Shown here: piece by piece, positions 1 to 64,000 of the stretch
Layout of the letters: each line of letters opens with the position of its first letter
Numbering within the stretch: the stretch's first letter is position 1
IMG/VR virus record: IMGVR_UViG_3300050821_007134
Location: 1 to 64,000 of that record
Length of the DNA: 64,000 nt
Origin: a virus
Direction: 5' to 3' (one strand)
Position numbers and translations under genes: made by a program
Notes under the pieces: generated by a model
Seen by the model: only the letters and a program-made list of their open reading frames with translations
Database searches by the model: none
Told to the model about the DNA's origin: nothing

Positions 1-3000
1 ATTCAGAGTAGTGGAAAATAATGGATTTGTTCCTACACCTGTCCAACTTAAGCAGACAAGGGCACCTTGTTTTTCAATTCTAAAGGTATCGCCTTCGGTC
101 CTAATGAAATTTCTTGGTTTTCCAAAATATCTTTGGGTTAAATTTTGTCCAGATAAAGTGATTAAGCTCTTTCCTAAAGAAGGAGTATTGCTCTGGATAG
201 TAACTCCAGTATTGGAAGAAAATCCGTCATTTTTTGCTTGTGCAGTAGAAGCTTGCAATCTGAACCATTGATCACTATGAACCCCTGCTGCGGCTCCCAC
301 ATTTGCGGAAACGATCATATATGTGTTGTCTAATCTAACTGCTGAATCTAAAACTGGAACTTCATAACCATTGGCGAACCCGCCGATTATTTGAACTGCT
401 CCGCTACTACCTAGAACAAGAGTTGCCAATTCTAATCTGGTTCCTCTTTCCACGACACCTACAGTACCTTCCGTAGTGAATCCAGTCACGGCCAAAACAG
501 AAATTAGCCTTCTTACCTGATCTTGGGTTGTGGGAATTAATCGAACTTCTTCTCCATTATTAAAGGCATAGCCAATATCGGATGATTCGTTCAATGGAAC
601 TTTTAATGTAAATTGAGGACTGCCACTGAGATTGCTAGATTGAATCCAATTGATTCCGTCTAAAAGTTGGATATAACTTCTGGTAAAATTGCTATCTTCG
701 AAAGTACTCTCAATTAAAACGCCAGCGCCAGTGATGCCTCCGTCATTAACTAATGTAGCCGTAATGTCGAGTAAGTTTGCATTTACGTATGCGGATACTT
801 GAGCTGCCGTGGTAGCAGAAGCTTGATAGAATGTTATGGCTCCCGTAACATTGGTTGAAACATTGCTTTGAGGAACTGCTACACCATGAGGCTGCTGTAT
901 GGAAAAACTTGTGGCGGTAGGAGTAAATCCAGCTTGCGTCGAAACACGGTAAATACCAGTATTCGCAATTGCTAGTTCGGTTTGTTGAGTAATATTTACG
1001 TATTCTCCGCCCACTAAAGTAAGGGCTGGAGCTGTTCCAACACCATTCCAAGTATAGGTTACTTGATCTACTCCTGCGACAGGAACGTTGGGCGTAATCG
1101 TTACATTCCATTCCGTAGTACTATCAATAGCAGAAGGAGCCGGTGCCCCACTTTGCAAATTAATGGTAATATTTACAAAAGGATTAATTATGATTGTGCT
1201 ACCAATAGCTGCATTTGGAACTGTTGGGTACACATAAGAGACTCTGATTTTTTCGCCGCTTCTGCCCCATCTTGTAGCTCTATATAATATAGCAGTTTGC
1301 GATGCAGTTTGTTTCAATACCTTTTTGGCCTTCATTAAAACTTTGAAATTTGAAAAATCAAAACTACCAAATGCAACATCAAAATCAGCCGTAGGCCCAG
1401 AATCAACATCGTATGCATTGAAGTTAGAAGGATTATTTGCTAAAGAAGTATTCGCGATTGCGCGCCTATAAAATGGAATATTGAAACTTTCAGTTTCGGG
1501 ATTATTATCCAAAATAGTAACTAAAGTGTCTGCACTTCCGAAATCAAGAGGATTAGCGATATAGAATCTATCATCTATGATTGATCCTCTTACTCTGTGT
1601 ATAAGCGGCTGATTTACTAAGCCAACTACGGCGCCTGAAATGGAAGTTACCTGATCGTATTCACCATAAGGCTGAGAATCTCTAATGGCCCCATAAGGAT
1701 GTAACATAGAGATCAGTTCATTTGGATCTCTTCCGGCGAATGAAACAGCAGATGTGACAGAATTTACAAATGTGTCTGGAGGATTCGCAAAAGAATCCGC
1801 TGCGAAAGTGCTATGAATGAACAATGGAAGTTGAGCATCTTTAGTTTGACTGTCCAAATAAGCGATCAGAGATTCTTGACTTACTTTTCTTTGGTTTACA
1901 GGTAATAGTAAAAGCTTACCTTGAGTATCAGCCGTAACTACCAATAGAGATCCATTAGAATCTTTTGTAACAGTTCTTACGATTATGAATTGTTCTTCTT
2001 GAACTGAAAAAATCAATTCATTTGTTTGAGCCTGTAATTGAAGAACGATTTGATCTAAACTTAAAGTTCCTGAGGTAACTTCAAATCTTTGAGGAGCCAA
2101 TGTACTTCTGAGTGTAACAAATCCATCGACGAATACGACGGTTTGAGGAACAACGGCTGTATATTCGGCATTAGTGAGTTCTATATCTAAAGTAGTGGAT
2201 GAAGCCGCATGTACTCTGCCTTCAAATCTATTGTTCGCATTTAGCTCGGCGGACCAAACAATTACATAATCACCCGGAAGAACATTGATGAATGCATTCG
2301 CATTTGAAGAAGTATATCTAATAATATTCGGAGCTGGCTTAGATACAACAAGGACTGAATTCCCAGTCACTCCGTTTGCAATAATTTGACCCGGATTGTC
2401 TACTAAGATCCACACATTTGCATTGGATGAGAACAGAATTGAATTACCAGTAATGGAACCGCTTTGAAGTCTAGCTTCTGTTTGGTTACTGCCCGCGCTA
2501 AGAGTATCGCCAGCGACAAGAGGAACGGCTAATTCAAATTGCGCCGTGTTTCTGGAAAGAATGAAATCTGATGCGGCACCCTGAGACGATAAGCCAATGA
2601 GGGTGCTGAACATTCCTTTAGTCACTAATGTAGAAGTGGGATCAATTACAATTTGTGCTCTGTTGTTATCGCCTAAATTACTTGCGATAGTGAGTTGCTG
2701 ACCAATGATTGTCGTGGTCACACCCGTTAATTTGTTTAAGAAAACTTGTGCCCAAGCAGCCAGAGAATTTGTAGAAGAAACTGTATTGTAAAGTCCAGTA
2801 GCTACAAAGTCTGAATCATTTACGGTGTAAGTGATGGGTGCGGTTCCATCGACAGACAGTATTAAAGTATCGCCACTTGTTATGGATGGAGACCATAAAG
2901 CTTGAGACTGAGTAAAGATGATTGCTTCTGCGCCGTCTTTACTTAATGGAATTTGATTTTTGTATAATCTTAATGTTTGAATTTTGTTAGAAGAAAATCC

Positions 3001-4416
3001 AAGTTGAACTGCGGCGTCTCTTCCAGAGGTAGTTGGCTTAACACATTGAATTGAATCATTGCCTTCGTGATTGGAACGAATAACTACGAATGCGCCGTTG
3101 CCAGCAGTAGTAGCTTCAAATCCAAGTGTCGTGTCTGCATTGATACTCGCAGTGACTTCAAATGAAGTAGCGCCGCCGGGACTTAGGAAATCACTATTTG
3201 CAAAAATGTGCTGATACGTGACCTCTCCAACTGTTACTGCCAGAGTATCTCCGCCGATCAAATCGAAGGGAGAAGATAAATTAGATTGTAAGAACGCTTT
3301 TGCTACTGGAGCTTGTCGTCCGCCTGTCGCTAATTGGAAAAATTGTTCTCCGCCTAAAGCGCTGTCTACGATTGATTCTAAACCAACACCTGCTGATTTG
3401 GCTTCATAACCATTTCCACTATCGATGTATAAAATAGCGCCAGAAGAATTAAGAATTAAAGAATCACTTACGACGGTTGCCTGCTCATCTGAAGGGCTAG
3501 CTCCAATAACGGCAGCTTTAACGGCTGTAGCTGTACCGAGTCCGGTTGATGCTTGAGCATTTTTAATTCTAACTCTAAGAGAATCATCTGTTTCACTATC
3601 TCGACCAGTAACAAATGGCAATGCATTTGAAACGCTAGCTCCCGCGAAAGGAGGAGTAGCGAAACTCTTAATAGCACCGGCTGGAACGTTTCCAGAAGAT
3701 CCGGTGTTTAGTGCGCTGACTTGTACACCGGTAACGGTTGTTTCACCGTCCAAAATAACGGCAGATGCGATAATTCCAAATTGAATGTCTGGGCTTGAAC
3801 CTAAGGCAGGAGATACGACTACTGCATTCGCTGCGATGGATCTATTGCCGCCTTGAGCTAAAATAACTGATTCGCCAATATTATGAAATTTGACGGTAGG
3901 CGCAGAAAGATTGATTATAAAATAGCCGCCAACGGGAGTTATTGACGAATATGGAAGGGGGCCTTCCACATTTGGAGTCCCTCGACCGATGTAAATCGAT
4001 CCTGATGCGAAGAATTGTGAGGCATCGCTCACATTGATGGAAACCGAACCTACGTTAGGCGGATTGGCTCCAGCATAGATCTTTGAGGCGATTTTGTTAA
4101 AACTAGTATCTACGATATTTACGGGGCCAGTCGCGGGAGCAGCGACGATTGGAGGCACATTATTCTCAATGGCTAAGTTCTTTAAGGCATCTCCGGTCGC
4201 TCTATCTATTGAGAAGTCCCGAAGAATTTGGAAAATATCGCCCGATGCGCGTGCCGTGGTGAGAGCTACTGTTTCGAAAAAACCCGTGACAGCAGAACCC
4301 ACATTAAAGTCAGTTATTCCGACTTTAGCCGCGTAAGTACTTAACATGTCAGAGTTTAATTGATCGTAACTCTGAGGATTTGGCAGTCCTGCGACTGGGG
4401 CGGGTCCGGTTGGCAT
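1..4416 (-). CDS. Baseplate J-like protein (giant, C-terminus beyond window)
   Basis: The reading frame is open from an ATG at 4416 to the left edge, at least 1472 codons, so the C-terminus is missing. The N-terminal 300 residues resemble the Baseplate_J family: a leader rich in Gly and Pro, then a segment near residues 269-282 reading GRDSETDDSLRVRI, the usual acidic-Arg signature of that family. In contractile tails this protein forms the baseplate wedge next to gp25-like proteins, which fits the neighbour upstream. The long remainder is Thr/Ser/Val-rich beta-structure with no motif I recognise, and may carry fibre-attachment or receptor-facing domains. It is far longer than typical J proteins (300-700 aa). 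It lies 55 bases downstream of the gp25-type gene in the same operon. Confidence 0.85.
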   Translation of the reverse strand, partial: MPTGPAPVAGLPNPQSYDQLNSDMLSTYAAKVGITDFNVGSAVTGFFETVALTTARASGDIFQILRDFSIDRATGDALKNLAIENNVPPIVAAPATGPVNIVDTSFNKIASKIYAGANPPNVGSVSINVSDASQFFASGSIYIGRGTPNVEGPLPYSSITPVGGYFIINLSAPTVKFHNIGESVILAQGGNRSIAANAVVVSPALGSSPDIQFGIIASAVILDGETTVTGVQVSALNTGSSGNVPAGAIKSFATPPFAGASVSNALPFVTGRDSETDDSLRVRIKNAQASTGLGTATAVKAAVIGASPSDEQATVVSDSLILNSSGAILYIDSGNGYEAKSAGVGLESIVDSALGGEQFFQLATGGRQAPVAKAFLQSNLSSPFDLIGGDTLAVTVGEVTYQHIFANSDFLSPGGATSFEVTASINADTTLGFEATTAGNGAFVVIRSNHEGNDSIQCVKPTTSGRDAAVQLGFSSNKIQTLRLYKNQIPLSKDGAEAIIFTQSQALWSPSITSGDTLILSVDGTAPITYTVNDSDFVATGLYNTVSSTNSLAAWAQVFLNKLTGVTTTIIGQQLTIASNLGDNNRAQIVIDPTSTLVTKGMFSTLIGLSSQGAASDFILSRNTAQFELAVPLVAGDTLSAGSNQTEARLQSGSITGNSILFSSNANVWILVDNPGQIIANGVTGNSVLVVSKPAPNIIRYTSSNANAFINVLPGDYVIVWSAELNANNRFEGRVHAASSTTLDIELTNAEYTAVVPQTVVFVDGFVTLRSTLAPQRFEVTSGTLSLDQIVLQLQAQTNELIFSVQEEQFIIVRTVTKDSNGSLLVVTADTQGKLLLLPVNQRKVSQESLIAYLDSQTKDAQLPLFIHSTFAADSFANPPDTFVNSVTSAVSFAGRDPNELISMLHPYGAIRDSQPYGEYDQVTSISGAVVGLVNQPLIHRVRGSIIDDRFYIANPLDFGSADTLVTILDNNPETESFNIPFYRRAIANTSLANNPSNFNAYDVDSGPTADFDVAFGSFDFSNFKVLMKAKKVLKQTASQTAILYRATRWGRSGEKIRVSYVYPTVPNAAIGSTIIINPFVNITINLQSGAPAPSAIDSTTEWNVTITPNVPVAGVDQVTYTWNGVGTAPALTLVGGEYVNITQQTELAIANTGIYRVSTQAGFTPTATSFSIQQPHGVAVPQSNVSTNVTGAITFYQASATTAAQVSAYVNANLLDITATLVNDGGITGAGVLIESTFEDSNFTRSYIQLLDGINWIQSSNLSGSPQFTLKVPLNESSDIGYAFNNGEEVRLIPTTQDQVRRLISVLAVTGFTTEGTVGVVERGTRLELATLVLGSSGAVQIIGGFANGYEVPVLDSAVRLDNTYMIVSANVGAAAGVHSDQWFRLQASTAQAKNDGFSSNTGVTIQSNTPSLGKSLITLSGQNLTQRYFGKPRNFIRTEGDTFRIEKQGALVCLSWTGVGTNPLFSTTLN

Positions 4417-4471
4417 TATTTTAAACTCCAATTACCTAGTTAAGATTCAGGGTAGGGCCAATTAGTATATA

Positions 4472-7078
4472 TCATGTAGGGACAACAAAGTTGACCGGGA
4501 ATACGCCTTGAATCCCAGCCAAGGCAACCGCCATATTAAGGGACAGCGTAGGCCCGTTTAAATTGATCTGGAGGTTATTGATCCCGGAGAATCTCGGGTC
4601 CTGTTGGATCAGCTTATTCATAGAATTAAAGGTATCTTCTACATTGAAATCTGAATTTATCATGCCAACCTTGATGCCCAATCCGAAGTCTGGATGCGTC
4701 AAAACTTTACCGGCCTGGGTACCAATTTTGATCTTAAGAGCCTGGATGATATTGGTCATACCATAAGCGAATCTAAAGTCACCGAAGTTATTTACGGCCA
4801 AATCTCCAGAATCAGTCAAAAGTAGATCTACTTTGCTAAGTCCGGTCAATGGGTCAGACAACGAAGCTTGAGGAACAACGATATCAGGATTATTTGAAAG
4901 AGGCAAATCGCTCGGTATGAAAATCTTTTGCTGACTATTAACTGTTCCAGGTAAATATGCCTGTAAATAAGCTTGATCAGCAATTAAAAAATTATCCAAA
5001 TTCGGCATACCATCTAAGGTGATCAAAAAGCTTGTGCTCGACAGAGTGTCGATGCCGAGAATTACTCTGGCAGAAGGTTGTTGAGTAGCGCTTTGAACTA
5101 TAACTCTCTGTCCTATATATAGGTCAGTGATACTTCCAATAGTGATATTTCTGCCGCTGGCGTTCGAGAGTAAAGGAACTTGAAAACCATTTTCATCTAT
5201 GTAAGGATCTTTTAAATTATTCAAAGTAACAATTTCAAGCCATCGTTGAGGATCTTGTAAATATCTGGCTGCAATCTGTTCTACATTTAATCCAAATGGA
5301 ACGGGAACTAGAATCTTAGCTACCGTAGTATTGAATTCTATACCTGACAGATCTGCTAATCCAGCTACGTAATCCATATTTGATTGAATCTGATTATCGT
5401 CAATTTCCCTTGTGGCCGTCAAAAGATCATAGCTTTGAATGGACTGATATAGAGCAGCTAAAATGTCATATTCATCCAAAGTCATTGGCTGAATTCTAGG
5501 AGTAGGAGGCGGCAATCCATAAACTTTATTGTAAAAAGCATCACCTGCTCCAAAACTATTTGAAAGCTGAAGAGCTAATCCCAAAATTGTTTGGCGAAAT
5601 TGTTTTAATTGAGCTACTGTAGTTTGTCTCGCTTGCGCAATTACATTGTCAATTACAGCTTGTTGCGCAACGGTCAAACTCAAACTGGTTACGGGAACCT
5701 GATCTAAGAGATCAAAATTTGCATTCGAATTTGCATAAATATTATTAGCAGGATTAATCGTAACGGCGGTTGCAGCCTTGGCTCCAATTTGTCCACCTGA
5801 AACTGCGTCGATAGTTAAACCTTCATTGACCGATTGACTTGCGACAACAGCGGCCAAAGGATTTCTGACAGCTGGATCGCTAGAAGTTGTCGCTATGGAA
5901 TTTGCCAAAATATTCATTGATGCGTTGATTGAACTTTTGTAATCATTGATTACTTGTGCGGGAAGATCTGCCACTGTAACGGCTACCCCTGCTAGATCTT
6001 TAACCAAAAGTGCAGTCTGTCTTAACGCAGTTAAAGGAGCCTCGATATCACTTCTCACAGAAGAAATTAAAGTTAAAGCTGCGCTTGCGGTACTTCGGGC
6101 GGCACTGATCGCGCCAAGAACCCTTTGCAAAATCCCAGGACTTATTGGCTGAATTGTCGAAACTACTGCTGGAACTTTTTGCTGAAGGTCGATTCGTCTC
6201 CATGCCTTCAATTGAAGGTTGTACATGAATTCCATGGGTTTCGTAGACGATTGAATCCAATGGAAATTGATTGGAGTAACAATAAGTGATTGATTTTGTT
6301 TAGGAATATCTAAAACCATGCGCCATCCTGCGTTGGCAGGATTCTTTTTCGCTTCCGCATATTGTTCGATAAGTTGGGCCAAAGCCATGATCTGATAGTA
6401 ACCCGTGCTTCCCACGCCTTCCCCGGAGGTCTCAGGACCCTTACGGGCGGGTTTACTGTTAGGACTATTCCCCGTGGCAATGTTGATAACTCTTTGGAAT
6501 TGACTCACCACGTTAGTAGCGGCCTCGATAGTTCCACCAAAAACGGATTGGAGAATTGTCGGGCTTTGGGGAGGACTGGTGACATCCTGTCGATATGGCC
6601 AAACACCGAAAGTACCAGCCATGGAAATGGATTTGAATTTTAGACCGTTATGTTCTTCGACGATACCCCTTAAAGTGGCCGATGTGCCGATTGCATATTG
6701 ATCAATGATATTGAACTGTTGTGGAGTTATTGGAAACGTGAATACCCATTGTTGGCCAATCGCTTGAAAAGCCACGATGGGACTCGTGTTATCGCCCTTT
6801 ACTGTGGTTTGAGCTATTGTGCTTCCATTAACGGTTTTATTGCCATTGGCGGTATCGATGACCAAAAGACGATAGGGGAAAAGCTGATCCCATCTGACTG
6901 GGTCGATTTCGATGGATTTAAAAAATGGACTTGGAAGTGTGGACCATGGCAATAGAGTTGCCTGTCCAGATTTACTATTCTGTAATACATTCGCTATGTT
7001 AAGTGCATTTCCAACCTGTAAGTTGCCTAAATCAGGCTTAAAACCAGACGGTTGATCTGCGAAAACTGAATCTGCCAT
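4472..7078 (-). CDS. Baseplate wedge protein with LysM-like and gp25-like domains
   Basis: 868 aa. The C-terminal 110 residues (about 755-868) match the gpW/gp25 baseplate wedge fold: FRFAYGMTNIIQALKIKI, then a DFGLG turn and a closing beta segment. About residues 595-640 look like a LysM-type repeat (an AARYLQDPQRWLEI segment followed by an asparagine-rich turn), as found in tail proteins that join tube initiator and baseplate. The N-terminal 300 residues are beta-rich and resemble phage tube-to-baseplate linking proteins; the middle is helical and Ala/Ser-rich. The fusion of these parts into one long chain is unusual. GGAG lies 9 bases before the ATG. Confidence 0.8.
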   Translation of the reverse strand: MADSVFADQPSGFKPDLGNLQVGNALNIANVLQNSKSGQATLLPWSTLPSPFFKSIEIDPVRWDQLFPYRLLVIDTANGNKTVNGSTIAQTTVKGDNTSPIVAFQAIGQQWVFTFPITPQQFNIIDQYAIGTSATLRGIVEEHNGLKFKSISMAGTFGVWPYRQDVTSPPQSPTILQSVFGGTIEAATNVVSQFQRVINIATGNSPNSKPARKGPETSGEGVGSTGYYQIMALAQLIEQYAEAKKNPANAGWRMVLDIPKQNQSLIVTPINFHWIQSSTKPMEFMYNLQLKAWRRIDLQQKVPAVVSTIQPISPGILQRVLGAISAARSTASAALTLISSVRSDIEAPLTALRQTALLVKDLAGVAVTVADLPAQVINDYKSSINASMNILANSIATTSSDPAVRNPLAAVVASQSVNEGLTIDAVSGGQIGAKAATAVTINPANNIYANSNANFDLLDQVPVTSLSLTVAQQAVIDNVIAQARQTTVAQLKQFRQTILGLALQLSNSFGAGDAFYNKVYGLPPPTPRIQPMTLDEYDILAALYQSIQSYDLLTATREIDDNQIQSNMDYVAGLADLSGIEFNTTVAKILVPVPFGLNVEQIAARYLQDPQRWLEIVTLNNLKDPYIDENGFQVPLLSNASGRNITIGSITDLYIGQRVIVQSATQQPSARVILGIDTLSSTSFLITLDGMPNLDNFLIADQAYLQAYLPGTVNSQQKIFIPSDLPLSNNPDIVVPQASLSDPLTGLSKVDLLLTDSGDLAVNNFGDFRFAYGMTNIIQALKIKIGTQAGKVLTHPDFGLGIKVGMINSDFNVEDTFNSMNKLIQQDPRFSGINNLQINLNGPTLSLNMAVALAGIQGVFPVNFVVPT

Positions 7079-7141
7079 TTAAGAGTGCTCCATACATAAA
7101 GATTGCAGGTGAACAAGGCTCATCCATGATATATCACAAAC

Positions 7142-7723
7142 ATGAGAAAACTCTTCGGAATCCTGATCTTAATAGTCCTATCTTTATCCTGCGCGAGCGT
7201 ACCAAAACCTCACGTTCCGTTGATACTGAAAATAGCGCCCGAGCACAAAGGGATTGATCCTAAGCTCCAGCCCTATTATGATGAATACGTTGCTTTGGCC
7301 AAAGAGCGTGGAATCATTTTTAAAAATAAAGTAACCATGGGATTTAAAGATCTCGACAGCGAAAATTACATCGGAGTTTGTCATCGAAATGGTTTCATGC
7401 ATTTTAGAGAAATCGACATAGACAAAGGGTATTGGGATCACACCACTGAACAACAAAGAATAAACGAAGTGTTCCATGAATTGACTCACTGCCTCTGCAC
7501 TAGGGATCACGATTTCGCGCCAGGAAAATTCTATCCAGAAGTAGCGGTTTGGAAGATTTTTATAGACATAACAAACATGTGTGTGTCAAAAGAACCAGAA
7601 GGTTTCAAAGACGATGGCTGTCCAGTAACTATAATGCACCCCCGAATTCTTTGGCAGTGGTGCTTCAATATGTATTACGACGAATATATAAAAGAAATGT
7701 TCGACAGATGCGAACCTTGGTAG
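7142..7723 (+). CDS. Lipoprotein with HExxH zinc-metalloprotease motif
   Basis: 193 aa. An N-terminal hydrophobic stretch ends in a lipobox (LSLSC, Cys17), so the protein is probably acylated and held in a membrane facing the periplasm. HELTH at residues 112-116, with another His at 123, is a zinc-binding protease signature with a metzincin-like layout (six rather than five residues to the third His). Several Cys could form disulfides, which also suits export. It is one of two plus-strand genes inside the minus-strand tail block, divergent from the baseplate gene, so it probably has its own promoter. No clear Shine-Dalgarno (SD) is visible. The substrate is unknown; cell-wall or surface-protein cleavage at infection or lysis is an inference. 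Confidence 0.75.
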   Translation: MRKLFGILILIVLSLSCASVPKPHVPLILKIAPEHKGIDPKLQPYYDEYVALAKERGIIFKNKVTMGFKDLDSENYIGVCHRNGFMHFREIDIDKGYWDHTTEQQRINEVFHELTHCLCTRDHDFAPGKFYPEVAVWKIFIDITNMCVSKEPEGFKDDGCPVTIMHPRILWQWCFNMYYDEYIKEMFDRCEPW

Positions 7724-7748
7724 TATAACAAGACTACAGGAGAACGTA

Positions 7749-8117
7749 ATGACAGAAGAACAAACACAAATAATAGACGCAGTTTTTCAGAGATTCATTG
7801 ACAGCGAAAATCAAAGGCCAATCTGGAATCCAATAGACGAGGCCATGTACAAACTTCAATGGATCGATAGCGATCAACTTGTCAGAGAAGCCAGCATAAT
7901 TTCCTACGAACATAAGCACGGTAAGGTTCGATGCAATATGCAACATAACCAATCAGTTTGCTTTGCTCCTAAAATAGTGCAAGCTGCTCAAATACTTTTA
8001 ACTGATTATGAGTCAACAAGAAATCTGCCCGCTGCGCACAAGTACATGCTTCAGTACTACTTATCTCTTCATCATTTGAAAATTATCTATACGGACGAAA
8101 ATAAGACAAAAACTTAA
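7749..8117 (+). CDS. Unknown protein, 122 aa
   Basis: I do not recognise this protein. It is hydrophilic and mostly helical with many aromatic and His residues and no signal peptide. It follows the metalloprotease lipoprotein by 25 bases with AGGAG before the ATG, so the two are probably co-transcribed. Its stop codon lies in a TTAA palindrome that also holds the stop of the converging gene on the other strand. Confidence 0.75.
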   Translation: MTEEQTQIIDAVFQRFIDSENQRPIWNPIDEAMYKLQWIDSDQLVREASIISYEHKHGKVRCNMQHNQSVCFAPKIVQAAQILLTDYESTRNLPAAHKYMLQYYLSLHHLKIIYTDENKTKT

Positions 8118-9358
8118 GTTAGATCTTTGTACACTCTTCCATTGTTAGAAGTTGTGTATTTTGATGGAACGATATCGTTCAGCGTAATGGCGTTGCCATT
8201 TATAGATTTTATCCCTCGGGTTAATTCAACCTGTTGTTCAGAATAGATGTAAACAAAATCTCCCGGACTAAACAAGCTAGCGTCGGCAGTGTGAATCACT
8301 GCTGTTCCATTACCTGCGGCGCTGAAAAGGCCAACAGAAAGTAGAGTTTTATAAATTGCCACAGTCGAAATAATATTGGCTATCATTTGAGTCTGAGCAT
8401 TAACGGCCCCTTGCAAACTCAAAATCTGCGATAGAGAACCACTAAGAGCATTAACCCGCAAATTTAAAAATGAATATCTTTGACCATAAAGACCGCTGCT
8501 TGCAGTAATGGTCCCGTCGGTTAAACTCTGAGTTATAGAACCAAGATTTGTATCAAGTTGTGTTATCCTGGTTGGTATAAATGTATTTCGGACAGTAAAT
8601 GCAGCCTGCAATGCTGCCAATTGAGTCGAGTGCAACTTCGATGGTCCAGGCATTGGAGCAAAGTCTGGTTGAGCTTGCCAAGAACTTAGAGCAGAAAGAA
8701 ATGTATTCAAGTTGCTTATCGCCGTTACATTCTGAGCCGCTCTAGTAGCGTTGGTATCTGTTATGCTATTGAGTGCAGTCAATTCTGCGTTGGCCGTCGC
8801 TTGTAAGGCGGTAACGGCGGTTACCATATTATTTTTAATAGTAACAATGGCACCATCCATAGCCATATCGATGCCAGTAGTTAACTCGGTATCTGTGTAC
8901 ATTCCCGTAGCAGACGTTATTATGGCATTAATCGCAGTCATTTGAGCGCTCTCTGAACTGACTGGCGTAAAAGCCTCAGAATAGTTCTTACCTATCGCAA
9001 AGCCAAGGGCGAATGGGTTTACTTTAGACCAGACATTCGTGGGCGCTAGAGAAGGAACTGATGCTTGAGTATTATTTGGAAAGAAAACATTTCCCAAAAT
9101 ATGATTGGCCGAATCTATCAAATTTTGTTCCGTGATAGACGTTCTTCCATTGCCATCCAAATTTTGTAATTCTATTTGATATGCTGTAATTAAACCATTG
9201 ACCGGACTGAATAGGCCATCATTCGCTGTATCGAGACTTTCGAGACTTGCAATTTTGGCATTGAGTGCATTTTGGGCATTCTGAATCCCTGCAATAGTAG
9301 CGTCTGCCTGAACTATAGCTAAGGAAAATGCAATTCTATCATTCTGTGAAAGTGGCAT
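8114..9358 (-). CDS. Putative virion structural protein, coiled-coil rich
   Basis: 414 aa, rich in Ala, Thr, Asn and Gln with long heptad-like helical stretches (residues 1-90 and 130-340). A short beta-rich C-terminal domain (about 345-414) contains a FVYIYSEQQVELTRGIKSI segment. It is the last gene of the tail operon before the two inverted genes and starts by TAATG overlap with the gene upstream. Composition and position suggest a tail fibre, whisker or baseplate accessory protein, but no family is recognised. Confidence 0.75.
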   Translation of the reverse strand: MPLSQNDRIAFSLAIVQADATIAGIQNAQNALNAKIASLESLDTANDGLFSPVNGLITAYQIELQNLDGNGRTSITEQNLIDSANHILGNVFFPNNTQASVPSLAPTNVWSKVNPFALGFAIGKNYSEAFTPVSSESAQMTAINAIITSATGMYTDTELTTGIDMAMDGAIVTIKNNMVTAVTALQATANAELTALNSITDTNATRAAQNVTAISNLNTFLSALSSWQAQPDFAPMPGPSKLHSTQLAALQAAFTVRNTFIPTRITQLDTNLGSITQSLTDGTITASSGLYGQRYSFLNLRVNALSGSLSQILSLQGAVNAQTQMIANIISTVAIYKTLLSVGLFSAAGNGTAVIHTADASLFSPGDFVYIYSEQQVELTRGIKSINGNAITLNDIVPSKYTTSNNGRVYKDLT

Positions 9359-9612
9359 TAATGGAACCTCAACGGGAATACTTGAAATCTAAGTAAAGTC
9401 TTATAGACTTCTTCTTTCTCTTTTGGAGTGCCCGTTTCTATTAAATGTTTAAAACCTCTCATTATCATATCACTCAAATTCTTAGCTGATCGTTTATCAA
9501 AAAAATATTCGCCCTGTACCGTGTAGACAGTATTATCCACTTGAATGTAGTAAGCTTCCGCTTCCATTGCTGTCAGATGCTCAAATGGATACTTAACCTT
9601 CTCATCGGGCAT
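9358..9612 (-). CDS. Unknown small protein, 84 aa, in tail operon
   Basis: Charged soluble protein with no recognised motif. It is joined by TAATG stop/start overlaps to the CPBP-type protease gene upstream and the structural gene downstream, so all three are translationally coupled and belong to the tail transcript. It could be an assembly factor. Confidence 0.75.
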   Translation of the reverse strand: MPDEKVKYPFEHLTAMEAEAYYIQVDNTVYTVQGEYFFDKRSAKNLSDMIMRGFKHLIETGTPKEKEEVYKTLLRFQVFPLRFH

Positions 9613-10154
9613 TAAGACCCTTTCATGGCCAAGGCCGTCGTGGCAATCATCACTAAGTCAAAAATAGTATGACATATCATTGTCGTACCTACTCCAAATT
9701 GTCTAACTAAATCCATCATTATGGGGATATAGAACATCATAAAAATTCCAGTGGCGACGCTTTGATATAAATGGCCTGCACCAAAACTCAAACACATCAG
9801 AAACATGAGCGCATAATAGAACAATCTCATGTATTTCTTTCCATGGACAACATCTTTAAAAATAACAAATGGAAGCACATAAATGGCATCTTCCGAGTAG
9901 ACACCTAGCGCTACCCACCATGGAATCGCTTGAGCCGCCTTTAGATCTACCGGTATTATAGTCATTTGATGAAACTTTTGGTAACAAAAATATCTCACGA
10001 TTCCAAGTACGAACACAAAGCATGTGAGGAACTTAACGGCTTTGGGCTCTACCCTAAGCAAATATTGATACTTGGATCTATAAGTAAAAAATAGAATGAC
10101 CAGGCCTAAAATCCAGGCGGGCAACATATGGGTTAAAACTTCGTGACTGGTCAT
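9612..10154 (-). CDS. CPBP-type intramembrane metalloprotease homologue
   Basis: 180 aa with about five membrane segments. Three short motifs sit where the CPBP (CaaX protease / bacteriocin-processing, PF02517) family places its metal ligands: SEDAIYV with Glu88-Asp89, FGAGH with Phe124 and His128, and CHTIFD with His162 and Asp166. The family's first motif is normally EExxxR; here it is EDxxxV, so activity is uncertain. The protein should sit in the inner membrane. In a tail operon it might process a virion protein or mediate immunity or superinfection exclusion; both are inference. A 67-base gap with two hairpins separates it from the spike gene upstream. Confidence 0.6.
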   Translation of the reverse strand: MTSHEVLTHMLPAWILGLVILFFTYRSKYQYLLRVEPKAVKFLTCFVFVLGIVRYFCYQKFHQMTIIPVDLKAAQAIPWWVALGVYSEDAIYVLPFVIFKDVVHGKKYMRLFYYALMFLMCLSFGAGHLYQSVATGIFMMFYIPIMMDLVRQFGVGTTMICHTIFDLVMIATTALAMKGS

Positions 10155-10183
10155 ATAAGTTCCTTAAATCATTGATATATTCA

Positions 10184-10222
10184 ATATTCCAATTTGGAAT
10201 ATCGCAAATTGCGATTTGCGAT
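10184..10222 (-). promoter_or_regulatory. Tandem hairpins between spike gene and CPBP gene
   Basis: Two inverted repeats fill the gap. Positions 10184-10202 form a 9-bp stem with a single central base. Positions 10201-10222 form an 8-bp stem (ATCGCAAA with TTTGCGAT) around a 6-base loop. No T-run follows on the minus strand, so an RNA-processing or partial terminator role is as likely as a true intrinsic terminator. Confidence 0.5.
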
Positions 10223-11277
10223 TAATTAGCGAATGTTTTCAAAGTGAACCCAGATATCGCCGTACTAATTACTGGTAATCCTAAATTTCCTATGCCAAAC
10301 ATTTGAGTCGTAATCGTCAAAAGAGGCTGGCCGCCGGAGCCACCCAAAAAGGTCACTCCATCCAAAGTAATCTCGGGAGCCTTGATCATCGCTAAAGACT
10401 GGGCCTGCATGTTGATCTGGGAGGCTTGTAGAGTGGCGTTCGCATTAACCATGATCGAAAGACTGTCTACGTTAAATGACGCACTGCCTTGAGCCGTTAC
10501 GGTGAGTTCATTACATTTTGCTACAATATCCTTTTGGGCCGTAAGATTTATTCCGCCGGTAGCCGTTACAGAAAAATCTTTCTTCGTAGTATTAGAGATA
10601 TTCCCATCGGCTGTTAAGGAAGCGTCTCCTGATTTATCGAAACGTTGCGTTATAGTTTTGTGATTTACTTGATAGGAACCATCTTTTTCTACTGTAATTA
10701 CAGTATTTCCCTGTGTAGCATCAATTACTGCTCCACTGTTGTCTGTAGCCCCTTTGAAGGTAAATTGAGAACTGCCGTCGGCATTTATGACTACATGGAT
10801 GCCATTGAATTCTCCCTCTAAGTGCGGACCATCGCCATCCAAAGTAGTTTTCCGATCCGGATGGGTTACGGCTCCAATTATGATAGCCTTTTCAGTCATC
10901 CCGTCTAAACAAAGAATCAGTACCACTGACCCATCTTGACCAGAAGTGTTTAACGCGCCTTTATTTTTAACTGTCTGCTTTCTTAGAGTCTTCTCGAAAA
11001 AATCAGCAATGGACCCTAAGCCTTCGGCAGACAGACAGTTTCTATAAATTAAAGGAGTCGATCCGGCATCTTCATTTTGTTCGAACACTAAAACATCATA
11101 CTCATTGGATAGCTTTGAAAAATTATTAGGATCTGACACACCGTATGTTTTAAGAATGACGCCCATTCGCATAGCTACGTTCTTATAGGTTTTGTTAAAT
11201 CCTGCAATGCCAGAACGTAACTCTTCGCCGAGAAGACCAAAGGGAAGAACTGTTCCATTCTCTAGAAAGTTTTCCAT
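10222..11277 (-). CDS. Baseplate central spike / membrane-puncturing protein
   Basis: 351 aa. Residues 1-170 suggest an OB-fold spike base (a GQDGSVVLILCLDG strand, then EKAIIIGAVTHPD). Residues 170-320 are a run of short alternating strands rich in Thr, Asn, Gly and Ala, typical of the trimeric beta-helix of gpV, gp5 and VgrG-type spikes. A Gly-rich tip segment (LGGSGGQP) follows near 305. The protein would sit on the hub below the tail tube and puncture the outer membrane. It overlaps the hub gene upstream by TAATG. No lysozyme domain is visible, unlike T4 gp5. Confidence 0.8.
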   Translation of the reverse strand: MENFLENGTVLPFGLLGEELRSGIAGFNKTYKNVAMRMGVILKTYGVSDPNNFSKLSNEYDVLVFEQNEDAGSTPLIYRNCLSAEGLGSIADFFEKTLRKQTVKNKGALNTSGQDGSVVLILCLDGMTEKAIIIGAVTHPDRKTTLDGDGPHLEGEFNGIHVVINADGSSQFTFKGATDNSGAVIDATQGNTVITVEKDGSYQVNHKTITQRFDKSGDASLTADGNISNTTKKDFSVTATGGINLTAQKDIVAKCNELTVTAQGSASFNVDSLSIMVNANATLQASQINMQAQSLAMIKAPEITLDGVTFLGGSGGQPLLTITTQMFGIGNLGLPVISTAISGFTLKTFAN

Positions 11278-13199
11278 TAGTCATTATCCTCGTTCTTTTT
11301 ATTTTTGTTTTGAGTATTAATAAAAGGTTGAGGAAAGGGAGCGCCTCCAGAATGGGGTTGATCTACGCTCTTAGGTCTATAAACAACATCTTGGCTTTCA
11401 GACACGCCAGGTAAAACTTGATTATATTTGGCATCGTTTTCTCTAAGTTTGTATGCGTCGGAGTAAGTCATTTCAGAATATGTCATGCCCTTGGCGCTGC
11501 CTTGAATATTTATGCCAGAACTTAAACTCAAAACAGTCCTAAAACTTTTACTACCGGTAATAATATTTATGGTAGCAGTATGGGTAACTTGCTCTATGTG
11601 GTAAACCGTACCATCAAATTCCAAATTGTCGCCTACGGTTATCGGATCTGCGATACCAATGCAGGCCATGGTTCCATTGAGTTTTAACTGTCCGCCGACT
11701 AGCGCATCTCCAACTATTCTGGCCCATATAGGAGCCGAGAATGTCAAATTGTCGGGGCTGTCGTCAAATTGATTTTGCGCTATATAGGGTCGAAGGCCAT
11801 TCCTTTTGATATCTTCGGCGTCGAACATGTAGTTAACTTTTGCAGTTTCGCCAGATACCTCTATACCTTTATCATTGAAATTTGACTTAGCATAGTATTG
11901 TACAAAGTTTATTCTGGCTGCTTCATCTCTTCCGATATCCAATTCATCTATTAGATCCGAAGTAATTTTCCATCTAGGAAGCGTTAAAAAAGTAGTGACT
12001 GGGATACTGTTAGCCTGCGCATCTTGCGTACCCATTGTTTGGCTAACAAAATCTGTATTGGTAAAAGGAATCTGTCTGAAAACCAATGTTGGCATAACTC
12101 GGTTGACTGCCGGTGCGATCCTAAAACAAGTATACATTTCATTCAAAGGAGTATTTGTGTACTGATTCATTATAGACCAAAGTTTAACTTGGTTCCAGAA
12201 TTCTGGCTTCAAAAGAGATAGGCCGCCACACAATTGATTGGTGTAATAAAATCCAGGATATTCTTGTTGCGGCTTCAAATTTGATGGATTCATTCCTGCA
12301 CTTAAGTTGGTCGTTGCTGTTCCTGATGCGTACTGTTGAATACCAAATAGATAAATGTAAACGTCTTTAACCGCTTGAGTAGTTTTATATTTATTTTCAT
12401 TATTTGTTTGACCAATGTCCGGATCAACAACTCCTAGGAGTCTTCCGACCAAAGTTGGAACTAAGAAATGGACATTAGGACTAATTGTTTGCCCTCCAAC
12501 TTTTCTAGATTTAGAGCTTGCGCCCGCACCAATAAAATTCATAATCAAAAATGCTATAACGTCTTGAATAGGCGGTTTACTGCTTCTGGTAACATTAGCC
12601 GACCAAAAAGCTCCAACATCACTTATGAATAAGGCCTGATTGGCCAGAGACTTTTGATTAACTAAATTGGGATTAAAATAAATTGTATTATTGAATTCTG
12701 TAAAAGCAAACCCCGTAATATTAAATAGTACGTTCTTTGTTCCAGATTCAGGATCTACTGTAACAGACCTACGAACACTCTGAACTTTAAAAAATCCTTT
12801 AAACCCATCGTTAATACCATTGATTGGCTGATTCTGTCTAGCCTGATCGGCCACACGTCTGGAATCTCTTTCCCAGTTAAGAATGTTTACGAAAACGAAA
12901 TCGCCTGGAGCAATTTCTGTCTCATAGTTAACATCTGTCATCTTCAGAACTGCGGTCATGGAAGGTGTTAAGGTTCCCTTATTCATAGTCGTAGTTACAC
13001 TTATGCAGTCATTCTCTATAACTAAAGGAGGTCTAACCTGATCTGGACTGTCAGTAGGAGTTCGTAGGGTATCTCTAAATTGCCATCTTACGAAGGTAAG
13101 AACCCACGTAGGACTAGATTGATTGACATGAAAATTCTCATCGGGGCCAGAACCCAACGGAGCTATTACTCTAGTAAAAGCTTTTACGTTATTGGACAT
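11277..13199 (-). CDS. Baseplate hub protein (gpD/gp27-like)
   Basis: 640 aa, placed between tape measure and spike as contractile-tail hub genes usually are. The N-terminal half is beta-rich with hub-like wording (VTTTMNKGTLTPSMTAVLKM, then a GDFVFVNI strand) characteristic of the gp27/gpD tube-barrel fold. The C-terminal 40 residues are disordered and charged. TAATG overlaps link it to both neighbours, implying coordinated translation. The family assignment rests on gene order and general fold features, not on a catalytic motif. Confidence 0.7.
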   Translation of the reverse strand: MSNNVKAFTRVIAPLGSGPDENFHVNQSSPTWVLTFVRWQFRDTLRTPTDSPDQVRPPLVIENDCISVTTTMNKGTLTPSMTAVLKMTDVNYETEIAPGDFVFVNILNWERDSRRVADQARQNQPINGINDGFKGFFKVQSVRRSVTVDPESGTKNVLFNITGFAFTEFNNTIYFNPNLVNQKSLANQALFISDVGAFWSANVTRSSKPPIQDVIAFLIMNFIGAGASSKSRKVGGQTISPNVHFLVPTLVGRLLGVVDPDIGQTNNENKYKTTQAVKDVYIYLFGIQQYASGTATTNLSAGMNPSNLKPQQEYPGFYYTNQLCGGLSLLKPEFWNQVKLWSIMNQYTNTPLNEMYTCFRIAPAVNRVMPTLVFRQIPFTNTDFVSQTMGTQDAQANSIPVTTFLTLPRWKITSDLIDELDIGRDEAARINFVQYYAKSNFNDKGIEVSGETAKVNYMFDAEDIKRNGLRPYIAQNQFDDSPDNLTFSAPIWARIVGDALVGGQLKLNGTMACIGIADPITVGDNLEFDGTVYHIEQVTHTATINIITGSKSFRTVLSLSSGINIQGSAKGMTYSEMTYSDAYKLRENDAKYNQVLPGVSESQDVVYRPKSVDQPHSGGAPFPQPFINTQNKNKKNEDND

Positions 13200-15478
13200 T
13201 AGGGTCCTTTACCGGCGGCAGGTTTGCCAGCCTGAGTTTGAGTGGGAGCTTTAGCTCCCTTGCCACCATTGGTAACTCTTAAAAACTCTATCATATTCTT
13301 AGTGAAATTGGCCAATGCATCGGCAGCCGGAGTAATAACCGTTACGTAGTCTCTAAAATTTTGTAAAAATCTTTGATTTAAAGCTCCAATAGCTTTCTCA
13401 TTTGCGTCTTCAACTTTTCCTGTTTCCCCGGCAGCCGCCCTTTGTTTAGCCGCAGCAATCTGATCTGCTCCAGTTCCAGTCGTAGGTTCTGCAAATCCTC
13501 TTCGCATTCCTCTAGTTCTGGCTTCGGCCTTTTGTGGGCCTCCGTAAGCTCCAGTCTGAGTTCCAGCTTCAATCATTTTTATGTATGTTGCTTTAATATC
13601 TCCAGGAAGTGAATTGATATCAACTGTAGATTCATCAAGACCATTTTGTTGGAAATATTTGTCTACCTTATCCATCTCAGTAGTGCTTAGGCCGACTTGT
13701 ACTCCTGGAAGTTGTCGCTTAGCTTTTGCAGCTGATGCTACGATATCTTTAGGTTGTACGTTTGCTTTTGCTGCTTCTGCGCGAACAGAAATATTTCGTT
13801 CATTGAGATCCTCATCTGGCATCTCCATTAACGTACCTATTCCGGTAGCGCCTAATTTGCCCAACGTAGGGTCTTGTTGCATCAAGGCAAATTGTAAAGC
13901 GCCTAGTCTTCCAGAAGTGGAAGATGATTGTTGCTGATATTCCTGATAAGCTGATTGTGCTCCTGTTAAACCTCCAGGAGTAATATTATCGCCAACAAAT
14001 CTGCCGAACCCTTGAGTAAGTCTTGCTGCGTCTTGGGGCGATTGTGCTCCGCTATTAGCGATTATTGTTCCAGCGATATCTGCGAATTGTCTAAATTCCT
14101 GTGTAAATTCTGATTTACTAAATCCACGATTGACTGCTTCTTCTAGCATTCTTTCAGTAAGTTGCTGTGCTAGTCCTGCATTGCCGGTTTGTCCACTGAT
14201 TTTCCCTAAGATTCCACCAATATTAGTGAGATTCATTCCTGCTTGAAGTTGTAATCCGCCGGTTGTAGATCTTCCTCCGCGAGTAGATCCTCCAGCGCCC
14301 ATGATTGCTTGGGTCATAGCAAGAGAGGCGGCTTCATTAGAGCCGCTCAAATTTGCAGATTCTAAATATCCACCGGCACCATGATATGTCCCGTAATCTA
14401 AACCAAGTAATCTCTGAGCCGTTAAATCTCGCTGACTATTTTGCTGAAATCTCTGAGAGGCCAAAACCTTCATAGGATTCTTTGCCATTTCAGCCTGTAA
14501 CATCTTTTGGTAATCTTGACCGTATTCTTGTTCTTTTTGCGCTTCGTAGGATTCTACGAATTCTTGGTGCATTTTGGTATTTTCTAATAACGATCCACCG
14601 GTAAGAGCTGCCCCGGTTTTGCTAAAAAATTGAGAGAAATTTGTTGGACGATTGTAATTATTTTTTAACTTGACCTTAGCTATTCTCATAGCTTCTTGAC
14701 GCTCTTGGTCAAAAGCCATATTGCCGATCGCATCTCCAGCCGACAAAGACTCTAACTGTTTGCCTAAAACATCTTGAGTAGCGCTACCCTGGGCCTGAGC
14801 CGTTGTAATTGGCAAATTGGCATACTGGTTAACCATAACGTTACCGGCAGCCGCTAAGGCCATTACGCTCGCTACGACTTTTCCCAAACCAAACAAAGTT
14901 TTCCCAATTTCTGAGATAGTGCCTCCAGGAGGCCCCTTTTTGCCGCCGCCGCCGCCCTCGTCAAAGTCCATACCTTCGAGCTGATAGCCTCTACCAGCCA
15001 AAACGTTCTGGATATTTGCCTGGCGCTTAGCTCTTTCATTGAGAGATTCTTCTATGACTTTTCTTCGAGTGGAGTGCTGTTGAATTAATTCTTGAGTTAT
15101 ATCTTGGTTTTTTCTTAATTTTTCCTCTAAGATGGCAACTTCTTCACGACTTAAATTATTGTTATCCTTCATTAATTTAGAAATTTTTGCTTCATTATTT
15201 AGTCGTTCGATGATTCTTTGGGCCAAAGCCTGATTCGTGCGATTTTGGGCGATGGTCATTTGATCCATCTCTCGACGAGCCTGTAAATTGTTTCCGGGAT
15301 TCATTGGATTGAATCCAGCGCCTACGCCGCCCATCCTGGCATTCATGGCATTCTGAGACCTAGCGATATCACCAGGTGCGTAGAGTTCTTTAAGTTTTTT
15401 CTGCATCTGATCAATCGAGCGATTGAAATCTTCGTTATCAAACTCGACTTTACCAGTGATTTTAAAGGTTTTATCCAT
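13199..15478 (-). CDS. Tail tape measure protein
   Basis: 759 aa. The N-terminal 170 residues are heptad-rich coiled coil with many Gln, Asn, Arg and Lys, followed by a Gly-rich linker (near 175) and a hydrophobic helix near 190-215 that could insert into the host membrane. The rest is Gln/Ala/Gly-rich helix with repeated phenylalanines, as in tape measures. At about 1.5 angstrom per residue the length predicts a tail near 110 nm (inference). It is the first gene of the leftward tail operon; AGGAAG lies 8 bases before the ATG. Tail assembly chaperones normally sit just upstream but are absent here. Confidence 0.75.
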   Translation of the reverse strand: MDKTFKITGKVEFDNEDFNRSIDQMQKKLKELYAPGDIARSQNAMNARMGGVGAGFNPMNPGNNLQARREMDQMTIAQNRTNQALAQRIIERLNNEAKISKLMKDNNNLSREEVAILEEKLRKNQDITQELIQQHSTRRKVIEESLNERAKRQANIQNVLAGRGYQLEGMDFDEGGGGGKKGPPGGTISEIGKTLFGLGKVVASVMALAAAGNVMVNQYANLPITTAQAQGSATQDVLGKQLESLSAGDAIGNMAFDQERQEAMRIAKVKLKNNYNRPTNFSQFFSKTGAALTGGSLLENTKMHQEFVESYEAQKEQEYGQDYQKMLQAEMAKNPMKVLASQRFQQNSQRDLTAQRLLGLDYGTYHGAGGYLESANLSGSNEAASLAMTQAIMGAGGSTRGGRSTTGGLQLQAGMNLTNIGGILGKISGQTGNAGLAQQLTERMLEEAVNRGFSKSEFTQEFRQFADIAGTIIANSGAQSPQDAARLTQGFGRFVGDNITPGGLTGAQSAYQEYQQQSSSTSGRLGALQFALMQQDPTLGKLGATGIGTLMEMPDEDLNERNISVRAEAAKANVQPKDIVASAAKAKRQLPGVQVGLSTTEMDKVDKYFQQNGLDESTVDINSLPGDIKATYIKMIEAGTQTGAYGGPQKAEARTRGMRRGFAEPTTGTGADQIAAAKQRAAAGETGKVEDANEKAIGALNQRFLQNFRDYVTVITPAADALANFTKNMIEFLRVTNGGKGAKAPTQTQAGKPAAGKGP

Positions 15479-15755
15479 TTTTTAAGCTTCCTATTTAACT
15501 TAAAGATTCCAATTCTGGGAAGTACCCCGTCTATATCCTAGATATGACATTTGGGGCGGTGCAGTATTTACCGTGTGAATAGATACTGAATGGGTATTTG
15601 ATCAAATACCCAATACAATACTTAATAATAACAAGTAGTTGTAGAACTTATTTGATTAAATCAGCGTCATTTTTGAATAGATACTGAATAGAAAGAAACC
15701 CATTGACCTAATCCGCGTTCCGCGATATTCTATTTGAAGAAAGTGGGAACAATAA
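15479..15755. promoter_or_regulatory. Divergent regulatory gap with palindrome and direct repeats
   Basis: No gene is visible in this gap between the leftward tail operon and rightward small genes. Positions 15591-15612 are a perfect 22-bp palindrome centred on TTGATCAA. A 16-bp direct repeat (TGAATAGATACTGAAT) occurs at 15576-15591, abutting the palindrome, and again at 15674-15689. The arrangement looks like operator sites controlling divergent transcription. Confidence 0.55.
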
Positions 15756-15950
15756 ATGGCTAAAAAACAATCCAAGAAGCCCCAAGCTACCTTTTTCAAA
15801 GATATGCCAAAAAATGAAAAAGAACGATTAGAACTCATGATCAGACTCAATCAAGAGGCCCTGACAGACACCGCCGAAACCGAAATTGATGACATCCTTC
15901 GAACCCAAATTGAAGGCATAAAAGAGAGAATAAAAGCTCTAAAATACTAA
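15756..15950 (+). CDS. Unknown small basic protein, 64 aa
   Basis: Lys-rich N-terminus (MAKKQSKK) followed by a helical segment rich in Glu and Lys. No family is recognised. It is the first gene rightward of the divergent operator-like gap and is followed closely by the membrane/zinc protein. The SD is weak. Confidence 0.6.
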   Translation: MAKKQSKKPQATFFKDMPKNEKERLELMIRLNQEALTDTAETEIDDILRTQIEGIKERIKALKY

Positions 15951-15960
15951 TCTTCAGTGA

Positions 15961-16218
15961 ATGCCGACGAATCCCATAAATCAATACACAATTTTATTCC
16001 TAACAATCGTGTCTATCTGGGTACTTATAGAATACCACGCGCCTATTAACGCTTTCTTCACATCGGGCTTCAAAAAATACCGTTGTAAGGCAGGACTGCA
16101 CAATGCAGCAAAATCCAAGTATTATTGCGCAGATTGCAAAAAAGCGGCCAAATCACATTTGAAGGTTATAGACGGTAACGGGGAATTTAAAAAGAAAATA
16201 AACGATTTCAAGTTTTAA
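15961..16218 (+). CDS. Small membrane protein with zinc-ribbon-like tail
   Basis: 85 aa. One N-terminal membrane helix (about residues 9-33) is followed by a basic domain holding a Cys/His cluster: C42, H47, C56 and C59 with the last pair as CADC. This suggests a membrane-anchored zinc knuckle. Function unknown. It converges on the minus-strand gene ending at 16364. Confidence 0.65.
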   Translation: MPTNPINQYTILFLTIVSIWVLIEYHAPINAFFTSGFKKYRCKAGLHNAAKSKYYCADCKKAAKSHLKVIDGNGEFKKKINDFKF

Positions 16219-16363
16219 TCTAATGGCGGAAGACATTCGTCGGACAGCCAAGTAAAACCACAAAACCCTAATTCGAAGATTTTACAACCGCAAATCCCTT
16301 TGAGATACCCAAAACTCCAGGATTTACTGACCCATAATTCTAGTCTGTGGATTTGAATAAACA

Positions 16364-16561
16364 TTATCTAAACTTGAAATCTTGAGGTTCGATCCATTGA
16401 GTGATCTTGACTTCTACTTCTACTATTCCGCAAGTTTTCCAACATTTTCTCTGTTCTTTGAGGGCTTTGACTGAAGCATAGACCGGAGTGGAATCTAGGA
16501 CTTCTCCAAGTTCATGTTGGAAATCTACTCCACACATATAGCCTTTTCTTGTATCGTTCAT
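16364..16561 (-). CDS. Unknown protein, 65 aa
   Basis: Small soluble protein with three Cys (one at residue 10, two near residues 38-42 within CWKTC) that might bind metal. ATGA overlap with the HAD phosphatase gene upstream makes it the last gene of that cluster. No family is recognised. Confidence 0.7.
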   Translation of the reverse strand: MNDTRKGYMCGVDFQHELGEVLDSTPVYASVKALKEQRKCWKTCGIVEVEVKITQWIEPQDFKFR

Positions 16562-16977
16562 TTTAAAAGCTCGATAGCCTCATCGGCTTCTTTAGAGGTT
16601 AGACCAATAAATTGACTGGGCTTGACCCAATGATCTTTGAGGGCATCGATACGGTAATCGTCATCGATGATTACGAATTTTTCAATATCTTTGTGATCTT
16701 TTAGATATTCCTCGATGTGATGAATTCTTTTATGGGGTTTGTCTTCTGCTGTCAGTCCACATACTCGGGAGGCGTCTATGCCATTGTCCGTAAGCATGTC
16801 TTTTACATATTTCATGCCATGATGGCGCCAAGTACTCGACACGACAATTTTTGCCTCGGGAACGGCTTTAAGAATCTTGTTAAGACTTTCAACAGGAGCT
16901 TTGGAAAATTTCTTAGGCTCATACCGCTTGTTGTATGGGGCTAAGACTCCGTCGAAATCTAAAAAAATTACCTTCAT
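16558..16977 (-). CDS. HAD-like phosphatase (Swiss Army Knife RNA-repair HAD type)
   Basis: 139 aa. HAD motifs in order: FLDFDGVL (nucleophile Asp7 and Asp9), VVSSTWR (motif II Ser) and IIDDDYR (motif IV acidic pair). The short cap-less size and the STWR segment resemble the HAD domain family found in Swiss Army Knife RNA-repair proteins. A phosphate-removing role on nucleotides or RNA ends is likely; the substrate is not known. It overlaps both neighbours by ATGA and lies about 2 kb from the RNA ligase/kinase genes, which supports an end-processing role by context. Confidence 0.75.
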   Translation of the reverse strand: MKVIFLDFDGVLAPYNKRYEPKKFSKAPVESLNKILKAVPEAKIVVSSTWRHHGMKYVKDMLTDNGIDASRVCGLTAEDKPHKRIHHIEEYLKDHKDIEKFVIIDDDYRIDALKDHWVKPSQFIGLTSKEADEAIELLK

Positions 16978-17225
16978 GGAGAACCTTCTGGCTTATTAGA
17001 AATATCGGTGTAACCGTAAAAATCTACCAATTTTTGAATGTACTTTTTGATTTCTTCCGTCCATCCAAAAGCTTCACCGGCATAGTAGGCTACCACGATG
17101 CAAGGGCAGCCAGTAGTTACGGCGATCATGGAGATATCGGCACTTCGATCTTTCGGATCACGATTGGACAGCCAATTGACTATTGTTCTTTTGCTGGCCT
17201 CGTAGGCTCCGACATCGATATGCAT
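16974..17225 (-). CDS. Unknown protein, 83 aa
   Basis: A short soluble protein with a central hydrophobic segment (CPCIVVAYYAGEAFGW) and a helical C-terminus. AGGAG precedes the ATG and an ATGA overlap couples it to the HAD gene. No family is recognised. Confidence 0.75.
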   Translation of the reverse strand: MHIDVGAYEASKRTIVNWLSNRDPKDRSADISMIAVTTGCPCIVVAYYAGEAFGWTEEIKKYIQKLVDFYGYTDISNKPEGSP

Positions 17226-17281
17226 AAACTCCTAAATGATAAGATTAACATTATCGGACAAAGGTCAACAAAAACAACTAT

Positions 17282-17770
17282 TTACATCTTAAGACCCCAT
17301 TTTTTAGCTAATTCTTTGCGCTTGGTCTTTGGAATTGTTTTGGATTCCATAAAGGACTTGCCGTCTAAATGCTCGATCTCGTGCTCTATGCAAATTGCGT
17401 CGATTCCTTTCATGATTCGAAGTCTAGCTTCGCCCTTCTCATTTTGGAATTGCATTTCGACCCATTCATGGCGGCTTCCGGTGACGACTTGTTCTCCGGG
17501 AGCGCTCAGGCAGGATTCCTTGAAAAGACAAGTAACCAACGATTTCTTTGTAATTATGGGATTTACGACGTTTATGCGCTCACCGGCCTCAGTATCCATG
17601 ACAAACATGCGAAACTCTAAGCCCACTTGATTTGCGGCCAGGCCGACACCATTGGCAGTGTGCATGGTTCGATACATATTATCCAATAGAAGTTTTAATT
17701 CAGTTTCGAATACTGTGACTGGAATACAGACCTTAAATAGAGCCGGATCAGGAAATTTAAGGACCTTCAT
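17282..17770 (-). CDS. def: Peptide deformylase
   Basis: 162 aa, the normal family size. It removes the formyl group from N-terminal methionine of new proteins using a metal ion. All three motifs are visible: GVGLAANQVG (residues 41-50), ESCLS (85-89, metal ligand Cys87) and HEIEHLDG (130-137, ligands His130 and His134, catalytic Glu131). The usual EGCLS is ESCLS here. Phage deformylases are known in marine phages and are thought to keep translation going during infection. It overlaps the small membrane-protein gene upstream by 14 bases. Confidence 0.92.
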   Translation of the reverse strand: MKVLKFPDPALFKVCIPVTVFETELKLLLDNMYRTMHTANGVGLAANQVGLEFRMFVMDTEAGERINVVNPIITKKSLVTCLFKESCLSAPGEQVVTGSRHEWVEMQFQNEKGEARLRIMKGIDAICIEHEIEHLDGKSFMESKTIPKTKRKELAKKWGLKM

Positions 17771-17861
17771 ACAGAAATTTTAGCGCTATCAATACAAATA
17801 GCGTTCCCCATATTAAAAACATGAAGGACACGTAGAGTGCCCGTTTTATCTTTTTCTTCAC
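17757..17861 (-). CDS. Small membrane protein, 34 aa
   Basis: Starts at GTG 17861 by GTGA overlap with the gene upstream and ends inside the start of the deformylase gene. A basic N-terminus (MKKKIKRA) is followed by one hydrophobic helix. Size and topology suit a host-membrane modulator or a holin-like peptide, but nothing specific is shown. Confidence 0.6.
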   Translation of the reverse strand: MKKKIKRALYVSFMFLIWGTLFVLIALKFLYEGP

Positions 17862-18199
17862 TTAAAGTTCCACTGAAGTTTCAACAATTGTGAATCGGTA
17901 GCGAGTTCGGTAGTAACTTTATCGCAGATGCCAAGGCTTGGCAAATCTACATGCAATTTTTTGTCTTCCACTGTTTTATAAACGAACACGCTTGCACCCA
18001 CTACGTTAATGGTTTTGTTTCCTACTAAAGATTCGGCCTTCTGATATCCCAGCTTTGTAGCAGAATCCTCTATCTTTATACTTTCTTGCTTTACGCCAGT
18101 TTGAAGGGAGGTAGCATCGGCGGCCTTATTACAAGCTAAACCGTAGTTTGCTGGAGCCATGGCACAAAGGCTGGCCATTAAACTTTCAATAAGAGCCAC
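17858..18199 (-). CDS. Secreted or periplasmic unknown protein
   Basis: 113 aa from a GTG at 18199, chosen because AAGGAAG lies just before it and the following residues form a plausible signal peptide (ALIESLMASLCAMAPANYGLA). An upstream ATG at 18235 would give 125 aa but overlap the previous gene by 50 bases. The mature part contains a beta-rich segment (NVVGASVFVYKTVEDKKLHV). Function unknown. Confidence 0.65.
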   Translation of the reverse strand: MALIESLMASLCAMAPANYGLACNKAADATSLQTGVKQESIKIEDSATKLGYQKAESLVGNKTINVVGASVFVYKTVEDKKLHVDLPSLGICDKVTTELATDSQLLKLQWNFK

Positions 18200-18398
18200 G
18201 ATTCTTCCTTTCCCACTCTTCATCGAGTTCTGCATTAGAATTAGATGGGTCTGGTACTTCTTTACTTATGATTTTATCGGAGAGTTCAAGTAAATGCGCA
18301 ACTTGGGATGGATCAGACATACCAACTTCACCAATGGCTCTCAGAGCCTCTCGGTTGGTCATTTTGCCTTTTTCCCAATCCTTACAAATGATGCACAT
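18186..18398 (-). CDS. Small CxxC protein, 70 aa
   Basis: Begins MCIICKDWEKGK; the CxxC may be half of a metal site. The helical body (REALRAIGEVG) and acidic tail resemble a type of small phage protein seen in many large phage genomes, with no known function. GAGG precedes the ATG. Confidence 0.75.
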   Translation of the reverse strand: MCIICKDWEKGKMTNREALRAIGEVGMSDPSQVAHLLELSDKIISKEVPDPSNSNAELDEEWERKNRGSY

Positions 18399-18400
18399 TG

Positions 18401-18616
18401 TTATCCTCGTTTCAAACGATCCAGGGTTCCGTACTCAGAAGTCAAATCTCGAATAAAAAAGGATGTTTGACTCAGAGCCTTCTTATTCAATTTTCTAACT
18501 TCTACGGTCACTTCTTCTAGGGAATCGTAGATGTGTCCCAGAGATCTATAAGTCTGACTGAAACCCATCATCTCCACTATATCCCATCGCTCTTTCACTT
18601 GCTCGTTATTTTTCAC
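18401..18616 (-). CDS. Unknown helical protein, 71 aa
   Basis: Starts at GTG 18616 by GTGA overlap with the RNA ligase gene, so it is translated with it. The sequence is charged and helical with a possible coiled coil in the middle. No family is recognised. Confidence 0.75.
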   Translation of the reverse strand: MKNNEQVKERWDIVEMMGFSQTYRSLGHIYDSLEEVTVEVRKLNKKALSQTSFFIRDLTSEYGTLDRLKRG

Positions 18617-19695
18617 TTAGCCTCCAAAATTTTTAAATCATTGCCGTCCGGACGTATCTGTTTCATGACATACTTGGTCACAATATGATTTTTTCCTTCC
18701 AAAAGTGGGAACATGGCGGATTTATGTTTAACTTCGTTAGTATCTCGCAAGAATATCCCAACAGTTTTACGGCCCTCGGGACTTAAATCACGGGTAGGAA
18801 GCGTGCAAAAGTCTTGCTGGACTTCTTCCATCATAGCCACAAATTGTTTTTCTAGGGTCTCCACAATTGGCTCGAATTCCTTCTTAAACTCTTCTGGGAG
18901 CTGCGCAAGGTAGTCTTTTGGTACTTTGCCATCAACCATGGCTTCCCAGAAAGAAATTGGGGACATATGCGACAACATTTTCGCGATCCTAAGATACTCT
19001 TCACCTTTGATTTTGACGCGTAGCCCATTATCGAATCTAACCACGAAGCCTTCTTCGTCCTTAGGAAGTGATTTTTGAAGTTCGACCATATCCATAATGG
19101 AATACGAGAAAAGCTTAGCGTGTGGCATTCCTGTCTGTTCCGAAAATTGCAAAAGACTCATGGGATTAAATTCATGCCCACTTCCGGCGTCATAGGCGCC
19201 GATCAAAACTAATTTCTCTTGATCGCCATAATCCACAATAATTTTATTGGCAGGATAGATGATTTCCGCCAATAATGTAGTTGACGGAGAAATGGCGGAT
19301 AAATCATATTTCTTCAGTAATTCTGCGCCCTTTTGGGCTTGTTCTGAGTAGAAACTTCCTCTAGTTGCGATCTGCCACTGACCCTCGTAATTGAAGATGA
19401 TACCAAGAGATCCGTCAACCTTTTCGAAGGAAGTGTAATTCATTCCCATAGGAAGATTGGCCAAAAATGTCTCTTCCATCTCGCCTAAATTGAAGAACTT
19501 AGGGAATGGTTTCGCTATGACTCTGCCGGTACCTTTTTCTAAAATGAGACCTCTGGCCGCTCGGGTGTATTCGTTCCAATGGCGATCGAACGTGGTCTTT
19601 TCAGAATAACCGTAGAGTACAAGACCGTCCTTTTCGGATTTTCTAAGATAGCCCTCTTTGTAGAGTTCTTCAAATTTTTCAACGTCGTACAACAC
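18613..19695 (-). CDS. rnlA: RNA ligase 1 (T4 Rnl1 type)
   Basis: 360 aa, close to T4 Rnl1 (374). It joins 5'-phosphate to 3'-hydroxyl RNA ends using ATP. Nucleotidyltransferase motifs in order: KVDGSLG with the AMP-accepting Lys92, a TRGSF segment (motif Ia), EEGFVVRF (motif IV) and VKIKGEEY (motif V). The RAARGLILE segment before motif I is typical of the family. It lies two genes from the polynucleotide kinase/phosphatase, the same pair that repairs anticodon-cut tRNA in T4. It overlaps the small gene upstream by 17 bases. Confidence 0.92.
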   Translation of the reverse strand: MLYDVEKFEELYKEGYLRKSEKDGLVLYGYSEKTTFDRHWNEYTRAARGLILEKGTGRVIAKPFPKFFNLGEMEETFLANLPMGMNYTSFEKVDGSLGIIFNYEGQWQIATRGSFYSEQAQKGAELLKKYDLSAISPSTTLLAEIIYPANKIIVDYGDQEKLVLIGAYDAGSGHEFNPMSLLQFSEQTGMPHAKLFSYSIMDMVELQKSLPKDEEGFVVRFDNGLRVKIKGEEYLRIAKMLSHMSPISFWEAMVDGKVPKDYLAQLPEEFKKEFEPIVETLEKQFVAMMEEVQQDFCTLPTRDLSPEGRKTVGIFLRDTNEVKHKSAMFPLLEGKNHIVTKYVMKQIRPDGNDLKILEAK

Positions 19696-19843
19696 TTAAT
19701 GCTCCTAACACTTTCTTGGCGGCTTGCTTTTTATTTAAGCCCTTTTTAATCAACTTATCGAACTGTCTTCTTTGTTTTCGATTCATGTTGGCTAGCCTCA
19801 TCTCGAACTCTTCTTCTACGGTTAGAGGATAAGCCATTCCCAT
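19679..19843 (-). CDS. Small basic protein, 54 aa, between kinase and ligase
   Basis: Begins at ATG 19843 by TAATG overlap with the kinase/phosphatase gene and runs into the start of RNA ligase 1, so the three are coupled. It is very basic (RKQRRQFDKLIKKGLNKKQ) and helical, suitable for nucleic-acid or ribosome contact. A role in RNA repair is guessed only from context. Confidence 0.7.
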   Translation of the reverse strand: MGMAYPLTVEEEFEMRLANMNRKQRRQFDKLIKKGLNKKQAAKKVLGALSVVRR

Positions 19844-20712
19844 TAAAAATTACCCGGCGCAACTTGATGGCATTCGAAGCCTCTAGCACGCCACATATCA
19901 ACTACCTGATTGCGGTCATCGAGAATAAAGGCTGGTTTCCATTGAGTCAAAATATCAAAATCCAAGATAATTTCTTTGACGATTGAATCTGGGCGATGAT
20001 CTCCGGCTTCTCTCATTAATAAATGTGTATTAAATCCATGGGGCGTTACGTGTTTATAAAGCCAATCAATGGTTAATTGCTCATATTCTTTTGGGCGTCC
20101 GGAACAAAATACAATATCGTGATCTTTGGAGAATCTCTTGAGAATTTCTAGAACGTTATTATTCGGGGTATCATTGACCATTTCTAGAAAAAATTTATTC
20201 CAATCCTTTTTACCTTCTCGCTGAACGTAATGCTGCCTATGTTTTACATTACATAGAGTGCCATCAAGATCACAAATAATTGCAGGATGACAATAGCCCG
20301 ATTGCCCGCGCTTAGTAATCAAATCTGCTTCTGAAGCTTCTACCGGCTCGTATTTTGAGAAAAAGAATGCCAACACTCGCTTGGCGGTTTCCGTGTCTTT
20401 GATTGTAGGATGATTGGTTCTACGGCTCATTCTTTCCATACAAATGGAGTGCGATGCATAGAGAATTACAATTTCTGTGTGATAACCATTGGCTTTGGCG
20501 AATTCGATATATCTCTGGCGTTGATGATAAGAAAAACCCATTCGATCTACTACGATATCCTTCCCTAGATTAACGGCTTCTTCAAAAAGTCGAATGTGAT
20601 CTTTGCCTTGGTCATCCTGATTAATTCTTATCCAGCCAATCCCAACGCATTCTTGTGCAAAAGTACTTTTCCCAGAACCAGGAGGCCCGACTAGAACTAC
20701 AAGTTTTTTCAT
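19843..20712 (-). CDS. pseT: Polynucleotide kinase / 3'-phosphatase (T4 PseT type)
   Basis: 289 aa against 301 in T4. The N-terminal kinase has a P-loop GPPGSGKS (residues 9-16), a VDRMGFS segment and an arginine-rich lid (ERMSRR). The C-terminal phosphatase is a HAD domain with CDLDGTL (Asp148 and Asp150) and a later FILDD acidic pair. It phosphorylates 5'-OH and removes 3' or cyclic phosphates, preparing broken RNA for Rnl1. It overlaps the next upstream gene by ATGA. Domain order and length match the family without truncation. Confidence 0.92.
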   Translation of the reverse strand: MKKLVVLVGPPGSGKSTFAQECVGIGWIRINQDDQGKDHIRLFEEAVNLGKDIVVDRMGFSYHQRQRYIEFAKANGYHTEIVILYASHSICMERMSRRTNHPTIKDTETAKRVLAFFFSKYEPVEASEADLITKRGQSGYCHPAIICDLDGTLCNVKHRQHYVQREGKKDWNKFFLEMVNDTPNNNVLEILKRFSKDHDIVFCSGRPKEYEQLTIDWLYKHVTPHGFNTHLLMREAGDHRPDSIVKEIILDFDILTQWKPAFILDDRNQVVDMWRARGFECHQVAPGNF

Positions 20713-20906
20713 GGTATCCCATGATGATCTACGTCATCGTAGTCATCTCCTTCATCAACCTCAGTCCCGCGAGGAACAGCACGTTCAACCAAGAACTTGA
20801 AGACATCGTGAAAAATCATGAGAAGTTCTTTTGACTCACCGTCAGTTTCTTTTGCGGCAAGCTCTTTCAGTTTTTTTATTCTTTTTTTAACATATGCGCG
20901 TCCCAT
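20709..20906 (-). CDS. Unknown charged protein, 65 aa
   Basis: Starts at ATG 20906 by TAATG overlap; a longer frame from 20933 is unlikely. Basic N-terminus (GRAYVKKRIKKLKELA) and Asp-rich tail (DEGDDYDDVDHHG). No family is recognised. Confidence 0.75.
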   Translation of the reverse strand: MGRAYVKKRIKKLKELAAKETDGESKELLMIFHDVFKFLVERAVPRGTEVDEGDDYDDVDHHGIP

Positions 20907-21595
20907 TAAAATTTCTCCACAATAGGTGCCCACAAATCAACGAACTCTTCGTTAGCGCCCGTAGAAGGATTAAAATAAACTTCCAATCCATACATTGGAC
21001 CATTTCTTCTAAGTTTGAAAAGTTTCTTTGAAAGCCAAGCGAATAAAGTCGGCAAGACTGCATTGGATTGTGCCAAATCTCCGATCAAATTGATATTATC
21101 TCCGACATACTTATTGGCCTTATCGAAGTAAGAAAGAACGACACTAAAGAGCGTGCTTCCCAATAAATACAGATCTGCAACATAAAGCAGGGGCAATAAA
21201 TACCATGCATAAAGCGCTCTTGCTATTCTTGCGTAGTCGGTAATGAAAGCTAGATCCCCGTTAGGATAGCGGGAGTAATTTTTCAAAATATTTTTTAAAA
21301 TAGTTTTGACACGGCCATTGTAATCGTAGTAGCCGCAGGCCCTTACAGTGGGACTTAATTGGTCCCTAGAAACGTCGTTGGGGTCCAGAATAGCAGTGTA
21401 TTTGATTTCGTCTCTTTGAAGATTTCCGTTAGCGTCAGTCAGGACGACCAATGCTTCATAATAGGGAGCCATTCCGGGAATGGGCATTTGGGCGGGATTA
21501 AGATAGCACCCTTCATACCAGAAACCCTCGCGCCCGAGCTTGTCTCCGCCATCGCCGTCAGATTGTTCTATTAGTCCTTTGTCGTCTAAGTACAT
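20906..21595 (-). CDS. Unknown protein, 229 aa, possible membrane contact
   Basis: No family is recognised. The middle (about residues 130-165) is strongly hydrophobic (YAWYLLPLLYVADLYLLGS), and the ends are soluble with aromatic and Gly/Asp-rich turns. A strong promoter sits directly upstream, with its -10 box only 7 bases before the ATG and no SD, so the mRNA may be leaderless. It heads a run of overlapping genes that includes the RNA repair pair. Confidence 0.75.
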   Translation of the reverse strand: MYLDDKGLIEQSDGDGGDKLGREGFWYEGCYLNPAQMPIPGMAPYYEALVVLTDANGNLQRDEIKYTAILDPNDVSRDQLSPTVRACGYYDYNGRVKTILKNILKNYSRYPNGDLAFITDYARIARALYAWYLLPLLYVADLYLLGSTLFSVVLSYFDKANKYVGDNINLIGDLAQSNAVLPTLFAWLSKKLFKLRRNGPMYGLEVYFNPSTGANEEFVDLWAPIVEKF

Positions 21596-21602
21596 AAATT
21601 AT

Positions 21603-21631
21603 ATTTTACGTGAGGGATGTTTTATTGTCAA
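21603..21631 (-). promoter_or_regulatory. Sigma70-type promoter, possibly leaderless mRNA
   Basis: On the minus strand TTGACA (21631-21626) is followed by a 17-base spacer and TAAAAT (21608-21603). The start codon at 21595 lies about where transcription should begin, and there is no SD. The -35 box overlaps the stop of the gene upstream. Confidence 0.65.
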
Positions 21632-21936
21632 CCTTTAAGAGCTTTATCCATGGCTTCCACGGCTTTATCGATATAGGGGCTTACGGCCTTTCTAACCTTG
21701 GCCACAAGCTCTTCGCCTTCATCGTCTGATTCCTTTTCGACTAATGCGGCGTGTTCTATGGCTTCATGGTAGAAATCTTCGGCCATACTCCAAATGGCCA
21801 ATTTGTCTTCGCCTTTATTGGAAACCAATTCATAAGATGCTGCGGCGCGACTTGCCCACTTCCATGCTGTTTCTTCTTCAATTTGCCTATGGGTTTTTGA
21901 AGCGATCTCGTCTCGGGCTTCTTCAATTTTCAACAT
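21628..21936 (-). CDS. Unknown helical acidic protein, 102 aa
   Basis: Almost entirely helical and Glu/Ala-rich, with heptad spacing from residue 5 to 100. Overlaps the gene upstream by 14 bases. The -35 box of the promoter for the next gene lies over its stop codon. No family is recognised. Confidence 0.75.
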   Translation of the reverse strand: MLKIEEARDEIASKTHRQIEEETAWKWASRAAASYELVSNKGEDKLAIWSMAEDFYHEAIEHAALVEKESDDEGEELVAKVRKAVSPYIDKAVEAMDKALKG

Positions 21937-22240
21937 TTAATTTCTCCAATTTGTAAATACCGCCTTCGGTTTCTACAGTCAGACCATTTTGGGTTTGATC
22001 CAAAACTTTGACTATTGGGCTAGTTCTGATGTATCTACTGAGACCGCGAGTGACTCTGAGAGCAGGATCTCCTTGAACGTCAACGACCTCTAAGCTTCCC
22101 GAAACACCTTCGCCAGGGCTTACGCGGGTGAATTCAGATTTTGCATGAATTTTGGTTAGTCTGTAATCCACATCGGGCAAGTCTTTGATAACTTGAGGAG
22201 TTTTTTCTTTCACTGTGTCGGCTACTGTAATTTTCATCAT
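21923..22240 (-). CDS. Unknown beta-rich protein, 105 aa
   Basis: Soluble, with a Val/Gly-rich beta pattern in the middle and end (GVSGSLEVVDVQGDPALRV; VETEGGIYKLEKL). ATGA overlap with the gene upstream. No family is recognised. Confidence 0.75.
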   Translation of the reverse strand: MMKITVADTVKEKTPQVIKDLPDVDYRLTKIHAKSEFTRVSPGEGVSGSLEVVDVQGDPALRVTRGLSRYIRTSPIVKVLDQTQNGLTVETEGGIYKLEKLNVEN

Positions 22241-22449
22241 TTTGAGTGCATCCCATCTTTATTGTTTGCTTTATCGATACATTTCGTAATCACGAATGCC
22301 TTTCGATATTCTGTTTCATAACGTTTGACTTCTTCTGAATTTAAACCTTTTTCATAACATTCTGCAACGGCATCTGCGCACTTCTGAATATCACTTTGGT
22401 TTCTACAGCCAACTTTTATGAGAGCTACGACCAAAATTTCACTAATCAT
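22237..22449 (-). CDS. Unknown protein, 70 aa
   Basis: A hydrophobic start, then three Cys (within CRNQSDIQKC and CIDKANN). It could be a short exported or redox-active peptide. It is coupled by ATGA overlaps on both sides, next to a lipoprotein gene. Confidence 0.7.
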   Translation of the reverse strand: MISEILVVALIKVGCRNQSDIQKCADAVAECYEKGLNSEEVKRYETEYRKAFVITKCIDKANNKDGMHSK

Positions 22450-22754
22450 TGTGGTATCTCCGTGTTAAGAGGAGTTCTCATGCGTAATTGTAGATCTGAT
22501 TCTTTTGAATCAATAATTTTTCCAAGGGGACCAAGGCGACAGAAAACTGCCACTCGGTAATAAATCTCTCCATTATCATTCTTGCGAGGATAATAATCAA
22601 CAATGGCGCCAAAACAGTTTTCATAAAATGGCTGACCATGGATCAGAACCATATCGTTGGCCTTAAACTGAAGCTCTTCTTGCTTAACAACATTAGATGG
22701 TTCTTCGGCACATCCTAGAAGGAAAGCGAACAAGACTAAAAATAAAAACTTCAT
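22446..22754 (-). CDS. Small lipoprotein, 102 aa
   Basis: The N-terminus MKFLFLVLFAFLLGC is a lipoprotein signal with lipobox FLLGC (Cys15). The mature part looks like a small beta barrel of SH3 type (NDMVLIHGQPFYENCFGAIVDYY). It would be anchored in a membrane facing the periplasm. A role in superinfection exclusion is possible but not shown. Confidence 0.75.
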   Translation of the reverse strand: MKFLFLVLFAFLLGCAEEPSNVVKQEELQFKANDMVLIHGQPFYENCFGAIVDYYPRKNDNGEIYYRVAVFCRLGPLGKIIDSKESDLQLRMRTPLNTEIPQ

Positions 22755-23044
22755 TTGGTCTCCTCTGGATACAAAATTTTTCTTAAGTTCTCGTTAAATT
22801 CTTTTCTCTTGGCCATAGATTCTTTGAGCATGTAGTGCATGATGAAAAGGAAGTTTATAATGGCGGTAGGGAAGACAAAAGAATCAGATTTGACATAAAG
22901 GATATTGACCATAACTGTTAGGAAGGCCGATAGCCACAAAAAGAAAGTGTATTTGATAAAAAGGAAAAAATTCACAGCCATATGCTGTTTCAAAAGCTTT
23001 TGAACTGCTTGTTTTTGTTCTGGAGTTACTACTTTGTCTTCCAT
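22751..23044 (-). CDS. Membrane protein with two helices, 97 aa
   Basis: Start chosen at 23044 by TAATG overlap. Two hydrophobic segments (about residues 25-45 and 50-72) lie between a charged N-terminus and a basic C-terminal tail (MAKRKEFNENLRKILYPEE). Function unknown. Confidence 0.75.
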   Translation of the reverse strand: MEDKVVTPEQKQAVQKLLKQHMAVNFFLFIKYTFFLWLSAFLTVMVNILYVKSDSFVFPTAIINFLFIMHYMLKESMAKRKEFNENLRKILYPEETK

Positions 23045-23580
23045 TAATCCCACCAAGCGTTTTGATATTTCTTCAAAATTTTGTTGAGTCTGTCGAAATC
23101 TCTCATGCGATCCCGCCAGGCTAAACCGGCATCGCGCAGAGTGTCTATTCCTTCTTCTCTCTTATCTGTCTCGGTTTTAACACCTTTTCGACCGCAAGTC
23201 CAGTCAATAAATCCTTGTTCGTCTAAAAGTCTTTTGAGATTCATCCGGCCCCATTTTTTATCGTGAGCTTTTCTGTATGGCTCTTCGTATTGGTTCTCAT
23301 ATAAACGATTACAGATCTTAATAGCTTCTTTCATGGCTTGTTTGACGGGCTTCGGATAAACTCCATAACCTTCATCCATGCATTTTTTGACGCGCTGAAG
23401 CTTAAAAGCCATGATGGCGAACATAGAGTCTGATTCGAAGTCGTATTTGTCCCAAACAAATCTACCGAATGCAATTGCTCGACTGAGACTCTCGTAAAAT
23501 ACTCGAATATTGATCTTAATGGGATAGAAGATCTCGTCATTCAAATATTCCCAGAATTCTTTTAACCGTTTCACGCCCAT
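23044..23580 (-). CDS. Unknown protein, 178 aa
   Basis: Rich in aromatic and charged residues, predominantly helical, with no signal peptide. DWTCGRKGVKTETDKREEGIDT lies near the C-terminus. Overlaps the zinc-ribbon gene upstream by 10 bases. No family is recognised. Confidence 0.75.
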   Translation of the reverse strand: MGVKRLKEFWEYLNDEIFYPIKINIRVFYESLSRAIAFGRFVWDKYDFESDSMFAIMAFKLQRVKKCMDEGYGVYPKPVKQAMKEAIKICNRLYENQYEEPYRKAHDKKWGRMNLKRLLDEQGFIDWTCGRKGVKTETDKREEGIDTLRDAGLAWRDRMRDFDRLNKILKKYQNAWWD

Positions 23581-23729
23581 TCCTCTTCTTTAAAGTCTAC
23601 TGCTACCATGTGATCGTAGCAATTAATACACGGTTTGTCGGTGCCTTTTCTCTTATATTCTTCGGGAACTTCTCGTTCCTTATCTTCTTCAGAAAGAGGT
23701 CTATCGCAAAGCCAACAATTATCGGGCAT
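23571..23729 (-). CDS. Small zinc-ribbon protein, 52 aa
   Basis: Two Cys pairs, CWLC (residues 5-8) and CINC (34-37), make a zinc ribbon of the kind abundant in this genome. It starts at ATG 23729 within the end of the membrane-protein gene upstream and ends inside the next gene. Probably binds nucleic acid or a protein partner. Confidence 0.7.
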   Translation of the reverse strand: MPDNCWLCDRPLSEEDKEREVPEEYKRKGTDKPCINCYDHMVAVDFKEEEWA

Positions 23730-24000
23730 CTTTTTCTACCTTGGTTGGGAAGCTGGCAGTTACTTTATATGTACCCGACTCTTTGACGGTGAAAAGAAAA
23801 GTAATAGGGTCCTTTTCGTACAGGGCTAGTCGGCGTTTAAGATCGGACACATGATCAAAATAAAGAGCCAAATTTACAATTATGAAAGAAAAAACCCACG
23901 GACGAATGGTGTTTGTCATTGTTAAAGACACCAGAATTATGAAGGTAGCCAAAAATCCAAGACCGTTTAACCAATAAAGAACTTTTCTTACTTTCACCAA
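23719..24000 (-). CDS. Membrane protein with two helices, 93 aa
   Basis: Two membrane helices (about residues 8-28 and 35-52) are followed by a soluble beta-like tail (FLFTVKESGTYKVTASF). It is the first gene of its overlap chain; the 200-base gap upstream carries tandem repeats. Confidence 0.75.
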   Translation of the reverse strand: MVKVRKVLYWLNGLGFLATFIILVSLTMTNTIRPWVFSFIIVNLALYFDHVSDLKRRLALYEKDPITFLFTVKESGTYKVTASFPTKVEKDAR

Positions 24001-24198
24001 TTTCTCCTATTTCTACAAATATACCATACTTTTATTTTTACTAACAACTTTTATATTTTTCTGCAAGTTCCTAGTAAAAATGCAAGTATTTGATTCTACA
24101 AGTTTTTCTACAAGTTTTGCAGCAAATCTTGCAGAAAGTCATGTTCAATAAGAGTGTTCATTATCGCTGAACAACGATAAATCTATGAACATGAATAA
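24001..24198. repeat. AT-rich gap with tandem 12-mers and a cruciform
   Basis: No gene seen. TTCTACAAGTTTT occurs twice in tandem (24094-24118), with related TGCAAGTT elements around it. Further along, TTATCG (24161-24166) pairs with CGATAA (24175-24180) inside an outer GTTCA/TGAAC pair (24156-24160 with 24186-24190). The pattern suggests operator or terminator functions between two minus-strand genes. Confidence 0.5.
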
Positions 24199-24720
24199 CT
24201 ATTCCCCAGTAAAATCAGATAGTAACTGCTGGACTTGCCCTAAAGTATTTCTGTCGACCGTCGTAATTTGTGTGCGAACTCTAGCTAAACAGGCCAGGCC
24301 AAACCCGTGTCGATTCTTTACAACTTCAAAGTCCGTTAATGACGCGGCCATCCAAGTTCTTGGAGCAACGCGAACCAAATAATTTGTGGAGCCCATTTCT
24401 ACAGTGTGATTGGTCACCAAATTCTCAAGAATCTCTTCTTTCTTTGCGCTGTACATATGGGTAAAATTAGCCTGATAAAACAGGGCAGTCTTAAGAATAG
24501 ATTTCGTATCTCCTTTAGAGAGGAAAGCTTCTTTTCTTTCGTAGTCTGAGGTACTTTCCGTTATACCTTCTGGGCTCCAATTAGCGGCAGGACTGCTAAT
24601 CAGGGTATTATACGAGAATCGTCTAGTTTTAGGATTTAGCTCACGCACGGAGAGCATTTCCAAAAATCGGTCGACAGTAATCAATTCCACATTGCCAAAG
24701 GCGCACTCTAGATTTTTCAT
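24199..24720 (-). CDS. Unknown protein, 173 aa
   Basis: Soluble, mixed helix and strand. An aromatic/His segment lies near 105-115 and a conserved-looking LVRVAPRTWMAASL run near 130. It follows the GPW-type small gene by ATGA overlap, so both share the promoter controlled by the palindrome pair upstream. No family is recognised. Confidence 0.75.
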   Translation of the reverse strand: MKNLECAFGNVELITVDRFLEMLSVRELNPKTRRFSYNTLISSPAANWSPEGITESTSDYERKEAFLSKGDTKSILKTALFYQANFTHMYSAKKEEILENLVTNHTVEMGSTNYLVRVAPRTWMAASLTDFEVVKNRHGFGLACLARVRTQITTVDRNTLGQVQQLLSDFTGE

Positions 24721-24926
24721 TTCTCCAACTTCTTTCTTAATTTTAAAGCCAAATCGTAGGCATCTAATAAATTACTGTCATCTACGAGTTTTACTAACTC
24801 GACAAACTGGGGAACCAAGGCAATAGCTCGTGCATCCGATTCCAAATTCACGTCCAAAGATTCCTCACCCATCAAAACGTGATGGTGGCCTTCAGCTTTC
24901 TGGTATTTCCATGGTCCCTTGGTCAT
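24717..24926 (-). CDS. Phage GPW-motif protein, 69 aa
   Basis: Begins TKGPWKYQ and continues with DARAIALVPQFVELVKLV, the pattern of a common family of small phage proteins (GPW start, then an ADARLIAAAPEMLEAL-like helix). A second member lies at 50056-50373 on the other strand. Function unknown. Its promoter region carries the paired palindromes at 24940-24989. Confidence 0.75.
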   Translation of the reverse strand: MTKGPWKYQKAEGHHHVLMGEESLDVNLESDARAIALVPQFVELVKLVDDSNLLDAYDLALKLRKKLEK

Positions 24927-24939
24927 TTACTCTCCAAAC

Positions 24940-24989
24940 GTATGTTTATAAACATACTTTGTAAAGGTATTTTTATGTTTATAAACATA
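24940..24989. promoter_or_regulatory. Paired operator-like palindromes
   Basis: Two perfect palindromes share the core ATGTTTATAAACAT: an 18-mer (24940-24957) and a 16-mer (24974-24989). Their centres are 33 bp apart, three helical turns. They lie just upstream of the leftward gene at 24926, as expected for a dimeric repressor or activator binding cooperatively. Confidence 0.7.
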
Positions 24990-25067
24990 CTTATTCTCTT
25001 AAACGAACAATCGATTTAAGGGAATAATTATGTAGATCTATGCCTCGGACTATAGATCTAAATAATC

Positions 25068-25484
25068 CTATCTTATCAAATACTTAATGGCACTTTTTAG
25101 CAATTCTGGGTTGTCTAAGAACATGCCAATGCCAACATTACACCTCTTGCAAAGAAGTCCGCGAACCTCTCCAGTCTTATGGTCGTGATCTATTGGAGGC
25201 CTTGATTTGAAGGAATCTCCACAAATCTGACATTTATTAAGGCACGTCTCAATCATTTTCTCAAAAGTATCAAGAGTTATTCCATAATTATGTCTAAGTT
25301 TAGAATCCAATCCCTTGCTGCTCTTACTCCAAATTTTGGCTCGTGCAGTTTTAGATTCCTTATGTTTTTGATAATCTCTTTTGTCAAATCCTGTTTTCTT
25401 TGCCCACTGCTTTCTATAATGATTTCTGCAAAGATTTATCGCATAGATTTTACTTATACAATTTTCCTCAATACAATGTCTCAT
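25068..25484 (-). CDS. Endonuclease VII-like HNH nuclease
   Basis: 138 aa. The C-terminal 60 residues match the recombination endonuclease VII (PF02945) pattern: CQIC, then IDHDHKTGEVRGLLCKRCN with a second Cys pair and GIGMF. The family includes T4 gp49, a Holliday-junction resolvase, and homing endonucleases. The N-terminus has an extra CIEENC...CRNH zinc-like element seen in the mobile type. It overlaps the membrane-protein gene upstream by ATGA. Free-standing homing endonuclease or junction resolvase cannot be told apart here. Confidence 0.8.
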   Translation of the reverse strand: MRHCIEENCISKIYAINLCRNHYRKQWAKKTGFDKRDYQKHKESKTARAKIWSKSSKGLDSKLRHNYGITLDTFEKMIETCLNKCQICGDSFKSRPPIDHDHKTGEVRGLLCKRCNVGIGMFLDNPELLKSAIKYLIR

Positions 25485-25696
25485 TTTGCAAGACTCAAGA
25501 AACTTAAATAATGGATATGGCTATTGGAAGAGAAAATACTTGCGATCAGAGATAAAAGCACTGCTGACTTAAAAAGCCCTGGTAATTTGCTAGTTTTAGG
25601 TAAACCATCCCTATAAACCGTAGCCGCCAGGCCCAGTGTGACCCATATACCGAAGTGAACGACATAGTGATGGCCCCATTGGATGAAATAGTTCAT
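25481..25696 (-). CDS. Small membrane protein, 71 aa
   Basis: Start taken at ATG 25696, which overlaps the stop of the gene upstream (ATGA). A hydrophobic N-terminal segment (HFGIWVTLGLAATVY) and a second at about 45-60 suggest two membrane passes. Function unknown. Confidence 0.7.
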   Translation of the reverse strand: MNYFIQWGHHYVVHFGIWVTLGLAATVYRDGLPKTSKLPGLFKSAVLLSLIASIFSSNSHIHYLSFLSLAK

Positions 25697-25893
25697 TTTA
25701 CGACTTTTAGGCCAGGCAGAAAGGCTAACCTTTCCAAACCGCATCCGGCCCACATTTCAAAGGGATCTTTAGAATTTTCCACCGGAACAGCGATTTTATT
25801 GTCGCCATATCTTATGACTTTCCATTGTCTTTTGCCGTCTGTAAGCTTGGTACCAACTCTGGCCGAATTTATGATCTGCGCTATCGTTTTCAT
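25693..25893 (-). CDS. Unknown protein, 66 aa
   Basis: Small, soluble and beta-like (GTKLTDGKRQWKVIRYGDNKIAV). Sits between RNA ligase 2-like and the membrane gene with ATGA overlaps on both sides. No family is recognised. Confidence 0.7.
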   Translation of the reverse strand: MKTIAQIINSARVGTKLTDGKRQWKVIRYGDNKIAVPVENSKDPFEMWAGCGLERLAFLPGLKVVK

Positions 25894-26717
25894 AAGTTAT
25901 GCTGCTCCGCAATAAAAGATTTAATAAATTTAAACAATTCGGCGCCTAGCGCCTTTCTAATAGCCTTCATCTCGTCATCGGTACCCGCAATCTGACCTTC
26001 CTTGATTAAATCGTTGGTATAGTCGGCGCAGATATTCTTAATGGAAGACGGGTACTCTCTTAAGTAGACCTCGTCACGCGACAGGAGCTTCTCCAGGCGC
26101 ATTGGCTGTAAAAGATGTGAAACATCAGGGCCAGCCGGTCTGGGCTCACCCTTGGGGCGATCAGGCTTTTTCCAGGCAGTTTCTTCGGCCTTAAAGACTT
26201 TTTTGAATCTTAAATCGGTGCCAAGCAAATGAACAACGATTCCTTCTGGCGACATGTATCCAGGAACCAAAGCTGAGCCCTTTTCACGCAGTGTGTTAAA
26301 AGCTTCATTGATAGCTTCAGAACTGAAGGGACCTTTATAAAGTAGGGGAACACCGACTACACGATTAGGAAGCGGCTTACCATCGATTCTGGCGATATTG
26401 AACACGGCGAAGACCTTTTCTGTAAGACCTTCACTAGAATTGATGCCAGGGCCTACCCATTCTCCGAACCAAGTACCTTCGCCAAGTTTTTCGATGAGTT
26501 CTGCTTTATTATCTTCAACGAATCGTGCAAAACCAAAATTGTCGTCGTCTACAGTAAGCCAGCGGTTACGGGAACCGGCTTTAATATCATAGGTTACTCT
26601 GTCCCCATCGGAAACTTGATAAATCAAAATTTGGGCATTCGTACCATGAAGTTTTTGGGTAATAGTGACAGCGGCCTTCCCGATTTGCTTTACATCGGGA
26701 AATGACTTAAATTCCAT
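25890..26717 (-). CDS. RNA ligase, Rnl2-like
   Basis: 275 aa. The ligase motifs are TQKLHGTN (AMP-accepting Lys22), EWVGPGI (motif III region), PEGIVVHL (motif IV) and FKKVFK (motif V). HGTN after the Lys is typical of Rnl2-like ligases of phages rather than Rnl1. It would seal nicked or broken RNA, possibly on a different substrate from Rnl1 at 18613. AAGGAG precedes the ATG. It stands apart from the PseT/Rnl1 pair and next to small unknowns. DNA ligation cannot be excluded but is less likely. Confidence 0.85.
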   Translation of the reverse strand: MEFKSFPDVKQIGKAAVTITQKLHGTNAQILIYQVSDGDRVTYDIKAGSRNRWLTVDDDNFGFARFVEDNKAELIEKLGEGTWFGEWVGPGINSSEGLTEKVFAVFNIARIDGKPLPNRVVGVPLLYKGPFSSEAINEAFNTLREKGSALVPGYMSPEGIVVHLLGTDLRFKKVFKAEETAWKKPDRPKGEPRPAGPDVSHLLQPMRLEKLLSRDEVYLREYPSSIKNICADYTNDLIKEGQIAGTDDEMKAIRKALGAELFKFIKSFIAEQHNL

Positions 26718-26727
26718 TGGTTTCTCC

Positions 26728-27015
26728 TTATAAGCTTACGACAACCGGGAAATCAACTGGCTTAGTAGAGCCAGAACGTAAAGCTGTATAGACCACTGGT
26801 AAAATGTCTAAGACCAATCCATCTGGAGTAGAAATTGTAACAATTTGGCTTTGTCCATCAGACCCAGGAGCGCCAATTCTAACTTTTGTTCTCATGGAAT
26901 CGCTAAGTACTTCTTGCTGTTCTGTAGTCATAACGATATGGGTTGGTTGTTTATTATTTGTTTTGATAAACTCTGTAACCAATTCTGACATGAGTTCTTC
27001 AGTAACAATTTTCAT
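26728..27015 (-). CDS. Unknown protein, 95 aa
   Basis: Soluble, helix then beta sheet (STPDGLVLDILPVVYTALR). AGGAG precedes the ATG. It lies between an OM-type exported protein and the Rnl2-like ligase. The THIVMTTEQQEVL segment recalls virion or head-related phage proteins, but no family is claimed. Confidence 0.7.
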   Translation of the reverse strand: MKIVTEELMSELVTEFIKTNNKQPTHIVMTTEQQEVLSDSMRTKVRIGAPGSDGQSQIVTISTPDGLVLDILPVVYTALRSGSTKPVDFPVVVSL

Positions 27016-27024
27016 ATTTTCTCC

Positions 27025-27456
27025 TTAAAAGTTAATGCCTAAACCTAAATCAACTTGGCCGCTGGAAGTTCCACCAGCGCCGCGCAAAACTCGATTATTT
27101 TCTTTAACAAACAATGGACCTGCGATATCTGCTTTAAGTCCAAGTTCAGCTCCGGCCAATCCTGAAACAGATCCGGATGATGATTCAATTCTTGTTCCAA
27201 CTACTGGACCAAAATTGATTGGGCCGAGTTGTAAGCCGCCTGAAAGAAGGGCCGTATTTTGTCGAGAATTTCTGGTTGTCTGTGCTTCCAAAGAAGCGTA
27301 AGTTTCTCGATCACCAACTGAATAAGAAAGTCCGTAGGCTGGTGTCAAATTATCGTTACCGATAAGATGAACTCCTAGAGAATCCGCGTGAGCATTAGTC
27401 ATCGTTCCCAAAACTACGACGAGGACCACTGCTAAAATAAACATCAATTTTTTCAT
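27025..27456 (-). CDS. Exported small beta-barrel-like protein
   Basis: 143 aa. The signal peptide (about residues 1-25, MKKLMFILAVVLVVVLGTM, cleaved after AHA) is followed by alternating short strands rich in Gly, Leu and Val (GGLQLGPINFGPVVGTRIES) and a terminal Phe, GLGINF. A C-terminal aromatic is the outer-membrane barrel signal. This suggests a phage-coded outer-membrane protein that might block receptor binding by other phages; inference only. A second such protein is at 57942. Confidence 0.7.
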   Translation of the reverse strand: MKKLMFILAVVLVVVLGTMTNAHADSLGVHLIGNDNLTPAYGLSYSVGDRETYASLEAQTTRNSRQNTALLSGGLQLGPINFGPVVGTRIESSSGSVSGLAGAELGLKADIAGPLFVKENNRVLRGAGGTSSGQVDLGLGINF

Positions 27457-27989
27457 TTTCTTTTACCTTTCAAGTCGGTTGAGGTCTTAGTCTTGTGACA
27501 AGAGTAACAAATGGCCTGATGGTTGTCAAGGCCTAAACTTTGGCCACCTTTATAAATGGGAATTATATGGTCTACTTCAAGCCTGCGTTCTTTGGGGGTC
27601 TTATGTTTCAAATTCTTTACGTGGTGCCAAGAAAACTTATTCCTGTAATCCCAAGGCTCAAAAAATCCACCTCGACTGTTCCATGCTTCAACGATCATGT
27701 CTAAAAGTGGAACGTAATCATATTGACATAGCGCGCATTTAAAGTCTTGACGTTGCAAAAGATAATATAGGCCCTGTTCCTTTTGAGGATAAGACCAGGC
27801 CATGGCCATATCTCCGCACTCGCTCGTGCAATATTTTTGGTTCCCATGATGAAGTCTGCCTTCTCCACACCACGCACAATATCTTAGAAGATCACGAGTA
27901 ATAGCTCGTAAACCGCCCAGATTATAGCTGCGCTTAGTCCAACTCTTATTGAGTTCCTCAACTTTAGGATTGGGCGATTTTTTGAACAT
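27453..27989 (-). CDS. HNH endonuclease
   Basis: 178 aa. Residues 40-110 hold zinc-binding Cys pairs (CAWC and CALC). The HNH core is LEVDHIIPIYKGG, then LDNHQAICYSCHKTKT, matching the His-Asn-His metal finger. It is probably a free-standing homing endonuclease or a phage packaging-type HNH. It overlaps the gene upstream (TAATG) and the barrel gene downstream (ATGA). Confidence 0.85.
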   Translation of the reverse strand: MFKKSPNPKVEELNKSWTKRSYNLGGLRAITRDLLRYCAWCGEGRLHHGNQKYCTSECGDMAMAWSYPQKEQGLYYLLQRQDFKCALCQYDYVPLLDMIVEAWNSRGGFFEPWDYRNKFSWHHVKNLKHKTPKERRLEVDHIIPIYKGGQSLGLDNHQAICYSCHKTKTSTDLKGKRK

Positions 27990-28312
27990 TACGGAGCTGG
28001 ATTAAATATCGTATTTGCGTTCGCTGTCGAAGGAATAGTATTTTGATTATTAGGATTCTGCCAATCCAAAGTCAGTGACGTGTTATTCGCCAAATATTGA
28101 ATAGTGTATCCTGCTGCCTGGAATGCAGCCGTAATTGTATCCAAGTTAAGTCCTCCGGGGACCGCCACGGTTACTCGATACGCGCCGGTATTTGCAGCTG
28201 TCTGGATAGCCGTATCCAGGCCAGCAATAAATGCCTGTGTTGCAACGCTAGTAGCATTGATTACTGCCGCATCCGATAAGGCTTTTGCATCTGTTGCTAA
28301 TAAATTACTCAT
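27989..28312 (-). CDS. Unknown Ala/Thr/Asn-rich protein, 107 aa
   Basis: Composition (Ala, Thr, Asn, Gln) and the beta pattern resemble virion surface proteins. The N-terminal 50 residues are helical. It overlaps the histidine phosphatase gene by 8 bases. Possibly structural; no family is recognised. Confidence 0.7.
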   Translation of the reverse strand: MSNLLATDAKALSDAAVINATSVATQAFIAGLDTAIQTAANTGAYRVTVAVPGGLNLDTITAAFQAAGYTIQYLANNTSLTLDWQNPNNQNTIPSTANANTIFNPAP

Positions 28313-29072
28313 TTTCTAATCTCCCTAATTTTTCTAAAATTTGCTTTGTAGAGTTCAGTCCAATATGGACGGAAACTCTCTTATTTGCTTTTGGATTCAT
28401 TACTTTCATGGAGCCATAGTCTTCTGCGTCAGCTACTATCTTATAGCCCTTCACATCACAGAATGTCTTCAATTGTTCGTAGCTATTAAGTGATACCCCA
28501 AGTTCCCTTTGAATAATTTCGCAATTTCTAGGGTGATGAAGTGTTTCTGGATCAACTTTGTCTAGTATGGCCATTACCATCTTTATGAAGAGACCGTGGG
28601 AAACGACTACGATTGGCCGACCTTCCGGGAAACCTTCTAAAAATCTGACAAATTTATTGGCGCGAATAAGAACATCCTGGAGACTTTCGCCGCCGTCGAA
28701 CTCAATCTCCATGAACTCTGTTAAACCCCAGCCACTATCTCTGAATCTTTCAAATTTAGCCCAATTTTCATCATGACCGACCAAATTCATGTGTTGTTCG
28801 GTGATATCGGGACGCATGATAGGGAATATAGTAAGTTGCATTGACTTGGCCATTTCTTCATATGTCTGTAGGGCTCTTAGCCAAGAAGAAACGAAGACTA
28901 GAGGAATAACATCACTGCCTGAAAGTAATTCTTTTACCTTCAATCCAGCTTCTATAGCCTGTTCATGGCCTAATTTAGTCAACGGGACTGTCCCTTCGTC
29001 CATAGTGCGGAGCAGATGCCAATCGACATTGGCTTCGCTCTGGCCGTGACGAACTAGATAGAGAGTTTTCAC
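28305..29072 (-). CDS. Histidine phosphatase family protein
   Basis: 255 aa. The phosphohistidine motif LVRHGQSEAN sits at residues 5-14, with a catalytic His near 158 in VVVSHGLFIK, as in the phosphoglycerate mutase/phosphatase superfamily. It hydrolyses phosphate esters; the substrate could be a nucleotide or cofactor. It is coupled by ATGA to the MazG gene and closely followed by CoaD, suggesting a nucleotide/cofactor role. Phages carry such genes in several large genomes. Confidence 0.85.
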   Translation of the reverse strand: MKTLYLVRHGQSEANVDWHLLRTMDEGTVPLTKLGHEQAIEAGLKVKELLSGSDVIPLVFVSSWLRALQTYEEMAKSMQLTIFPIMRPDITEQHMNLVGHDENWAKFERFRDSGWGLTEFMEIEFDGGESLQDVLIRANKFVRFLEGFPEGRPIVVVSHGLFIKMVMAILDKVDPETLHHPRNCEIIQRELGVSLNSYEQLKTFCDVKGYKIVADAEDYGSMKVMNPKANKRVSVHIGLNSTKQILEKLGRLENE

Positions 29073-29446
29073 TTAGCAGTTTCTCCGGTCTCTATTTTAT
29101 CCAAACGCGCTTGAGCTAACTGTTCTGTAAATCCTCCGGGATATCGTTTTTCAAGCTTGTCATGATTCATTTGCATGACCTCTTCGAAGGACGATCCGAT
29201 TTCATCTAATAATAGTGCCATGTACCAAAGAATGTCACCGACTTCTTCTTTGACATTTTCTACATCCAAGGCTTTGTTGTAAAGAACTGATTTTTTAACT
29301 GCATCGGTTACTTCACCGACTTCACCGGCCAAACCCATGACTGCGTGCATGAGACGCATTTGTCCATGGTTTGCACGGAGGCGTTCCATCAAATCAACGT
29401 AACCTCGATCTTTAGTTATCGCCCATTTCAGATAATTGTTGTTGTT
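29069..29446 (-). CDS. MazG-like nucleotide pyrophosphohydrolase
   Basis: 125 aa from ATG 29446 (GAGG before it; longer in-frame starts lack one). The MazG signature is MGLAGEVGEVTDAVKK followed by EEVGDILWYMALLLDE, a metal-binding four-helix bundle that hydrolyses NTPs or (in some) ppGpp-related nucleotides. Phage MazG homologues are known to alter the host nucleotide pool or stress response. It overlaps CoaD upstream by 35 bases. Confidence 0.85.
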   Translation of the reverse strand, partial: NNNNYLKWAITKDRGYVDLMERLRANHGQMRLMHAVMGLAGEVGEVTDAVKKSVLYNKALDVENVKEEVGDILWYMALLLDEIGSSFEEVMQMNHDKLEKRYPGGFTEQLAQARLDKIETGETAK

Positions 29447-29894
29447 CATCTTTTCTCCTCTTTTCTTCTTCTGCTTGAAATTTATCAATTGCGCGGATTA
29501 CGCTACTAGAAACGTGCGTCAGATTTCTGTCCGCAAGAAAATAAACAGTAGGAATTTTCATACCAAGATCTTCGTTTGTATATTGCTGAACTTTTTCATA
29601 TTCTAGATCTTGGCCAGTGCGAAGTCCTCGAATTATTGCATACTGATGATTCTCTAGCGCGTGCCCTAAAACATAATTGCCGATTACAATGAACAGGAAT
29701 GTATTCTTTCTCTGTATGATTTCGATGCCGCTTTGAAAATTTGGAATTTCTAATGGTTTGGTTGGTCCTGTTTTTTCTGGATTCGTAAGTTGCAATATGA
29801 CTACCCTATCGAAAACTTTCAAAGCCTTCGCTAGAACATCCGAATGACCATCGTGCCAGGGATTAAAAGAACCTGGGTAAAAACCTATCTTCAT
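29412..29894 (-). CDS. coaD: Phosphopantetheine adenylyltransferase (CoaD)
   Basis: 160 aa, the normal size. The cytidylyltransferase fold shows GSFNPWHDGH (the family GSFDPxTxGH), a RGLRTGQDLEYE segment and HVSSSVIRAI near the C-terminus, all in order. It makes dephospho-CoA from phosphopantetheine and ATP, a step before CoA. A phage-coded CoaD is uncommon; it might boost CoA or act on an RNA-linked substrate. It overlaps MazG, and its own gene overlaps the DUF3307 gene upstream by ATGA. The final helix is longer and more charged than usual. Confidence 0.88.
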   Translation of the reverse strand: MKIGFYPGSFNPWHDGHSDVLAKALKVFDRVVILQLTNPEKTGPTKPLEIPNFQSGIEIIQRKNTFLFIVIGNYVLGHALENHQYAIIRGLRTGQDLEYEKVQQYTNEDLGMKIPTVYFLADRNLTHVSSSVIRAIDKFQAEEEKRRKDEQQQLSEMGDN

Positions 29895-30496
29895 CTAGTC
29901 ACCAAGTAGAAAATTATTGCGTAATGCGTCAAGTGGTGAACGCCCTGGTCTAGACCTAAACTCAGCCAGAAATTCACATTATTCTTAAATTTCTTTTTGA
30001 ATGCTTCGTCTTGATTTTTTACAAAATTTACGCATTCCGGATGTTTGGAGGCTCTCATATCTGGACTTACAGACTGTTGATAATCCTCATATTCTTGTTT
30101 CGAGATGGCGTGATAACGGCCAAGAAGCTTTGGTGAGGCTTTTATTCTATCCATGATGAAGTGAACGACCATGTCGAAAAGAGCTAGCTTGCCGGAATAA
30201 ATGGAAAGTGAAAGAAGCGCTCTCGGAACGTCTACATACAGTGGAAAGTAGAAATGCAAGGGAGCGCCATTCATAATCATAAAAAATTTAAAAAGAAAAA
30301 CAATGACGAAGGTGAAGGCGCCATGAACTGCTACGTGAGCTAAGAGAGGACCTACGAATTTAAGACCTGGCTTAAATTTGCCGAGCATATATCTAGAATT
30401 TAACTGAAATGTGTAATCAGCCAGAAAGTGCTTGATCTGATAAACGACAAGTAGAACAAAAATTGTACCAATGTAATGAGCTGTAGCTTCACTCAT
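29891..30496 (-). CDS. DUF3307-type membrane protein
   Basis: 201 aa with about four membrane segments. HFLADYTFQ in the first helix, FDMVVHFIMDRIK in the third and LDQGVHHLTHYAI at the end match the DUF3307 pattern of repeated His/Asp in helices. Function unknown, possibly a membrane-bound enzyme or transporter. It overlaps CoaD and the next gene by ATGA, so the whole group is one transcript. Confidence 0.75.
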   Translation of the reverse strand: MSEATAHYIGTIFVLLVVYQIKHFLADYTFQLNSRYMLGKFKPGLKFVGPLLAHVAVHGAFTFVIVFLFKFFMIMNGAPLHFYFPLYVDVPRALLSLSIYSGKLALFDMVVHFIMDRIKASPKLLGRYHAISKQEYEDYQQSVSPDMRASKHPECVNFVKNQDEAFKKKFKNNVNFWLSLGLDQGVHHLTHYAIIFYLVTR

Positions 30497-30738
30497 AAGA
30501 TAACTTCCTCTCCCTCGAAGTTCTTAAGTTCTTTTTCAAAATCTGTAACCATAGACAGGCGTTCAGTTTTACTGGGTTCGTAGATAATTCCAGCCATTGC
30601 GCGATCGACCTTGCCCATAAGTTCTATCCATTCCTCAACCACGGCTTTTCTTTCCTGTGACGTTTCCTTTTCCGCTATTTCCTTCACTGCTCCGTGGAAT
30701 ACTTTGAGAAGTGCCATAAAGTCCGAACGCTTTATCAT
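30493..30738 (-). CDS. Unknown helical protein, 81 aa
   Basis: Acidic and helical with an acidic tail. ATGA overlaps on both sides, between DUF3307 and the PDDEXK nuclease. No family is recognised. Confidence 0.7.
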   Translation of the reverse strand: MIKRSDFMALLKVFHGAVKEIAEKETSQERKAVVEEWIELMGKVDRAMAGIIYEPSKTERLSMVTDFEKELKNFEGEEVIL

Positions 30739-31124
30739 ACTGTTATCCTATATTTGTCAAATTTATCTGAACTGACAGTGAAAGAACTTTTTATTTCTGA
30801 TAAGGTCGTCCAAGGTATCCAGTACCGTTTGTTTGTTTCTGAATCAAAAATAAACATCCAATCGAAATCTCCTTCAACGTAAGCAGATCTTCCTTTGGAC
30901 CTTCCCCTTCTGAAATTTACAGATCTTGCGGTGCCTTTTTTACAAAAATAAGCACTTTTAACTTGTACCTTAAGCCATTTATTCTGGATAGAACAAAATA
31001 TTAAAAAGTCATATGACAAATCATGTTCTATGGGCTCACAAATGTCTGAATAGCCTCTTTGTAAGATCCATTTTAGGAACTCACTTTCTGCTATCAATCC
31101 TTTTTTAGTCGAATTTAAGATCAT
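30735..31124 (-). CDS. PD-(D/E)XK endonuclease, intron-homing type
   Basis: 129 aa. The layout fits the PDDEXK_5 group I intron endonuclease family: NSTKKGLIAESEFLKWILQRGY, then an Asp (YDFLIF) and VQVKSAY with Gln-x-Lys at the catalytic position. A final WIPW strand is also typical. The nuclease lies 25 bases beyond the end of structured RNA A (31148-31424), as a homing gene beside a mobile RNA would. AAAGGAAG precedes the ATG. Confidence 0.75.
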   Translation of the reverse strand: MILNSTKKGLIAESEFLKWILQRGYSDICEPIEHDLSYDFLIFCSIQNKWLKVQVKSAYFCKKGTARSVNFRRGRSKGRSAYVEGDFDWMFIFDSETNKRYWIPWTTLSEIKSSFTVSSDKFDKYRITV

Positions 31125-31147
31125 GTTCTTCCTTTAAAAAGAAAGTT

Positions 31148-31424
31148 GGGCGGGACGCGACCCCCGCTCTCTCATAAACTGAGATTATCACACTAAAGGT
31201 GTTATGGCCAGTCTCTTAATCATCCACTACCTGCTCGATCAGGTTTGTCGGCGCACTTGCGCAATAACGCCGTACTGCTCTTCGCCATAAAGGCAATTTC
31301 TTCCTTTTAAGCGGGCCATAGGATAACTGCTTTCCTGGCAGCCACTTCAAGTCAATCCGAGAACATAGCGCACCAGGCGGCGATGGCCTGGTAGGACCGG
31401 GTTTCTCTCCCGATTGGACTAACC
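31148..31424 (-). ncRNA. Structured RNA element A (unclassified, paired with element B)
   Basis: A gene-free stretch, read on the minus strand. From 5': GGTTAGTCCAAT (31424-31413); a CGGG/CCCG hairpin with 7-base loop (31398-31412); a 7-bp hairpin ACCAGGC/GCCTGGT (31372-31392); AAGAGCAG (31282-31275); several small hairpins; AAGAGAC (31217-31211); and a terminal hairpin (31148-31169). The 5' strand GGTTAGTC pairs with GACTGGCC (31213-31206), an 8-bp helix with two G-U pairs. Element B at 37006 shares the boxes and the pairing. The 3' hairpin resembles a tRNA T-arm but no cloverleaf is visible. Precise ends are estimates. Confidence 0.6.
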
Positions 31425-31474
31425 TAAATCAAATAGGGCAATATCACCCTAAATTAGGTAATATGAAGCTTTCA

Positions 31475-31960
31475 TTACCCTATTCTAAAGGGTAAAGAAC
31501 TTTTTCGGGCCATTTCATTCAAGCCCTTGATTCCATGAATTTTTTTAATTAAGTGGTAAGATATAAAACCAAGTTTTTTGGTCGTAGTACAAATCAAAAT
31601 ATTGTTCTTGTACCATTTCAGTGTCGCATAATAAAATAGACCTTTTCTTTCCCAAAGATTTTTCTCCGAATATGGACCAAGATCAACGAGGATTGTGTGT
31701 TTTGGAGAGTCTTCTGTACGCTCATTATCGTACATTTCCCGCGTAGGGATATCTAAACCAATCATGTATTCGACTTTAAGTTTTTGGGGAATATCATCCA
31801 TCACTTGACGATATTGCGCTAAAAGATCAAATTCTTTCCAATCCTTGTGGATCAAGAGAACGTCCAAAACACGATGGGATTTGAAGATCACTCCAATTTT
31901 CGTGTAACCCTTGGATTCCATGGAAGCCAGGAGATTACGGGTCTCTTTTCGACTCATCAT
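31475..31960 (-). CDS. Unknown protein, 161 aa
   Basis: Soluble mixed-fold protein with a Lys- and Tyr-rich middle. The N-terminal KETRNLLASMESKGYTKIGV is helical. It is coupled by ATGA to a lipoprotein gene upstream and is followed by RNA element A. No family is recognised. Confidence 0.75.
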   Translation of the reverse strand: MMSRKETRNLLASMESKGYTKIGVIFKSHRVLDVLLIHKDWKEFDLLAQYRQVMDDIPQKLKVEYMIGLDIPTREMYDNERTEDSPKHTILVDLGPYSEKNLWERKGLFYYATLKWYKNNILICTTTKKLGFISYHLIKKIHGIKGLNEMARKSSLPFRIG

Positions 31961-32091
31961 GCGAAATCCGTTTCAAATGTTTCGAGTTCTTGATTGGGGC
32001 CGCATTCATCCAGAGTAGGTTGAATCGTAGGCGTAGTGGCACAAGCCGACATCAATAGGGCCAAAATTATAAGAATTGCGACTTTTGACAT
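31957..32091 (-). CDS. Tiny lipoprotein, 44 aa
   Basis: ATG at 32091. The hydrophobic leader ends in a lipobox LLMSAC (Cys17) and the mature part has only 28 residues. It overlaps the next gene by ATGA. Possibly a membrane-anchored lysis (o-spanin-like) or exclusion peptide; no inner-membrane spanin partner is seen nearby. Confidence 0.7.
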   Translation of the reverse strand: MSKVAILIILALLMSACATTPTIQPTLDECGPNQELETFETDFA

Positions 32092-32143
32092 TCTGTAAGA
32101 ATATCATGGTCCAATTACTAAGGGAAGTAGATTTTAGTAGGAA

Positions 32144-32458
32144 TTAGTAGATTACTTGGCCGTTGGTGACCCATCCGTGGAACTTACATGAAGAATGAAC
32201 TTTCTTGATGGTCCCGTCGGGCTGCTTTACATCGACATCGCAATCGCAATTGATGGACGGCGTTATAGAAACGTCTTCCAAAGTAGATCCAGTCTTTTTC
32301 CAAACTGCGCCGTTTTGCGAATAGCTGGTTCCCTGGAAAGCCACGGCGATATAGTGGCCGCACGGGCATATTGGGCACTGGAACCAAAGAGAAGTCGGAT
32401 GACCGACTTTCATATGATCGTATAGATCCCCGTCAAGTTCTGTAAGTTTCTTTTGCAT
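32144..32458 (-). CDS. DUF6527-like Cys-rich protein
   Basis: 104 aa. The pattern CPICPCGHYIAVAF, then an ITPSIN segment with Cys residues and SSCKFHGWVTNGQV, matches the small zinc-binding DUF6527 fold, whose members occur in bacterial and phage gene clusters of unknown role. At least seven Cys and two His fit two metal sites. No partner gene of that family is visible nearby. Confidence 0.6.
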   Translation of the reverse strand: MQKKLTELDGDLYDHMKVGHPTSLWFQCPICPCGHYIAVAFQGTSYSQNGAVWKKTGSTLEDVSITPSINCDCDVDVKQPDGTIKKVHSSCKFHGWVTNGQVIY

Positions 32459-32873
32459 AGTGTTAAGATTGCTTTAAAGCCCCGTTAAGCGAGCTTTATA
32501 CCCGATTGGGTACGATAAAGCCTATTTAATAGGTACTTATACCCGTTCGGGTACCCAATTACATCCATTATGGTTTTCATAACCGCCGGACGTTAGAAAA
32601 TCACTAACGAATAAGATTTCATGCAACATACTGTCATTTTTCGATAGTTTCGAACAAATTGTCTATTATAGTAGCCATTTCAGGCATTTATGATCACTAT
32701 AATGTACATTTGGTGCCTTATAGGGTGCCAAAAATCATTTTAATGGTACCTTATAGGGTACCTTTCCCGCCATTTGGCAGGATAAATGGCAGGATATGTC
32801 GCAAAATCTCAAAAAAATCGTCATATCCGTGAGACGTGTCGCGATTTGATAAGTTTTTCGATATATAAACTGA
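32459..32873. promoter_or_regulatory. Repeat-rich intergenic region
   Basis: No gene seen in 415 bases. TACCC-4-GGGTA hairpins occur at 32499-32512 and 32540-32553 and a CCTATT/AATAGG palindrome at 32521-32533. A 19-bp element, TGGTGCCTTATAGGGTGCC, at 32711-32729 recurs with two G-to-A changes at 32744-32762, starts 33 bp apart. Tandem TGGCAGGATA units follow near 32775. This looks like a control region for the downstream minus-strand genes. Confidence 0.55.
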
Positions 32874-33146
32874 TCACTTTTTGGGGAAACAGGTGCAGAC
32901 TTCAAATTCGGGATCATTCTTATCAATAAGCATTCCGTCCCATTCGTAACACCAATGAAGAAAGGGCCTTTGGCGTCGGATCTCTTTATATTCTGATTCA
33001 ATGGCGGCTTCCCAGATCTTCTTGGTCCATTTTTGGAAATAAACCGACTGTTTTAGAGGAACTTCTGTCGAAAGAACTTCTCTAATCATTTCGACCATGA
33101 GCTTTTCTTGTTCTGGAGTAAGTTGGATCTCTTCTAGAGTAGGCAT
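32874..33146 (-). CDS. Unknown protein, 90 aa
   Basis: Helical charged N-terminus (ELSEEIQLTPEQEKLMVEM-like) and a Trp/Cys-containing C-terminus. Starts by TAATG overlap with the short gene upstream. No family is recognised. Confidence 0.7.
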   Translation of the reverse strand: MPTLEEIQLTPEQEKLMVEMIREVLSTEVPLKQSVYFQKWTKKIWEAAIESEYKEIRRQRPFLHWCYEWDGMLIDKNDPEFEVCTCFPKK

Positions 33147-33304
33147 TATTTCAAGATCTCCAGCGAGGTTTGAAGTCTGAAACGAAGCCCCTTAATGGCT
33201 TGACTTCTGTCGCTATAAATAATGACTGCACAGAAATAGATCTTCCAGAATCCAACGTCCAGCTTTAAAACTCCAGGATATTTGTTTCGCAAGGAAAATG
33301 TCAT
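33146..33304 (-). CDS. Unknown small protein, 52 aa
   Basis: ATG at 33304; the stop overlaps the next ATG as TAATG. The middle is hydrophobic and aromatic (VGFWKIYFCAVIIY) and the end is basic. Probably real because of the coupling; function unknown. Confidence 0.6.
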   Translation of the reverse strand: MTFSLRNKYPGVLKLDVGFWKIYFCAVIIYSDRSQAIKGLRFRLQTSLEILK

Positions 33305-33307
33305 GCG

Positions 33308-33736
33308 TCACCCGTTGATTGAAATGGTTTTGTCGTCATGGTAAATCGTAAAGTCGCCCTTATTTATGTGCCCGCACGCGGAATCATATTTAATTTGATA
33401 ATCATCGGGTAACTTTTCGAGCATTTTCTTTAACATTCCCACGGTAACTTGCTCCCATGCGTCTGTGTCTTTGGCGAAAGGGGTCTCGATGTTGTATTCT
33501 TTATCGATTTCTTCTATAGGGAGGAATATTTCGGGTATCTCCTTTGTTGGCAATGCGTGCAATTCTCTTTTGTAAAATTCCTTATAGGCCTCGGTCGGTT
33601 TGCCATCAAGAAGAATCCAACCATAATTTGGATGGAACAGGTCTTTGGGCGCTCCCATATTTTTAGCCGATGCTACTGAGGCATCTTCAATAACGGTTTG
33701 TTTTTCTTCATCTGTCATGTCTTCAAACTTTTTCAT
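33308..33736 (-). CDS. Unknown acidic protein, 142 aa
   Basis: Glu/Asp-rich, with a MLEKLPDDYQIKYDSACGH segment near the C-terminus that resembles a short beta hairpin common in phage proteins. It is followed by the next gene after 3 bases. No family is recognised. Confidence 0.7.
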   Translation of the reverse strand: MKKFEDMTDEEKQTVIEDASVASAKNMGAPKDLFHPNYGWILLDGKPTEAYKEFYKRELHALPTKEIPEIFLPIEEIDKEYNIETPFAKDTDAWEQVTVGMLKKMLEKLPDDYQIKYDSACGHINKGDFTIYHDDKTISING

Positions 33737-33901
33737 TTATGCTCCATAATTTATAATTGGTAAGTGATAATGCATATTTTTTGGATTCCAAGCCAGTTCC
33801 ATTACAACTTGCCAGGCGACTATCTCCCAGTCTGGCGCGAAAGGATCTTCGGTCCAAGTATAATTGGCGTCATTTAGTTCAGCGTCTTCTAGTAGCATCA
33901 T
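33737..33901 (-). CDS. Unknown acidic protein, 54 aa
   Basis: Start at 33901 (ATGATG, overlapping the previous stop) rather than at 33988, which would overlap by 91 bases. The N-terminus is acidic (LLEDAELND) with two Trp-rich segments. No family is recognised. Confidence 0.65.
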   Translation of the reverse strand: MMLLEDAELNDANYTWTEDPFAPDWEIVAWQVVMELAWNPKNMHYHLPIINYGA

Positions 33902-34122
33902 ATCTTTTGTACCAATAGGCCAACTGCATCGCCTTTGTAAAGAAGGGGATCGCTCAATCTTATGGCAAACTGTTCTATACCGGTACATTTATAAACAGTT
34001 CCATCTACTTCTATTTCTTGATTTAGAACTTCTTTTCTTGGCATTGTTTCTTCTAAATGTAGCGTATATACAGTACCCTTGCCACCAATAACAAATTTGT
34101 CTTCGCTTTTGAACTTTCTCAT
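33898..34122 (-). CDS. Unknown beta-rich protein, 74 aa
   Basis: Start at 34122 by ATGA overlap. Beta-rich (KFVIGGKGTVYTLHLEE) with a conserved-looking EVDGTVYKCTGIE strand. Resembles small beta-barrel domain proteins of phages; function unknown. Confidence 0.7.
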   Translation of the reverse strand: MRKFKSEDKFVIGGKGTVYTLHLEETMPRKEVLNQEIEVDGTVYKCTGIEQFAIRLSDPLLYKGDAVGLLVQKI

Positions 34123-34349
34123 TTCTTTAAACTCAATTCTATATCGGCAAAAATATTTGCGATTTTGGATTTCACCACATAAAAGTAAGTATCGGCGGTA
34201 TTCCAATATTTTAAACCGTATGTCTCAGGATGAACCGAAGAACATTTAGGGCACGGAACCAATTTTGTCTCGTTCTCGATCTTATCGAACACTCCAAAAC
34301 CAGCGCATTTATTGCAAGGTCTTTTGGTAGAACTGCTTTGAATAAGCAT
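34119..34349 (-). CDS. Small DnaJ-type zinc-finger protein
   Basis: 76 aa from ATG 34349 (TAATG overlap). CNKCAGFG and CPKC make a zinc finger of the DnaJ central-domain type (CxxCxGxG). No J domain is present, so it is likely a stand-alone RNA/protein binder. Function unknown. Confidence 0.7.
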   Translation of the reverse strand: MLIQSSSTKRPCNKCAGFGVFDKIENETKLVPCPKCSSVHPETYGLKYWNTADTYFYVVKSKIANIFADIELSLKK

Positions 34350-34699
34350 TAGTTTCCACACCAATCGAAGTGAGCGTTTAAAATGTCCAAGAATTCTTTG
34401 TCAAGACTGGTAACTTTATATCCCAACTTTTGAAAGTGATCTACGATTTCTTTTGAGTTAACCGGCGTTGGGATCGACTGATCATAGGACGCATTATAAT
34501 CGTAAGTGCATTCGCCAAAAGAGGAGTTATGTTCGATGGCCTTTTCAATCAATTTAAGGGCTAGCTTTGTATTTGTGACCAACATTTGATCGTAAGTTAT
34601 TTTTTGTTTTTCTATGGCTTTTTGATACCTTCGATAGGATTCCTGAGCCGTCATCGCGTGCGCCTGGGAGACCAAAAGTAGAATCATCAAAATTTTCAT
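34349..34699 (-). CDS. Exported helical protein, 116 aa
   Basis: Signal peptide (MKILMILLLVSQAHA) followed by a helical, charged mature domain with two Cys. Probably periplasmic. It overlaps both neighbours. Function unknown. Confidence 0.75.
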   Translation of the reverse strand: MKILMILLLVSQAHAMTAQESYRRYQKAIEKQKITYDQMLVTNTKLALKLIEKAIEHNSSFGECTYDYNASYDQSIPTPVNSKEIVDHFQKLGYKVTSLDKEFLDILNAHFDWCGN

Positions 34700-35004
34700 T
34701 TCTTTCTCTCCTTTATTCGTTGCATTCTTTGATGGAGGGATTCAGCCCTACGTGTTTTCATTTCCATGACCTTTTCGTCTTTCTCAAGATCTTCATCCCA
34801 TTGATAAAGAGAGTATCCGCCATAGTAAACGTGCAGAATTGCTTGGGCATCTTCCTCAGATACGTGAGGAGGCTTCATGCCAGCTTCTTCCATTAAACTC
34901 AAAAACTTATTTGCCATGTCTTGGCTGCTGTCGGCATATTTGAATTGTATTTGATGATCGGTAAGAAATCTATGAATTTTACTTAACATCTCTTCGCGTT
35001 TCAT
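34696..35004 (-). CDS. Unknown helical protein, 102 aa
   Basis: Start at ATG 35004, coupled as TGATG to the small membrane peptide upstream; a TTG 39 bases earlier is less likely. Helical with a basic C-terminus (RRAESLHQRMQRIKERKK). No family is recognised. Confidence 0.7.
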   Translation of the reverse strand: MKREEMLSKIHRFLTDHQIQFKYADSSQDMANKFLSLMEEAGMKPPHVSEEDAQAILHVYYGGYSLYQWDEDLEKDEKVMEMKTRRAESLHQRMQRIKERKK

Positions 35005-35099
35005 CACTTTTCCCCATTTGGCGGCGGCCAGATGATCATACAAACAACGACCACGAAAGCAAAGACAAGAATTCTAAAAGCTGCTTCCTTTAAGGTCAT
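35004..35099 (-). CDS. Putative membrane peptide, 31 aa
   Basis: ATG at 35099 with one hydrophobic segment rich in Val and Phe. Its stop overlaps the next start (TGATG). The SD is weak, so the coupling is the main support. Confidence 0.45.
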   Translation of the reverse strand: MTLKEAAFRILVFAFVVVVCMIIWPPPNGEK

Positions 35100-35195
35100 C
35101 GAACCATGGTACCAAAACTATTCACTATTTGCAACCATTCATTCTGAAGTGAATAGGCAAGATCATGCCATGAAACGTTGCCTAATGTTGCTCGA

Positions 35196-35525
35196 TCAGA
35201 AGTTGTTATTATTTGGCTTCTTGTGTCTAATCTTCTTGGGAAGGCGATGATCCTGAAGCATATGACCGAAACTATCTTCCAAATTGGTAAATTTGTACAT
35301 GATATGACTCATATTAAGAATCCATAGCGCCGAAAAATATAACCCAGCACTAGTGTTCGGGTTTCCTCGTTCTAAGCTCATGACCGTAGGGCGTGAAACT
35401 GACATCTTCTCAGCAACTTGCGCGATGGTCAAATTCTGTCTGCGACGCGCCATTCTTAGGAGTTCGCCTAGCTTCTTTAATGTGTCTTCCGCTGAACTTT
35501 GTAAATAAACCATAATGGAAACCAT
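35196..35525 (-). CDS. XRE-family transcription regulator
   Basis: 109 aa. A helix-turn-helix of the Cro/CI/XRE type lies at about residues 18-58 (LGELLRMARRRQNLTIAQVAEKMSVSRPTVMSLERG), then a C-terminal extension of about 50 residues for oligomerisation. The gene is preceded by an 8-6-8 inverted repeat (35545-35566) within a control region, which suggests autoregulation. It probably represses the flanking small-gene operons. No toxin partner is visible. Confidence 0.85.
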   Translation of the reverse strand: MVSIMVYLQSSAEDTLKKLGELLRMARRRQNLTIAQVAEKMSVSRPTVMSLERGNPNTSAGLYFSALWILNMSHIMYKFTNLEDSFGHMLQDHRLPKKIRHKKPNNNNF

Positions 35526-35984
35526 TGTTGCACATAATGGCTAAAATGTAAACAATACTTTACATTATCGCGAAACCTACCGCTCGTTCTTGTCCAGATT
35601 TATGGGGTAAAAACTGGATTTTTTGTCAGGTTAAAAGCTTACAAATTGGGACAAAAAGTCAGGTATAAACCTGACAAATGTTTAAACATTTTAGGCCCTT
35701 TTATGCGCAAATAAGCTCCTTGTATGTATACGTGTATAATTCGAATCAATAAAATCAAGTAGTTACAAGGATATACACGTTATACGTGACAGGTGGCAGG
35801 AATATATACATTTGGGACAATTTCGTGAATATCGGGACAAAATTTGTCCCGATTTCGTGCGGAGAATAAGGTCTTCAATCTCCGCATTACTGGTTAATAG
35901 GATCGCGATTATGCCTTAATCAGTCGTGTAAGTGTTTGATTTAAAAACCTTATATAGGACGATTATAAGGTAATCGGGTCAATA
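35526..35984. promoter_or_regulatory. Regulatory region upstream of XRE gene
   Basis: No gene seen in 459 bases. Inverted repeats: AATGTAAA/TTTACATT (35545-35566); GTCAGGT/ACCTGAC (35658-35675); a 16-bp palindrome AAATGTTTAAACATTT (35676-35691), similar to the operators at 24.9 kb; TATACGTGTATA-type elements near 35728-35790; and an 11-bp stem with one central base (35831-35853). Several may bind the XRE protein, or form a replication or transcription control site. Confidence 0.55.
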
Positions 35985-36296
35985 TTAGACCTTAATAGGA
36001 TCTTTATTAGGGTCAACTAAAGCTTCGTTGGCCATCTTTTCGACTTCGTCTATTGTGCGGCTCTCGTACATAACGACCCTTGGGTCTGGCTGCCTCTTGG
36101 CGGGCCAGTAAAGCCATCCAGGGCCAAGTTTCTTAAGAGCAGTTTCTAACTTCGCTATTCGTTCGGAGGCCTCTTTATTGACCGCGTGGGCTCCGGCCAC
36201 GAAAGCACACCAGCGAACGTCAGTGGGATCTGTGACCATGTGCTTGATATTTTCGTAGTCTTTGGCCCAAAGTTCGATCTGTTCTTGAGTGATCAT
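35985..36296 (-). CDS. Unknown protein, 103 aa
   Basis: Soluble and helical, with a central Trp/Pro-rich stretch (GPGWLYWPAKRQPDP). Starts by ATGA overlap with the gene upstream. No family is recognised. Confidence 0.7.
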   Translation of the reverse strand: MITQEQIELWAKDYENIKHMVTDPTDVRWCAFVAGAHAVNKEASERIAKLETALKKLGPGWLYWPAKRQPDPRVVMYESRTIDEVEKMANEALVDPNKDPIKV

Positions 36297-36547
36297 TCGT
36301 CACCTTGTTCCAATTCTTCAATTTCTTTTAAAACTTTTCTGGCATACTCGCAGCCAGGCTCAGCGATTAATCGTTCAAGATATTGTTCATGATTGCCCGC
36401 TTCTGTAATAGGATTAACTGCTTCAGCTCTGATGAATTCTTTAGCGCGATTCAAGGCTTGTTGTAACCTGTTAGCCTTTCTAAAGCTGTATTCCCACGAG
36501 CAATACGGACCATGATCATTTACTCCTGGGCAGCACTCTTTTTTCAT
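36293..36547 (-). CDS. Unknown protein with Cys-rich N-terminus, 84 aa
   Basis: N-terminal KKECCPGVNDHGPYC suggests a metal knuckle, followed by helices. ATGA overlaps on both sides. No family is recognised. Confidence 0.7.
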   Translation of the reverse strand: MKKECCPGVNDHGPYCSWEYSFRKANRLQQALNRAKEFIRAEAVNPITEAGNHEQYLERLIAEPGCEYARKVLKEIEELEQGDE

Positions 36548-36741
36548 TCTTCGCCTCTTTCGAGTTCGATTGTAACTTCTACCCTCATGTTGACAATGAG
36601 ATATTCCTTACAGCTCGGGCATTCCATCTCAATCCAGTGGCCATTGTTTTCTTGAACCATGCTGGCTGGGTAAAATCTCCATCCATTAATGAGAATTTTA
36701 CACTTTGGGCATTTACCCCAAGTGAGCTTATTAGTGTTCAC
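36544..36741 (-). CDS. Small zinc-ribbon protein, 65 aa
   Basis: Start probably at GTG 36741, overlapping the upstream stop as GTGA; a TTG 18 bases earlier is the alternative. CPKC and CPSC pairs form a zinc ribbon. Function unknown. Confidence 0.7.
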   Translation of the reverse strand: MNTNKLTWGKCPKCKILINGWRFYPASMVQENNGHWIEMECPSCKEYLIVNMRVEVTIELERGEE

Positions 36742-36980
36742 TTTGGCGCCAAAAACCAAAAGGGTCTTATGCGACCAATTCTCTTTAGAATTTTACGCAA
36801 AAATTCAACGGTATGAACGAAAGCTATAGTTGGAAGTGAAATCAAACCTAATATTGAATATCCGAGAGTAAGTTTTGACCATCGGAAATCTCTCCATCCT
36901 GGCCAACTATCCATAAACATGGCTCCAGGAATAAATCCTATCGCGATCCAGAATATCGTTATCAAAACAAACGCAACCAT
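36738..36980 (-). CDS. Small membrane protein, 80 aa
   Basis: Start at ATG 36980 with GGAGG before it (a TTG at 37004 is less likely). Two membrane segments (about 4-24 and 40-62) and a basic tail. It follows RNA element B directly, which may affect its expression. Confidence 0.75.
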   Translation of the reverse strand: MVAFVLITIFWIAIGFIPGAMFMDSWPGWRDFRWSKLTLGYSILGLISLPTIAFVHTVEFLRKILKRIGRIRPFWFLAPK

Positions 36981-37005
36981 GTGTCCTCCAAAAAAGTAAA
37001 TCAAA

Positions 37006-37187
37006 GGGCCGGACGCTAACCCGGCTCGTTACCAGACAACCTAAGAGATCAGAGCCACGGGTAACCACTTAGACTCCCGGACTTAGGTAGTGCATGTCTC
37101 TTGGCTAATGATCGCTCAGTTCGCCAGCATTACCACGCTGCTCTTTGACGACGGCTGCTTCGCGGGGAGAAGCATATTGCACTAACC
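37006..37187 (-). ncRNA. Structured RNA element B (unclassified, paired with element A)
   Basis: Gene-free, minus strand. From 5': GGTTAGTGCAAT (37187-37176); a GCTTC/GAAGC hairpin with 7-base loop (37157-37173); AAGAGCAG (37145-37138); AAGAGAC (37102-37096); and a terminal hairpin (37006-37027) with GAGC, TNGCG and GCCC matching element A. The 5' strand pairs with GCACTACC (37093-37086) as an 8-bp helix with one bulged T. The sequence differs from A while pairing is kept, which supports a real RNA. The element is about 95 bases shorter than A, and sequence upstream of 37187 may form a further pseudoknot (37198-37191 with 37156-37148). Confidence 0.6.
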
Positions 37188-37235
37188 CAGGCACCGTCTT
37201 TGGAGTTTCTCATGAATTTAAAGGAGGATCAAGAA

Positions 37236-38069
37236 TTATTTATAAAGTTGTTTGCCCGTGGCGTCAAAGTATTTGATGCCGGTTAGAACATTCCCTTCAA
37301 TGACTTTATCGCCATTAATGGCCGCTTCTCGGCGGTATTCCAACTCGACATTTCTAACGCGGGACAATAATGGATTTGAGAACCTAAGTTCATATGGGAT
37401 TGAAAGGTCATAGATGGCGGTCCGGTTGGCACCTAAGAACTTGGTTCCCGGCGGAAGGACATTCAAATATTCTTGCACTAAAGCAAAAAGCCGCCCATCG
37501 ATATCGTAATGGCCAGGATTGCTAGTGTCCATGTAATTATGTAGGATTCTGGCTTCCGCCCAAAATTCACCTTCGGGAAGGATCAAATTAGTTGAACCAA
37601 GGGTTTTACCCATTTCGCCTTCCTTGATTGAAAAATCAAGTTTTTCGGCTTCTTCGGCTTTATCCAAAATGATATGTGGGAAGAAAAATACGGCACTTTT
37701 CGGGAGTTCTCCAGGCATGATGGCAAGTTTTATAGAAGACATGGTAGCGAGACTAGAAAGAATCCAACCCTTCTCGGCCAGGTCATTTGCTACTTTAGAC
37801 AATTCTTGCAGACCAAGGTCGACATTGTTGTTTGCTACGACGACGCTGAAAAATACGGCCCGACCGGTAACTTCACCATCTTTGGTGACAAGTAGATTTT
37901 TCTCGATTTTTGATAGGGCGGCTTTTGCCTTATCAGTAAGGTACTTTGAGGCATTTTCCGTATGATCGTCAATTTGAAGGGCACTGCCCTTTGTGATGGT
38001 TTTCTCGCTGGCCTTCAGGGTCTCGTTTACTTCCTCGATTAATTTTTCTAAGTTTTCTTGGTTTTCCAT
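37236..38069 (-). CDS. Unknown protein, 277 aa
   Basis: Soluble, acidic N-terminal helix (about 1-60), then a mixed alpha/beta body (LGLQELSKVANDLAEKGWILSS) and a beta-rich end. It could be a virion or assembly protein, but no family is recognised. AAGGAG precedes the ATG. It lies just before RNA element B on the same strand. Confidence 0.75.
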   Translation of the reverse strand: MENQENLEKLIEEVNETLKASEKTITKGSALQIDDHTENASKYLTDKAKAALSKIEKNLLVTKDGEVTGRAVFFSVVVANNNVDLGLQELSKVANDLAEKGWILSSLATMSSIKLAIMPGELPKSAVFFFPHIILDKAEEAEKLDFSIKEGEMGKTLGSTNLILPEGEFWAEARILHNYMDTSNPGHYDIDGRLFALVQEYLNVLPPGTKFLGANRTAIYDLSIPYELRFSNPLLSRVRNVELEYRREAAINGDKVIEGNVLTGIKYFDATGKQLYK

Positions 38070-38226
38070 AAGTTCTCCTTTGCCCCCTTATATCAGAACT
38101 CTTATAAATGGCATTTTAATATTAATTTTGAAATTTTTTGATGAGTAGTTTCAGGGGTTTAATAAAATTAATACGAAAAGTGCAATTTTCCACCTTTATT
38201 AATTTATTAAAGGATTTTATCGCGAA
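38070..38226. other. AT-rich gap with near-palindrome
   Basis: A short gene-free gap, very AT-rich. Positions 38193-38213 form a near-perfect inverted repeat (CCTTTATTAA with TTATTAAAGG, one mismatch) on the downstream side of the 74-aa gene. It may be a terminator or operator. Confidence 0.35.
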
Positions 38227-38451
38227 TCATCTCTTCTTAGACTTGGCTGACAAGATTACTTGTCTTTTTAAAATCTTTACGTAGTCTTGAGCCTGTTTTT
38301 CAGAGTAAAAAATCCTTTTTAATTTCCTTTTGCCATTAAAAACAAAATAGTGATACCCTGTGCCAACGCAGTCGTCTTCACCTTGATCTTCGCAAGCCAT
38401 ATAACTTCGATACGTGTACTTGTATTCCTCTATCACTATTTTGTAACTCAT
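38227..38451 (-). CDS. Unknown protein, 74 aa
   Basis: Basic, with aromatic strands and a GEDDCVGTGYHYFVF loop. It is the last gene of its overlap group. No family is recognised. Confidence 0.65.
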   Translation of the reverse strand: MSYKIVIEEYKYTYRSYMACEDQGEDDCVGTGYHYFVFNGKRKLKRIFYSEKQAQDYVKILKRQVILSAKSKKR

Positions 38452-38645
38452 TTCTTCTTCCTTTGGTTGTGTTCGGCAGCGATCCGTTCAAAATATCCGA
38501 GATCCCTTAAAATCGGGGTTGACCAGTGTTCAGGTTCATTTTCATGTTTTTTAAGCAGCGCGTCAAGTTCTTCATTGGACATGGACAGCATTTTGTCCAA
38601 AACCTCGATTGCCATTTGGGTCCCTGATTTTTTCTTAGAGCGCAT
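38448..38645 (-). CDS. Unknown helical protein, 65 aa
   Basis: Start chosen at ATG 38645 (MRSKKKSG), within the end of the zinc-finger gene. Lys/Glu-rich and helical (MLSMSNEELDALLKKHENEPEH). No family is recognised. Confidence 0.7.
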   Translation of the reverse strand: MRSKKKSGTQMAIEVLDKMLSMSNEELDALLKKHENEPEHWSTPILRDLGYFERIAAEHNQRKKK

Positions 38646-38811
38646 TATCTTTGTCCTTTTTGACTTTTCCTTCACCTTTGCAATTCGCGCAAGGTTGCGG
38701 AACTGGTTCCCAACAACCATCAAAGGAATTATAGGCCGAATCCGGAACTGGGTCAACCCCGGAGCCATCGCAAATATGGCAAGTTTCCATGTCATTAGGT
38801 GACCGCTTCAT
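38635..38811 (-). CDS. Small DnaJ-type zinc-finger protein, 58 aa
   Basis: ATG at 38811. CHICDGSG (residues 11-18) and CANCKGEG (41-48) are DnaJ-type CxxCxGxG repeats forming a zinc finger. It overlaps the next gene. One of several free-standing zinc knuckles in this arm. Confidence 0.7.
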   Translation of the reverse strand: MKRSPNDMETCHICDGSGVDPVPDSAYNSFDGCWEPVPQPCANCKGEGKVKKDKDNAL

Positions 38812-38860
38812 AAGTCCTTCTTTTTGCTTGAGTTTTTATAGGTGTCATTGAGTGACATTA

Positions 38861-39223
38861 TCAGTCTATCCGGCCATGGCCAAGTGGATTGCGTAAATAT
38901 TCAGAATAATTCATAGCAGCATCCCTTACCCTTTGATCTGGGTCCTTTAGGGCCTTGCGCCAAAAACCGCTGGCTTTTGACTGTTTGGTCAAATAAGCCA
39001 CAAATCGCTCATACCAGACTGAACTAGTGGCGGCATATTCCAAAATCTTGTTTGGGCACTTCGGATGCCGTAAAATGGCCTTCCGATTTTGCCACTGATC
39101 CATTCGAACGAAACGATCCTCAGTCGGTTCCAAGGTCGACATGAAAAATTCGGAAAATTGGGCTTCCGTGGGTTCCGCCGCCATAAAGGCCTTCAGGGTC
39201 GGATAGTCAAATATTTTACGCAT
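38861..39223 (-). CDS. Unknown protein, 120 aa
   Basis: Helical, with a regular pattern of about 30-residue units near the C-terminus (FWRKALKDPDQRVRDAAMN) reminiscent of a HEAT/Armadillo repeat. It is the first leftward gene at the strand-switch region, with AGGAGGAC before the ATG. Function unknown. Confidence 0.75.
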   Translation of the reverse strand: MRKIFDYPTLKAFMAAEPTEAQFSEFFMSTLEPTEDRFVRMDQWQNRKAILRHPKCPNKILEYAATSSVWYERFVAYLTKQSKASGFWRKALKDPDQRVRDAAMNYSEYLRNPLGHGRID

Positions 39224-40075
39224 AAGTCCTCCTATCCTTTCACCATACCCCTATGGAATTTCTTTGTCAAGGGATTATATGCTAGCGCATATATTTGCTA
39301 CGAAATCGGGCTATTTTATATGACATCGCATATATTCTATGCGATCATGCAGAAATACTATCAATGGTATTTTTGGGGCCGGAAGTGGGCTCTGAATCGA
39401 GCTGGCGGGCGGAATTCAGTGGAAGGGTGGATTGGGCCGGGCTGTCACGGAACTCGTTACTATGCCCTATCCTGGCTCATTTCTGGCCCCTTTATAGCGT
39501 GGTATCGGGACTGTGGCGGCCCGGTTAAGGTATGGATATAATTTTGGGAAAAATTTTTATAGCTATGGATATAAGAAAAATTTTGGAAATTTTATAGTGA
39601 TTCGATGTCCTAGTACATTAGACCCTTGCCTCGGCTGTATACCTACCTACCGGACGACTCGTTTTCCTGACTGATTCCAATAGGATAGACGTTTTAGGTG
39701 CTGTCTAATGTGTGTACAGACTGTCAACTGATTAATCGTGCCAATGATAGCTGTCTGGTTCTACATACATACGAGCTGTCTAGTTTATCCACAAGTGTCA
39801 ACGAATGTGTGTACAGTGCTCTTCCCCTTGCAATAGCCGTACCATGTTGTTTGACCATAAGTTAGACAGTGGTGGCGGTTGCTTATATTGGGTCTGGTTG
39901 GCCTAATCACATATAGGGCCAGCAAACGACCAGCCATTAGACATTGACTAATAGTTCGACACATTGACGCGTGCCATATGCGCCACGGCGCGGCGTGGCT
40001 GGCACGGGCCATGCAAATACTAATTATGAGACATACGCGGGCCACGGACTAAGGCCCTTCCCCTTAGGAGGCATT
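39224..40075. other. Strand-switch intergenic region, candidate replication origin
   Basis: 852 bases with no convincing gene; long plus-strand frames here lack SD and typical protein composition. All genes left of it run left and all right of it run right. Contents: an ATCGCATA/TATGCGAT inverted repeat (39325-39345); AT-rich runs at 39530-39600; AATGTGTGTACAG twice (39707-39719, 39804-39816); CTGTCTA repeats; and TTATCCACA (39785-39793), a perfect DnaA box. This suits an origin plus divergent promoters, by inference. Confidence 0.5.
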
Positions 40076-40156
40076 ATGTTAAAGCTTTTGAAAAGATGGT
40101 TTAGAATACGCAATACCGAGCATGTTAAAGATCAGTTAGACCTAATTGAGCAATAG
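40076..40156 (+). CDS. Small basic peptide, 26 aa
   Basis: Perfect AGGAGG, 4 bases before ATG 40076. Sequence MLKLLKRWFRIRN, amphipathic and basic, then an acidic end. It leads the rightward arm; AGGAGAG follows for the LuxR-type gene. Membrane-active or regulatory peptide is possible. Confidence 0.65.
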   Translation: MLKLLKRWFRIRNTEHVKDQLDLIEQ

Positions 40157-40164
40157 GAGAGAAT

Positions 40165-40419
40165 ATGAATACATTAGAGCTACGTGTCAAATTAGAAGAG
40201 GCTGGCCTGACTGTACGCCAAACAGAGGTCGTCTTATTGGTCGCTCAAGGCCTGTCAAACAAAGAAGTAGGCAACCAGCTATTTATCGCGCCAAAGACAG
40301 TCAAGTTTCACCTAACGACTGTTTATGGCCTGTTAGGCGTCAAAAGCAGGGCTCAATTAATCGTTTGGTGTGTACCACACTTGTACACTCCCATCATTCG
40401 AATAGAGGAGGCTGTATGA
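40165..40419 (+). CDS. LuxR/GerE-type DNA-binding protein
   Basis: 84 aa, almost only a helix-turn-helix domain: LTVRQTEVVLLVAQGLSNKEVGNQLFIAPKTVKFHLTTVY matches the GerE/LuxR C-terminal domain (LTxREXEVLxLxAxGxSNKEIAxxL...TVKxHLxxIY). There is no receiver domain, so it may bind DNA constitutively or need a partner. As one of the first rightward genes it is a likely early regulator of the arm. AGGAGAG precedes the ATG. Confidence 0.85.
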   Translation: MNTLELRVKLEEAGLTVRQTEVVLLVAQGLSNKEVGNQLFIAPKTVKFHLTTVYGLLGVKSRAQLIVWCVPHLYTPIIRIEEAV

Positions 40420-40508
40420 TTAAAGTATTGCCAATGGATGCCAGCACGGAGTCAATTCAATATTGGCGTTCGATGGGTTATACAATCCAGTTTGTGCAAA
40501 CAAAATAG
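40416..40508 (+). CDS. Unknown small protein, 30 aa
   Basis: ATG at 40416 overlaps the stop of the LuxR-type gene (ATGA), and GAGG lies upstream. Sequence is soluble (VLPMDASTESIQYWRSMGYTI). Supported mainly by coupling. Confidence 0.55.
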   Translation: MIKVLPMDASTESIQYWRSMGYTIQFVQTK

Positions 40509-40661
40509 GCAAAGCTTCGCCGTCCAGCGTAGTTTGCTTGTTTAAAATAAATGTGGTCGCGTGTGTGGTGTGTAAATAGGGGCCTTTTTGGCATTGTTTC
40601 GCGTGGCAAGTAAAGCAATTGTAACGGCATTTGTGAGGTAACTATATGAAAGAATTAGTAA

Positions 40662-40853
40662 ATGCGTCAATACATAGTGTTTAGGGCTGATTTACAGCTA
40701 TTCGACTCATACGGCCAGCCGTGTATTGTCGAGGCTACTAACTTAAAGAATGCTCAATACATTGCAGTCAGGGCCTTTGGTTATGATCTAGGCAATATAC
40801 CGCTATCGGTTATTAGGTCAATTCGAGTCAGGCCATACAAGGAGGCTATCTAA
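40662..40853 (+). CDS. Unknown protein, 63 aa
   Basis: Beta/alpha pattern with FRADLQLFDSYGQPC at the start. It ends KEAI because AAGGAGGC, the SD of the next gene, is encoded in its last codons. No family is recognised. Confidence 0.65.
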   Translation: MRQYIVFRADLQLFDSYGQPCIVEATNLKNAQYIAVRAFGYDLGNIPLSVIRSIRVRPYKEAI

Positions 40854-41068
40854 TGTTTGGTTATAGCTTAGTCAAGACTTCCATTCTAACTGAATTAGTC
40901 AATGTATCTACGGAGGCCCTCGACCATGTTGAGGCTAACGGAGGTTTTCTAAATGAGAAGAGGACCTTTGCAAGTGATGGTAATAATAAGGCCATTCAAG
41001 CGCATTGGAATTTATTTCATACTCTAACTAGGCGTTTCTTCTCATTAAAATACAAACTGTTAAAATAG
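40853..41068 (+). CDS. Unknown protein, 71 aa
   Basis: TAATG overlap with the gene before. Helical, Asn/Leu-rich. No family is recognised. Confidence 0.65.
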   Translation: MFGYSLVKTSILTELVNVSTEALDHVEANGGFLNEKRTFASDGNNKAIQAHWNLFHTLTRRFFSLKYKLLK

Positions 41069-41123
41069 TGCTAAAGTTTTTAAACAATCTCCCGATAAGT
41101 TAGATAGAAACAAAGGGGGTTAT

Positions 41124-41432
41124 ATGAGACAGTCTTTAAATGCCGATACAAGAGTCATACTAACTTTAGGGCTTGTCAATTTACTATCGACCATTAAGCT
41201 ATATGAGTCCGAGGTCCGTACCATTGGCGGTTATGGCATTGCAGTTGACCATCATCTAACAGACGCTGTTAACACTGCTATAGACACTCACAAGGCCAAT
41301 TTTAAAAGGGCCACACAAGAAACCTTGTCAACACATGCCGGTTTTATTCAAGAGTACGATGAAATAGTAGACCGAGCGTTACAATTGACAGCCATGCCAG
41401 TTAGTGTTTTTGAATCTTATCAATTTTCATAA
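41124..41432 (+). CDS. Unknown helical protein, 102 aa
   Basis: GGGGG precedes the ATG. Long helices with a DTRVILTLGLVNLLST segment and His/Asp-rich middle. No family is recognised. Confidence 0.7.
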   Translation: MRQSLNADTRVILTLGLVNLLSTIKLYESEVRTIGGYGIAVDHHLTDAVNTAIDTHKANFKRATQETLSTHAGFIQEYDEIVDRALQLTAMPVSVFESYQFS

Positions 41433-41443
41433 GGGGGTTTAAA

Positions 41444-41800
41444 ATGAGTGCAAGAAGTTTTAAAATGAACGTTTTCAACCGTAACCAAGGCCAGATCAGA
41501 GTCGAGCGCTCGTTAGAGGCTCAAGGTGTCGTTACCCGCGTCCAGATGTACCAAACCATCATCGTTGAATATTGGGTTAACCACATTGGCCCTAGCCCTA
41601 CTATCGTCTTAAATTCGGGAGGCTATCGAACGGCGTCCACAAAGACAGCCATAAATCAGGCATTGAGTCAATTAGTCTTGCCATGGAATGTTATTCAACG
41701 CAAGGGTCAATGGCTTGTAACTAACGGCGTCAAGACCTTTGATTTTATTGACGGCATTCAATTGGACGCAACCGGCATTGTATTAAAGGAGGCTTCATAA
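41444..41800 (+). CDS. Unknown beta-rich protein, 118 aa
   Basis: Start ATG 41444 with GGGGG upstream. Val/Ile-rich strands (IIVEYWVNHIGPSPTIVLNS). It ends KEAS, again carrying the next gene's SD. No family is recognised. Confidence 0.7.
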   Translation: MSARSFKMNVFNRNQGQIRVERSLEAQGVVTRVQMYQTIIVEYWVNHIGPSPTIVLNSGGYRTASTKTAINQALSQLVLPWNVIQRKGQWLVTNGVKTFDFIDGIQLDATGIVLKEAS

Positions 41801-41955
41801 TGCCTAACCTATTGTTTTTAAAACTCAAAGACCACATAGGCCATAAAATTGAATGCGTTTACTACGGGCCAGCGGATAGCCCTTGCAATATAGCCATTGA
41901 ATGTGTCGATTGTTATATGGTTTTAGTTGACACTGACCTTGAGGAGATCAAATGA
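41800..41955 (+). CDS. Small Cys-containing protein, 51 aa
   Basis: ATG 41800 overlaps the previous stop (TAATG) and its own stop overlaps the next start. Four Cys (one at residue 19, others within PCNIAIECVDC). Possibly a metal-binding beta hairpin. Function unknown. Confidence 0.6.
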   Translation: MPNLLFLKLKDHIGHKIECVYYGPADSPCNIAIECVDCYMVLVDTDLEEIK

Positions 41956-42185
41956 AATACTATAAAGAACAATTAAATCAATTAGTTGACGACCATCCTT
42001 ATTTTAAATCAATTCAAGTTAGGGATACCGTAGGCAATTCGACTCATTGTCTGGCCTTAAATATTGAGTCAATCCCAATATTTATAGCATTTTTGAAAAA
42101 AGAACAAAAAAGACTAAAGAATTTAGAACAAACAGCCGAGAAGTCCAATGGAGGGAATGAGAATGAAAACCAAGATCACACTTAA
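41952..42185 (+). CDS. Unknown protein, 77 aa
   Basis: Coupled by ATGA. Helical Lys/Glu-rich end with a Gln/Asn-rich tail. No family is recognised. Confidence 0.65.
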   Translation: MKYYKEQLNQLVDDHPYFKSIQVRDTVGNSTHCLALNIESIPIFIAFLKKEQKRLKNLEQTAEKSNGGNENENQDHT

Positions 42186-42402
42186 CACGATGAAACTAAA
42201 TAATAAAACGCATCTCTTTGAACAAGTTGCAACCACGTCAATTGAGCAACCAACAATTAAACAAGCCGAGCGTTTCCTTAAGAGCTATCTCTATAAGTTT
42301 GACGCTATGCTTAGTAGTGGCCCTATCGACATTTGGTCAAAACGAACGGTAACTAAACAGGGCGAATACTTATTGCATGCCGAATTGAAGAGGGGCGCAT
42401 GA
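42163..42402 (+). CDS. Unknown protein, 79 aa
   Basis: Start taken at ATG 42163 because GGAGGG lies 8 bases before it; an in-frame ATG at 42148 overlaps this SD. Thr/Lys-rich soluble protein. No family is recognised. Confidence 0.65.
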   Translation: MKTKITLNTMKLNNKTHLFEQVATTSIEQPTIKQAERFLKSYLYKFDAMLSSGPIDIWSKRTVTKQGEYLLHAELKRGA

Positions 42403-42578
42403 ATTCGGTTTTCGTTGTTTCCATCGTTTTTGGCTTAGTCAGTCTAATAGGTGCCGCGTTTAGGCATTCATTAGGGCCATTGAAAAACTTCTTTGACACA
42501 TTGACCACATTCCTTGCATTGGCTGTACTGTTAACCGTGGCATTTACAATCGGAGTACAAGTTTGGGGCATTCGATGA
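42399..42578 (+). CDS. Small membrane protein, 59 aa
   Basis: ATGA overlap. Two hydrophobic helices (about 3-21 and 38-58) separated by a charged loop. Function unknown. Confidence 0.65.
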   Translation: MNSVFVVSIVFGLVSLIGAAFRHSLGPLKNFFDTLTTFLALAVLLTVAFTIGVQVWGIR

Positions 42579-42721
42579 AATACCTTTCAGCCTATGCCGT
42601 GGTCGATATACTCTTAAGTCTACCTATAGATCAATACGTTGTACCTGCAATAATTATTTACTTTATTGCTAAAGTTTTATTGCAACGCGCCGATAAGTTA
42701 AATAGGAGGGAGTTACAATGA
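42575..42721 (+). CDS. Small membrane protein, 48 aa
   Basis: ATGA overlaps on both sides. One or two hydrophobic segments and a basic C-terminal end that carries AGGAGG for the following gene. Function unknown. Confidence 0.6.
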   Translation: MKYLSAYAVVDILLSLPIDQYVVPAIIIYFIAKVLLQRADKLNRRELQ

Positions 42722-43110
42722 AAACGAAACAAGGTTTAGTCGAGGTTAAACGAACGGTTATTGACACGGTACCAATTGGTTATTGGCTGGTAACGTTTGA
42801 CGCAATTTGGGGAGCACGTTGCAACGAAGGGCCACATAACTCTTGTGAGCAGCATGGTTGCATTGACAACGAGCCAGATTACATTGCAGACGTTGACGGC
42901 GCCATTAATAAGATCACACGACGAAACTACTATGAATTAGGCGCCAATGGCCTAACCATTAGCTCGAATACAAACGACCAACACGACGACACACACGATC
43001 TAAGGCCACGGCTTTTTAAAACGAAACAAGAGGCCAAAGAGCATTTGGAATACACTTTAAAGCGGTTTAAAAACCCTCAACCATGGGAGAGCTTCGTTAA
43101 AACAGCTTAA
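42718..43110 (+). CDS. Unknown Cys/His/Asp-rich protein, 130 aa
   Basis: AGGAGGG precedes the ATG. Middle segment CNEGPHNSCEQHGCIDNEPD holds three Cys and two His close together, as a metal site would; a later TNDQHDDTHDLRP adds acids. No family is recognised. Confidence 0.75.
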   Translation: MKTKQGLVEVKRTVIDTVPIGYWLVTFDAIWGARCNEGPHNSCEQHGCIDNEPDYIADVDGAINKITRRNYYELGANGLTISSNTNDQHDDTHDLRPRLFKTKQEAKEHLEYTLKRFKNPQPWESFVKTA

Positions 43111-43202
43111 AAACTATGATTGAAACTCTTAAAATACAAGTGTTTACAATAAGTTGTCAGCTATTACCGATACTGATTAGGCTTTTAACGTAGGGAGTTA
43201 AA

Positions 43203-43382
43203 ATGAATTCGAGCGAAGTAAACTGGTATAAAGAGAGACTTGCTGGCCTTGTTAAAGACTTGCAATTCGATCTTAAATACGAAAAAGACGTTGAAACAGT
43301 CCGTTACCTTCAGAATATGATTAGACACTTAAATTCAAGTGTTGAAGTCTTTAACCGAGTGGAAGGGACTGAAAACCAATGA
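43203..43382 (+). CDS. Unknown coiled-coil protein, 59 aa
   Basis: GGGAG precedes the ATG. Helical with heptad-like Leu spacing. ATGA couples it to the next membrane gene. Confidence 0.6.
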   Translation: MNSSEVNWYKERLAGLVKDLQFDLKYEKDVETVRYLQNMIRHLNSSVEVFNRVEGTENQ

Positions 43383-43516
43383 AGAGAATAGTTTCGATGC
43401 TCATTGAAGTCGGAAACAAAGGGCCAGTCTATGCGTGGACCATTGGCATAGGCCTTGCACTAATTGCCCTGTCAATAACTGGTATGGTCGAAAACATTAT
43501 GAGGGAGTTACAATGA
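43379..43516 (+). CDS. Small membrane protein, 45 aa
   Basis: ATGA overlap. One membrane helix (about 17-37) with GAGGGAG for the next gene encoded at its end. Function unknown. Confidence 0.6.
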   Translation: MKRIVSMLIEVGNKGPVYAWTIGIGLALIALSITGMVENIMRELQ

Positions 43517-43920
43517 ATACTAAACCGAACGTTCTAATTTTCAATGCATACGATGCGCTGGACGTTGAAAACGTTGATAAGACTATCTTGCAACATTACT
43601 CGGCATTACAAGAATTGCAACGTCAAGGCGTACCAGTGGTCGAGCTGCTCGGGCGAAACAATGGAACGAGTCAAATGTCAATTCTAGTGGTCGGGTTTCA
43701 ACACACGGACCTAGTTGAAACACTCGCTAAACAATCTGGCCAGGACTCTTATCTAAGGAGCCACGGAGACAGATATACAGAAAGAGTTAGCTTAAAAAAG
43801 GCACACGTTGAGTCGGTAGGTTACCTTAAACCCATTTCCGAGGACGGGGCATGGTTAAAAGGCACTTATGCGTATAATCCACAAACAAACACATTTTATG
43901 CATTGGAGTCGAGGCCATGA
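43513..43920 (+). CDS. Unknown protein, 135 aa
   Basis: Start ATG 43513 with GAGGGAG upstream; a longer in-frame start at 43435 would overlap the previous gene by 82 bases. Mixed alpha/beta (VVELLGRNNGTSQMSILVV) with a Tyr-rich end. No family is recognised. Confidence 0.75.
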   Translation: MNTKPNVLIFNAYDALDVENVDKTILQHYSALQELQRQGVPVVELLGRNNGTSQMSILVVGFQHTDLVETLAKQSGQDSYLRSHGDRYTERVSLKKAHVESVGYLKPISEDGAWLKGTYAYNPQTNTFYALESRP

Positions 43921-44033
43921 AAGTTCTAATCATTGTCGCGCTATTTATTGGACTGACCACTTATTGTTTAACACAATGTATGATAAGTCCACAAAGAGCA
44001 CTTTCAATAATTCAAACCTTTGGAGGTAAATAG
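43917..44033 (+). CDS. Small exported or membrane peptide, 38 aa
   Basis: ATGA overlap. MKVLIIVALFIGLTTYC has a hydrophobic leader ending in Cys but the lipobox is poor. It is the last gene before a terminator. Confidence 0.55.
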   Translation: MKVLIIVALFIGLTTYCLTQCMISPQRALSIIQTFGGK

Positions 44034-44070
44034 ACCAGAAAGTCCACACTCCCCAAACCCCTAAACCCTG

Positions 44071-44101
44071 GCCCTAGGTTGTTTTCAGCCTAGGGCTTTT
44101 T
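44071..44101 (+). terminator. Intrinsic terminator
   Basis: Stem GCCCTAGG (44071-44078) pairs with CCTAGGGC (44089-44096) around a 10-base loop and is followed by TTTTT. It closes the first rightward gene group. Confidence 0.85.
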
Positions 44102-44641
44102 CATTGGATAAAAGTGAATTTTTGCTTTACTTGCCACGGTTGCCTAAAGCCGAGCGTCTGTCTATTCATTGAGTCAACTTGTCTCCAGGGGCATTCCAAC
44201 CTTCTCTCGGGTCACTTCCCTTTGGAGTCGAATAGTCAAACCTATTTACACAATGCCTCAAGCCGCTAATGTGAGTGAGACTGTATATCGTAAAGCATTG
44301 ATAACTGAGGGCTTATCACGGCATTATTGGCGCAATTGGCAATAAACGCAATACCTACGGCGTAATTGGCATAGGCTCTTTACGGTTTAAAGATTCGGAG
44401 CGGCGCATTAGATCGAATATAGGCCCCCTGGCTATCGTTTTGACACTGTCCATAAAATCGACGGTAAAAGTGAATTTTAGGACTAATAGTTTCAATAGTT
44501 TATGCGTGGCATCATAGTTGCTTATTAATAAATCATGTAGGTTAAACAAAAGGCCGAGGAGGCTATATGTACTAGGCCAGCGAAAGTTGGCATTTGAGGG
44601 CTACGGAGGGCTCAAGTTTAACCCCAAACGTGAGGAGTTTT
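44102..44641. promoter_or_regulatory. Gene-free region between rightward operons
   Basis: About 540 bases without a clear gene. A 14-bp direct repeat TAAAAGTGAATTTT is at 44109-44122 and 44465-44478. Near 44330-44380 GCGCAATTGGC, GCGTAATTGGC and neighbouring copies repeat. At 44567-44575 AGGAGG leads to ATG-TAC-TAG, a two-codon ORF before the next gene. It likely holds promoter and control sites for the operon starting at 44642. Confidence 0.45.
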
Positions 44642-44974
44642 ATGTACGCGCCAATTAATCAGTGGACCAAGGAAAAGATCATAAACCACATTGAAAAGAA
44701 CTTCGTAGGCAAGAGCTATGAGAATGAAGAAACCTGTCTATATAGGTCTGACGATGGTCGCAAGTGCGCCTTAGGCCTATTCATACCAGATAAACGCTAT
44801 TCGAGCAAGATGGAGCACCAATGCGCTCGAACGGTTATTACAGATTACAAACTTGAAAGGTTTATGCCATTAGAGACAGACGCCATGAGGCAATTGCAAA
44901 TGGTCCACGATGAGAGCAACGAAAACAAAACCAAAGAACAGATGATTAATTGGATTAAAAGAAACGTAGCATAG
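44642..44974 (+). CDS. Unknown protein, 110 aa
   Basis: GAGGAG precedes ATG 44642. Contains CLYRSDDGRKCALGLFIPD, resembling a small phage family fold with conserved Cys and Gly-Leu, and helices after. First gene of the operon following the control region. No family is named. Confidence 0.75.
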   Translation: MYAPINQWTKEKIINHIEKNFVGKSYENEETCLYRSDDGRKCALGLFIPDKRYSSKMEHQCARTVITDYKLERFMPLETDAMRQLQMVHDESNENKTKEQMINWIKRNVA

Positions 44975-44985
44975 CAGGGAGTTTT

Positions 44986-46002
44986 ATGAATGTTCTAAAT
45001 GAAGCGTTAAAAATACAGGCCAATGCCATCAAAGAAGAGACGAAACTAGAAAAGGCCATACAAGCCAAGGCCCGTAAATACCAGAAAGAACTTGAGGCAT
45101 TTAAGACTTTCGTTACTGGCCTAGTCGATAGGTTCAAAGAATTCGATAAAATGCCAATTCGCTATTACCAATACAGTGAAAACGGAGCAACCTATCGTTA
45201 CAATGAAGAGCGTTGGAAAACAATTGACATTGAATACTCGGCAAGAGGCTATAACTCTCATTTAAGTAAACTCTTCCAATTGTATGAAAACCCACGAAAC
45301 ACTGAAACTGAATTGAAGTCTGTCTATATCTATTTGGCTGATTATCACATGAGTTTAGTTATTGAAGAGACAGAGGGCGGACCTATCGTAATGAAATTCA
45401 CACGCCGAACGTTTTCCTTTGAAGAGGTTAAAGACCTGCTATTGCCATATGGCCAGGGCTGGAGGGTTCAAAAAGGCTCCCGTCCCTTAAGTTGCATTGA
45501 AACTGAATTTACAGATCGCGAGCTGGCCTATAAACACATCAAAGGAGTTATCTTAAAAATTGCCAATATTGAAACACTTAAAGAGCTGGCCGAACAAACC
45601 GAGCGAAAGACAGTTTTGGCTAAGTACCTGAATGTTGACGGTATTGGTTCAATTGAACACGTTTCAAACGGCGCCTATACAAACCCCAATGGCATTGTAT
45701 TAAAGACCAATGGCAAAGAGTACCGAGTTTTAAATAAGAGCGAAGTACCATCATGGTACGCATTCATGGTTATTGGCAACGTCCACAAACATTCAGATTT
45801 AGGGCTCCTTGCCGATGCTACGGGACTTAAATATGAAGAGCTAAAGACCATGCAAACATTTGGCGAGAAGAGTTTCAATTCATTGGTTAGCCCTTTCGTT
45901 AGAAATAGCGAATATGGCAACGAGATGGCAAAGAAATACTCATTCAGTCAATACGTTGTACCAGTCGATAACTATTTCATTGTTGAATTGGGGGCCATAT
46001 GA
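44986..46002 (+). CDS. Unknown protein, 338 aa
   Basis: The longest unknown in the first rightward group. A coiled-coil N-terminus (about 1-60, Lys/Glu-rich), then a mixed body with RYYQYSENGATYRYNEERW near 60-75 and an acidic strand-rich middle. The end is ordered (YGNEMAKKYSFSQYVVPVDNYFIVEL). GGGAG precedes the ATG. No family is recognised. Confidence 0.75.
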   Translation: MNVLNEALKIQANAIKEETKLEKAIQAKARKYQKELEAFKTFVTGLVDRFKEFDKMPIRYYQYSENGATYRYNEERWKTIDIEYSARGYNSHLSKLFQLYENPRNTETELKSVYIYLADYHMSLVIEETEGGPIVMKFTRRTFSFEEVKDLLLPYGQGWRVQKGSRPLSCIETEFTDRELAYKHIKGVILKIANIETLKELAEQTERKTVLAKYLNVDGIGSIEHVSNGAYTNPNGIVLKTNGKEYRVLNKSEVPSWYAFMVIGNVHKHSDLGLLADATGLKYEELKTMQTFGEKSFNSLVSPFVRNSEYGNEMAKKYSFSQYVVPVDNYFIVELGAI

Positions 46003-46196
46003 TTAAAACGTTCACCAATGCAAGTCTGACTGAAACTGAATTAAAGAGCCTAGGCCAAAAGATCGCGGAGGTTTTAAATCTAGAGCCAATTTATCGCATC
46101 CTAAATGAGCCTATTAAATATCAAACGACTTGGGGAGTTAAAACAGAAGTCGGCTTAGCATTGACCGTAATTAGAGTATTGGAGGACGGGCCATGA
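45999..46196 (+). CDS. Unknown protein, 65 aa
   Basis: ATGA overlap with the 338-aa gene. Helix-turn pattern; final GLALTVIRVLEDGP. No family is recognised. Confidence 0.65.
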   Translation: MIKTFTNASLTETELKSLGQKIAEVLNLEPIYRILNEPIKYQTTWGVKTEVGLALTVIRVLEDGP

Positions 46197-46453
46197 AACG
46201 GGACATTTCAATTGACAGAGAAGAGGCACAATTATTGGAGGACACTCTAAACTATATCGTTAATGATAGCGATAGCGAAAAAGAGGACTTCATTGAACAG
46301 CTTAAAGATGATGGCATAACAGATGAAACTCCGTTCTTTGACGAGCATGATAACCTAATCATCAAAGAAGTACCAAAGAAACATAGAAACCACATTTTTT
46401 ATAAAGCAAGTTTATTATTGCAGGCCCTCGCTGGCCCGATGTATGGAGGTTAA
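46193..46453 (+). CDS. Unknown acidic protein, 86 aa
   Basis: ATGA overlap. Very acidic (VNDSDSEKEDFIEQLKDDGITDE) with a His/Lys-rich end. Acidic early phage proteins can mimic DNA; that is only a possibility. Confidence 0.65.
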   Translation: MKRDISIDREEAQLLEDTLNYIVNDSDSEKEDFIEQLKDDGITDETPFFDEHDNLIIKEVPKKHRNHIFYKASLLLQALAGPMYGG

Positions 46454-46454
46454 A

Positions 46455-46598
46455 ATGAAATTGACAGTTAAAGACATCAAGGCAATTGCTAACTATCTCG
46501 GGCAAGTAGCCATGGATAAGGCCGAACAGGGTAAACCCGAAGAAGAGATGAGAATTTTTACTTTAATTGAAAAACTTGAGAGTGAAATTGGAGATTAA
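46455..46598 (+). CDS. Unknown helical protein, 47 aa
   Basis: GGAGG precedes the ATG. Amphipathic helices (IKAIANYLGQVAMDKAEQG). Function unknown. Confidence 0.6.
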   Translation: MKLTVKDIKAIANYLGQVAMDKAEQGKPEEEMRIFTLIEKLESEIGD

Positions 46599-46599
46599 A

Positions 46600-46887
46600 A
46601 TGGACGTTAAAAAACTATTAGAGAAACTTAAAATTGCCATTCGATCTGGAGCCTTGACTCCCACTAATAAAGTGGACGCTGGCACTTTCGTTTGTCTCAA
46701 GGAGACTAATAACAAGGGAGAGATAACAAACTACTGGCAAGCTGTTTACGAGGCACTCCCCTATCAATTTCAAACTTCCTTAAAAGATAAAACCAAAGGC
46801 CATACTGTTACGAGTGTTGATGGATGTCGTATTTATAAAGTTATTGCCATCTTTGACTCATGGAATGAAGAGGAGAAGAGCGCATGA
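46600..46887 (+). CDS. Unknown protein, 95 aa
   Basis: Start ATG 46600 with GGAG upstream; an in-frame ATG at 46567 would overlap the preceding gene. Basic N-terminus (VKKLLEKLKIAI) and a Tyr-rich middle. No family is recognised. Confidence 0.65.
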   Translation: MDVKKLLEKLKIAIRSGALTPTNKVDAGTFVCLKETNNKGEITNYWQAVYEALPYQFQTSLKDKTKGHTVTSVDGCRIYKVIAIFDSWNEEEKSA

Positions 46888-47243
46888 GAATTGCATTTGA
46901 TGTAATGGGCACAATTGAAGGGCCTAAACAAAAACAAGTATTAGAACTGTTTTCTAGGTTGTGGACCGCTGGCCATGAGATGTTCGTATGGTCAAACCTT
47001 GAAAGCTATGCTGTCGATGCAATTAAAAAACATAATTTGCCAGCCACGTCAATGAGAAAGTACAGCTCGACAGATGCCGAGGAGCGAGGCTTTATGGACT
47101 TAGCTATAGAAGACGACCCAAGTCAAACGTGGTTAGGGGCTAAGCAAATTGTATTAGTCTCTGAATTGCCCGCTAAAACTGAATTTTTGCTTAAACAATT
47201 TGGCGTAGCTAAAACGCCTTGGAGTTCACATGAGCAGGAATAA
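46884..47243 (+). CDS. HAD-like hydrolase, short
   Basis: 119 aa. FDVMGTI at residues 5-11 matches the HAD nucleophile region DxxGT (usually DxDGT; the second Asp is Met). MFVWSN resembles motif II and AIEDDPSQ motif IV with an Asp pair. Catalysis is likely altered or absent. ATGA overlap. Confidence 0.65.
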   Translation: MRIAFDVMGTIEGPKQKQVLELFSRLWTAGHEMFVWSNLESYAVDAIKKHNLPATSMRKYSSTDAEERGFMDLAIEDDPSQTWLGAKQIVLVSELPAKTEFLLKQFGVAKTPWSSHEQE

Positions 47244-47442
47244 ACTTGGAGCGCTGGCCATTATAACTTCAATGCTCGCGATGGGTTCTTTGGCCAATGA
47301 AAACTTATTTGGACGCTCGGAAAAAGCGCCAAAGAAAAACAATAAAATGCCCTTGACAGATGAAGAGACTAAAACACTCGCAAGTCTGTCGGGAAGAGAT
47401 AAAAAGAAATATGTGAAACAATTAAAGGAGAAGTACAAGTGA
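47230..47442 (+). CDS. Unknown basic protein, 70 aa
   Basis: A hydrophobic N-terminal segment ([15 protein letters not shown]) that could be an export or membrane segment, followed by a Lys-rich tail ([16 protein letters not shown]) that carries AAAGGAG for the next gene. Function unknown. Confidence 0.6.
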
Positions 47443-47645
47443 AAACAGGTATTGTTAAATGGTTTAATTCAAACAAAGGTTTTGGTTTTCTGACGGTCGA
47501 TAACAGTGAAAAAGATGTGTTCGTTCACTATACTGCTATTGTATCGGATGGCTTTAAAGACTTAGTCGAGGGCCAGAAAGTTAAGTTTGAAGTCCTTGAA
47601 ACCGAGCGAGGGCCACAAGCGGCAAAAGTTGAGGTTGTAAAGTGA
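47439..47645 (+). CDS. Cold-shock domain protein
   Basis: 68 aa, the normal CspA size. Motifs [16 protein letters not shown] (RNP1) and DVFVHY (RNP2) are intact, and the fold ends with AAKVEVV. It binds single-stranded nucleic acid, loosening RNA structure; in phages it may aid translation or transcription. AAAGGAG precedes the GTG start, and it overlaps the neighbours by GTGA. Confidence 0.93.
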
Positions 47646-48049
47646 TCTTAGAAAAAGGAGACATAATATTTTCACAATACAACTTTAAAAAAGATAAACG
47701 TCTTTTCTTGCTTGAAGATGTTCTACCTTTTAAGTGGCGTTGCATGTTCAGGGATAAAAAAATAAATAATACTTCACTGACTTTTTACGGTAGTTTCGAT
47801 GTGTCCAATATTCGCATGGCAACAGATGAAGAAATAGCATTTGTCAAGGCAAATATTGAGGCTGGCTATTTAACATTAGACTCTTCCATGGTCGAATTAT
47901 TGCAGACTCGAAACAAAGGAGTACCAGAGGTAACGAACCCCGAACTATTAGGAAGCAAACCCACTTGCAATAAACACGAGCCCATTCGCTACGTGAGTTT
48001 TAATATGGTTTACACTATTTGTAAAAATTGCGATAAAACTCTTGCATAA
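47642..48049 (+). CDS. Unknown protein with C-terminal zinc knuckle, 135 aa
   Basis: Starts at GTG 47642 by GTGA overlap. The end, [23 protein letters not shown], holds C-x2-H...C-x2-C like a treble-clef knuckle. The front is a beta-rich body. No family is recognised. Confidence 0.7.
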
Positions 48050-48070
48050 TGTCGCATTGCGTTATATAGT
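48042..48070 (+). promoter_or_regulatory. Sigma70-type promoter
   Basis: TTGCAT (48042-48047), a 17-base spacer, then TATAGT (48065-48070). Transcription would begin near 48077, with AAGGAGAG and ATG 48092 downstream. It overlaps the end of the upstream gene and would drive the operon that follows. Confidence 0.65.
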
Positions 48071-48091
48071 AAAAGAATGAAGGAGAGACAC

Positions 48092-48739
48092 ATGAAAACA
48101 ATGAAAGTTAACGGCTTCAAATTAAAGTTAGATCACGAGGGCAAGGTCAAAGACTATGTCCTTCCGTACCAAGTTAGGAATAAACAGTTCAAAGGAAATA
48201 ATGGCAAGAACAAATTTAACCTCGAAACAGAAGAGGCCCATTCATATGGCCATTGGTGCTATGTTAAAAAGATCAAAGGCAAATGGGTTTTCAACGACTA
48301 TAGTTATAGTGTTACCACAAATGGCCATCAAGGCACCATGCGCCAGTTGCTACGTGAGCTTGGCATAAAAATTGATTTAGTAGTGAACATGCAATCCAGC
48401 CTTGACGACTATAGCTTTAGAAGTGGAGCGCTATCGTCAATGTACTACGATCTTATTGGCAATGAAATTAAGATCAATAACAAATTTATCAAAGATAAGA
48501 GCTATTACGTTGATGCCAATAAAGAACTCAAGAAACAAATTAGCGCCGCTCGCAAATTAGGTGCCAAATACACACGCAATGATGTTAAAGAATTGCGCAA
48601 GCGACTAGAGCAGCATGAAGTTAATAGGTTAACGCAAGCCCGTGAACAGCGCTTAAGAGTCAAAGAGGCCAATAAGACTTTGTATCAAGCCAAAAAGACC
48701 TTAGAAGAGTCGGGCATTGAATTTGACATAGCTAATTAA
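48092..48739 (+). CDS. Unknown protein, 215 aa
   Basis: Start ATG 48092 with AAGGAGAG 9 bases upstream. The first 80 residues are beta-rich and basic (FNLETEEAHSYGHWCYVKKI). The last 70 form a Lys/Arg/Gln coiled coil (ARKLGAKYTRNDVKELRKRL). It could bind nucleic acid or a host protein. It follows the promoter at 48042. No family is recognised. Confidence 0.75.
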   Translation: MKTMKVNGFKLKLDHEGKVKDYVLPYQVRNKQFKGNNGKNKFNLETEEAHSYGHWCYVKKIKGKWVFNDYSYSVTTNGHQGTMRQLLRELGIKIDLVVNMQSSLDDYSFRSGALSSMYYDLIGNEIKINNKFIKDKSYYVDANKELKKQISAARKLGAKYTRNDVKELRKRLEQHEVNRLTQAREQRLRVKEANKTLYQAKKTLEESGIEFDIAN

Positions 48740-48750
48740 AGGAGTACCGG

Positions 48751-49851
48751 ATGAAAGCTTTAGAAGTTGTTAAACAAAAACCCATTAACTATCGTTTCAG
48801 TGAGCCAAATAACGATGGCGAAAAAGCTGCTCAAAAGTTTCTCAATGGAGCAACCGAGGGCAAGAATGGGCGCTATGTTATCGCTGGTAATAAATTCATT
48901 TATCGAAACGTTGTCGATAAACAGGTTCGACTTCCCGACAATGAACTAGAGAAACAGAGAGTTCTAAAAAAGCTTAGAAATGCCGCGTCTAAAGGCATTA
49001 TTGTATTGACCACATCGGAAGAGTATATGAAAAACTCGTGGTGTAGTCGTGTTGAATTTAAAGCCCTATCGTCAAACATTATTGCTATGCGATTAGAGTC
49101 AGGCTCCATCATTGGCAATAGTTCGGTCCTTCCACTCATTGGACGCCGCATGTCTTTTGGACGTGAAAGACTTAACAGGGGCGAAACCCCAATTCAACGT
49201 TATCTTGCTCAATACGTGCCAATGATTCCTTTTTCTGTATTTACTCAAACTGGCCTTGACATCAATAGGCTAGACATCATTGAAAGAGGGCCAGAAGAGG
49301 AGATCACTCGCAAGCTTCCAAGAGGACGCGATAAAAAAGGTAAACAGAAATGGGTCGATGAAACAGTTCACTATACTGGCGCATCACTCTTTAAAATTGA
49401 TAGCAAGACATTCCTTTTTGACATTGACCGTAGGGAAGTAACTCATAAAATCTTTAACCCTTTCCTTGTTCAATTGCCAAAAGCAGTGAAGAGTATTAAG
49501 GAGGCCTACGATAGCCTCATTCCCACGGAAGTAAAGAGGGCTATGCTCAAAGGCCTTGATGTTAAAAGACAGGGCGAATGGTTTTTCATTCCTGTGAAGG
49601 GCCAGCATACTCCGGACCCTGTGAGAGAAGAGGATAAACAGTGGCAACGTGGCCCGTACAGACCTATGACGTTACGAGCTGGCAATAATAGCCCTAATCA
49701 CGCTACGCAAGGAGTCGCTAAACTTATGCTCGTAAAGGGCAAGGTAACTCATTCGGGGCGAGAACATGCCGACATGCTCTTGAAAGGCTGGCATAAAGCC
49801 ATACCAAATACTGCAATTGGAAGTTTCACAATAACGGGAGATGTAGACTAG
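48751..49851 (+). CDS. Conserved unknown protein, 366 aa
   Basis: Basic protein. The last 100 residues look conserved: GEWFFIPVKG, then RAGNNSPNHATQGV and VTHSGREHADMLLKGWHKAIPNT, with several His, Arg and Trp that could line an active site. The front half has SGSIIGNSSVLPLIGRRM. AAGGAG precedes the ATG. It may be an enzyme or nucleic-acid binder, but no family is claimed. Confidence 0.75.
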   Translation: MKALEVVKQKPINYRFSEPNNDGEKAAQKFLNGATEGKNGRYVIAGNKFIYRNVVDKQVRLPDNELEKQRVLKKLRNAASKGIIVLTTSEEYMKNSWCSRVEFKALSSNIIAMRLESGSIIGNSSVLPLIGRRMSFGRERLNRGETPIQRYLAQYVPMIPFSVFTQTGLDINRLDIIERGPEEEITRKLPRGRDKKGKQKWVDETVHYTGASLFKIDSKTFLFDIDRREVTHKIFNPFLVQLPKAVKSIKEAYDSLIPTEVKRAMLKGLDVKRQGEWFFIPVKGQHTPDPVREEDKQWQRGPYRPMTLRAGNNSPNHATQGVAKLMLVKGKVTHSGREHADMLLKGWHKAIPNTAIGSFTITGDVD

Positions 49852-49876
49852 GCCCCATAGTCACATAGGAGATGTT

Positions 49877-50059
49877 ATGGAAATTACTAAGCAAAAGCGA
49901 ATTTTAGGTCAACTAGAGATGGACTTAAGTGACATACGAATTCTGCTAAAGACCACAGAGGATGAAGAGAGGCAGAACGAATTGAGACAGGCCTATAGGG
50001 ACCTTGAGCATAAGATCGAGAGTCAGGCACAATTAATTGAGGACTTGGAGAGTTTATGA
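49877..50059 (+). CDS. Coiled-coil protein, 60 aa
   Basis: GGAG precedes the ATG. Almost all helix with Leu/Ile heptads. Overlaps the next gene by ATGA. Confidence 0.7.
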   Translation: MEITKQKRILGQLEMDLSDIRILLKTTEDEERQNELRQAYRDLEHKIESQAQLIEDLESL

Positions 50060-50373
50060 ATAAATTTACAGAAGGACCATGGAAACAATTACCCAAAGAC
50101 CCTCTTAAGATCAAAGGCACCGATAAACTTTCAATTGCTTGCATAGTTTCGCAAGCTGGCAAGAACGGGCGATCTTATGAAGAGAAATTGGCCAATGCAA
50201 GGCTTATATCTGCTGCTCCGGAAATGTTGGAGGCTCTTCACATAGCTCGAATGCAAATTTCATATGATCTTAAGACCAGAGTTCAACAGCCAACCGAGAA
50301 AGAGGCCAATAGACTTATCTTGGAAGTTGTTGAAAAAGCAATTACTAGAGCTACTGGGGAGTTTTTCGAATGA
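50056..50373 (+). CDS. Phage GPW-motif protein, 105 aa
   Basis: Same family pattern as the gene at 24717: FTEGPWKQL start and ANARLISAAPEMLEALHIA helix, the usual ANARLIAAAPEMLEAL signature of widespread small phage proteins. Function unknown. The two copies sit on opposite arms. Confidence 0.85.
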   Translation: MNKFTEGPWKQLPKDPLKIKGTDKLSIACIVSQAGKNGRSYEEKLANARLISAAPEMLEALHIARMQISYDLKTRVQQPTEKEANRLILEVVEKAITRATGEFFE

Positions 50374-50552
50374 AGAAAACTAAAGTCCCAAAAATAGGCT
50401 CGACAGTTAATTACAAGGGGAAGGAATTTAAAGTTCTAGGCTACGCGGCGCGAGTAGACGAAAACCAAAACAAGTGGATAGAAATTGCATGGAATAATTA
50501 TAACGTGTCTCCCAGTGGGTATCTAGCGGTACCATTAAGGCTTTTAAAATGA
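50370..50552 (+). CDS. Small beta-barrel-like protein, 60 aa
   Basis: ATGA overlap. STVNYKGKEFKVLGYAARV resembles an SH3/OB strand pair. No family is recognised. Confidence 0.65.
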   Translation: MKKTKVPKIGSTVNYKGKEFKVLGYAARVDENQNKWIEIAWNNYNVSPSGYLAVPLRLLK

Positions 50553-50800
50553 GTAAAGTGATTAGCATTTTCACAAAGAAAGAATTGAAAGAATTACCTT
50601 TTCAAGAGGATGCCGCATTAGAAATTATTAAGTATGTCTTGAGTTACAAAGAGGATAATTTCCTTAAGATTTCAATGGCTGAAAGACTTATTCTTGACTC
50701 AATACTTAGGTACGTGGCCAATGCATCGGGCACTAATCCTAATCAGCTCATGGTCGATGCTTTACAAGAAATACTTCCCACGTTTGGAGATGCATCGTGA
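50549..50800 (+). CDS. Unknown protein, 83 aa
   Basis: ATGA overlap. Helical with Leu/Ile-rich segments and a soluble end. No family is recognised. Confidence 0.65.
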   Translation: MSKVISIFTKKELKELPFQEDAALEIIKYVLSYKEDNFLKISMAERLILDSILRYVANASGTNPNQLMVDALQEILPTFGDAS

Positions 50801-51087
50801 AAATATACGGACGTTTAACAAGGCAAGAAAAAGCGAAAGCAATAGACAAAGCCCTTGAAGAGCTAGTGAATTGTGTGGCCAATGGGCTAATTTCATTCAC
50901 TGGGAAATTGCAGGTTAAAATTGATTTAGCGATTAAGACAGCTAATGATAACAACATGCAATGGAGCATTCAAGAACACATCCTTGAAGTCGCCAAACCC
51001 GAGCTATTGAAACATGCTCAAGGCATTGCAGAGGACGCCACATATAAAGAGAACGGTGACTTTTTGAAAGTGTTGATGGTTGTATGA
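50797..51087 (+). CDS. Unknown protein, 96 aa
   Basis: Starts at GTG 50797 by GTGA overlap. Helical with a Lys/Ala-rich face. No family is recognised. Confidence 0.65.
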   Translation: MKIYGRLTRQEKAKAIDKALEELVNCVANGLISFTGKLQVKIDLAIKTANDNNMQWSIQEHILEVAKPELLKHAQGIAEDATYKENGDFLKVLMVV

Positions 51088-51167
51088 GCTATAGAATGAT
51101 AATTGTTATGTTGCTGGCAATGGGGCTGGCAATGTTTATAACCCAAATGATAGGAGATTTAAAATGA
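51084..51167 (+). CDS. Membrane peptide, 27 aa
   Basis: ATGA overlap on both sides. One strongly hydrophobic helix (IIVMLLAMGLAMFI) carrying AGGAG for the PhaR-like gene at its end. Confidence 0.55.
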   Translation: MSYRMIIVMLLAMGLAMFITQMIGDLK

Positions 51168-51451
51168 AAACCGGACCAAATAACACAGGCAAGACCGTAA
51201 TCGTGAGATACGCAAACCGAAAGCTATACAACACTGAATTGTCCAACTATGCGACACTTCCACAAGTGTTAGCACTCGGCGTTGACAATTTTATCGTGCT
51301 CGATAATAAAACTAAGAAAGACATCACGTTTGACGTTCTCATCAATGCATTGTCTGGCCACTTCCGAGATAACCCCACAGCATTTGAGACAGTGAAACCC
51401 GTTATCGTTGAAAAGCTTGGCCTCGGCGCCCCAACAGTAGCAAATAACTAA
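51164..51451 (+). CDS. PhaR-N-like DNA-binding domain protein
   Basis: 95 aa. Residues 13-65, VIVRYANRKLYNTELSNYATLPQVLAL then FIVLDNKTKKDITFDVLINAL, match the N-terminal DNA-binding domain of the polyhydroxyalkanoate accumulation regulator (IKRYPNRRLYDTETSSYITLEDI...DAKTGEDIT). The host protein controls carbon storage granules. The phage copy lacks the PHA-binding C-terminus, so it may bind DNA only and could interfere with the host regulator or act as a phage repressor. AGGAG precedes the ATG. Confidence 0.8.
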   Translation: MKTGPNNTGKTVIVRYANRKLYNTELSNYATLPQVLALGVDNFIVLDNKTKKDITFDVLINALSGHFRDNPTAFETVKPVIVEKLGLGAPTVANN

Positions 51452-51462
51452 GGAGCCGAGCC

Positions 51463-51630
51463 ATGAAGAAAATAAATGTTACGGTCAGTCTTATTATTAA
51501 GGCTGACCCTGAGGATGAGGACTCTATAAAAGATGCCGTCTATGCCAAATTAGAGGACGAATTAGTCGATGAAACTATTGACTACAGCGTGGACGAAGAA
51601 GTTGAGGAAGAGGATGAAAGCGAAGTTTGA
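51463..51630 (+). CDS. Acidic small protein, 55 aa
   Basis: AAGGAG precedes the ATG. Very acidic end (DEEVEEEDESEV). Possible DNA mimic or calcium/metal buffer; no evidence beyond composition. Confidence 0.6.
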   Translation: MKKINVTVSLIIKADPEDEDSIKDAVYAKLEDELVDETIDYSVDEEVEEEDESEV

Positions 51631-51700
51631 TTGGTTTTTATGCATGGGGGTACTAATATTTTTACTATTTGCCTCCGTGCTCTTAAAACTAGATTTTTGA
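51614..51700 (+). CDS. Membrane peptide, 28 aa
   Basis: Embedded in the end of the acidic gene in another frame, with GAGGAAGAGG upstream of ATG 51614. One hydrophobic helix rich in Leu and Phe. Supported by SD and hydrophobicity. Confidence 0.5.
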   Translation: MKAKFDWFLCMGVLIFLLFASVLLKLDF

Positions 51701-51711
51701 TTGGAGATGTT

Positions 51712-51966
51712 ATGAACACACTTATCGCTATAACGATATGGCTTGCAGTAGGGTTTGTATGTGCTCTTCGCTTTACTTATGTGATGAGAGTAAAGCCCTA
51801 TGCCTACTCTGATATCTTTGCCTCTATTTTTTTAAGTGTCCTAGGACCACTTCTAGCCGTAATGGGCACCTTGATAGCTGTTGCCAAGAAACTTGACCGA
51901 CCAGTATTTAAGAATGAAGGGCCAAGAGACTGGTACGAACAGTCCAAGAAACGAGATGCAAAATGA
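51712..51966 (+). CDS. Small membrane protein, 84 aa
   Basis: Start ATG 51712 with GGAG upstream; the longer frame from 51631 overlaps its neighbour. Two helices (about 5-25 and 35-62) and a basic soluble tail. Function unknown. Confidence 0.65.
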   Translation: MNTLIAITIWLAVGFVCALRFTYVMRVKPYAYSDIFASIFLSVLGPLLAVMGTLIAVAKKLDRPVFKNEGPRDWYEQSKKRDAK

Positions 51967-52148
51967 ACACAGATTTACTTGCTGTCAAACAAGAACTTAT
52001 TGACTCTCAGGATAAACTTATTGCTCTGCTAAAGAGTTCGATGGAAGACCGAGATGAAGTAATTAACACTCAAAAGAATTTGATCTTGGCTCAACAAGGA
52101 ATGATCGAAGTTCTAAGAGAACGCTTAACCATTCTGAGGGCCTTATGA
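51963..52148 (+). CDS. Coiled-coil protein, 61 aa
   Basis: ATGA overlap. Long helix with Leu/Gln/Lys heptads (QEMIEVLRERLTILRAL-like end). Function unknown. Confidence 0.65.
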   Translation: MNTDLLAVKQELIDSQDKLIALLKSSMEDRDEVINTQKNLILAQQGMIEVLRERLTILRAL

Positions 52149-52369
52149 TTACTAGACACGTATTCGTTGTTATAAATGAACAGCTTTCTTGGGGAAACCA
52201 GGGCGGCGCCTATACGGTTTTCGAATATAGGGGCGATGCCGAGAAATTCATTCACGGCCAAACCACTATGGGACATCCTGATTTAAAGGGCGACTGGGCT
52301 TTTGAAGAGAAAAACTTTAAGATCATTGAATTAATGGTCAGGGGGCGCTATGAGCAATCGAGTGACTAA
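52145..52369 (+). CDS. Unknown protein, 74 aa
   Basis: ATGA overlap. Soluble, aromatic and Gly-rich. Overlaps the next gene by 20 bases in a different frame. No family is recognised. Confidence 0.65.
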   Translation: MITRHVFVVINEQLSWGNQGGAYTVFEYRGDAEKFIHGQTTMGHPDLKGDWAFEEKNFKIIELMVRGRYEQSSD

Positions 52370-52670
52370 AACTTTAACAGTAGAATTAAATTCTGGGAAG
52401 TCTTTTGAAATTGAAGTCACGGCAATTGGCGAGTATGATAATAATTGTGGCTCAGACGCCGATGGTAATAGAGGTACATCGGGATGGACCGTAGATAAGT
52501 TTGAATTTGATTTGCCAAAAGTAGACGAGGACACGAATGTTCTCACTCTTGATGAATTGCACGAGCTAGACATCGCAATTCACAAAGAGGCCCTGAAAGA
52601 AGAGTGGGAGTTTTCACAGGAAGAGGATTGGGATAACTATAAAGACTATGAACTTGGAGAGGACATATGA
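52350..52670 (+). CDS. Unknown acidic protein, 106 aa
   Basis: GGGGG precedes the ATG. Beta-rich front, very acidic end (EEDWDNYKDYELGED). Acidic composition again suggests a binding or mimic role, unproved. Confidence 0.65.
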   Translation: MSNRVTKTLTVELNSGKSFEIEVTAIGEYDNNCGSDADGNRGTSGWTVDKFEFDLPKVDEDTNVLTLDELHELDIAIHKEALKEEWEFSQEEDWDNYKDYELGEDI

Positions 52671-52951
52671 AAAAGAAAACTTATATGGTCGCTATACAAA
52701 GAACTTTTAAAGTCAGTGGTCTGGTATTCTACGAAGCACTCACTACAAGCGCTAAGGCCGCTGTAAAAGAAGCTAAGGCTCATTATAAAAAACACAAAAT
52801 CGAAATAGATGAGGAAATAGAAGAGGATGCTAAAGAAACTGGCGGTATTGGAGATGCAGGCGAAGCAGAGATATATTCTATTGGAATGGCCAGTCAATAC
52901 CACTCGGACGCCGAATGCAAGCTATGTAAAAAATCTAAGGAGGCCGCATGA
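52667..52951 (+). CDS. Unknown protein, 94 aa
   Basis: ATGA overlap. A basic start (KKKTYMVAIQRTFK) and acidic helix (EEIEEDAKETGG). Ends KEAA, with AAGGAGGC encoded for the zinc-peptidase gene. No family is recognised. Confidence 0.65.
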   Translation: MKKKTYMVAIQRTFKVSGLVFYEALTTSAKAAVKEAKAHYKKHKIEIDEEIEEDAKETGGIGDAGEAEIYSIGMASQYHSDAECKLCKKSKEAA

Positions 52952-53481
52952 ACACACGTAAATATGAAGAGGACCTTGGTCAATACTTCGAAAAGACTTT
53001 AGAGTTGGCCAAAGACTTAGGGGTACCGATCTTTTTCGGTAAACTCCCTAAGCCCTACACAAACACGACTTGCGGAGTGTACTTTAGCGAAACAAGAACC
53101 ATATGGATAAGCACTGATGTCTATAACATTGCAAGGCCAACTAAGGGACTCATTCATACAATAGTGCATGAGATTGTTCACTCCATTCAGCATATGCTGG
53201 ACGCCTATGAGTTCTTCAAATTGCCCGACGATTTGGACGCAATAAAGGCAAATGAGATTTGGAAAAGAACTGTAATGGAGGATGCTCCCTTATTTGAAGT
53301 TGAGGCCGACGAATTAGCTATTAAGATTTGTGAGTCTTGGGGAATGAACTACATGTCTGTGTATGGCTCCTATGCTTTAAGAAAAAACTTAAAGAAAAAG
53401 CACGAATTTTTGAATTATATGTGGAATGAAGCATATGAACTTGAAGTTGAACCATTAACTGAAATAAAGGAGGCCGCATGA
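52948..53481 (+). CDS. HExxH zinc metallopeptidase-like protein
   Basis: 177 aa. HEIVH (residues 74-78) in an IVHEIVHSIQHM helix, with Glu residues in FEVEADELA at 116-124 where gluzincin-type proteins place the third metal ligand. The arrangement resembles ImmA/IrrE-like or SprT-like domains. No signal peptide, so it probably acts in the cytoplasm, perhaps cleaving a host regulator. AAGGAGGC precedes the ATG. Confidence 0.75.
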   Translation: MNTRKYEEDLGQYFEKTLELAKDLGVPIFFGKLPKPYTNTTCGVYFSETRTIWISTDVYNIARPTKGLIHTIVHEIVHSIQHMLDAYEFFKLPDDLDAIKANEIWKRTVMEDAPLFEVEADELAIKICESWGMNYMSVYGSYALRKNLKKKHEFLNYMWNEAYELEVEPLTEIKEAA

Positions 53482-53648
53482 ACGAGACGGATAAGGTACA
53501 AGAATTAGAACGACAAGTCAAAAGACTTGAAGAACTATTAAAACAAACGGCATCGGGCGTAAGTTCATTGGCCGATCAAGTAATAAGACTTGCAGAAGTT
53601 ACACAGAATATGCTTAACAGAGAGATTGAAAGGGAGTCAGGGCGATGA
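53478..53648 (+). CDS. Coiled-coil protein, 56 aa
   Basis: ATG at 53478 overlaps the peptidase stop (ATGA), with AAGGAGGC upstream. Leu/Val heptads over the whole length. Overlaps the next gene. Confidence 0.65.
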   Translation: MNETDKVQELERQVKRLEELLKQTASGVSSLADQVIRLAEVTQNMLNREIERESGR

Positions 53649-53893
53649 GCTTAACTACGCATGGAAAGAAAACAAACAATAATAAGAGCGGCGCGGCCTC
53701 AGCCAATAAACAGCGCAAGCGCAAAGAAGCCGAGGAGAGACAGGCGAAGTATACCGCTCTCACTCTATTACAAAAGCTTGACCGGCTGGTACAAAATGGG
53801 TTGCCCTCAAAAGAGCGAGTAAAACTGCTTTTGAAGGTTAAAAAAGAAGGATTGATTTTATCAAATGATATGAAGGAGAAATTAAACTTATGA
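53645..53893 (+). CDS. Unknown basic protein, 82 aa
   Basis: ATGA overlap. Lys/Arg/Asn-rich, helical after residue 20 and carrying GGAG at its end. Possible nucleic-acid binder. Confidence 0.65.
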   Translation: MSLTTHGKKTNNNKSGAASANKQRKRKEAEERQAKYTALTLLQKLDRLVQNGLPSKERVKLLLKVKKEGLILSNDMKEKLNL

Positions 53894-54285
53894 AAACACT
53901 TATCTTATTGATTGCCCTAATGATGTTGTCCGGATGTACCATGTGGCCACCATACAACGTATGGCAACAAAGACTTGAAGGAGAGGCCGATCTTGCAAAG
54001 GCTGAGTACTCCAAGAAAGTCGTTGTTCAGGATGCCATTGCTAAAGAGGAGTCCGCCACTCACTTAGCCGCTGCCGAAGTCGCTAGAGCCCATGGAGTAG
54101 AGCAAGCCAATATTATCATTGGCAATAGCCTTAAGAATAACGAGGCTTATCTCAAATGGCTCTACATCGAAGGTCTTAAGGAGCGCACCGGTATTGAGAC
54201 AATTTACATTCCTACCGAGGCCGGTCTACCAATACTCGAAGCTGGTCGCAAACATAATCAACAGCCAACCGGAAAGAAGGAGTAG
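53890..54285 (+). CDS. Lipoprotein with SPFH-like tail segment
   Basis: 131 aa. Signal with lipobox LSGC (Cys16). The body is helical: AAEVARAHGVEQANIIIGNSL, then EAYLKWLYIEGL and PTEAGLPIL. These segments recall the C-terminal helix and tail of SPFH/HflC-like proteins (ANxIIxxSL...YLRW...GLPI). It would be membrane-anchored. AAGGAG precedes the next gene. Function unknown. Confidence 0.7.
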   Translation: MKTLILLIALMMLSGCTMWPPYNVWQQRLEGEADLAKAEYSKKVVVQDAIAKEESATHLAAAEVARAHGVEQANIIIGNSLKNNEAYLKWLYIEGLKERTGIETIYIPTEAGLPILEAGRKHNQQPTGKKE

Positions 54286-54288
54286 GCC

Positions 54289-54531
54289 ATGTTAAAAGAC
54301 AATGAACAAAGAATGGACGATGAACTTGACGCCGTAGTTAAATTGCTTGCAGAGGACTTCCCTGGCACAGACGATTACAATGTGTGCAACGACGAAGAGG
54401 TCGATTTGTTCGATGATTGCGGGAATGTCTTTAAAACTATTTCCATGGAAACGTTCAATAAGTATTGGACTAGAATGGAAAACGAGTTCGACTATTCCCA
54501 ATACATTGAGATGGGAGAAAGCAATGCCTAA
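54289..54531 (+). CDS. Acidic protein, 80 aa
   Basis: AAGGAG precedes the ATG. Asp/Glu-rich (LAEDFPGTDDYNVCNDEEVDLFDDCG). Two Cys in the acidic part. No family is recognised. Confidence 0.65.
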   Translation: MLKDNEQRMDDELDAVVKLLAEDFPGTDDYNVCNDEEVDLFDDCGNVFKTISMETFNKYWTRMENEFDYSQYIEMGESNA

Positions 54532-54703
54532 GCCGACTAAAGCTGAAATAGTAGTAACCAAACTACTTGATGGCATCTGGGCCGAGTGGGATCTTGACTC
54601 GGGGTACCCCAAAGAAATCAACGAACAGATTTTAAAGGTCAGAAGTGAAATTGTAGCTAAGTACCCAGACATTTATCAAATGAACATAGAAGAAGGAGTT
54701 TAA
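54524..54703 (+). CDS. Unknown protein, 59 aa
   Basis: Start ATG 54524 overlaps the previous stop by 8 bases, with GGAG upstream. Helical and soluble. No family is recognised. Confidence 0.6.
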   Translation: MPKPTKAEIVVTKLLDGIWAEWDLDSGYPKEINEQILKVRSEIVAKYPDIYQMNIEEGV

Positions 54704-54704
54704 A

Positions 54705-54977
54705 ATGCAATCGCAAAAGAAACACAGGATGCCCAAAAGAGAAAAAGTGAATGCTCTTGATTTCGCTCAGGGCTTTTTAGTCAGCGTCAGCGCATCTGCT
54801 GATACGCGAGAAGAGGCCATCAGTAAAGCTGTATTGAGCGCACGCAACATGCAAACAGCGGCTTTAAGTAAATCTAAGGACAGTGATCTTAGGGCAGCCG
54901 AGGCCAAAGAATGGACCCGAACGGCCAATTTCTGGGACAACATTGCTGGGCATTTGCCAAAGGTTAAGTACAAGTGA
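54705..54977 (+). CDS. Unknown helical protein, 90 aa
   Basis: AAGGAG precedes the ATG. Ala/Ser/Lys-rich helices. Overlaps the next gene by GTGA. No family is recognised. Confidence 0.65.
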   Translation: MQSQKKHRMPKREKVNALDFAQGFLVSVSASADTREEAISKAVLSARNMQTAALSKSKDSDLRAAEAKEWTRTANFWDNIAGHLPKVKYK

Positions 54978-55183
54978 GTGCTTCATTGGACGGTCAATTC
55001 AAAACTAAGCAGGAAGAGTCCGACTATGGGTTTAAGCTCATAATGGATATTATTCGGGCTGCCAAAAATGGTGACCCTTACAAAGAAGAAATTAAGGAAA
55101 TGTGGGATATCGCCTACAGAAACGAAGACGTAATGTCGATGGTACGACATACACTTACATCCTTAGCCAAAGGGAGAGAGTAA
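54974..55183 (+). CDS. Unknown protein, 69 aa
   Basis: Starts at GTG 54974. Helical and acidic, ending with GGGAGAGAG for the zinc-ribbon gene. No family is recognised. Confidence 0.65.
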   Translation: MSASLDGQFKTKQEESDYGFKLIMDIIRAAKNGDPYKEEIKEMWDIAYRNEDVMSMVRHTLTSLAKGRE

Positions 55184-55345
55184 ATGAGAAAGTTTGATCC
55201 AGAAGACCCAGACAAATGTGAAAGATGCGGTTCGACAGAAAACGTTAGAACTGGATTGGACCCATTTGCTCAAGATGTTCACAACGAAGAAATAGAAGTA
55301 ACTTGGTGTGATGATTGTTTTTATCAGTCAGCGATGGATATATGA
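55184..55345 (+). CDS. Small zinc-ribbon protein, 53 aa
   Basis: ATG at 55184. CERC (13-16) and CDDC (43-46) form a zinc ribbon. Ends by ATGA overlap with the next gene. Function unknown. Confidence 0.7.
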   Translation: MRKFDPEDPDKCERCGSTENVRTGLDPFAQDVHNEEIEVTWCDDCFYQSAMDI

Positions 55346-55566
55346 CAAGACAAGAAGCTAATAGAGAAATATTGAAACAATTGTCTAAAGCCGTTAAGGC
55401 CAACACAGATCAGCGTTTCGGCCAGCTATTGAGAAACCTTGGTCTAGTAACAGAGGTCCGTAACGGCGAAGGGACACCCACTCATTGGATAAATGAGTTC
55501 AATACTGAGAGTGTTGCTATACTGGAACGCATGACTAAAATTGAATGGGACAAGGAAGGAATATGA
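55342..55566 (+). CDS. Unknown helical protein, 74 aa
   Basis: Start at 55342 by ATGA overlap; the longer start at 55315 overlaps the zinc-ribbon gene. Helix, then a short beta hairpin. No family is recognised. Confidence 0.65.
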   Translation: MTRQEANREILKQLSKAVKANTDQRFGQLLRNLGLVTEVRNGEGTPTHWINEFNTESVAILERMTKIEWDKEGI

Positions 55567-56120
55567 GAGTTAAACTTGTAGGTATTCCTACAGAGCAACA
55601 CAAGGCTGCACGACAAGCTATTAAAATGGTTGACCGATTAGTCTGGGGCAATGAGATGAAGAAAAAAGTACAGAAAATTACCGTAATCAAAAATAGCAAA
55701 GGTAATCCTTTGGATGCCCCTATCTTCAAGGGCATATTAGACGTTTACAACCATAAAACCAAATCTTGCGTTCTTCATATCCAAGCGTTGATCGAAATGG
55801 GCGCGAACGATGATGGCAATTTGGCTTGGTCCATATGCCACGATCTTTCTCATGCATTTGATGTTGCTCACAAAAATCTAATCTTTGACACCAAAAACAA
55901 AACTTTGATTTATCTAGGAAAAACCTATGATTTTAAGAAACCGGCTGTCCATTTGATTGACGAAGAATTTGCAAAGAAAAACCGATATAGAGACTCTCGC
56001 TATTATGCTGCTCACGACTTCTATGAGCCCTGGGAAGTCAGACCTTTGATGGCTGCCGACGCGTGTATGGCCGAAATAAGAAGAAAAGACTGTCCAAATT
56101 TACTTAAGGAGGCCGCATAA
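55563..56120 (+). CDS. Unknown protein with HDxxH motif, 185 aa
   Basis: ATG 55563 overlaps the previous stop. SICHDLSHAFDVAH (residues 90-103) is an HDxxH metal-like motif resembling HExxH with Asp in place of Glu. No signal peptide. It directly precedes the Thg1 gene, which it overlaps by TAATG, and ends KEAA with AAGGAGGC as its SD. A hydrolase or adapter role is possible. Confidence 0.7.
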   Translation: MRVKLVGIPTEQHKAARQAIKMVDRLVWGNEMKKKVQKITVIKNSKGNPLDAPIFKGILDVYNHKTKSCVLHIQALIEMGANDDGNLAWSICHDLSHAFDVAHKNLIFDTKNKTLIYLGKTYDFKKPAVHLIDEEFAKKNRYRDSRYYAAHDFYEPWEVRPLMAADACMAEIRRKDCPNLLKEAA

Positions 56121-56923
56121 TGCACGACGAATTAGGTAACAGACTTAAGAATCAATACGAGGATAGAACGCGTTACTTCTTGCCTCGTCGAACCTACACA
56201 ATCATTCGAATTGATGGAAAGGCATTCCATACATTCGCTAAACATTGCGAAAAACCCTTTGATAAAGATTTGATGGCATTAATGGACACGACCGCAAGGG
56301 CTCTATGCAAGGAAATACAAGGTGCAAAATTTGCGTATGTTCAATCCGACGAAATAAGTATTCTTTTAACTGATTTTGAAACCATTCACACAGATGCATG
56401 GTTTGACGGCAATATACAAAAAATTGTATCTGTAGCTGCTTCTCTGGCTACGGCACGCTTTAACGAAGAACTTCAGTTATTGGCCGAAAGTCAAAGTGGA
56501 ACTAAAGACAGATTTGATTTAAGCGCAAGGCCTGCCATGTTCGACGCTAGAGTATTCACCATTCCAGACCCTACAGAAGTAGATAACTATTTCAGATGGA
56601 GGCAACAAGACGCAGTTCGTAATAGTATTCAGATGGCAGCTCGGGCCGCATTCACTCATAGCCAATGCATGGGCAAAAACTGCGATGAACTTCAGGAAAT
56701 GCTATTTACGGCGAAAAATATCAACTGGAGTGAATACTCAGCTGGAGAAAAGAACGGGCGAGTAGTTATTAAAGAGGCATATCTAGCCCCAATGATTCAT
56801 AGAAAAGATGGACCTCCTGGCAATGTAGCAAGGACTCGATGGGTAGCCCAGGGAGCCCCAATTTTCACTCAAGACACGGCGTTTCTTAAAACTAAAATTC
56901 CAGTTATGAGTCAGGAGGACTAA
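56120..56923 (+). CDS. Thg1-like tRNA 3'-5' polymerase
   Basis: 267 aa, typical for the family. Motifs: TIIRIDGKAFHTF (metal-binding Asp32 in IDGKAF), YVQSDEIS (Asp77, Glu78) and FDARVF with later WRQQDAVRNS and MAARAAFT. Thg1 and its relatives add nucleotides to the 5' end of tRNA in the 3'-5' direction, a repair activity in bacterial relatives. It would complement PseT and the RNA ligases here. It overlaps the HDxxH gene by TAATG and is followed by a TAATG start. All family landmarks are intact. Confidence 0.92.
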   Translation: MHDELGNRLKNQYEDRTRYFLPRRTYTIIRIDGKAFHTFAKHCEKPFDKDLMALMDTTARALCKEIQGAKFAYVQSDEISILLTDFETIHTDAWFDGNIQKIVSVAASLATARFNEELQLLAESQSGTKDRFDLSARPAMFDARVFTIPDPTEVDNYFRWRQQDAVRNSIQMAARAAFTHSQCMGKNCDELQEMLFTAKNINWSEYSAGEKNGRVVIKEAYLAPMIHRKDGPPGNVARTRWVAQGAPIFTQDTAFLKTKIPVMSQED

Positions 56924-57381
56924 TGATAAACAACGATACCAAAAAAGTAAAGATCGACGGAGCCATATCAATAGCTAGAAGTACGGGGTCCGATGGACAC
57001 TCTATTTCAATAAGTGTTGAGGATAGACTTTCAGGACTTCACGTTCTTGAATTAAGATTATCCATGGAAGAATTCGGAAACGTCGTTACGGGGTCCTCGG
57101 GAAAGACCCTTAGTGCGACAGTCTATCAGAATGAAAATTTAGGTAAAGAACAAGAAGTAGCAACGGCCCAGATTCCCTTAGAAGGTTTTGATATTGGTTA
57201 TGATGGCAAAGGCTGGGAGGCGTTCAATCAATTCGTAGAGACTTATGTTGAAGAGAAGTTCGGTTCGGAATGGAAAGCCGATCTGGATAAATCAAAAAAT
57301 CACTACAGAGTAATCAATGGTAAAACTCCAGAAACAAAAGGGAAACAGTATTATTCAGTTCACATTAGGAGATGGCTATGA
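56923..57381 (+). CDS. Unknown protein, 152 aa
   Basis: Soluble beta-rich body (SISVEDRLSGLHVLELRLS) and basic end. TAATG overlap with Thg1. No family is recognised; a link to RNA repair is only positional. Confidence 0.7.
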   Translation: MINNDTKKVKIDGAISIARSTGSDGHSISISVEDRLSGLHVLELRLSMEEFGNVVTGSSGKTLSATVYQNENLGKEQEVATAQIPLEGFDIGYDGKGWEAFNQFVETYVEEKFGSEWKADLDKSKNHYRVINGKTPETKGKQYYSVHIRRWL

Positions 57382-57557
57382 GCGCTTATTCAACTGAAAC
57401 TACTACTCGCAATAAGGCGATTAGAAAAATCATTCAAAAGGTCAATGCAATGTCTAACCAAGAGTTGGCAGATCTTCTCTTCGAAGTCCATGGAAGAGAA
57501 GTTCTTCACAATTACATCATAGAAAATGACGAACCAGAGGAGAACGATGATTTATGA
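57378..57557 (+). CDS. Unknown protein, 59 aa
   Basis: Start at 57378 by ATGA overlap. Helical (AIRKIIQKVNAMSNQELADLL) with acidic end. No family is recognised. Confidence 0.65.
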   Translation: MSAYSTETTTRNKAIRKIIQKVNAMSNQELADLLFEVHGREVLHNYIIENDEPEENDDL

Positions 57558-57736
57558 AAGACGCCTATAAAATTATTGGAAACCGATGGGTTAAAAACAA
57601 ACCATTAAAAGTTGAGGAATTTACTTTAGAAGAACTTGAAAGCGCGATAGATCAAGGATGTAGCGATAGAAATTATTCATCCTACATGCATTATATCGCT
57701 AAACGTGTTCAACAATTGAAGGAAGTGGGAAAATGA
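57554..57736 (+). CDS. Unknown protein, 60 aa
   Basis: ATGA overlap. Short, with helical end (SDRNYSSYMHYIAKRV). No family is recognised. Confidence 0.65.
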   Translation: MKDAYKIIGNRWVKNKPLKVEEFTLEELESAIDQGCSDRNYSSYMHYIAKRVQQLKEVGK

Positions 57737-57945
57737 AATACGGTATCTATGACACACAGTCTGAAAGCTGGGTTAAACGCGGTCTTGTTACGACCCTAAA
57801 AGAAGGCCTATACATGACAATCGACAAATCAGAAGCTTTGGGCAGTGAAAGCAAAGAATTTGTAGAGGATGTCTTTACTCAATTGGGAACACACTTTAAA
57901 GACCGTCCCCTTGTACTGCAAGGGCTGGAAGTAAGAGAACTGTGA
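57733..57945 (+). CDS. Unknown protein, 70 aa
   Basis: ATGA overlap. Mixed fold, ending VLQGLEVREL before a GTGA start. No family is recognised. Confidence 0.65.
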   Translation: MKYGIYDTQSESWVKRGLVTTLKEGLYMTIDKSEALGSESKEFVEDVFTQLGTHFKDRPLVLQGLEVREL

Positions 57946-58472
57946 AAACTATTTTTTTGATTATCCTGTTAAGCTCTATAGCTCAGGCCAAAGACTCTTT
58001 GGAAGTCGTTGGCGGCAGTCTGACCTATCACTTAGAAAGTAGCTCTGATGGGCGCCCAATGCCCTACGATCACACTTTAACACCAGACCACGAACTTATA
58101 GACAATCCCTTATTTGGCCTTGGATGGGTCCACCAAACCAAGGACGACTACTATTGGGGCGCCAAGCTATTCGGGGGCGAGAACTCTGTTGGTCAGCCCA
58201 TGACTGGACTTGATGCGTCATTCGGCGCCGTCTATGGAGGTTGGTTCATTGGTGTCGTTGGCGGGGGCTATGTTCAAAACAATAAGACATTTGAGAGTGC
58301 TGGAGTCATACCGCCCAGCATTGCTGAATTCGGTGACACCGGCCTTGTTCCGATCATTGGGGGCGAAGCCAATTATAGAATCAATTTATGGGGTAACTCC
58401 TATTTGAAGTGGAATAACCTTTTGACTCCAATGTTGTACAATATGAGCTTATCCATAGGATTTGACCTATGA
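57942..58472 (+). CDS. Exported beta-barrel-like protein
   Basis: 176 aa from GTG 57942 (GTGA overlap). Signal peptide (MKTIFLIILLSSIAQA) followed by alternating strands rich in Gly, Trp and Tyr, ending SLSIGFDL. Several aromatic-rich strands (GAKLFGGENSVG; YGGWFIGVVGGGY) suit an outer-membrane barrel such as the PagP or OmpA transmembrane type. It may change the host surface. A second exported barrel-like protein is at 27025. Confidence 0.7.
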   Translation: MKTIFLIILLSSIAQAKDSLEVVGGSLTYHLESSSDGRPMPYDHTLTPDHELIDNPLFGLGWVHQTKDDYYWGAKLFGGENSVGQPMTGLDASFGAVYGGWFIGVVGGGYVQNNKTFESAGVIPPSIAEFGDTGLVPIIGGEANYRINLWGNSYLKWNNLLTPMLYNMSLSIGFDL

Positions 58473-59011
58473 AAGAAAAACTCGCGAATTTAGGCCCGAA
58501 AAGGGGGAGGGGTACCCCTCCAAGTACCTGTAATCATTGGACCCCAAAAACTGTATTTTCACCTTTCAGACTGTATAGGTATGTTCTTTATAGAGAATGG
58601 GACCCAACACTTGAAACCATAGCTTTTATTGGCCTAAATCCCTCCACAGCCGATGAGACTCAAGACGATCCAACCATTAGGCGCTGCATTGGCTTCGCGA
58701 AAAAATGGGGATACGGAAGTATCTTGGTCGGAAACATATTTGCATTAAGATCTACGGACCCAAAGAAACTATATAAAAGCGACAATCCTGTAGGTTATAG
58801 AAATGATTACTGGCTCGGCGAGATTTACAAATATGCCAAAACGACTGTTGCATGTTGGGGAACTCACGGCGCCCTAAATAGACGACACAACGATGTAAAG
58901 CAAAAACTTGGTGTAATGCACGTTTTTGGCTTTACCAAAGAGGGATTTCCTAAACATCCTCTATATTTAAGTAGTAAAGCTAAAATTCACGAATGGTGGG
59001 AGACAAGCTAA
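58469..59011 (+). CDS. DUF1643 protein
   Basis: 180 aa. FIGLNPSTADETQDDPTIRRCI, then GYGSILVGNIFALRSTDPK and a DNPVGYRND run match the DUF1643 family. The family is widespread in bacteria and phages with no known reaction; the conserved Asn-Pro and Arg residues look like an enzyme site. A Gly/Lys-rich N-terminal tail is unusual. ATGA overlap with the barrel gene. Confidence 0.85.
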   Translation: MKEKLANLGPKRGRGTPPSTCNHWTPKTVFSPFRLYRYVLYREWDPTLETIAFIGLNPSTADETQDDPTIRRCIGFAKKWGYGSILVGNIFALRSTDPKKLYKSDNPVGYRNDYWLGEIYKYAKTTVACWGTHGALNRRHNDVKQKLGVMHVFGFTKEGFPKHPLYLSSKAKIHEWWETS

Positions 59012-59316
59012 TGGACAAGCTAATGGCTAATCCAATTATTTGTAAAACGTGGGAAAATGGTAAGTGCCACTGTTTTCCAACCCATATTCCAGTAGAAGTT
59101 ATTGACTCTACAGGAGATTATAAATATTTAGGTGATTTTTCTGCGACTCCGCCACAATACAGTCGGGGCATGTTTTGCGACGACTGTAAAGTTCGTTGGA
59201 CCGGTTGTTGGGATAATTTCCAGTGTCCGCAATGTGGACAAGGAGAATTACCATCCAGCGACCCAAATGACTATTCATCTTTAAAGCCGCCCTCTTCCTC
59301 TTCAGCGGCCAAGTGA
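59011..59316 (+). CDS. Small Cys-rich zinc protein, 101 aa
   Basis: Start at ATG 59011 (TAATG overlap). CKTWENGKCHC near the front and CDDC, CPQC later make zinc sites; the end is Ser/Pro-rich. Its last 46 bases overlap the converging minus-strand gene in antisense. Confidence 0.7.
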   Translation: MDKLMANPIICKTWENGKCHCFPTHIPVEVIDSTGDYKYLGDFSATPPQYSRGMFCDDCKVRWTGCWDNFQCPQCGQGELPSSDPNDYSSLKPPSSSSAAK

Positions 59317-59789
59317 GCTAGCTTATCCATATCGATGCCGCCCTGTTTAGGCATGGGCTTAGGCTTTGGAGTTTTTTTCTTGAGGATTTGTTTCATCTTA
59401 GTTGCGTTATTTTTTGTGGAACGACTGATCAAATGTTTAAACAATGACTCGCCGCGCTCCAGACGTTCGTTCTCGTCCTTCTCGGCCTGTTCATCAAATG
59501 CTTGCTGCTCTGCGGCTTTATCTTTGGAGTAGGTTGGGTCTTCCATTGTGTAGATCGAGTCAAGAATAGAATCTAGATTTTCTTCGTGATCGACGTTTTC
59601 TAGACGTGATGCATAAACTTGGGAGATTACTAGTTCCGGATCTAAAGCGTTTAAGACCAAATGAAGAGGAGTGTGAAATTTGGTGGAATATTCACGACAT
59701 ATGGATTTCCACACTGCGTCTTCCGTGGGCTCCATGGAATTAGCCAATGCGTCAGCACTGCAAAAATCAATAAGGTCCTTGAAACTCAT
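59271..59789 (-). CDS. Minus-island protein, 172 aa
   Basis: Helical, with a charged low-complexity end (KKKTPKPKPMPKQGG, then AAEEEEGGFKDE). N-terminus FKDLIDFCSADALANSM. It is the last of three minus-strand genes and could be structural. It overlaps the gene upstream by ATGA and ends 46 bases inside the converging plus-strand gene. Confidence 0.7.
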   Translation of the reverse strand: MSFKDLIDFCSADALANSMEPTEDAVWKSICREYSTKFHTPLHLVLNALDPELVISQVYASRLENVDHEENLDSILDSIYTMEDPTYSKDKAAEQQAFDEQAEKDENERLERGESLFKHLISRSTKNNATKMKQILKKKTPKPKPMPKQGGIDMDKLAHLAAEEEEGGFKDE

Positions 59790-59965
59790 ATTCTTTCAAA
59801 CTCAGTACGTAAAAGGGGAGCTATGGTGTTGACATCGATCGCATCAAAGGATTCATCCTCGACCAATAGGATGATTGATTGTGTATATGGGTCGATAGAG
59901 GCTCCGCGAAGCTTTGCTCCACGGGGAACGCCCTCAGAAACCCTCCAGGCTGTATCTTCAGCCAT
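59786..59965 (-). CDS. Minus-island protein, or +1 frameshift extension
   Basis: 59 aa from ATG 59965, with no SD before it. The same frame is open upstream through the end of the 167-aa gene, which stops at TCC-TGA (59987-59982). A +1 slip at that site would join the frames (giving about 232 aa), as seen for tail assembly chaperone pairs. ATGA overlap with the gene downstream. Either an independent small gene or the extension. Confidence 0.5.
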   Translation of the reverse strand: MAEDTAWRVSEGVPRGAKLRGASIDPYTQSIILLVEDESFDAIDVNTIAPLLRTEFERI

Positions 59966-59981
59966 GATATGGAGGAAAGCT

Positions 59982-60485
59982 TCAGGATTTATCTGGATTC
60001 TCTTTATCCTCGCCTTCATCCTTCGCTTCTTTATTTTCATCAACTTGCTGTTGGTAGATTTTCTCGGCGGCTTCTTTGGCTCTTTGAATGGCGTTCTTTC
60101 TCTTTTCTTCCAAATGTTTCCTATACTTAAGTTCGGCGGCAACGGCTGCGTCAAGAACCAGGGAGATGATATTCGTGTCAGCGATATCGCCAAGAACGGG
60201 CTTGTCTTCTCCCTCCCAGAATGGGGGATAAGAAATTATTCTGTACTTAAGCTGGCTTAGCGCATATGCGAGAGAGTCTTCATGTTCGGGAGTGAGTGTT
60301 GGATTACCGCCCAACATTTCACGGTACTCTCTATTGGCGGAAATTCTTTGTGTAGGAGTAAGGAAACATCGAAATTTGAATGTTCCTATATACTTACCGT
60401 TGATGGGTCCGTCTTCATTGATTCGCCATGTAGCTTCAGTGCCTTCAATGAATATTTTGGAATCGTCAAATACTTTATCGGCCAT
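59982..60485 (-). CDS. Putative tail assembly chaperone-like protein
   Basis: 167 aa. An N-terminal beta segment, then NREYREMLGGNPTLTPEHE and LSQLKYRIISYPPFW, resembling short tail-chaperone/head-tail proteins (an LGG-x-P turn and a hydrophobic helix ending in a Trp). The end is a Lys/Glu/Gln helix. The last codons TCC-TGA are a known shift-prone +1 context. GAGAGG precedes the ATG. Its position, far from the tape measure gene, is unusual, so the assignment is tentative. Confidence 0.55.
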   Translation of the reverse strand: MADKVFDDSKIFIEGTEATWRINEDGPINGKYIGTFKFRCFLTPTQRISANREYREMLGGNPTLTPEHEDSLAYALSQLKYRIISYPPFWEGEDKPVLGDIADTNIISLVLDAAVAAELKYRKHLEEKRKNAIQRAKEAAEKIYQQQVDENKEAKDEGEDKENPDKS

Positions 60486-60704
60486 AAATACCTCTCGACT
60501 TTTTGTATATCATAAGTTATCCAAAGGACAACGAATTATTATTTTAGGTCCGCTCTAAGGAATGCATACAGTCAAACATACATACATACAAACATTCATG
60601 CCTGCGGGCGTGATCTTTTTATATCATTAAAAAGTGTCTTTCGATGAAAAAATTATTGACCAAACGAAAAATATTTCATATCATGGTTAATGGAGGGATC
60701 AAAT
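60486..60704. promoter_or_regulatory. Divergent promoter region
   Basis: 219 bases between the minus-strand island and rightward genes. Rightward: TTGACC (60656-60661), a 17-base spacer, TATCAT (60679-60684). Leftward, TTGTCC and TATACA spaced 16 bases near 60500-60530 may drive the minus island. CATA-type short repeats lie at 60565-60600. Confidence 0.6.
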
Positions 60705-60959
60705 ATGTTCGAACTTTTTTGTCCAGCAGTAGATATGATTCATGGTGAATGGCAGATTCATACAAAGCATAATGGTGCATTCGCTGGTAACTTCACAGCT
60801 ATCATTGCGCATTGTATCAGAAATTTAGAAATAGAACAATCAGAACTTGATGTCGCAGTGCAAGAAATGTGTAAAAAGAATCACAACTGCGCTCATTTCG
60901 GAATGTTCAAGAGCTTTCTCTTTACCTATAATCGTGGTGAAAAGAAGGAGGCCGGATGA
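60705..60959 (+). CDS. Unknown protein, 84 aa
   Basis: Start at ATG 60705 with GGAGGG upstream. Contains several Cys, His and Trp (HCIRNLEIEQSEL); no family is recognised. Ends KKEAG, with AAGGAGGC encoded for the next gene. Confidence 0.7.
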   Translation: MFELFCPAVDMIHGEWQIHTKHNGAFAGNFTAIIAHCIRNLEIEQSELDVAVQEMCKKNHNCAHFGMFKSFLFTYNRGEKKEAG

Positions 60960-61423
60960 ATTTTGAGGAAATGCTCGGCATAGTAAAAAAGCTTTCTTAT
61001 AAGGGTGAAAAAGAGTTTTGTTTCATTGGCTCTACATGGGGCGGCGCTGACGGTAACGAGCACATGATGGATTTGAAGGTATTCATTACGATCAAGGATC
61101 GCATTACTGGGGAAGATAGAAGAATCTACAGGCACCATGTGTTTCAAGAGGATGAACTCAAACAAATGACTGAGACTAGACTCCTTAGGGCCGTTAGGGA
61201 TTTACTAATTTGGCTGGAAAGTCATGAAGTTGAAGAGCAGCTCATCTACGGCACCAGGCGTGTTTTTGATCCTCATGCACCATTAGCGGGCGGCACCAAT
61301 GTAGTTAAGGAAAAGAAACAACATGAGAAAAAGATCAATGATTTCAAGAAGCAAGTGGTTAAACAATTAAATGAACAAAAGGAAAAACAGAATGAAGGAA
61401 TCGTACAGGGAGAAGCTTTATAA
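60956..61423 (+). CDS. Unknown protein, 155 aa
   Basis: AAGGAGGC precedes the ATG, ATGA overlap. Charged, helical C-terminus of Lys/Gln/Glu repeats (EKKQHEKKINDFKKQ). Front half mixed. No family is recognised. Confidence 0.7.
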   Translation: MNFEEMLGIVKKLSYKGEKEFCFIGSTWGGADGNEHMMDLKVFITIKDRITGEDRRIYRHHVFQEDELKQMTETRLLRAVRDLLIWLESHEVEEQLIYGTRRVFDPHAPLAGGTNVVKEKKQHEKKINDFKKQVVKQLNEQKEKQNEGIVQGEAL

Positions 61424-61763
61424 ATTTGTAGTTCCCAGATTCGATATCAGTATGTTGGCAGTTAAGGCCCTAGATGCTTACAATTATCTTAATTCAGAGA
61501 GCTTAACATTTGATAAGATTGAGGAAATGCAACTGAATCACATCATGGTGAATTATATTCGCCATAAGCTAGTGAGTGATTACAACCAAAATTACAGTTC
61601 TCCTTCCTTTTCTAAGGAACCTAAGTTATACTTTGAATGGTTCAAGGCAATCAACCATGAGATCGGCCAGGTCTACCCATTCCTTAGACAGGCCATAGCA
61701 ATGCAGATTGCCCACAAGAGGAATGTAATATTTCACCCAAGAAAGAAGGAAGTGACCAAATGA
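61392..61763 (+). CDS. Unknown helical protein, 123 aa
   Basis: Start ATG 61392 overlaps the previous gene by 32 bases. Long helices, basic end (HKRNVIFHPRKKEV). No family is recognised. Confidence 0.7.
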   Translation: MKESYREKLYKFVVPRFDISMLAVKALDAYNYLNSESLTFDKIEEMQLNHIMVNYIRHKLVSDYNQNYSSPSFSKEPKLYFEWFKAINHEIGQVYPFLRQAIAMQIAHKRNVIFHPRKKEVTK

Positions 61764-62413
61764 ATGACGCATGGAATATAATGCTAGCCGTATTGGGAGT
61801 ATTAAGCGCACTCGCCGTTGTCTTTGTAGTCCACGTGCTTTGTTTTCCTCGCAAACGAAAAACAGCCGAAGAAAAGGATAATTACAGAGTTGATAAGCAG
61901 CTTGTTTATCAATATAGAGATCACGAACTACGAACGGCAAAAATTTCAATAAAAACTGCCACAAAAAACCACGTAATTTTACTTGAAGAAATTGTTTCGT
62001 CATATCCTATAGAAGTGGACTTAGGTCCAGGAAGACATTACGGAGATACGACCATAAGCGATGCAGAATACAGAAATAAATGTATAGTCCAGGCAGTCAA
62101 CGAATTCCCCGCTCTGAAAAGAACGGTCAATAACAACTTTGACCAATTGGGCAATGTGTTCGACTCTGCTTTAAATTGGCTTCTGAGCGTTCCTGGTACC
62201 GCAGGAGCATTAGTTTTGAGCGACAATGATGAGGGAACCTTACAGCATTCCATACGTCGCCAGGATGTTCTTTCAGTGAGAGTGGTATTTTTGAAGAAAA
62301 CGTCAGTAAAATTGAAATTTTACACGGTTCAAAATATAATAGCTAAAGTTATGGAACAATTGGAAGAAATGGCTGAAAAAGATCGCTGGAGCCGACCCCC
62401 AGGCGATGTATAA
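61760..62413 (+). CDS. Membrane-anchored unknown protein, 217 aa
   Basis: ATGA overlap. One N-terminal membrane helix (about 6-30) and a soluble body with mixed strands and helices (ALVLSDNDEGTLQHSIRRQD). Function unknown; a cytoplasmic anchored enzyme or adapter is possible. Confidence 0.7.
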   Translation: MNDAWNIMLAVLGVLSALAVVFVVHVLCFPRKRKTAEEKDNYRVDKQLVYQYRDHELRTAKISIKTATKNHVILLEEIVSSYPIEVDLGPGRHYGDTTISDAEYRNKCIVQAVNEFPALKRTVNNNFDQLGNVFDSALNWLLSVPGTAGALVLSDNDEGTLQHSIRRQDVLSVRVVFLKKTSVKLKFYTVQNIIAKVMEQLEEMAEKDRWSRPPGDV

Positions 62414-62422
62414 GGAGAATAT

Positions 62423-62716
62423 ATGACTGACGCACAAAAAGAATTCGTAAGGCTTGCCGCCAAGTATGAAGCCATCAAAGATGAGCTTGACGACACTCGC
62501 GAAAAACTACAATCGGTTATGAAGGAAGTTGGTCTTGATACCTATACTCAAGATCCCAACACCCTTTTGGTTTATAAGATCCACAAACCAAACGGAACCT
62601 TTATGTACTACCGAGATATCGACTTCAAGCGTACAGCTAAAGAAGGCGAAAAGGGTGGAACTGTTCTCTCCAAGAAAGAAGCTGAAGAGGCAGGGTTTAC
62701 TCTGAAAAGATCGTGA
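62423..62716 (+). CDS. Unknown protein, 97 aa
   Basis: AAGGAG precedes the ATG. Helical front and basic, aromatic end. No family is recognised. Confidence 0.7.
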   Translation: MTDAQKEFVRLAAKYEAIKDELDDTREKLQSVMKEVGLDTYTQDPNTLLVYKIHKPNGTFMYYRDIDFKRTAKEGEKGGTVLSKKEAEEAGFTLKRS

Positions 62717-63102
62717 GAGAATTAGAGAGTAAGCGCTTTCACGGTTGGTTCGATGAGAATTTTGAAAGTATTCAACCTGAAGGCATGGACGAATACATAA
62801 AGGTTCAACAAATTCTCCATGTAGAAGAGGGTGACGACAATATTTGGGATGCTAATATTGAATTCACTTTGTATGCCAATGAATACGGAATCGGGTTTCA
62901 TCATCGAATCCCCGCAGGTTATAGCGAATACACCTATGATCCAGATGATACATATAAATTTTATTTGACCAATGATTTCGAGGCCTTCATGAATCTTGGC
63001 TTGACTCAAGATCAGAGAGAATTCGTCACGGAAAGCAGGAAAATAAGAGTTCTTAACGCACTGAAAGAAATTTGGTTAAAAGATGAAAAAACCGAAGAGT
63101 AA
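62713..63102 (+). CDS. Unknown protein, 129 aa
   Basis: Starts at GTG 62713 by GTGA overlap. Acidic, aromatic, mixed fold. Overlaps the next gene by 20 bases. No family is recognised. Confidence 0.7.
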   Translation: MRELESKRFHGWFDENFESIQPEGMDEYIKVQQILHVEEGDDNIWDANIEFTLYANEYGIGFHHRIPAGYSEYTYDPDDTYKFYLTNDFEAFMNLGLTQDQREFVTESRKIRVLNALKEIWLKDEKTEE

Positions 63103-63310
63103 ATTTGGACAAGGCGAAGCCATTGTGTTTGCTCCTTCTTGGATGACACCAAGATATAAAGATCATCCATTAAAAGTAGGAGAAGTTGTTTATTTTCTCT
63201 CGGATATCCCTAATTGCCCCGGCCATTGCATTGTAGCCAAATGGAACGGATTAGTAGTTCCCATGGTGCATCCGGAAGACTTTAGAAAAGCTACGGAGGA
63301 AGAATTATGA
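63083..63310 (+). CDS. Unknown protein, 75 aa
   Basis: Beta-rich (VVYFLSDIPNCPGHCIVAKWNG) with two Cys. Overlaps both neighbours. Function unknown. Confidence 0.65.
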   Translation: MKKPKSKFGQGEAIVFAPSWMTPRYKDHPLKVGEVVYFLSDIPNCPGHCIVAKWNGLVVPMVHPEDFRKATEEEL

Positions 63311-63510
63311 ATTTGGCCATGAGTGTAACGCCTGGCGATCACCTTCTCGAAGTAATGCATCCATTCGAAGACATTCCCTTAGCCGCCGTGTTTGATTACT
63401 TTGAAAGAATTGTTATTGGTCGCGATGTTCTAATGAAATTCCCGCATGGCGCCCGCTTATTTGTAGACGGTGAGGATAAGGGCAGATTAAGAGACATGGA
63501 TGAAATTTAA
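63307..63510 (+). CDS. Unknown protein, 67 aa
   Basis: ATGA overlap. Soluble, with a basic helix near the end. Function unknown. Confidence 0.65.
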   Translation: MNLAMSVTPGDHLLEVMHPFEDIPLAAVFDYFERIVIGRDVLMKFPHGARLFVDGEDKGRLRDMDEI

Positions 63511-63694
63511 GGAATCGCCAAAAGAGATGCCCAGACATTTACAGTCCATTGAAATATATCGCTGTGCATCATGTGATAAAGCTTTCAATGGGCCGCCGGG
63601 ACCAATAAGATGCAAATATTGTGGACATAAGTTCGTAACTTGGTTAAACTATGAGCAGTTCCAGAGATGGTACGATTTACAGGAGGAAAAATGA
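63500..63694 (+). CDS. Small zinc-ribbon protein, 64 aa
   Basis: CASC and CKYC pairs (about residues 22-25 and 38-41) form a zinc ribbon. Overlaps the next gene by ATGA. Function unknown. Confidence 0.7.
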   Translation: MKFKESPKEMPRHLQSIEIYRCASCDKAFNGPPGPIRCKYCGHKFVTWLNYEQFQRWYDLQEEK

Positions 63695-63903
63695 ACATTC
63701 AATCGGTATTACAATATGTCAAAAAGACGTATGATCCACAGCGCTACATGAACATGAAGCTTTCCACTTTCCCTACGCTCGTCAAAAGAACTATCTTCTT
63801 TGGCCAACAAGAAGGAAAGACGGACGCACAAATCATTGAGAGTTTAGAAAAACTAGCAAGTAAGTTTGAAAAACAAATTCAAGAAACGGGGTTTCAATTA
63901 TGA
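63691..63903 (+). CDS. Unknown protein, 70 aa
   Basis: Start at ATG 63691 with GGAGG upstream, overlapping the previous stop. Helical and basic. Its stop overlaps the next gene's ATG. Confidence 0.65.
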   Translation: MNIQSVLQYVKKTYDPQRYMNMKLSTFPTLVKRTIFFGQQEGKTDAQIIESLEKLASKFEKQIQETGFQL

Positions 63904-64000
63904 ACTTGAAAAATTCTATTTTAAATCCACCCAACACTCAGGAAAAGAGTGAAGCCGAGCACAGAGATTTAATAAACACTGCTAACACTGGCGTTCAAGC
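63900..64000 (+). CDS. Truncated gene at window edge
   Basis: ATG 63900 by ATGA overlap, open to the window end (33 codons). The N-terminus is Asn/Lys/Glu-rich. Nothing more can be said. Confidence 0.5.
   Translation, partial: MNLKNSILNPPNTQEKSEAEHRDLINTANTGVQ

What the first reader, a model, noticed from the sequence alone, without database searches (positions are those of the whole stretch)
56120..56923. Phage-coded Thg1-like 3'-5' polymerase
All motifs of the Thg1 family are intact in a 267-a.a. phage protein. Thg1 in eukaryotes guanylates tRNA-His, while bacterial relatives repair truncated tRNA 5' ends. It follows a protein with an HDxxH metal-like motif (55563) and precedes an unknown of 152 aa, each coupled by overlapping starts.
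Basis: partly seen in the sequence, partly recalled or inferred. Interest (0 to 1): 0.65.

Follow-up and report, generated by a model that had tools for sequence, protein, structure and literature searches.

The report
Phage Thg1-like RNA end-repair polymerase
A 171-kb phage carries an intact copy of a known reverse-direction (3'-to-5') RNA polymerase that probably rebuilds damaged 5' ends of the host's tRNAs; such genes are already described in many phages, so this is an ordinary new member, made a little more interesting because the phage has RNA-healing and -sealing enzymes but no tRNA genes of its own.

Summary
The ORF at 56120-56923 (267 aa) matches Pfam Thg1 (1.9e-31), PHROG 4717 "tRNA-His guanylyltransferase" (4e-82) and the solved Bacillus thuringiensis Thg1-like protein, BtTLP (4.5e-55). 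Its AlphaFold model (pLDDT 87) is closest to BtTLP. All metal, activation and transfer residues are present. It is the bacterial/viral TLP type, not eukaryotic Thg1, so "5'-end repair polymerase" is the right reading and "tRNA-His guanylyltransferase" is misleading.

It is not new in kind. 127 phage records in the searched collection hold relatives, many annotated, and phage Thg1 has been discussed since 2010. The overlapping neighbours (191-aa HDxxH protein, 152-aa protein) are orphans with no conserved link to it.

The informative context lies elsewhere. The record has a T4-type PNKP (19843-20712, -), an Rnl1-type RNA ligase (18613-19695, -) and a second RNA ligase (25890-26717, -), but no tRNA genes. 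Its substrate is therefore most likely host tRNA, or other cellular RNA, damaged during infection. That role is inferred, not shown.

In passing: a 724-aa protein at G000 80054-82228 (-), between virion genes, begins with an mCpol (CRISPR-polymerase-like) domain. It is unexplained and has no phage relatives found.

The parts
56120..56923 (+). Thg1-like protein (TLP), predicted 3'-5' RNA polymerase, 267 aa
56213..56218 (+). Metal-site codons D32-G33 (matches BtTLP D30)
   Evidence: Alignment to BtTLP; role of D30 from PMC3701042
56345..56353 (+). S76-D77-E78 codons (match BtTLP S74, D75, E76: activation site and second metal ligand)
   Evidence: invariant in all 60 viral sequences compared
55545..56120 (+). 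Preceding orphan ORF, 191 aa, HDLSH motif; overlaps the Thg1 start by one base; no family, no relatives; not considered part of the function
   Evidence: (unusable model)
56923..57381 (+). Following orphan ORF, 152 aa; sub-threshold ComC beta-sandwich match only; not considered part of the function
19843..20712 (-). T4-type polynucleotide kinase/phosphatase (PNKP), kinase P-loop GPPGSGKS and phosphatase DLDGT motifs intact; likely partner in RNA end healing
18613..19695 (-). T4 RNA ligase 1-type ligase, motif KVDG at residues 92-95
25890..26717 (-). Second RNA ligase (Pfam RNA_ligase), motif KLHG near residue 23
   Evidence: motif read directly in the sequence printed

Best explanation
The gene encodes a catalytically competent Thg1-like protein (TLP). 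It works by the known TLP mechanism: two Mg ions held by D32 and D77 let it activate a 5'-monophosphate RNA end with ATP or GTP, giving a 5'-App/Gpp end, and then let an incoming NTP's 3'-OH attack that end, so the strand grows 3'-to-5' against the paired strand as template. In this phage it most likely rebuilds missing 5' nucleotides in the acceptor stems of host tRNAs damaged during infection. It would work beside the phage's own PNKP, which supplies the 5'-phosphate, and its RNA ligases, which reseal nicks. Fold, family and intact active site are shown by computation. Polymerase activity, tRNA as substrate, host tRNA as the target and cooperation with PNKP/ligase are inferred.
For: Family and fold: (4kgm/4kgk BtTLP rank first, TM-score 0.86-0.89 normalised to the target). 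Active-site residues are present and invariant in 60 viral relatives, D32, S76, D77, E78, K101, R144 and R30 among them; their roles are from PMC3701042 and PMC6471195. TLP rather than Thg1: the region of the eukaryotic HINNLYN/N161 motif reads VRNSIQM, as in BtTLP (KNSISM), and the review states N161 is absent in TLPs. RNA-repair context: PNKP, Rnl1 and a second RNA ligase in the same genome, motifs intact. Same context elsewhere: in Vibrio phage D181 Thg1 lies with a nucleotidyltransferase, RNA ligase and PNK within 8 kb, in Mycobacterium phage Pound with PNK, in Brevundimonas phage Bambus with a CCA-adding enzyme. No tRNA genes in 171 kb, so the substrate cannot be a phage tRNA encoded in this record.
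Against: No biochemical data exist for this protein or, in the papers found here, for any phage TLP. PNKP and ligases lie about 36 kb away on the other strand, and large phages often carry them anyway. Among 44 Thg1-bearing viral records only 8 have a PNKP match over cut-off and 10 an Rnl1 match; many records are fragments. In this phage's own terminase lineage Thg1+ records have PNKP in 3 of 3 near-full-length cases against 1 of 7 without Thg1 (one-sided p about 0.03), but the carriers are also the closer relatives, so the sample is not independent. A 5'-end-damaging host enzyme is not identified.
Confidence: 0.55

Rival explanations
1. It is a true tRNA-His guanylyltransferase: it adds G-1 to tRNA-His, as its database name says.
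For: Annotation label of PHROG 4717 and many phage records. For phage CBB, which has its own tRNA-His, authors proposed this role (PMC5259590). BtTLP can replace yeast Thg1 in vivo (PMC6471195).
Against: Bacteria and archaea encode position -1 in the gene (PMC2904730). TLPs prefer Watson-Crick-paired addition. This record has no tRNA genes. The protein groups with bacterial/viral TLPs, far from C. albicans Thg1.
Confidence: 0.1
2. Counter-defence proper: together with PNKP and ligase it reverses a specific host tRNA-cutting defence that removes nucleotides as well as cutting, either by refilling the 5' side or by supplying 5'-adenylylated ends to the ligase.
For: PNKP/Rnl1 undo anticodon nucleases in T4 (established knowledge). 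An RNA-repair role against host defences was suggested for phage Thg1, and 5'-App supply for ligation was also suggested (PMC2904730). The phage has the full kit and no tRNA genes.
Against: Known anticodon nucleases cut in the unpaired loop, where a template-dependent TLP has no template. No host or matching defence is known. Only 3 of 10 near-full-length records of the lineage carry Thg1.
Confidence: 0.2
3. It acts on non-tRNA RNA 5' ends, for instance phage mRNA or small RNAs, as a general template-dependent 5' editing or capping-like enzyme.
For: TLPs are relaxed: BtTLP accepts an external guide oligonucleotide as template (PMC6471195).
Against: The solved TLP-RNA complexes are with tRNA (5axm, 5axn). 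The recurrent neighbours are tRNA/RNA-repair enzymes.
Confidence: 0.1
4. Non-functional passenger or decayed gene.
For: Presence is sporadic among relatives.
Against: Full length, every catalytic residue kept, 45-59% identity to distant viral relatives with no stops, good ribosome site.
Confidence: 0.04

Closest known systems
Bacillus thuringiensis Thg1-like protein (BtTLP, PDB 4kgk/4kgm)
   Same: About 37-40% identity over nearly the whole length in the structural match, same fold, same catalytic residues (D30/D32, K43/K45, S74/S76, D75/D77, E76/E78, K99/K101, R131/R144)
   Different: A cellular protein; the phage protein has an insert around residues 120-138 and a longer C-terminal beta region; no activity data
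Phage proteins annotated tRNA-His guanylyltransferase (PHROG 4717), e.g. Bacillus phages Eldridge, BM15, Staphylococcus phage PMBT8
   Same: Same family, 42-46% identity over more than 95% of the length
   Different: Different phage lineages; the tree puts the window protein in an environmental-virus group, not with BtTLP/Eldridge/PMBT8
Eukaryotic Thg1 (C. albicans 3wbz, human 3otb)
   Same: Same fold and polymerase active site
   Different: 21-24% identity in the structure match; lacks the HINNLYN segment with the Thg1-specific activation Asn
T4-type phage tRNA repair (Pnkp + Rnl1)
   Same: The genome carries PNKP and an Rnl1-type ligase, close together on one strand
   Different: T4 lacks Thg1/TLP (from general knowledge); here a TLP is added, encoded about 36 kb away on the other strand

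Membership tests
Thg1-like protein (TLP) family | Profile match to Thg1 above curated cut-off | tested here: met
   Pfam PF04446 109.2 bits against a cut-off of 29.2
Thg1-like protein (TLP) family | Two metal-binding Asp plus adjacent Ser and Glu (BtTLP D30, D75, S74, E76) | tested here: met
   D32, D77, S76, E78, invariant in 60 viral sequences
Thg1-like protein (TLP) family | Nucleotidyl-transfer residues (Sc R27, K96, R133) and activation Lys (Sc K44) | tested here: met
   R30, K101, R144, K45 in the alignment. K45 is K or R in relatives
Thg1-like protein (TLP) family | Reverse-polymerase fold | tested here: met
   AF2 pLDDT 87.4, best PDB hit BtTLP, E 2e-24
Thg1-like protein (TLP) family | Template-dependent 3'-5' addition to 5'-truncated tRNA | not testable with these tools
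   Needs biochemistry
Eukaryotic-type Thg1 (G-1 addition) | Thg1-specific Asn (Sc N161) in HINNLYN | tested here: not met
   The aligned segment is VRNSIQM, as in BtTLP KNSISM; N161 is absent in TLPs
Eukaryotic-type Thg1 (G-1 addition) | Substrate tRNA-His lacking an encoded G-1 | tested here: inconclusive
   No phage tRNA of any kind in the record; host unknown
T4-type RNA repair kit in the same genome | PNKP with kinase and phosphatase domains, plus RNA ligase with KxxG | tested here: met
T4-type RNA repair kit in the same genome | Operon-level coupling of Thg1 with PNK/ligase | tested here: not met
   About 36 kb apart on opposite strands in this genome; coupling is seen in other phages

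The most novel reading that the evidence does not exclude
In this tRNA-free phage the TLP, PNKP and two RNA ligases form one counter-defence pathway that rebuilds host tRNAs from which a bacterial toxin has removed nucleotides, damage that PNKP plus ligase alone cannot mend.
Probability: 0.12. Interest if true: 0.6.

Novelty: new member of a known kind. Interest (0 to 1): 0.2.

Why it matters
On its own it adds one more phage TLP to more than a hundred already on record. Its value is as a clean test case. Because this phage has no tRNA genes, a phage TLP here cannot serve phage tRNAs, which separates 'maturing the phage's own tRNA' (proposed for phage CBB) from 'mending host RNA' (proposed in 2010), a question still untested in the papers found.

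Tried and rejected
1) Functional link to the overlapping neighbours: rejected as unsupported. No Pfam, PHROG or PDB match worth keeping, no viral relatives, not adjacent to Thg1 in relatives. The AF2 model of the 191-aa protein was unusable (pLDDT 36).

2) Maturation of a phage-coded tRNA: rejected for this record, no tRNA by ARAGORN or Rfam.

3) RtcB-type ligase: absent.

4) Non-catalytic clade: rejected.

5) General link between Thg1 and PNKP/Rnl1 across viruses: weak, and confounded by fragments and kinship.

6) The tree does not resolve the exact sister: the window row sits in an unstarred group (SH-aLRT 86) with L008, L043 and an archaeal-MAG contig, and long branches join the two distant references.

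Full report
The ORF at 56120-56923 is real and complete. It is preceded by a GGAGG ribosome site and joined to both flanking genes by one-base stop/start overlaps. It matches Pfam Thg1 at 1.9e-31, the phage family PHROG 4717 at 4.3e-82 over residues 1-256, and among solved structures first BtTLP (4kgk, 4.5e-55), then fungal and human Thg1 and an archaeal TLP.

Active site. Aligned to BtTLP, whose residues were tested or seen bound to nucleotide (PMC3701042), the phage protein has D32 (D30) and D77 (D75) for the metals, S76 and E78, K45 for ATP activation, and K101, R144 and R30 of the transfer site. Metal, Ser, Glu, Lys101, Arg144 and Arg30 positions are invariant in 60 viral sequences. The eukaryotic HINNLYN segment is replaced by VRNSIQM, as in BtTLP, so it is a TLP rather than a Thg1 in the strict sense. 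The AlphaFold model from 23 aligned viral sequences is confident (pLDDT 87.4, pTM 0.87), and its best structural matches are the eight BtTLP chains.

Relatives. 127 of 50,697 phage records hold a relative, none above 60% identity, many already annotated tRNA-His guanylyltransferase. 51 IMG/VR loci and at least 456 bacterial or archaeal contig stretches do too. In a 122-row tree the viral and cellular rows are intermixed, with at least 4 changes of the virus label forced by well-supported branches, which points to repeated exchange between viruses and cells (or to prophage and viral contigs binned with cells). The window protein lies in a mostly viral part, apart from the BtTLP/Eldridge/PMBT8 group, with its exact sister unresolved.

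Genome. The window is 64 kb of a 171,073-base virus record. Its terminase's best isolate match is Myxococcus phage Mx1 (169,621 bases, 38% identity), so the record may be near full length, though its ends are unresolved. Mx1 has no Thg1. No tRNA or tmRNA was found anywhere. A Pfam survey found a T4-type PNKP, an Rnl1-type ligase beside it and a second RNA ligase, all with intact motifs, and no RtcB. Only ORFs of roughly 90 aa or more were surveyed, and a few that cross fetched-piece borders or lie at the far end of the record were left out.

Context. The flanking 191-aa and 152-aa proteins have no detectable relatives in the viral collection with the close-relative search used. In the nearest Thg1-bearing relative (L057, 168,807 bases) Thg1 sits in the syntenic early region but beside a different gene. 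The useful context is therefore genomic rather than local. Elsewhere the association is local: Thg1, nucleotidyltransferase, RNA ligase and PNK within 8 kb in Vibrio phage D181, Thg1 and PNK in Mycobacterium phage Pound, CCA-adding enzyme and Thg1 in Brevundimonas phage Bambus. In the terminase lineage of this phage the three near-full-length Thg1 carriers all have PNKP, against one of seven without Thg1. The number is small and the carriers are closer kin. Thg1 does not track phage tRNA genes in this lineage: 0, 1 (marginal) and 18 tRNAs in the three carriers, and 9 in a non-carrier.

Interpretation. The chemistry follows from the family: 5'-end activation, then 3'-OH attack by an NTP, templated by the paired strand (PMC3701042, PMC6471195). 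PNKP would supply the 5'-phosphate that TLPs need, an idea already stated for bacterial operons (PMC2904730). With no tRNA genes of its own, the phage most likely uses the enzyme on host tRNAs or other cellular RNA. The 2010 paper already raised repair against host defences for phage 201phi2-1, and the 2021 jumbo-phage survey lists Thg1 among RNA-repair enzymes. The finding is therefore a sound new member of a known kind, with the role still untested.

Noticed in passing
G000 80054-82228 (-), = L002:16054-18228 (-), outside the window: A 724-aa protein between virion genes begins with an mCpol (minimal CRISPR polymerase) domain, Pfam 1.6e-13, with DGDN and GGGDE motifs; the rest is unassigned. 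mCpol is the synthase of the Panoptes anti-phage system (PMC12657218). No relatives in phages or viral contigs with the searches used.
   Followed up: partly
window 18613-20712 (-) and 25890-26717 (-): PNKP, Rnl1-type RNA ligase and a second RNA ligase in a phage without tRNA genes.
   Followed up: yes
window 4472-38069, exact ORF not assigned: One ORF other than the PNKP matches the HAD domain of 'Swiss Army Knife' RNA repair proteins (PF18143, 1.2e-26; not among the PNKP's own matches), perhaps a further RNA-repair gene.
   Followed up: no
G000 107973-109841 (-), = L004:3973-5841 (-): Phage-coded GroEL-like chaperonin, 622 aa (PHROG 5725 3.7e-82).
   Followed up: no
window 52948-53481 (+): 177-aa protein with HExxH and a weak, below-cut-off SprT-like match (0.0015), a possible zinc protease.
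   Followed up: no
window 38350-63102, exact ORF not assigned: One early-region ORF matches the PHB/PHA accumulation regulator DNA-binding domain (4.6e-13), hinting at a PHA-storing host.
   Followed up: no
G000 64001-102610, exact ORFs not assigned: Two ORFs match Ice_binding-like domains (best 4.1e-54).
   Followed up: no
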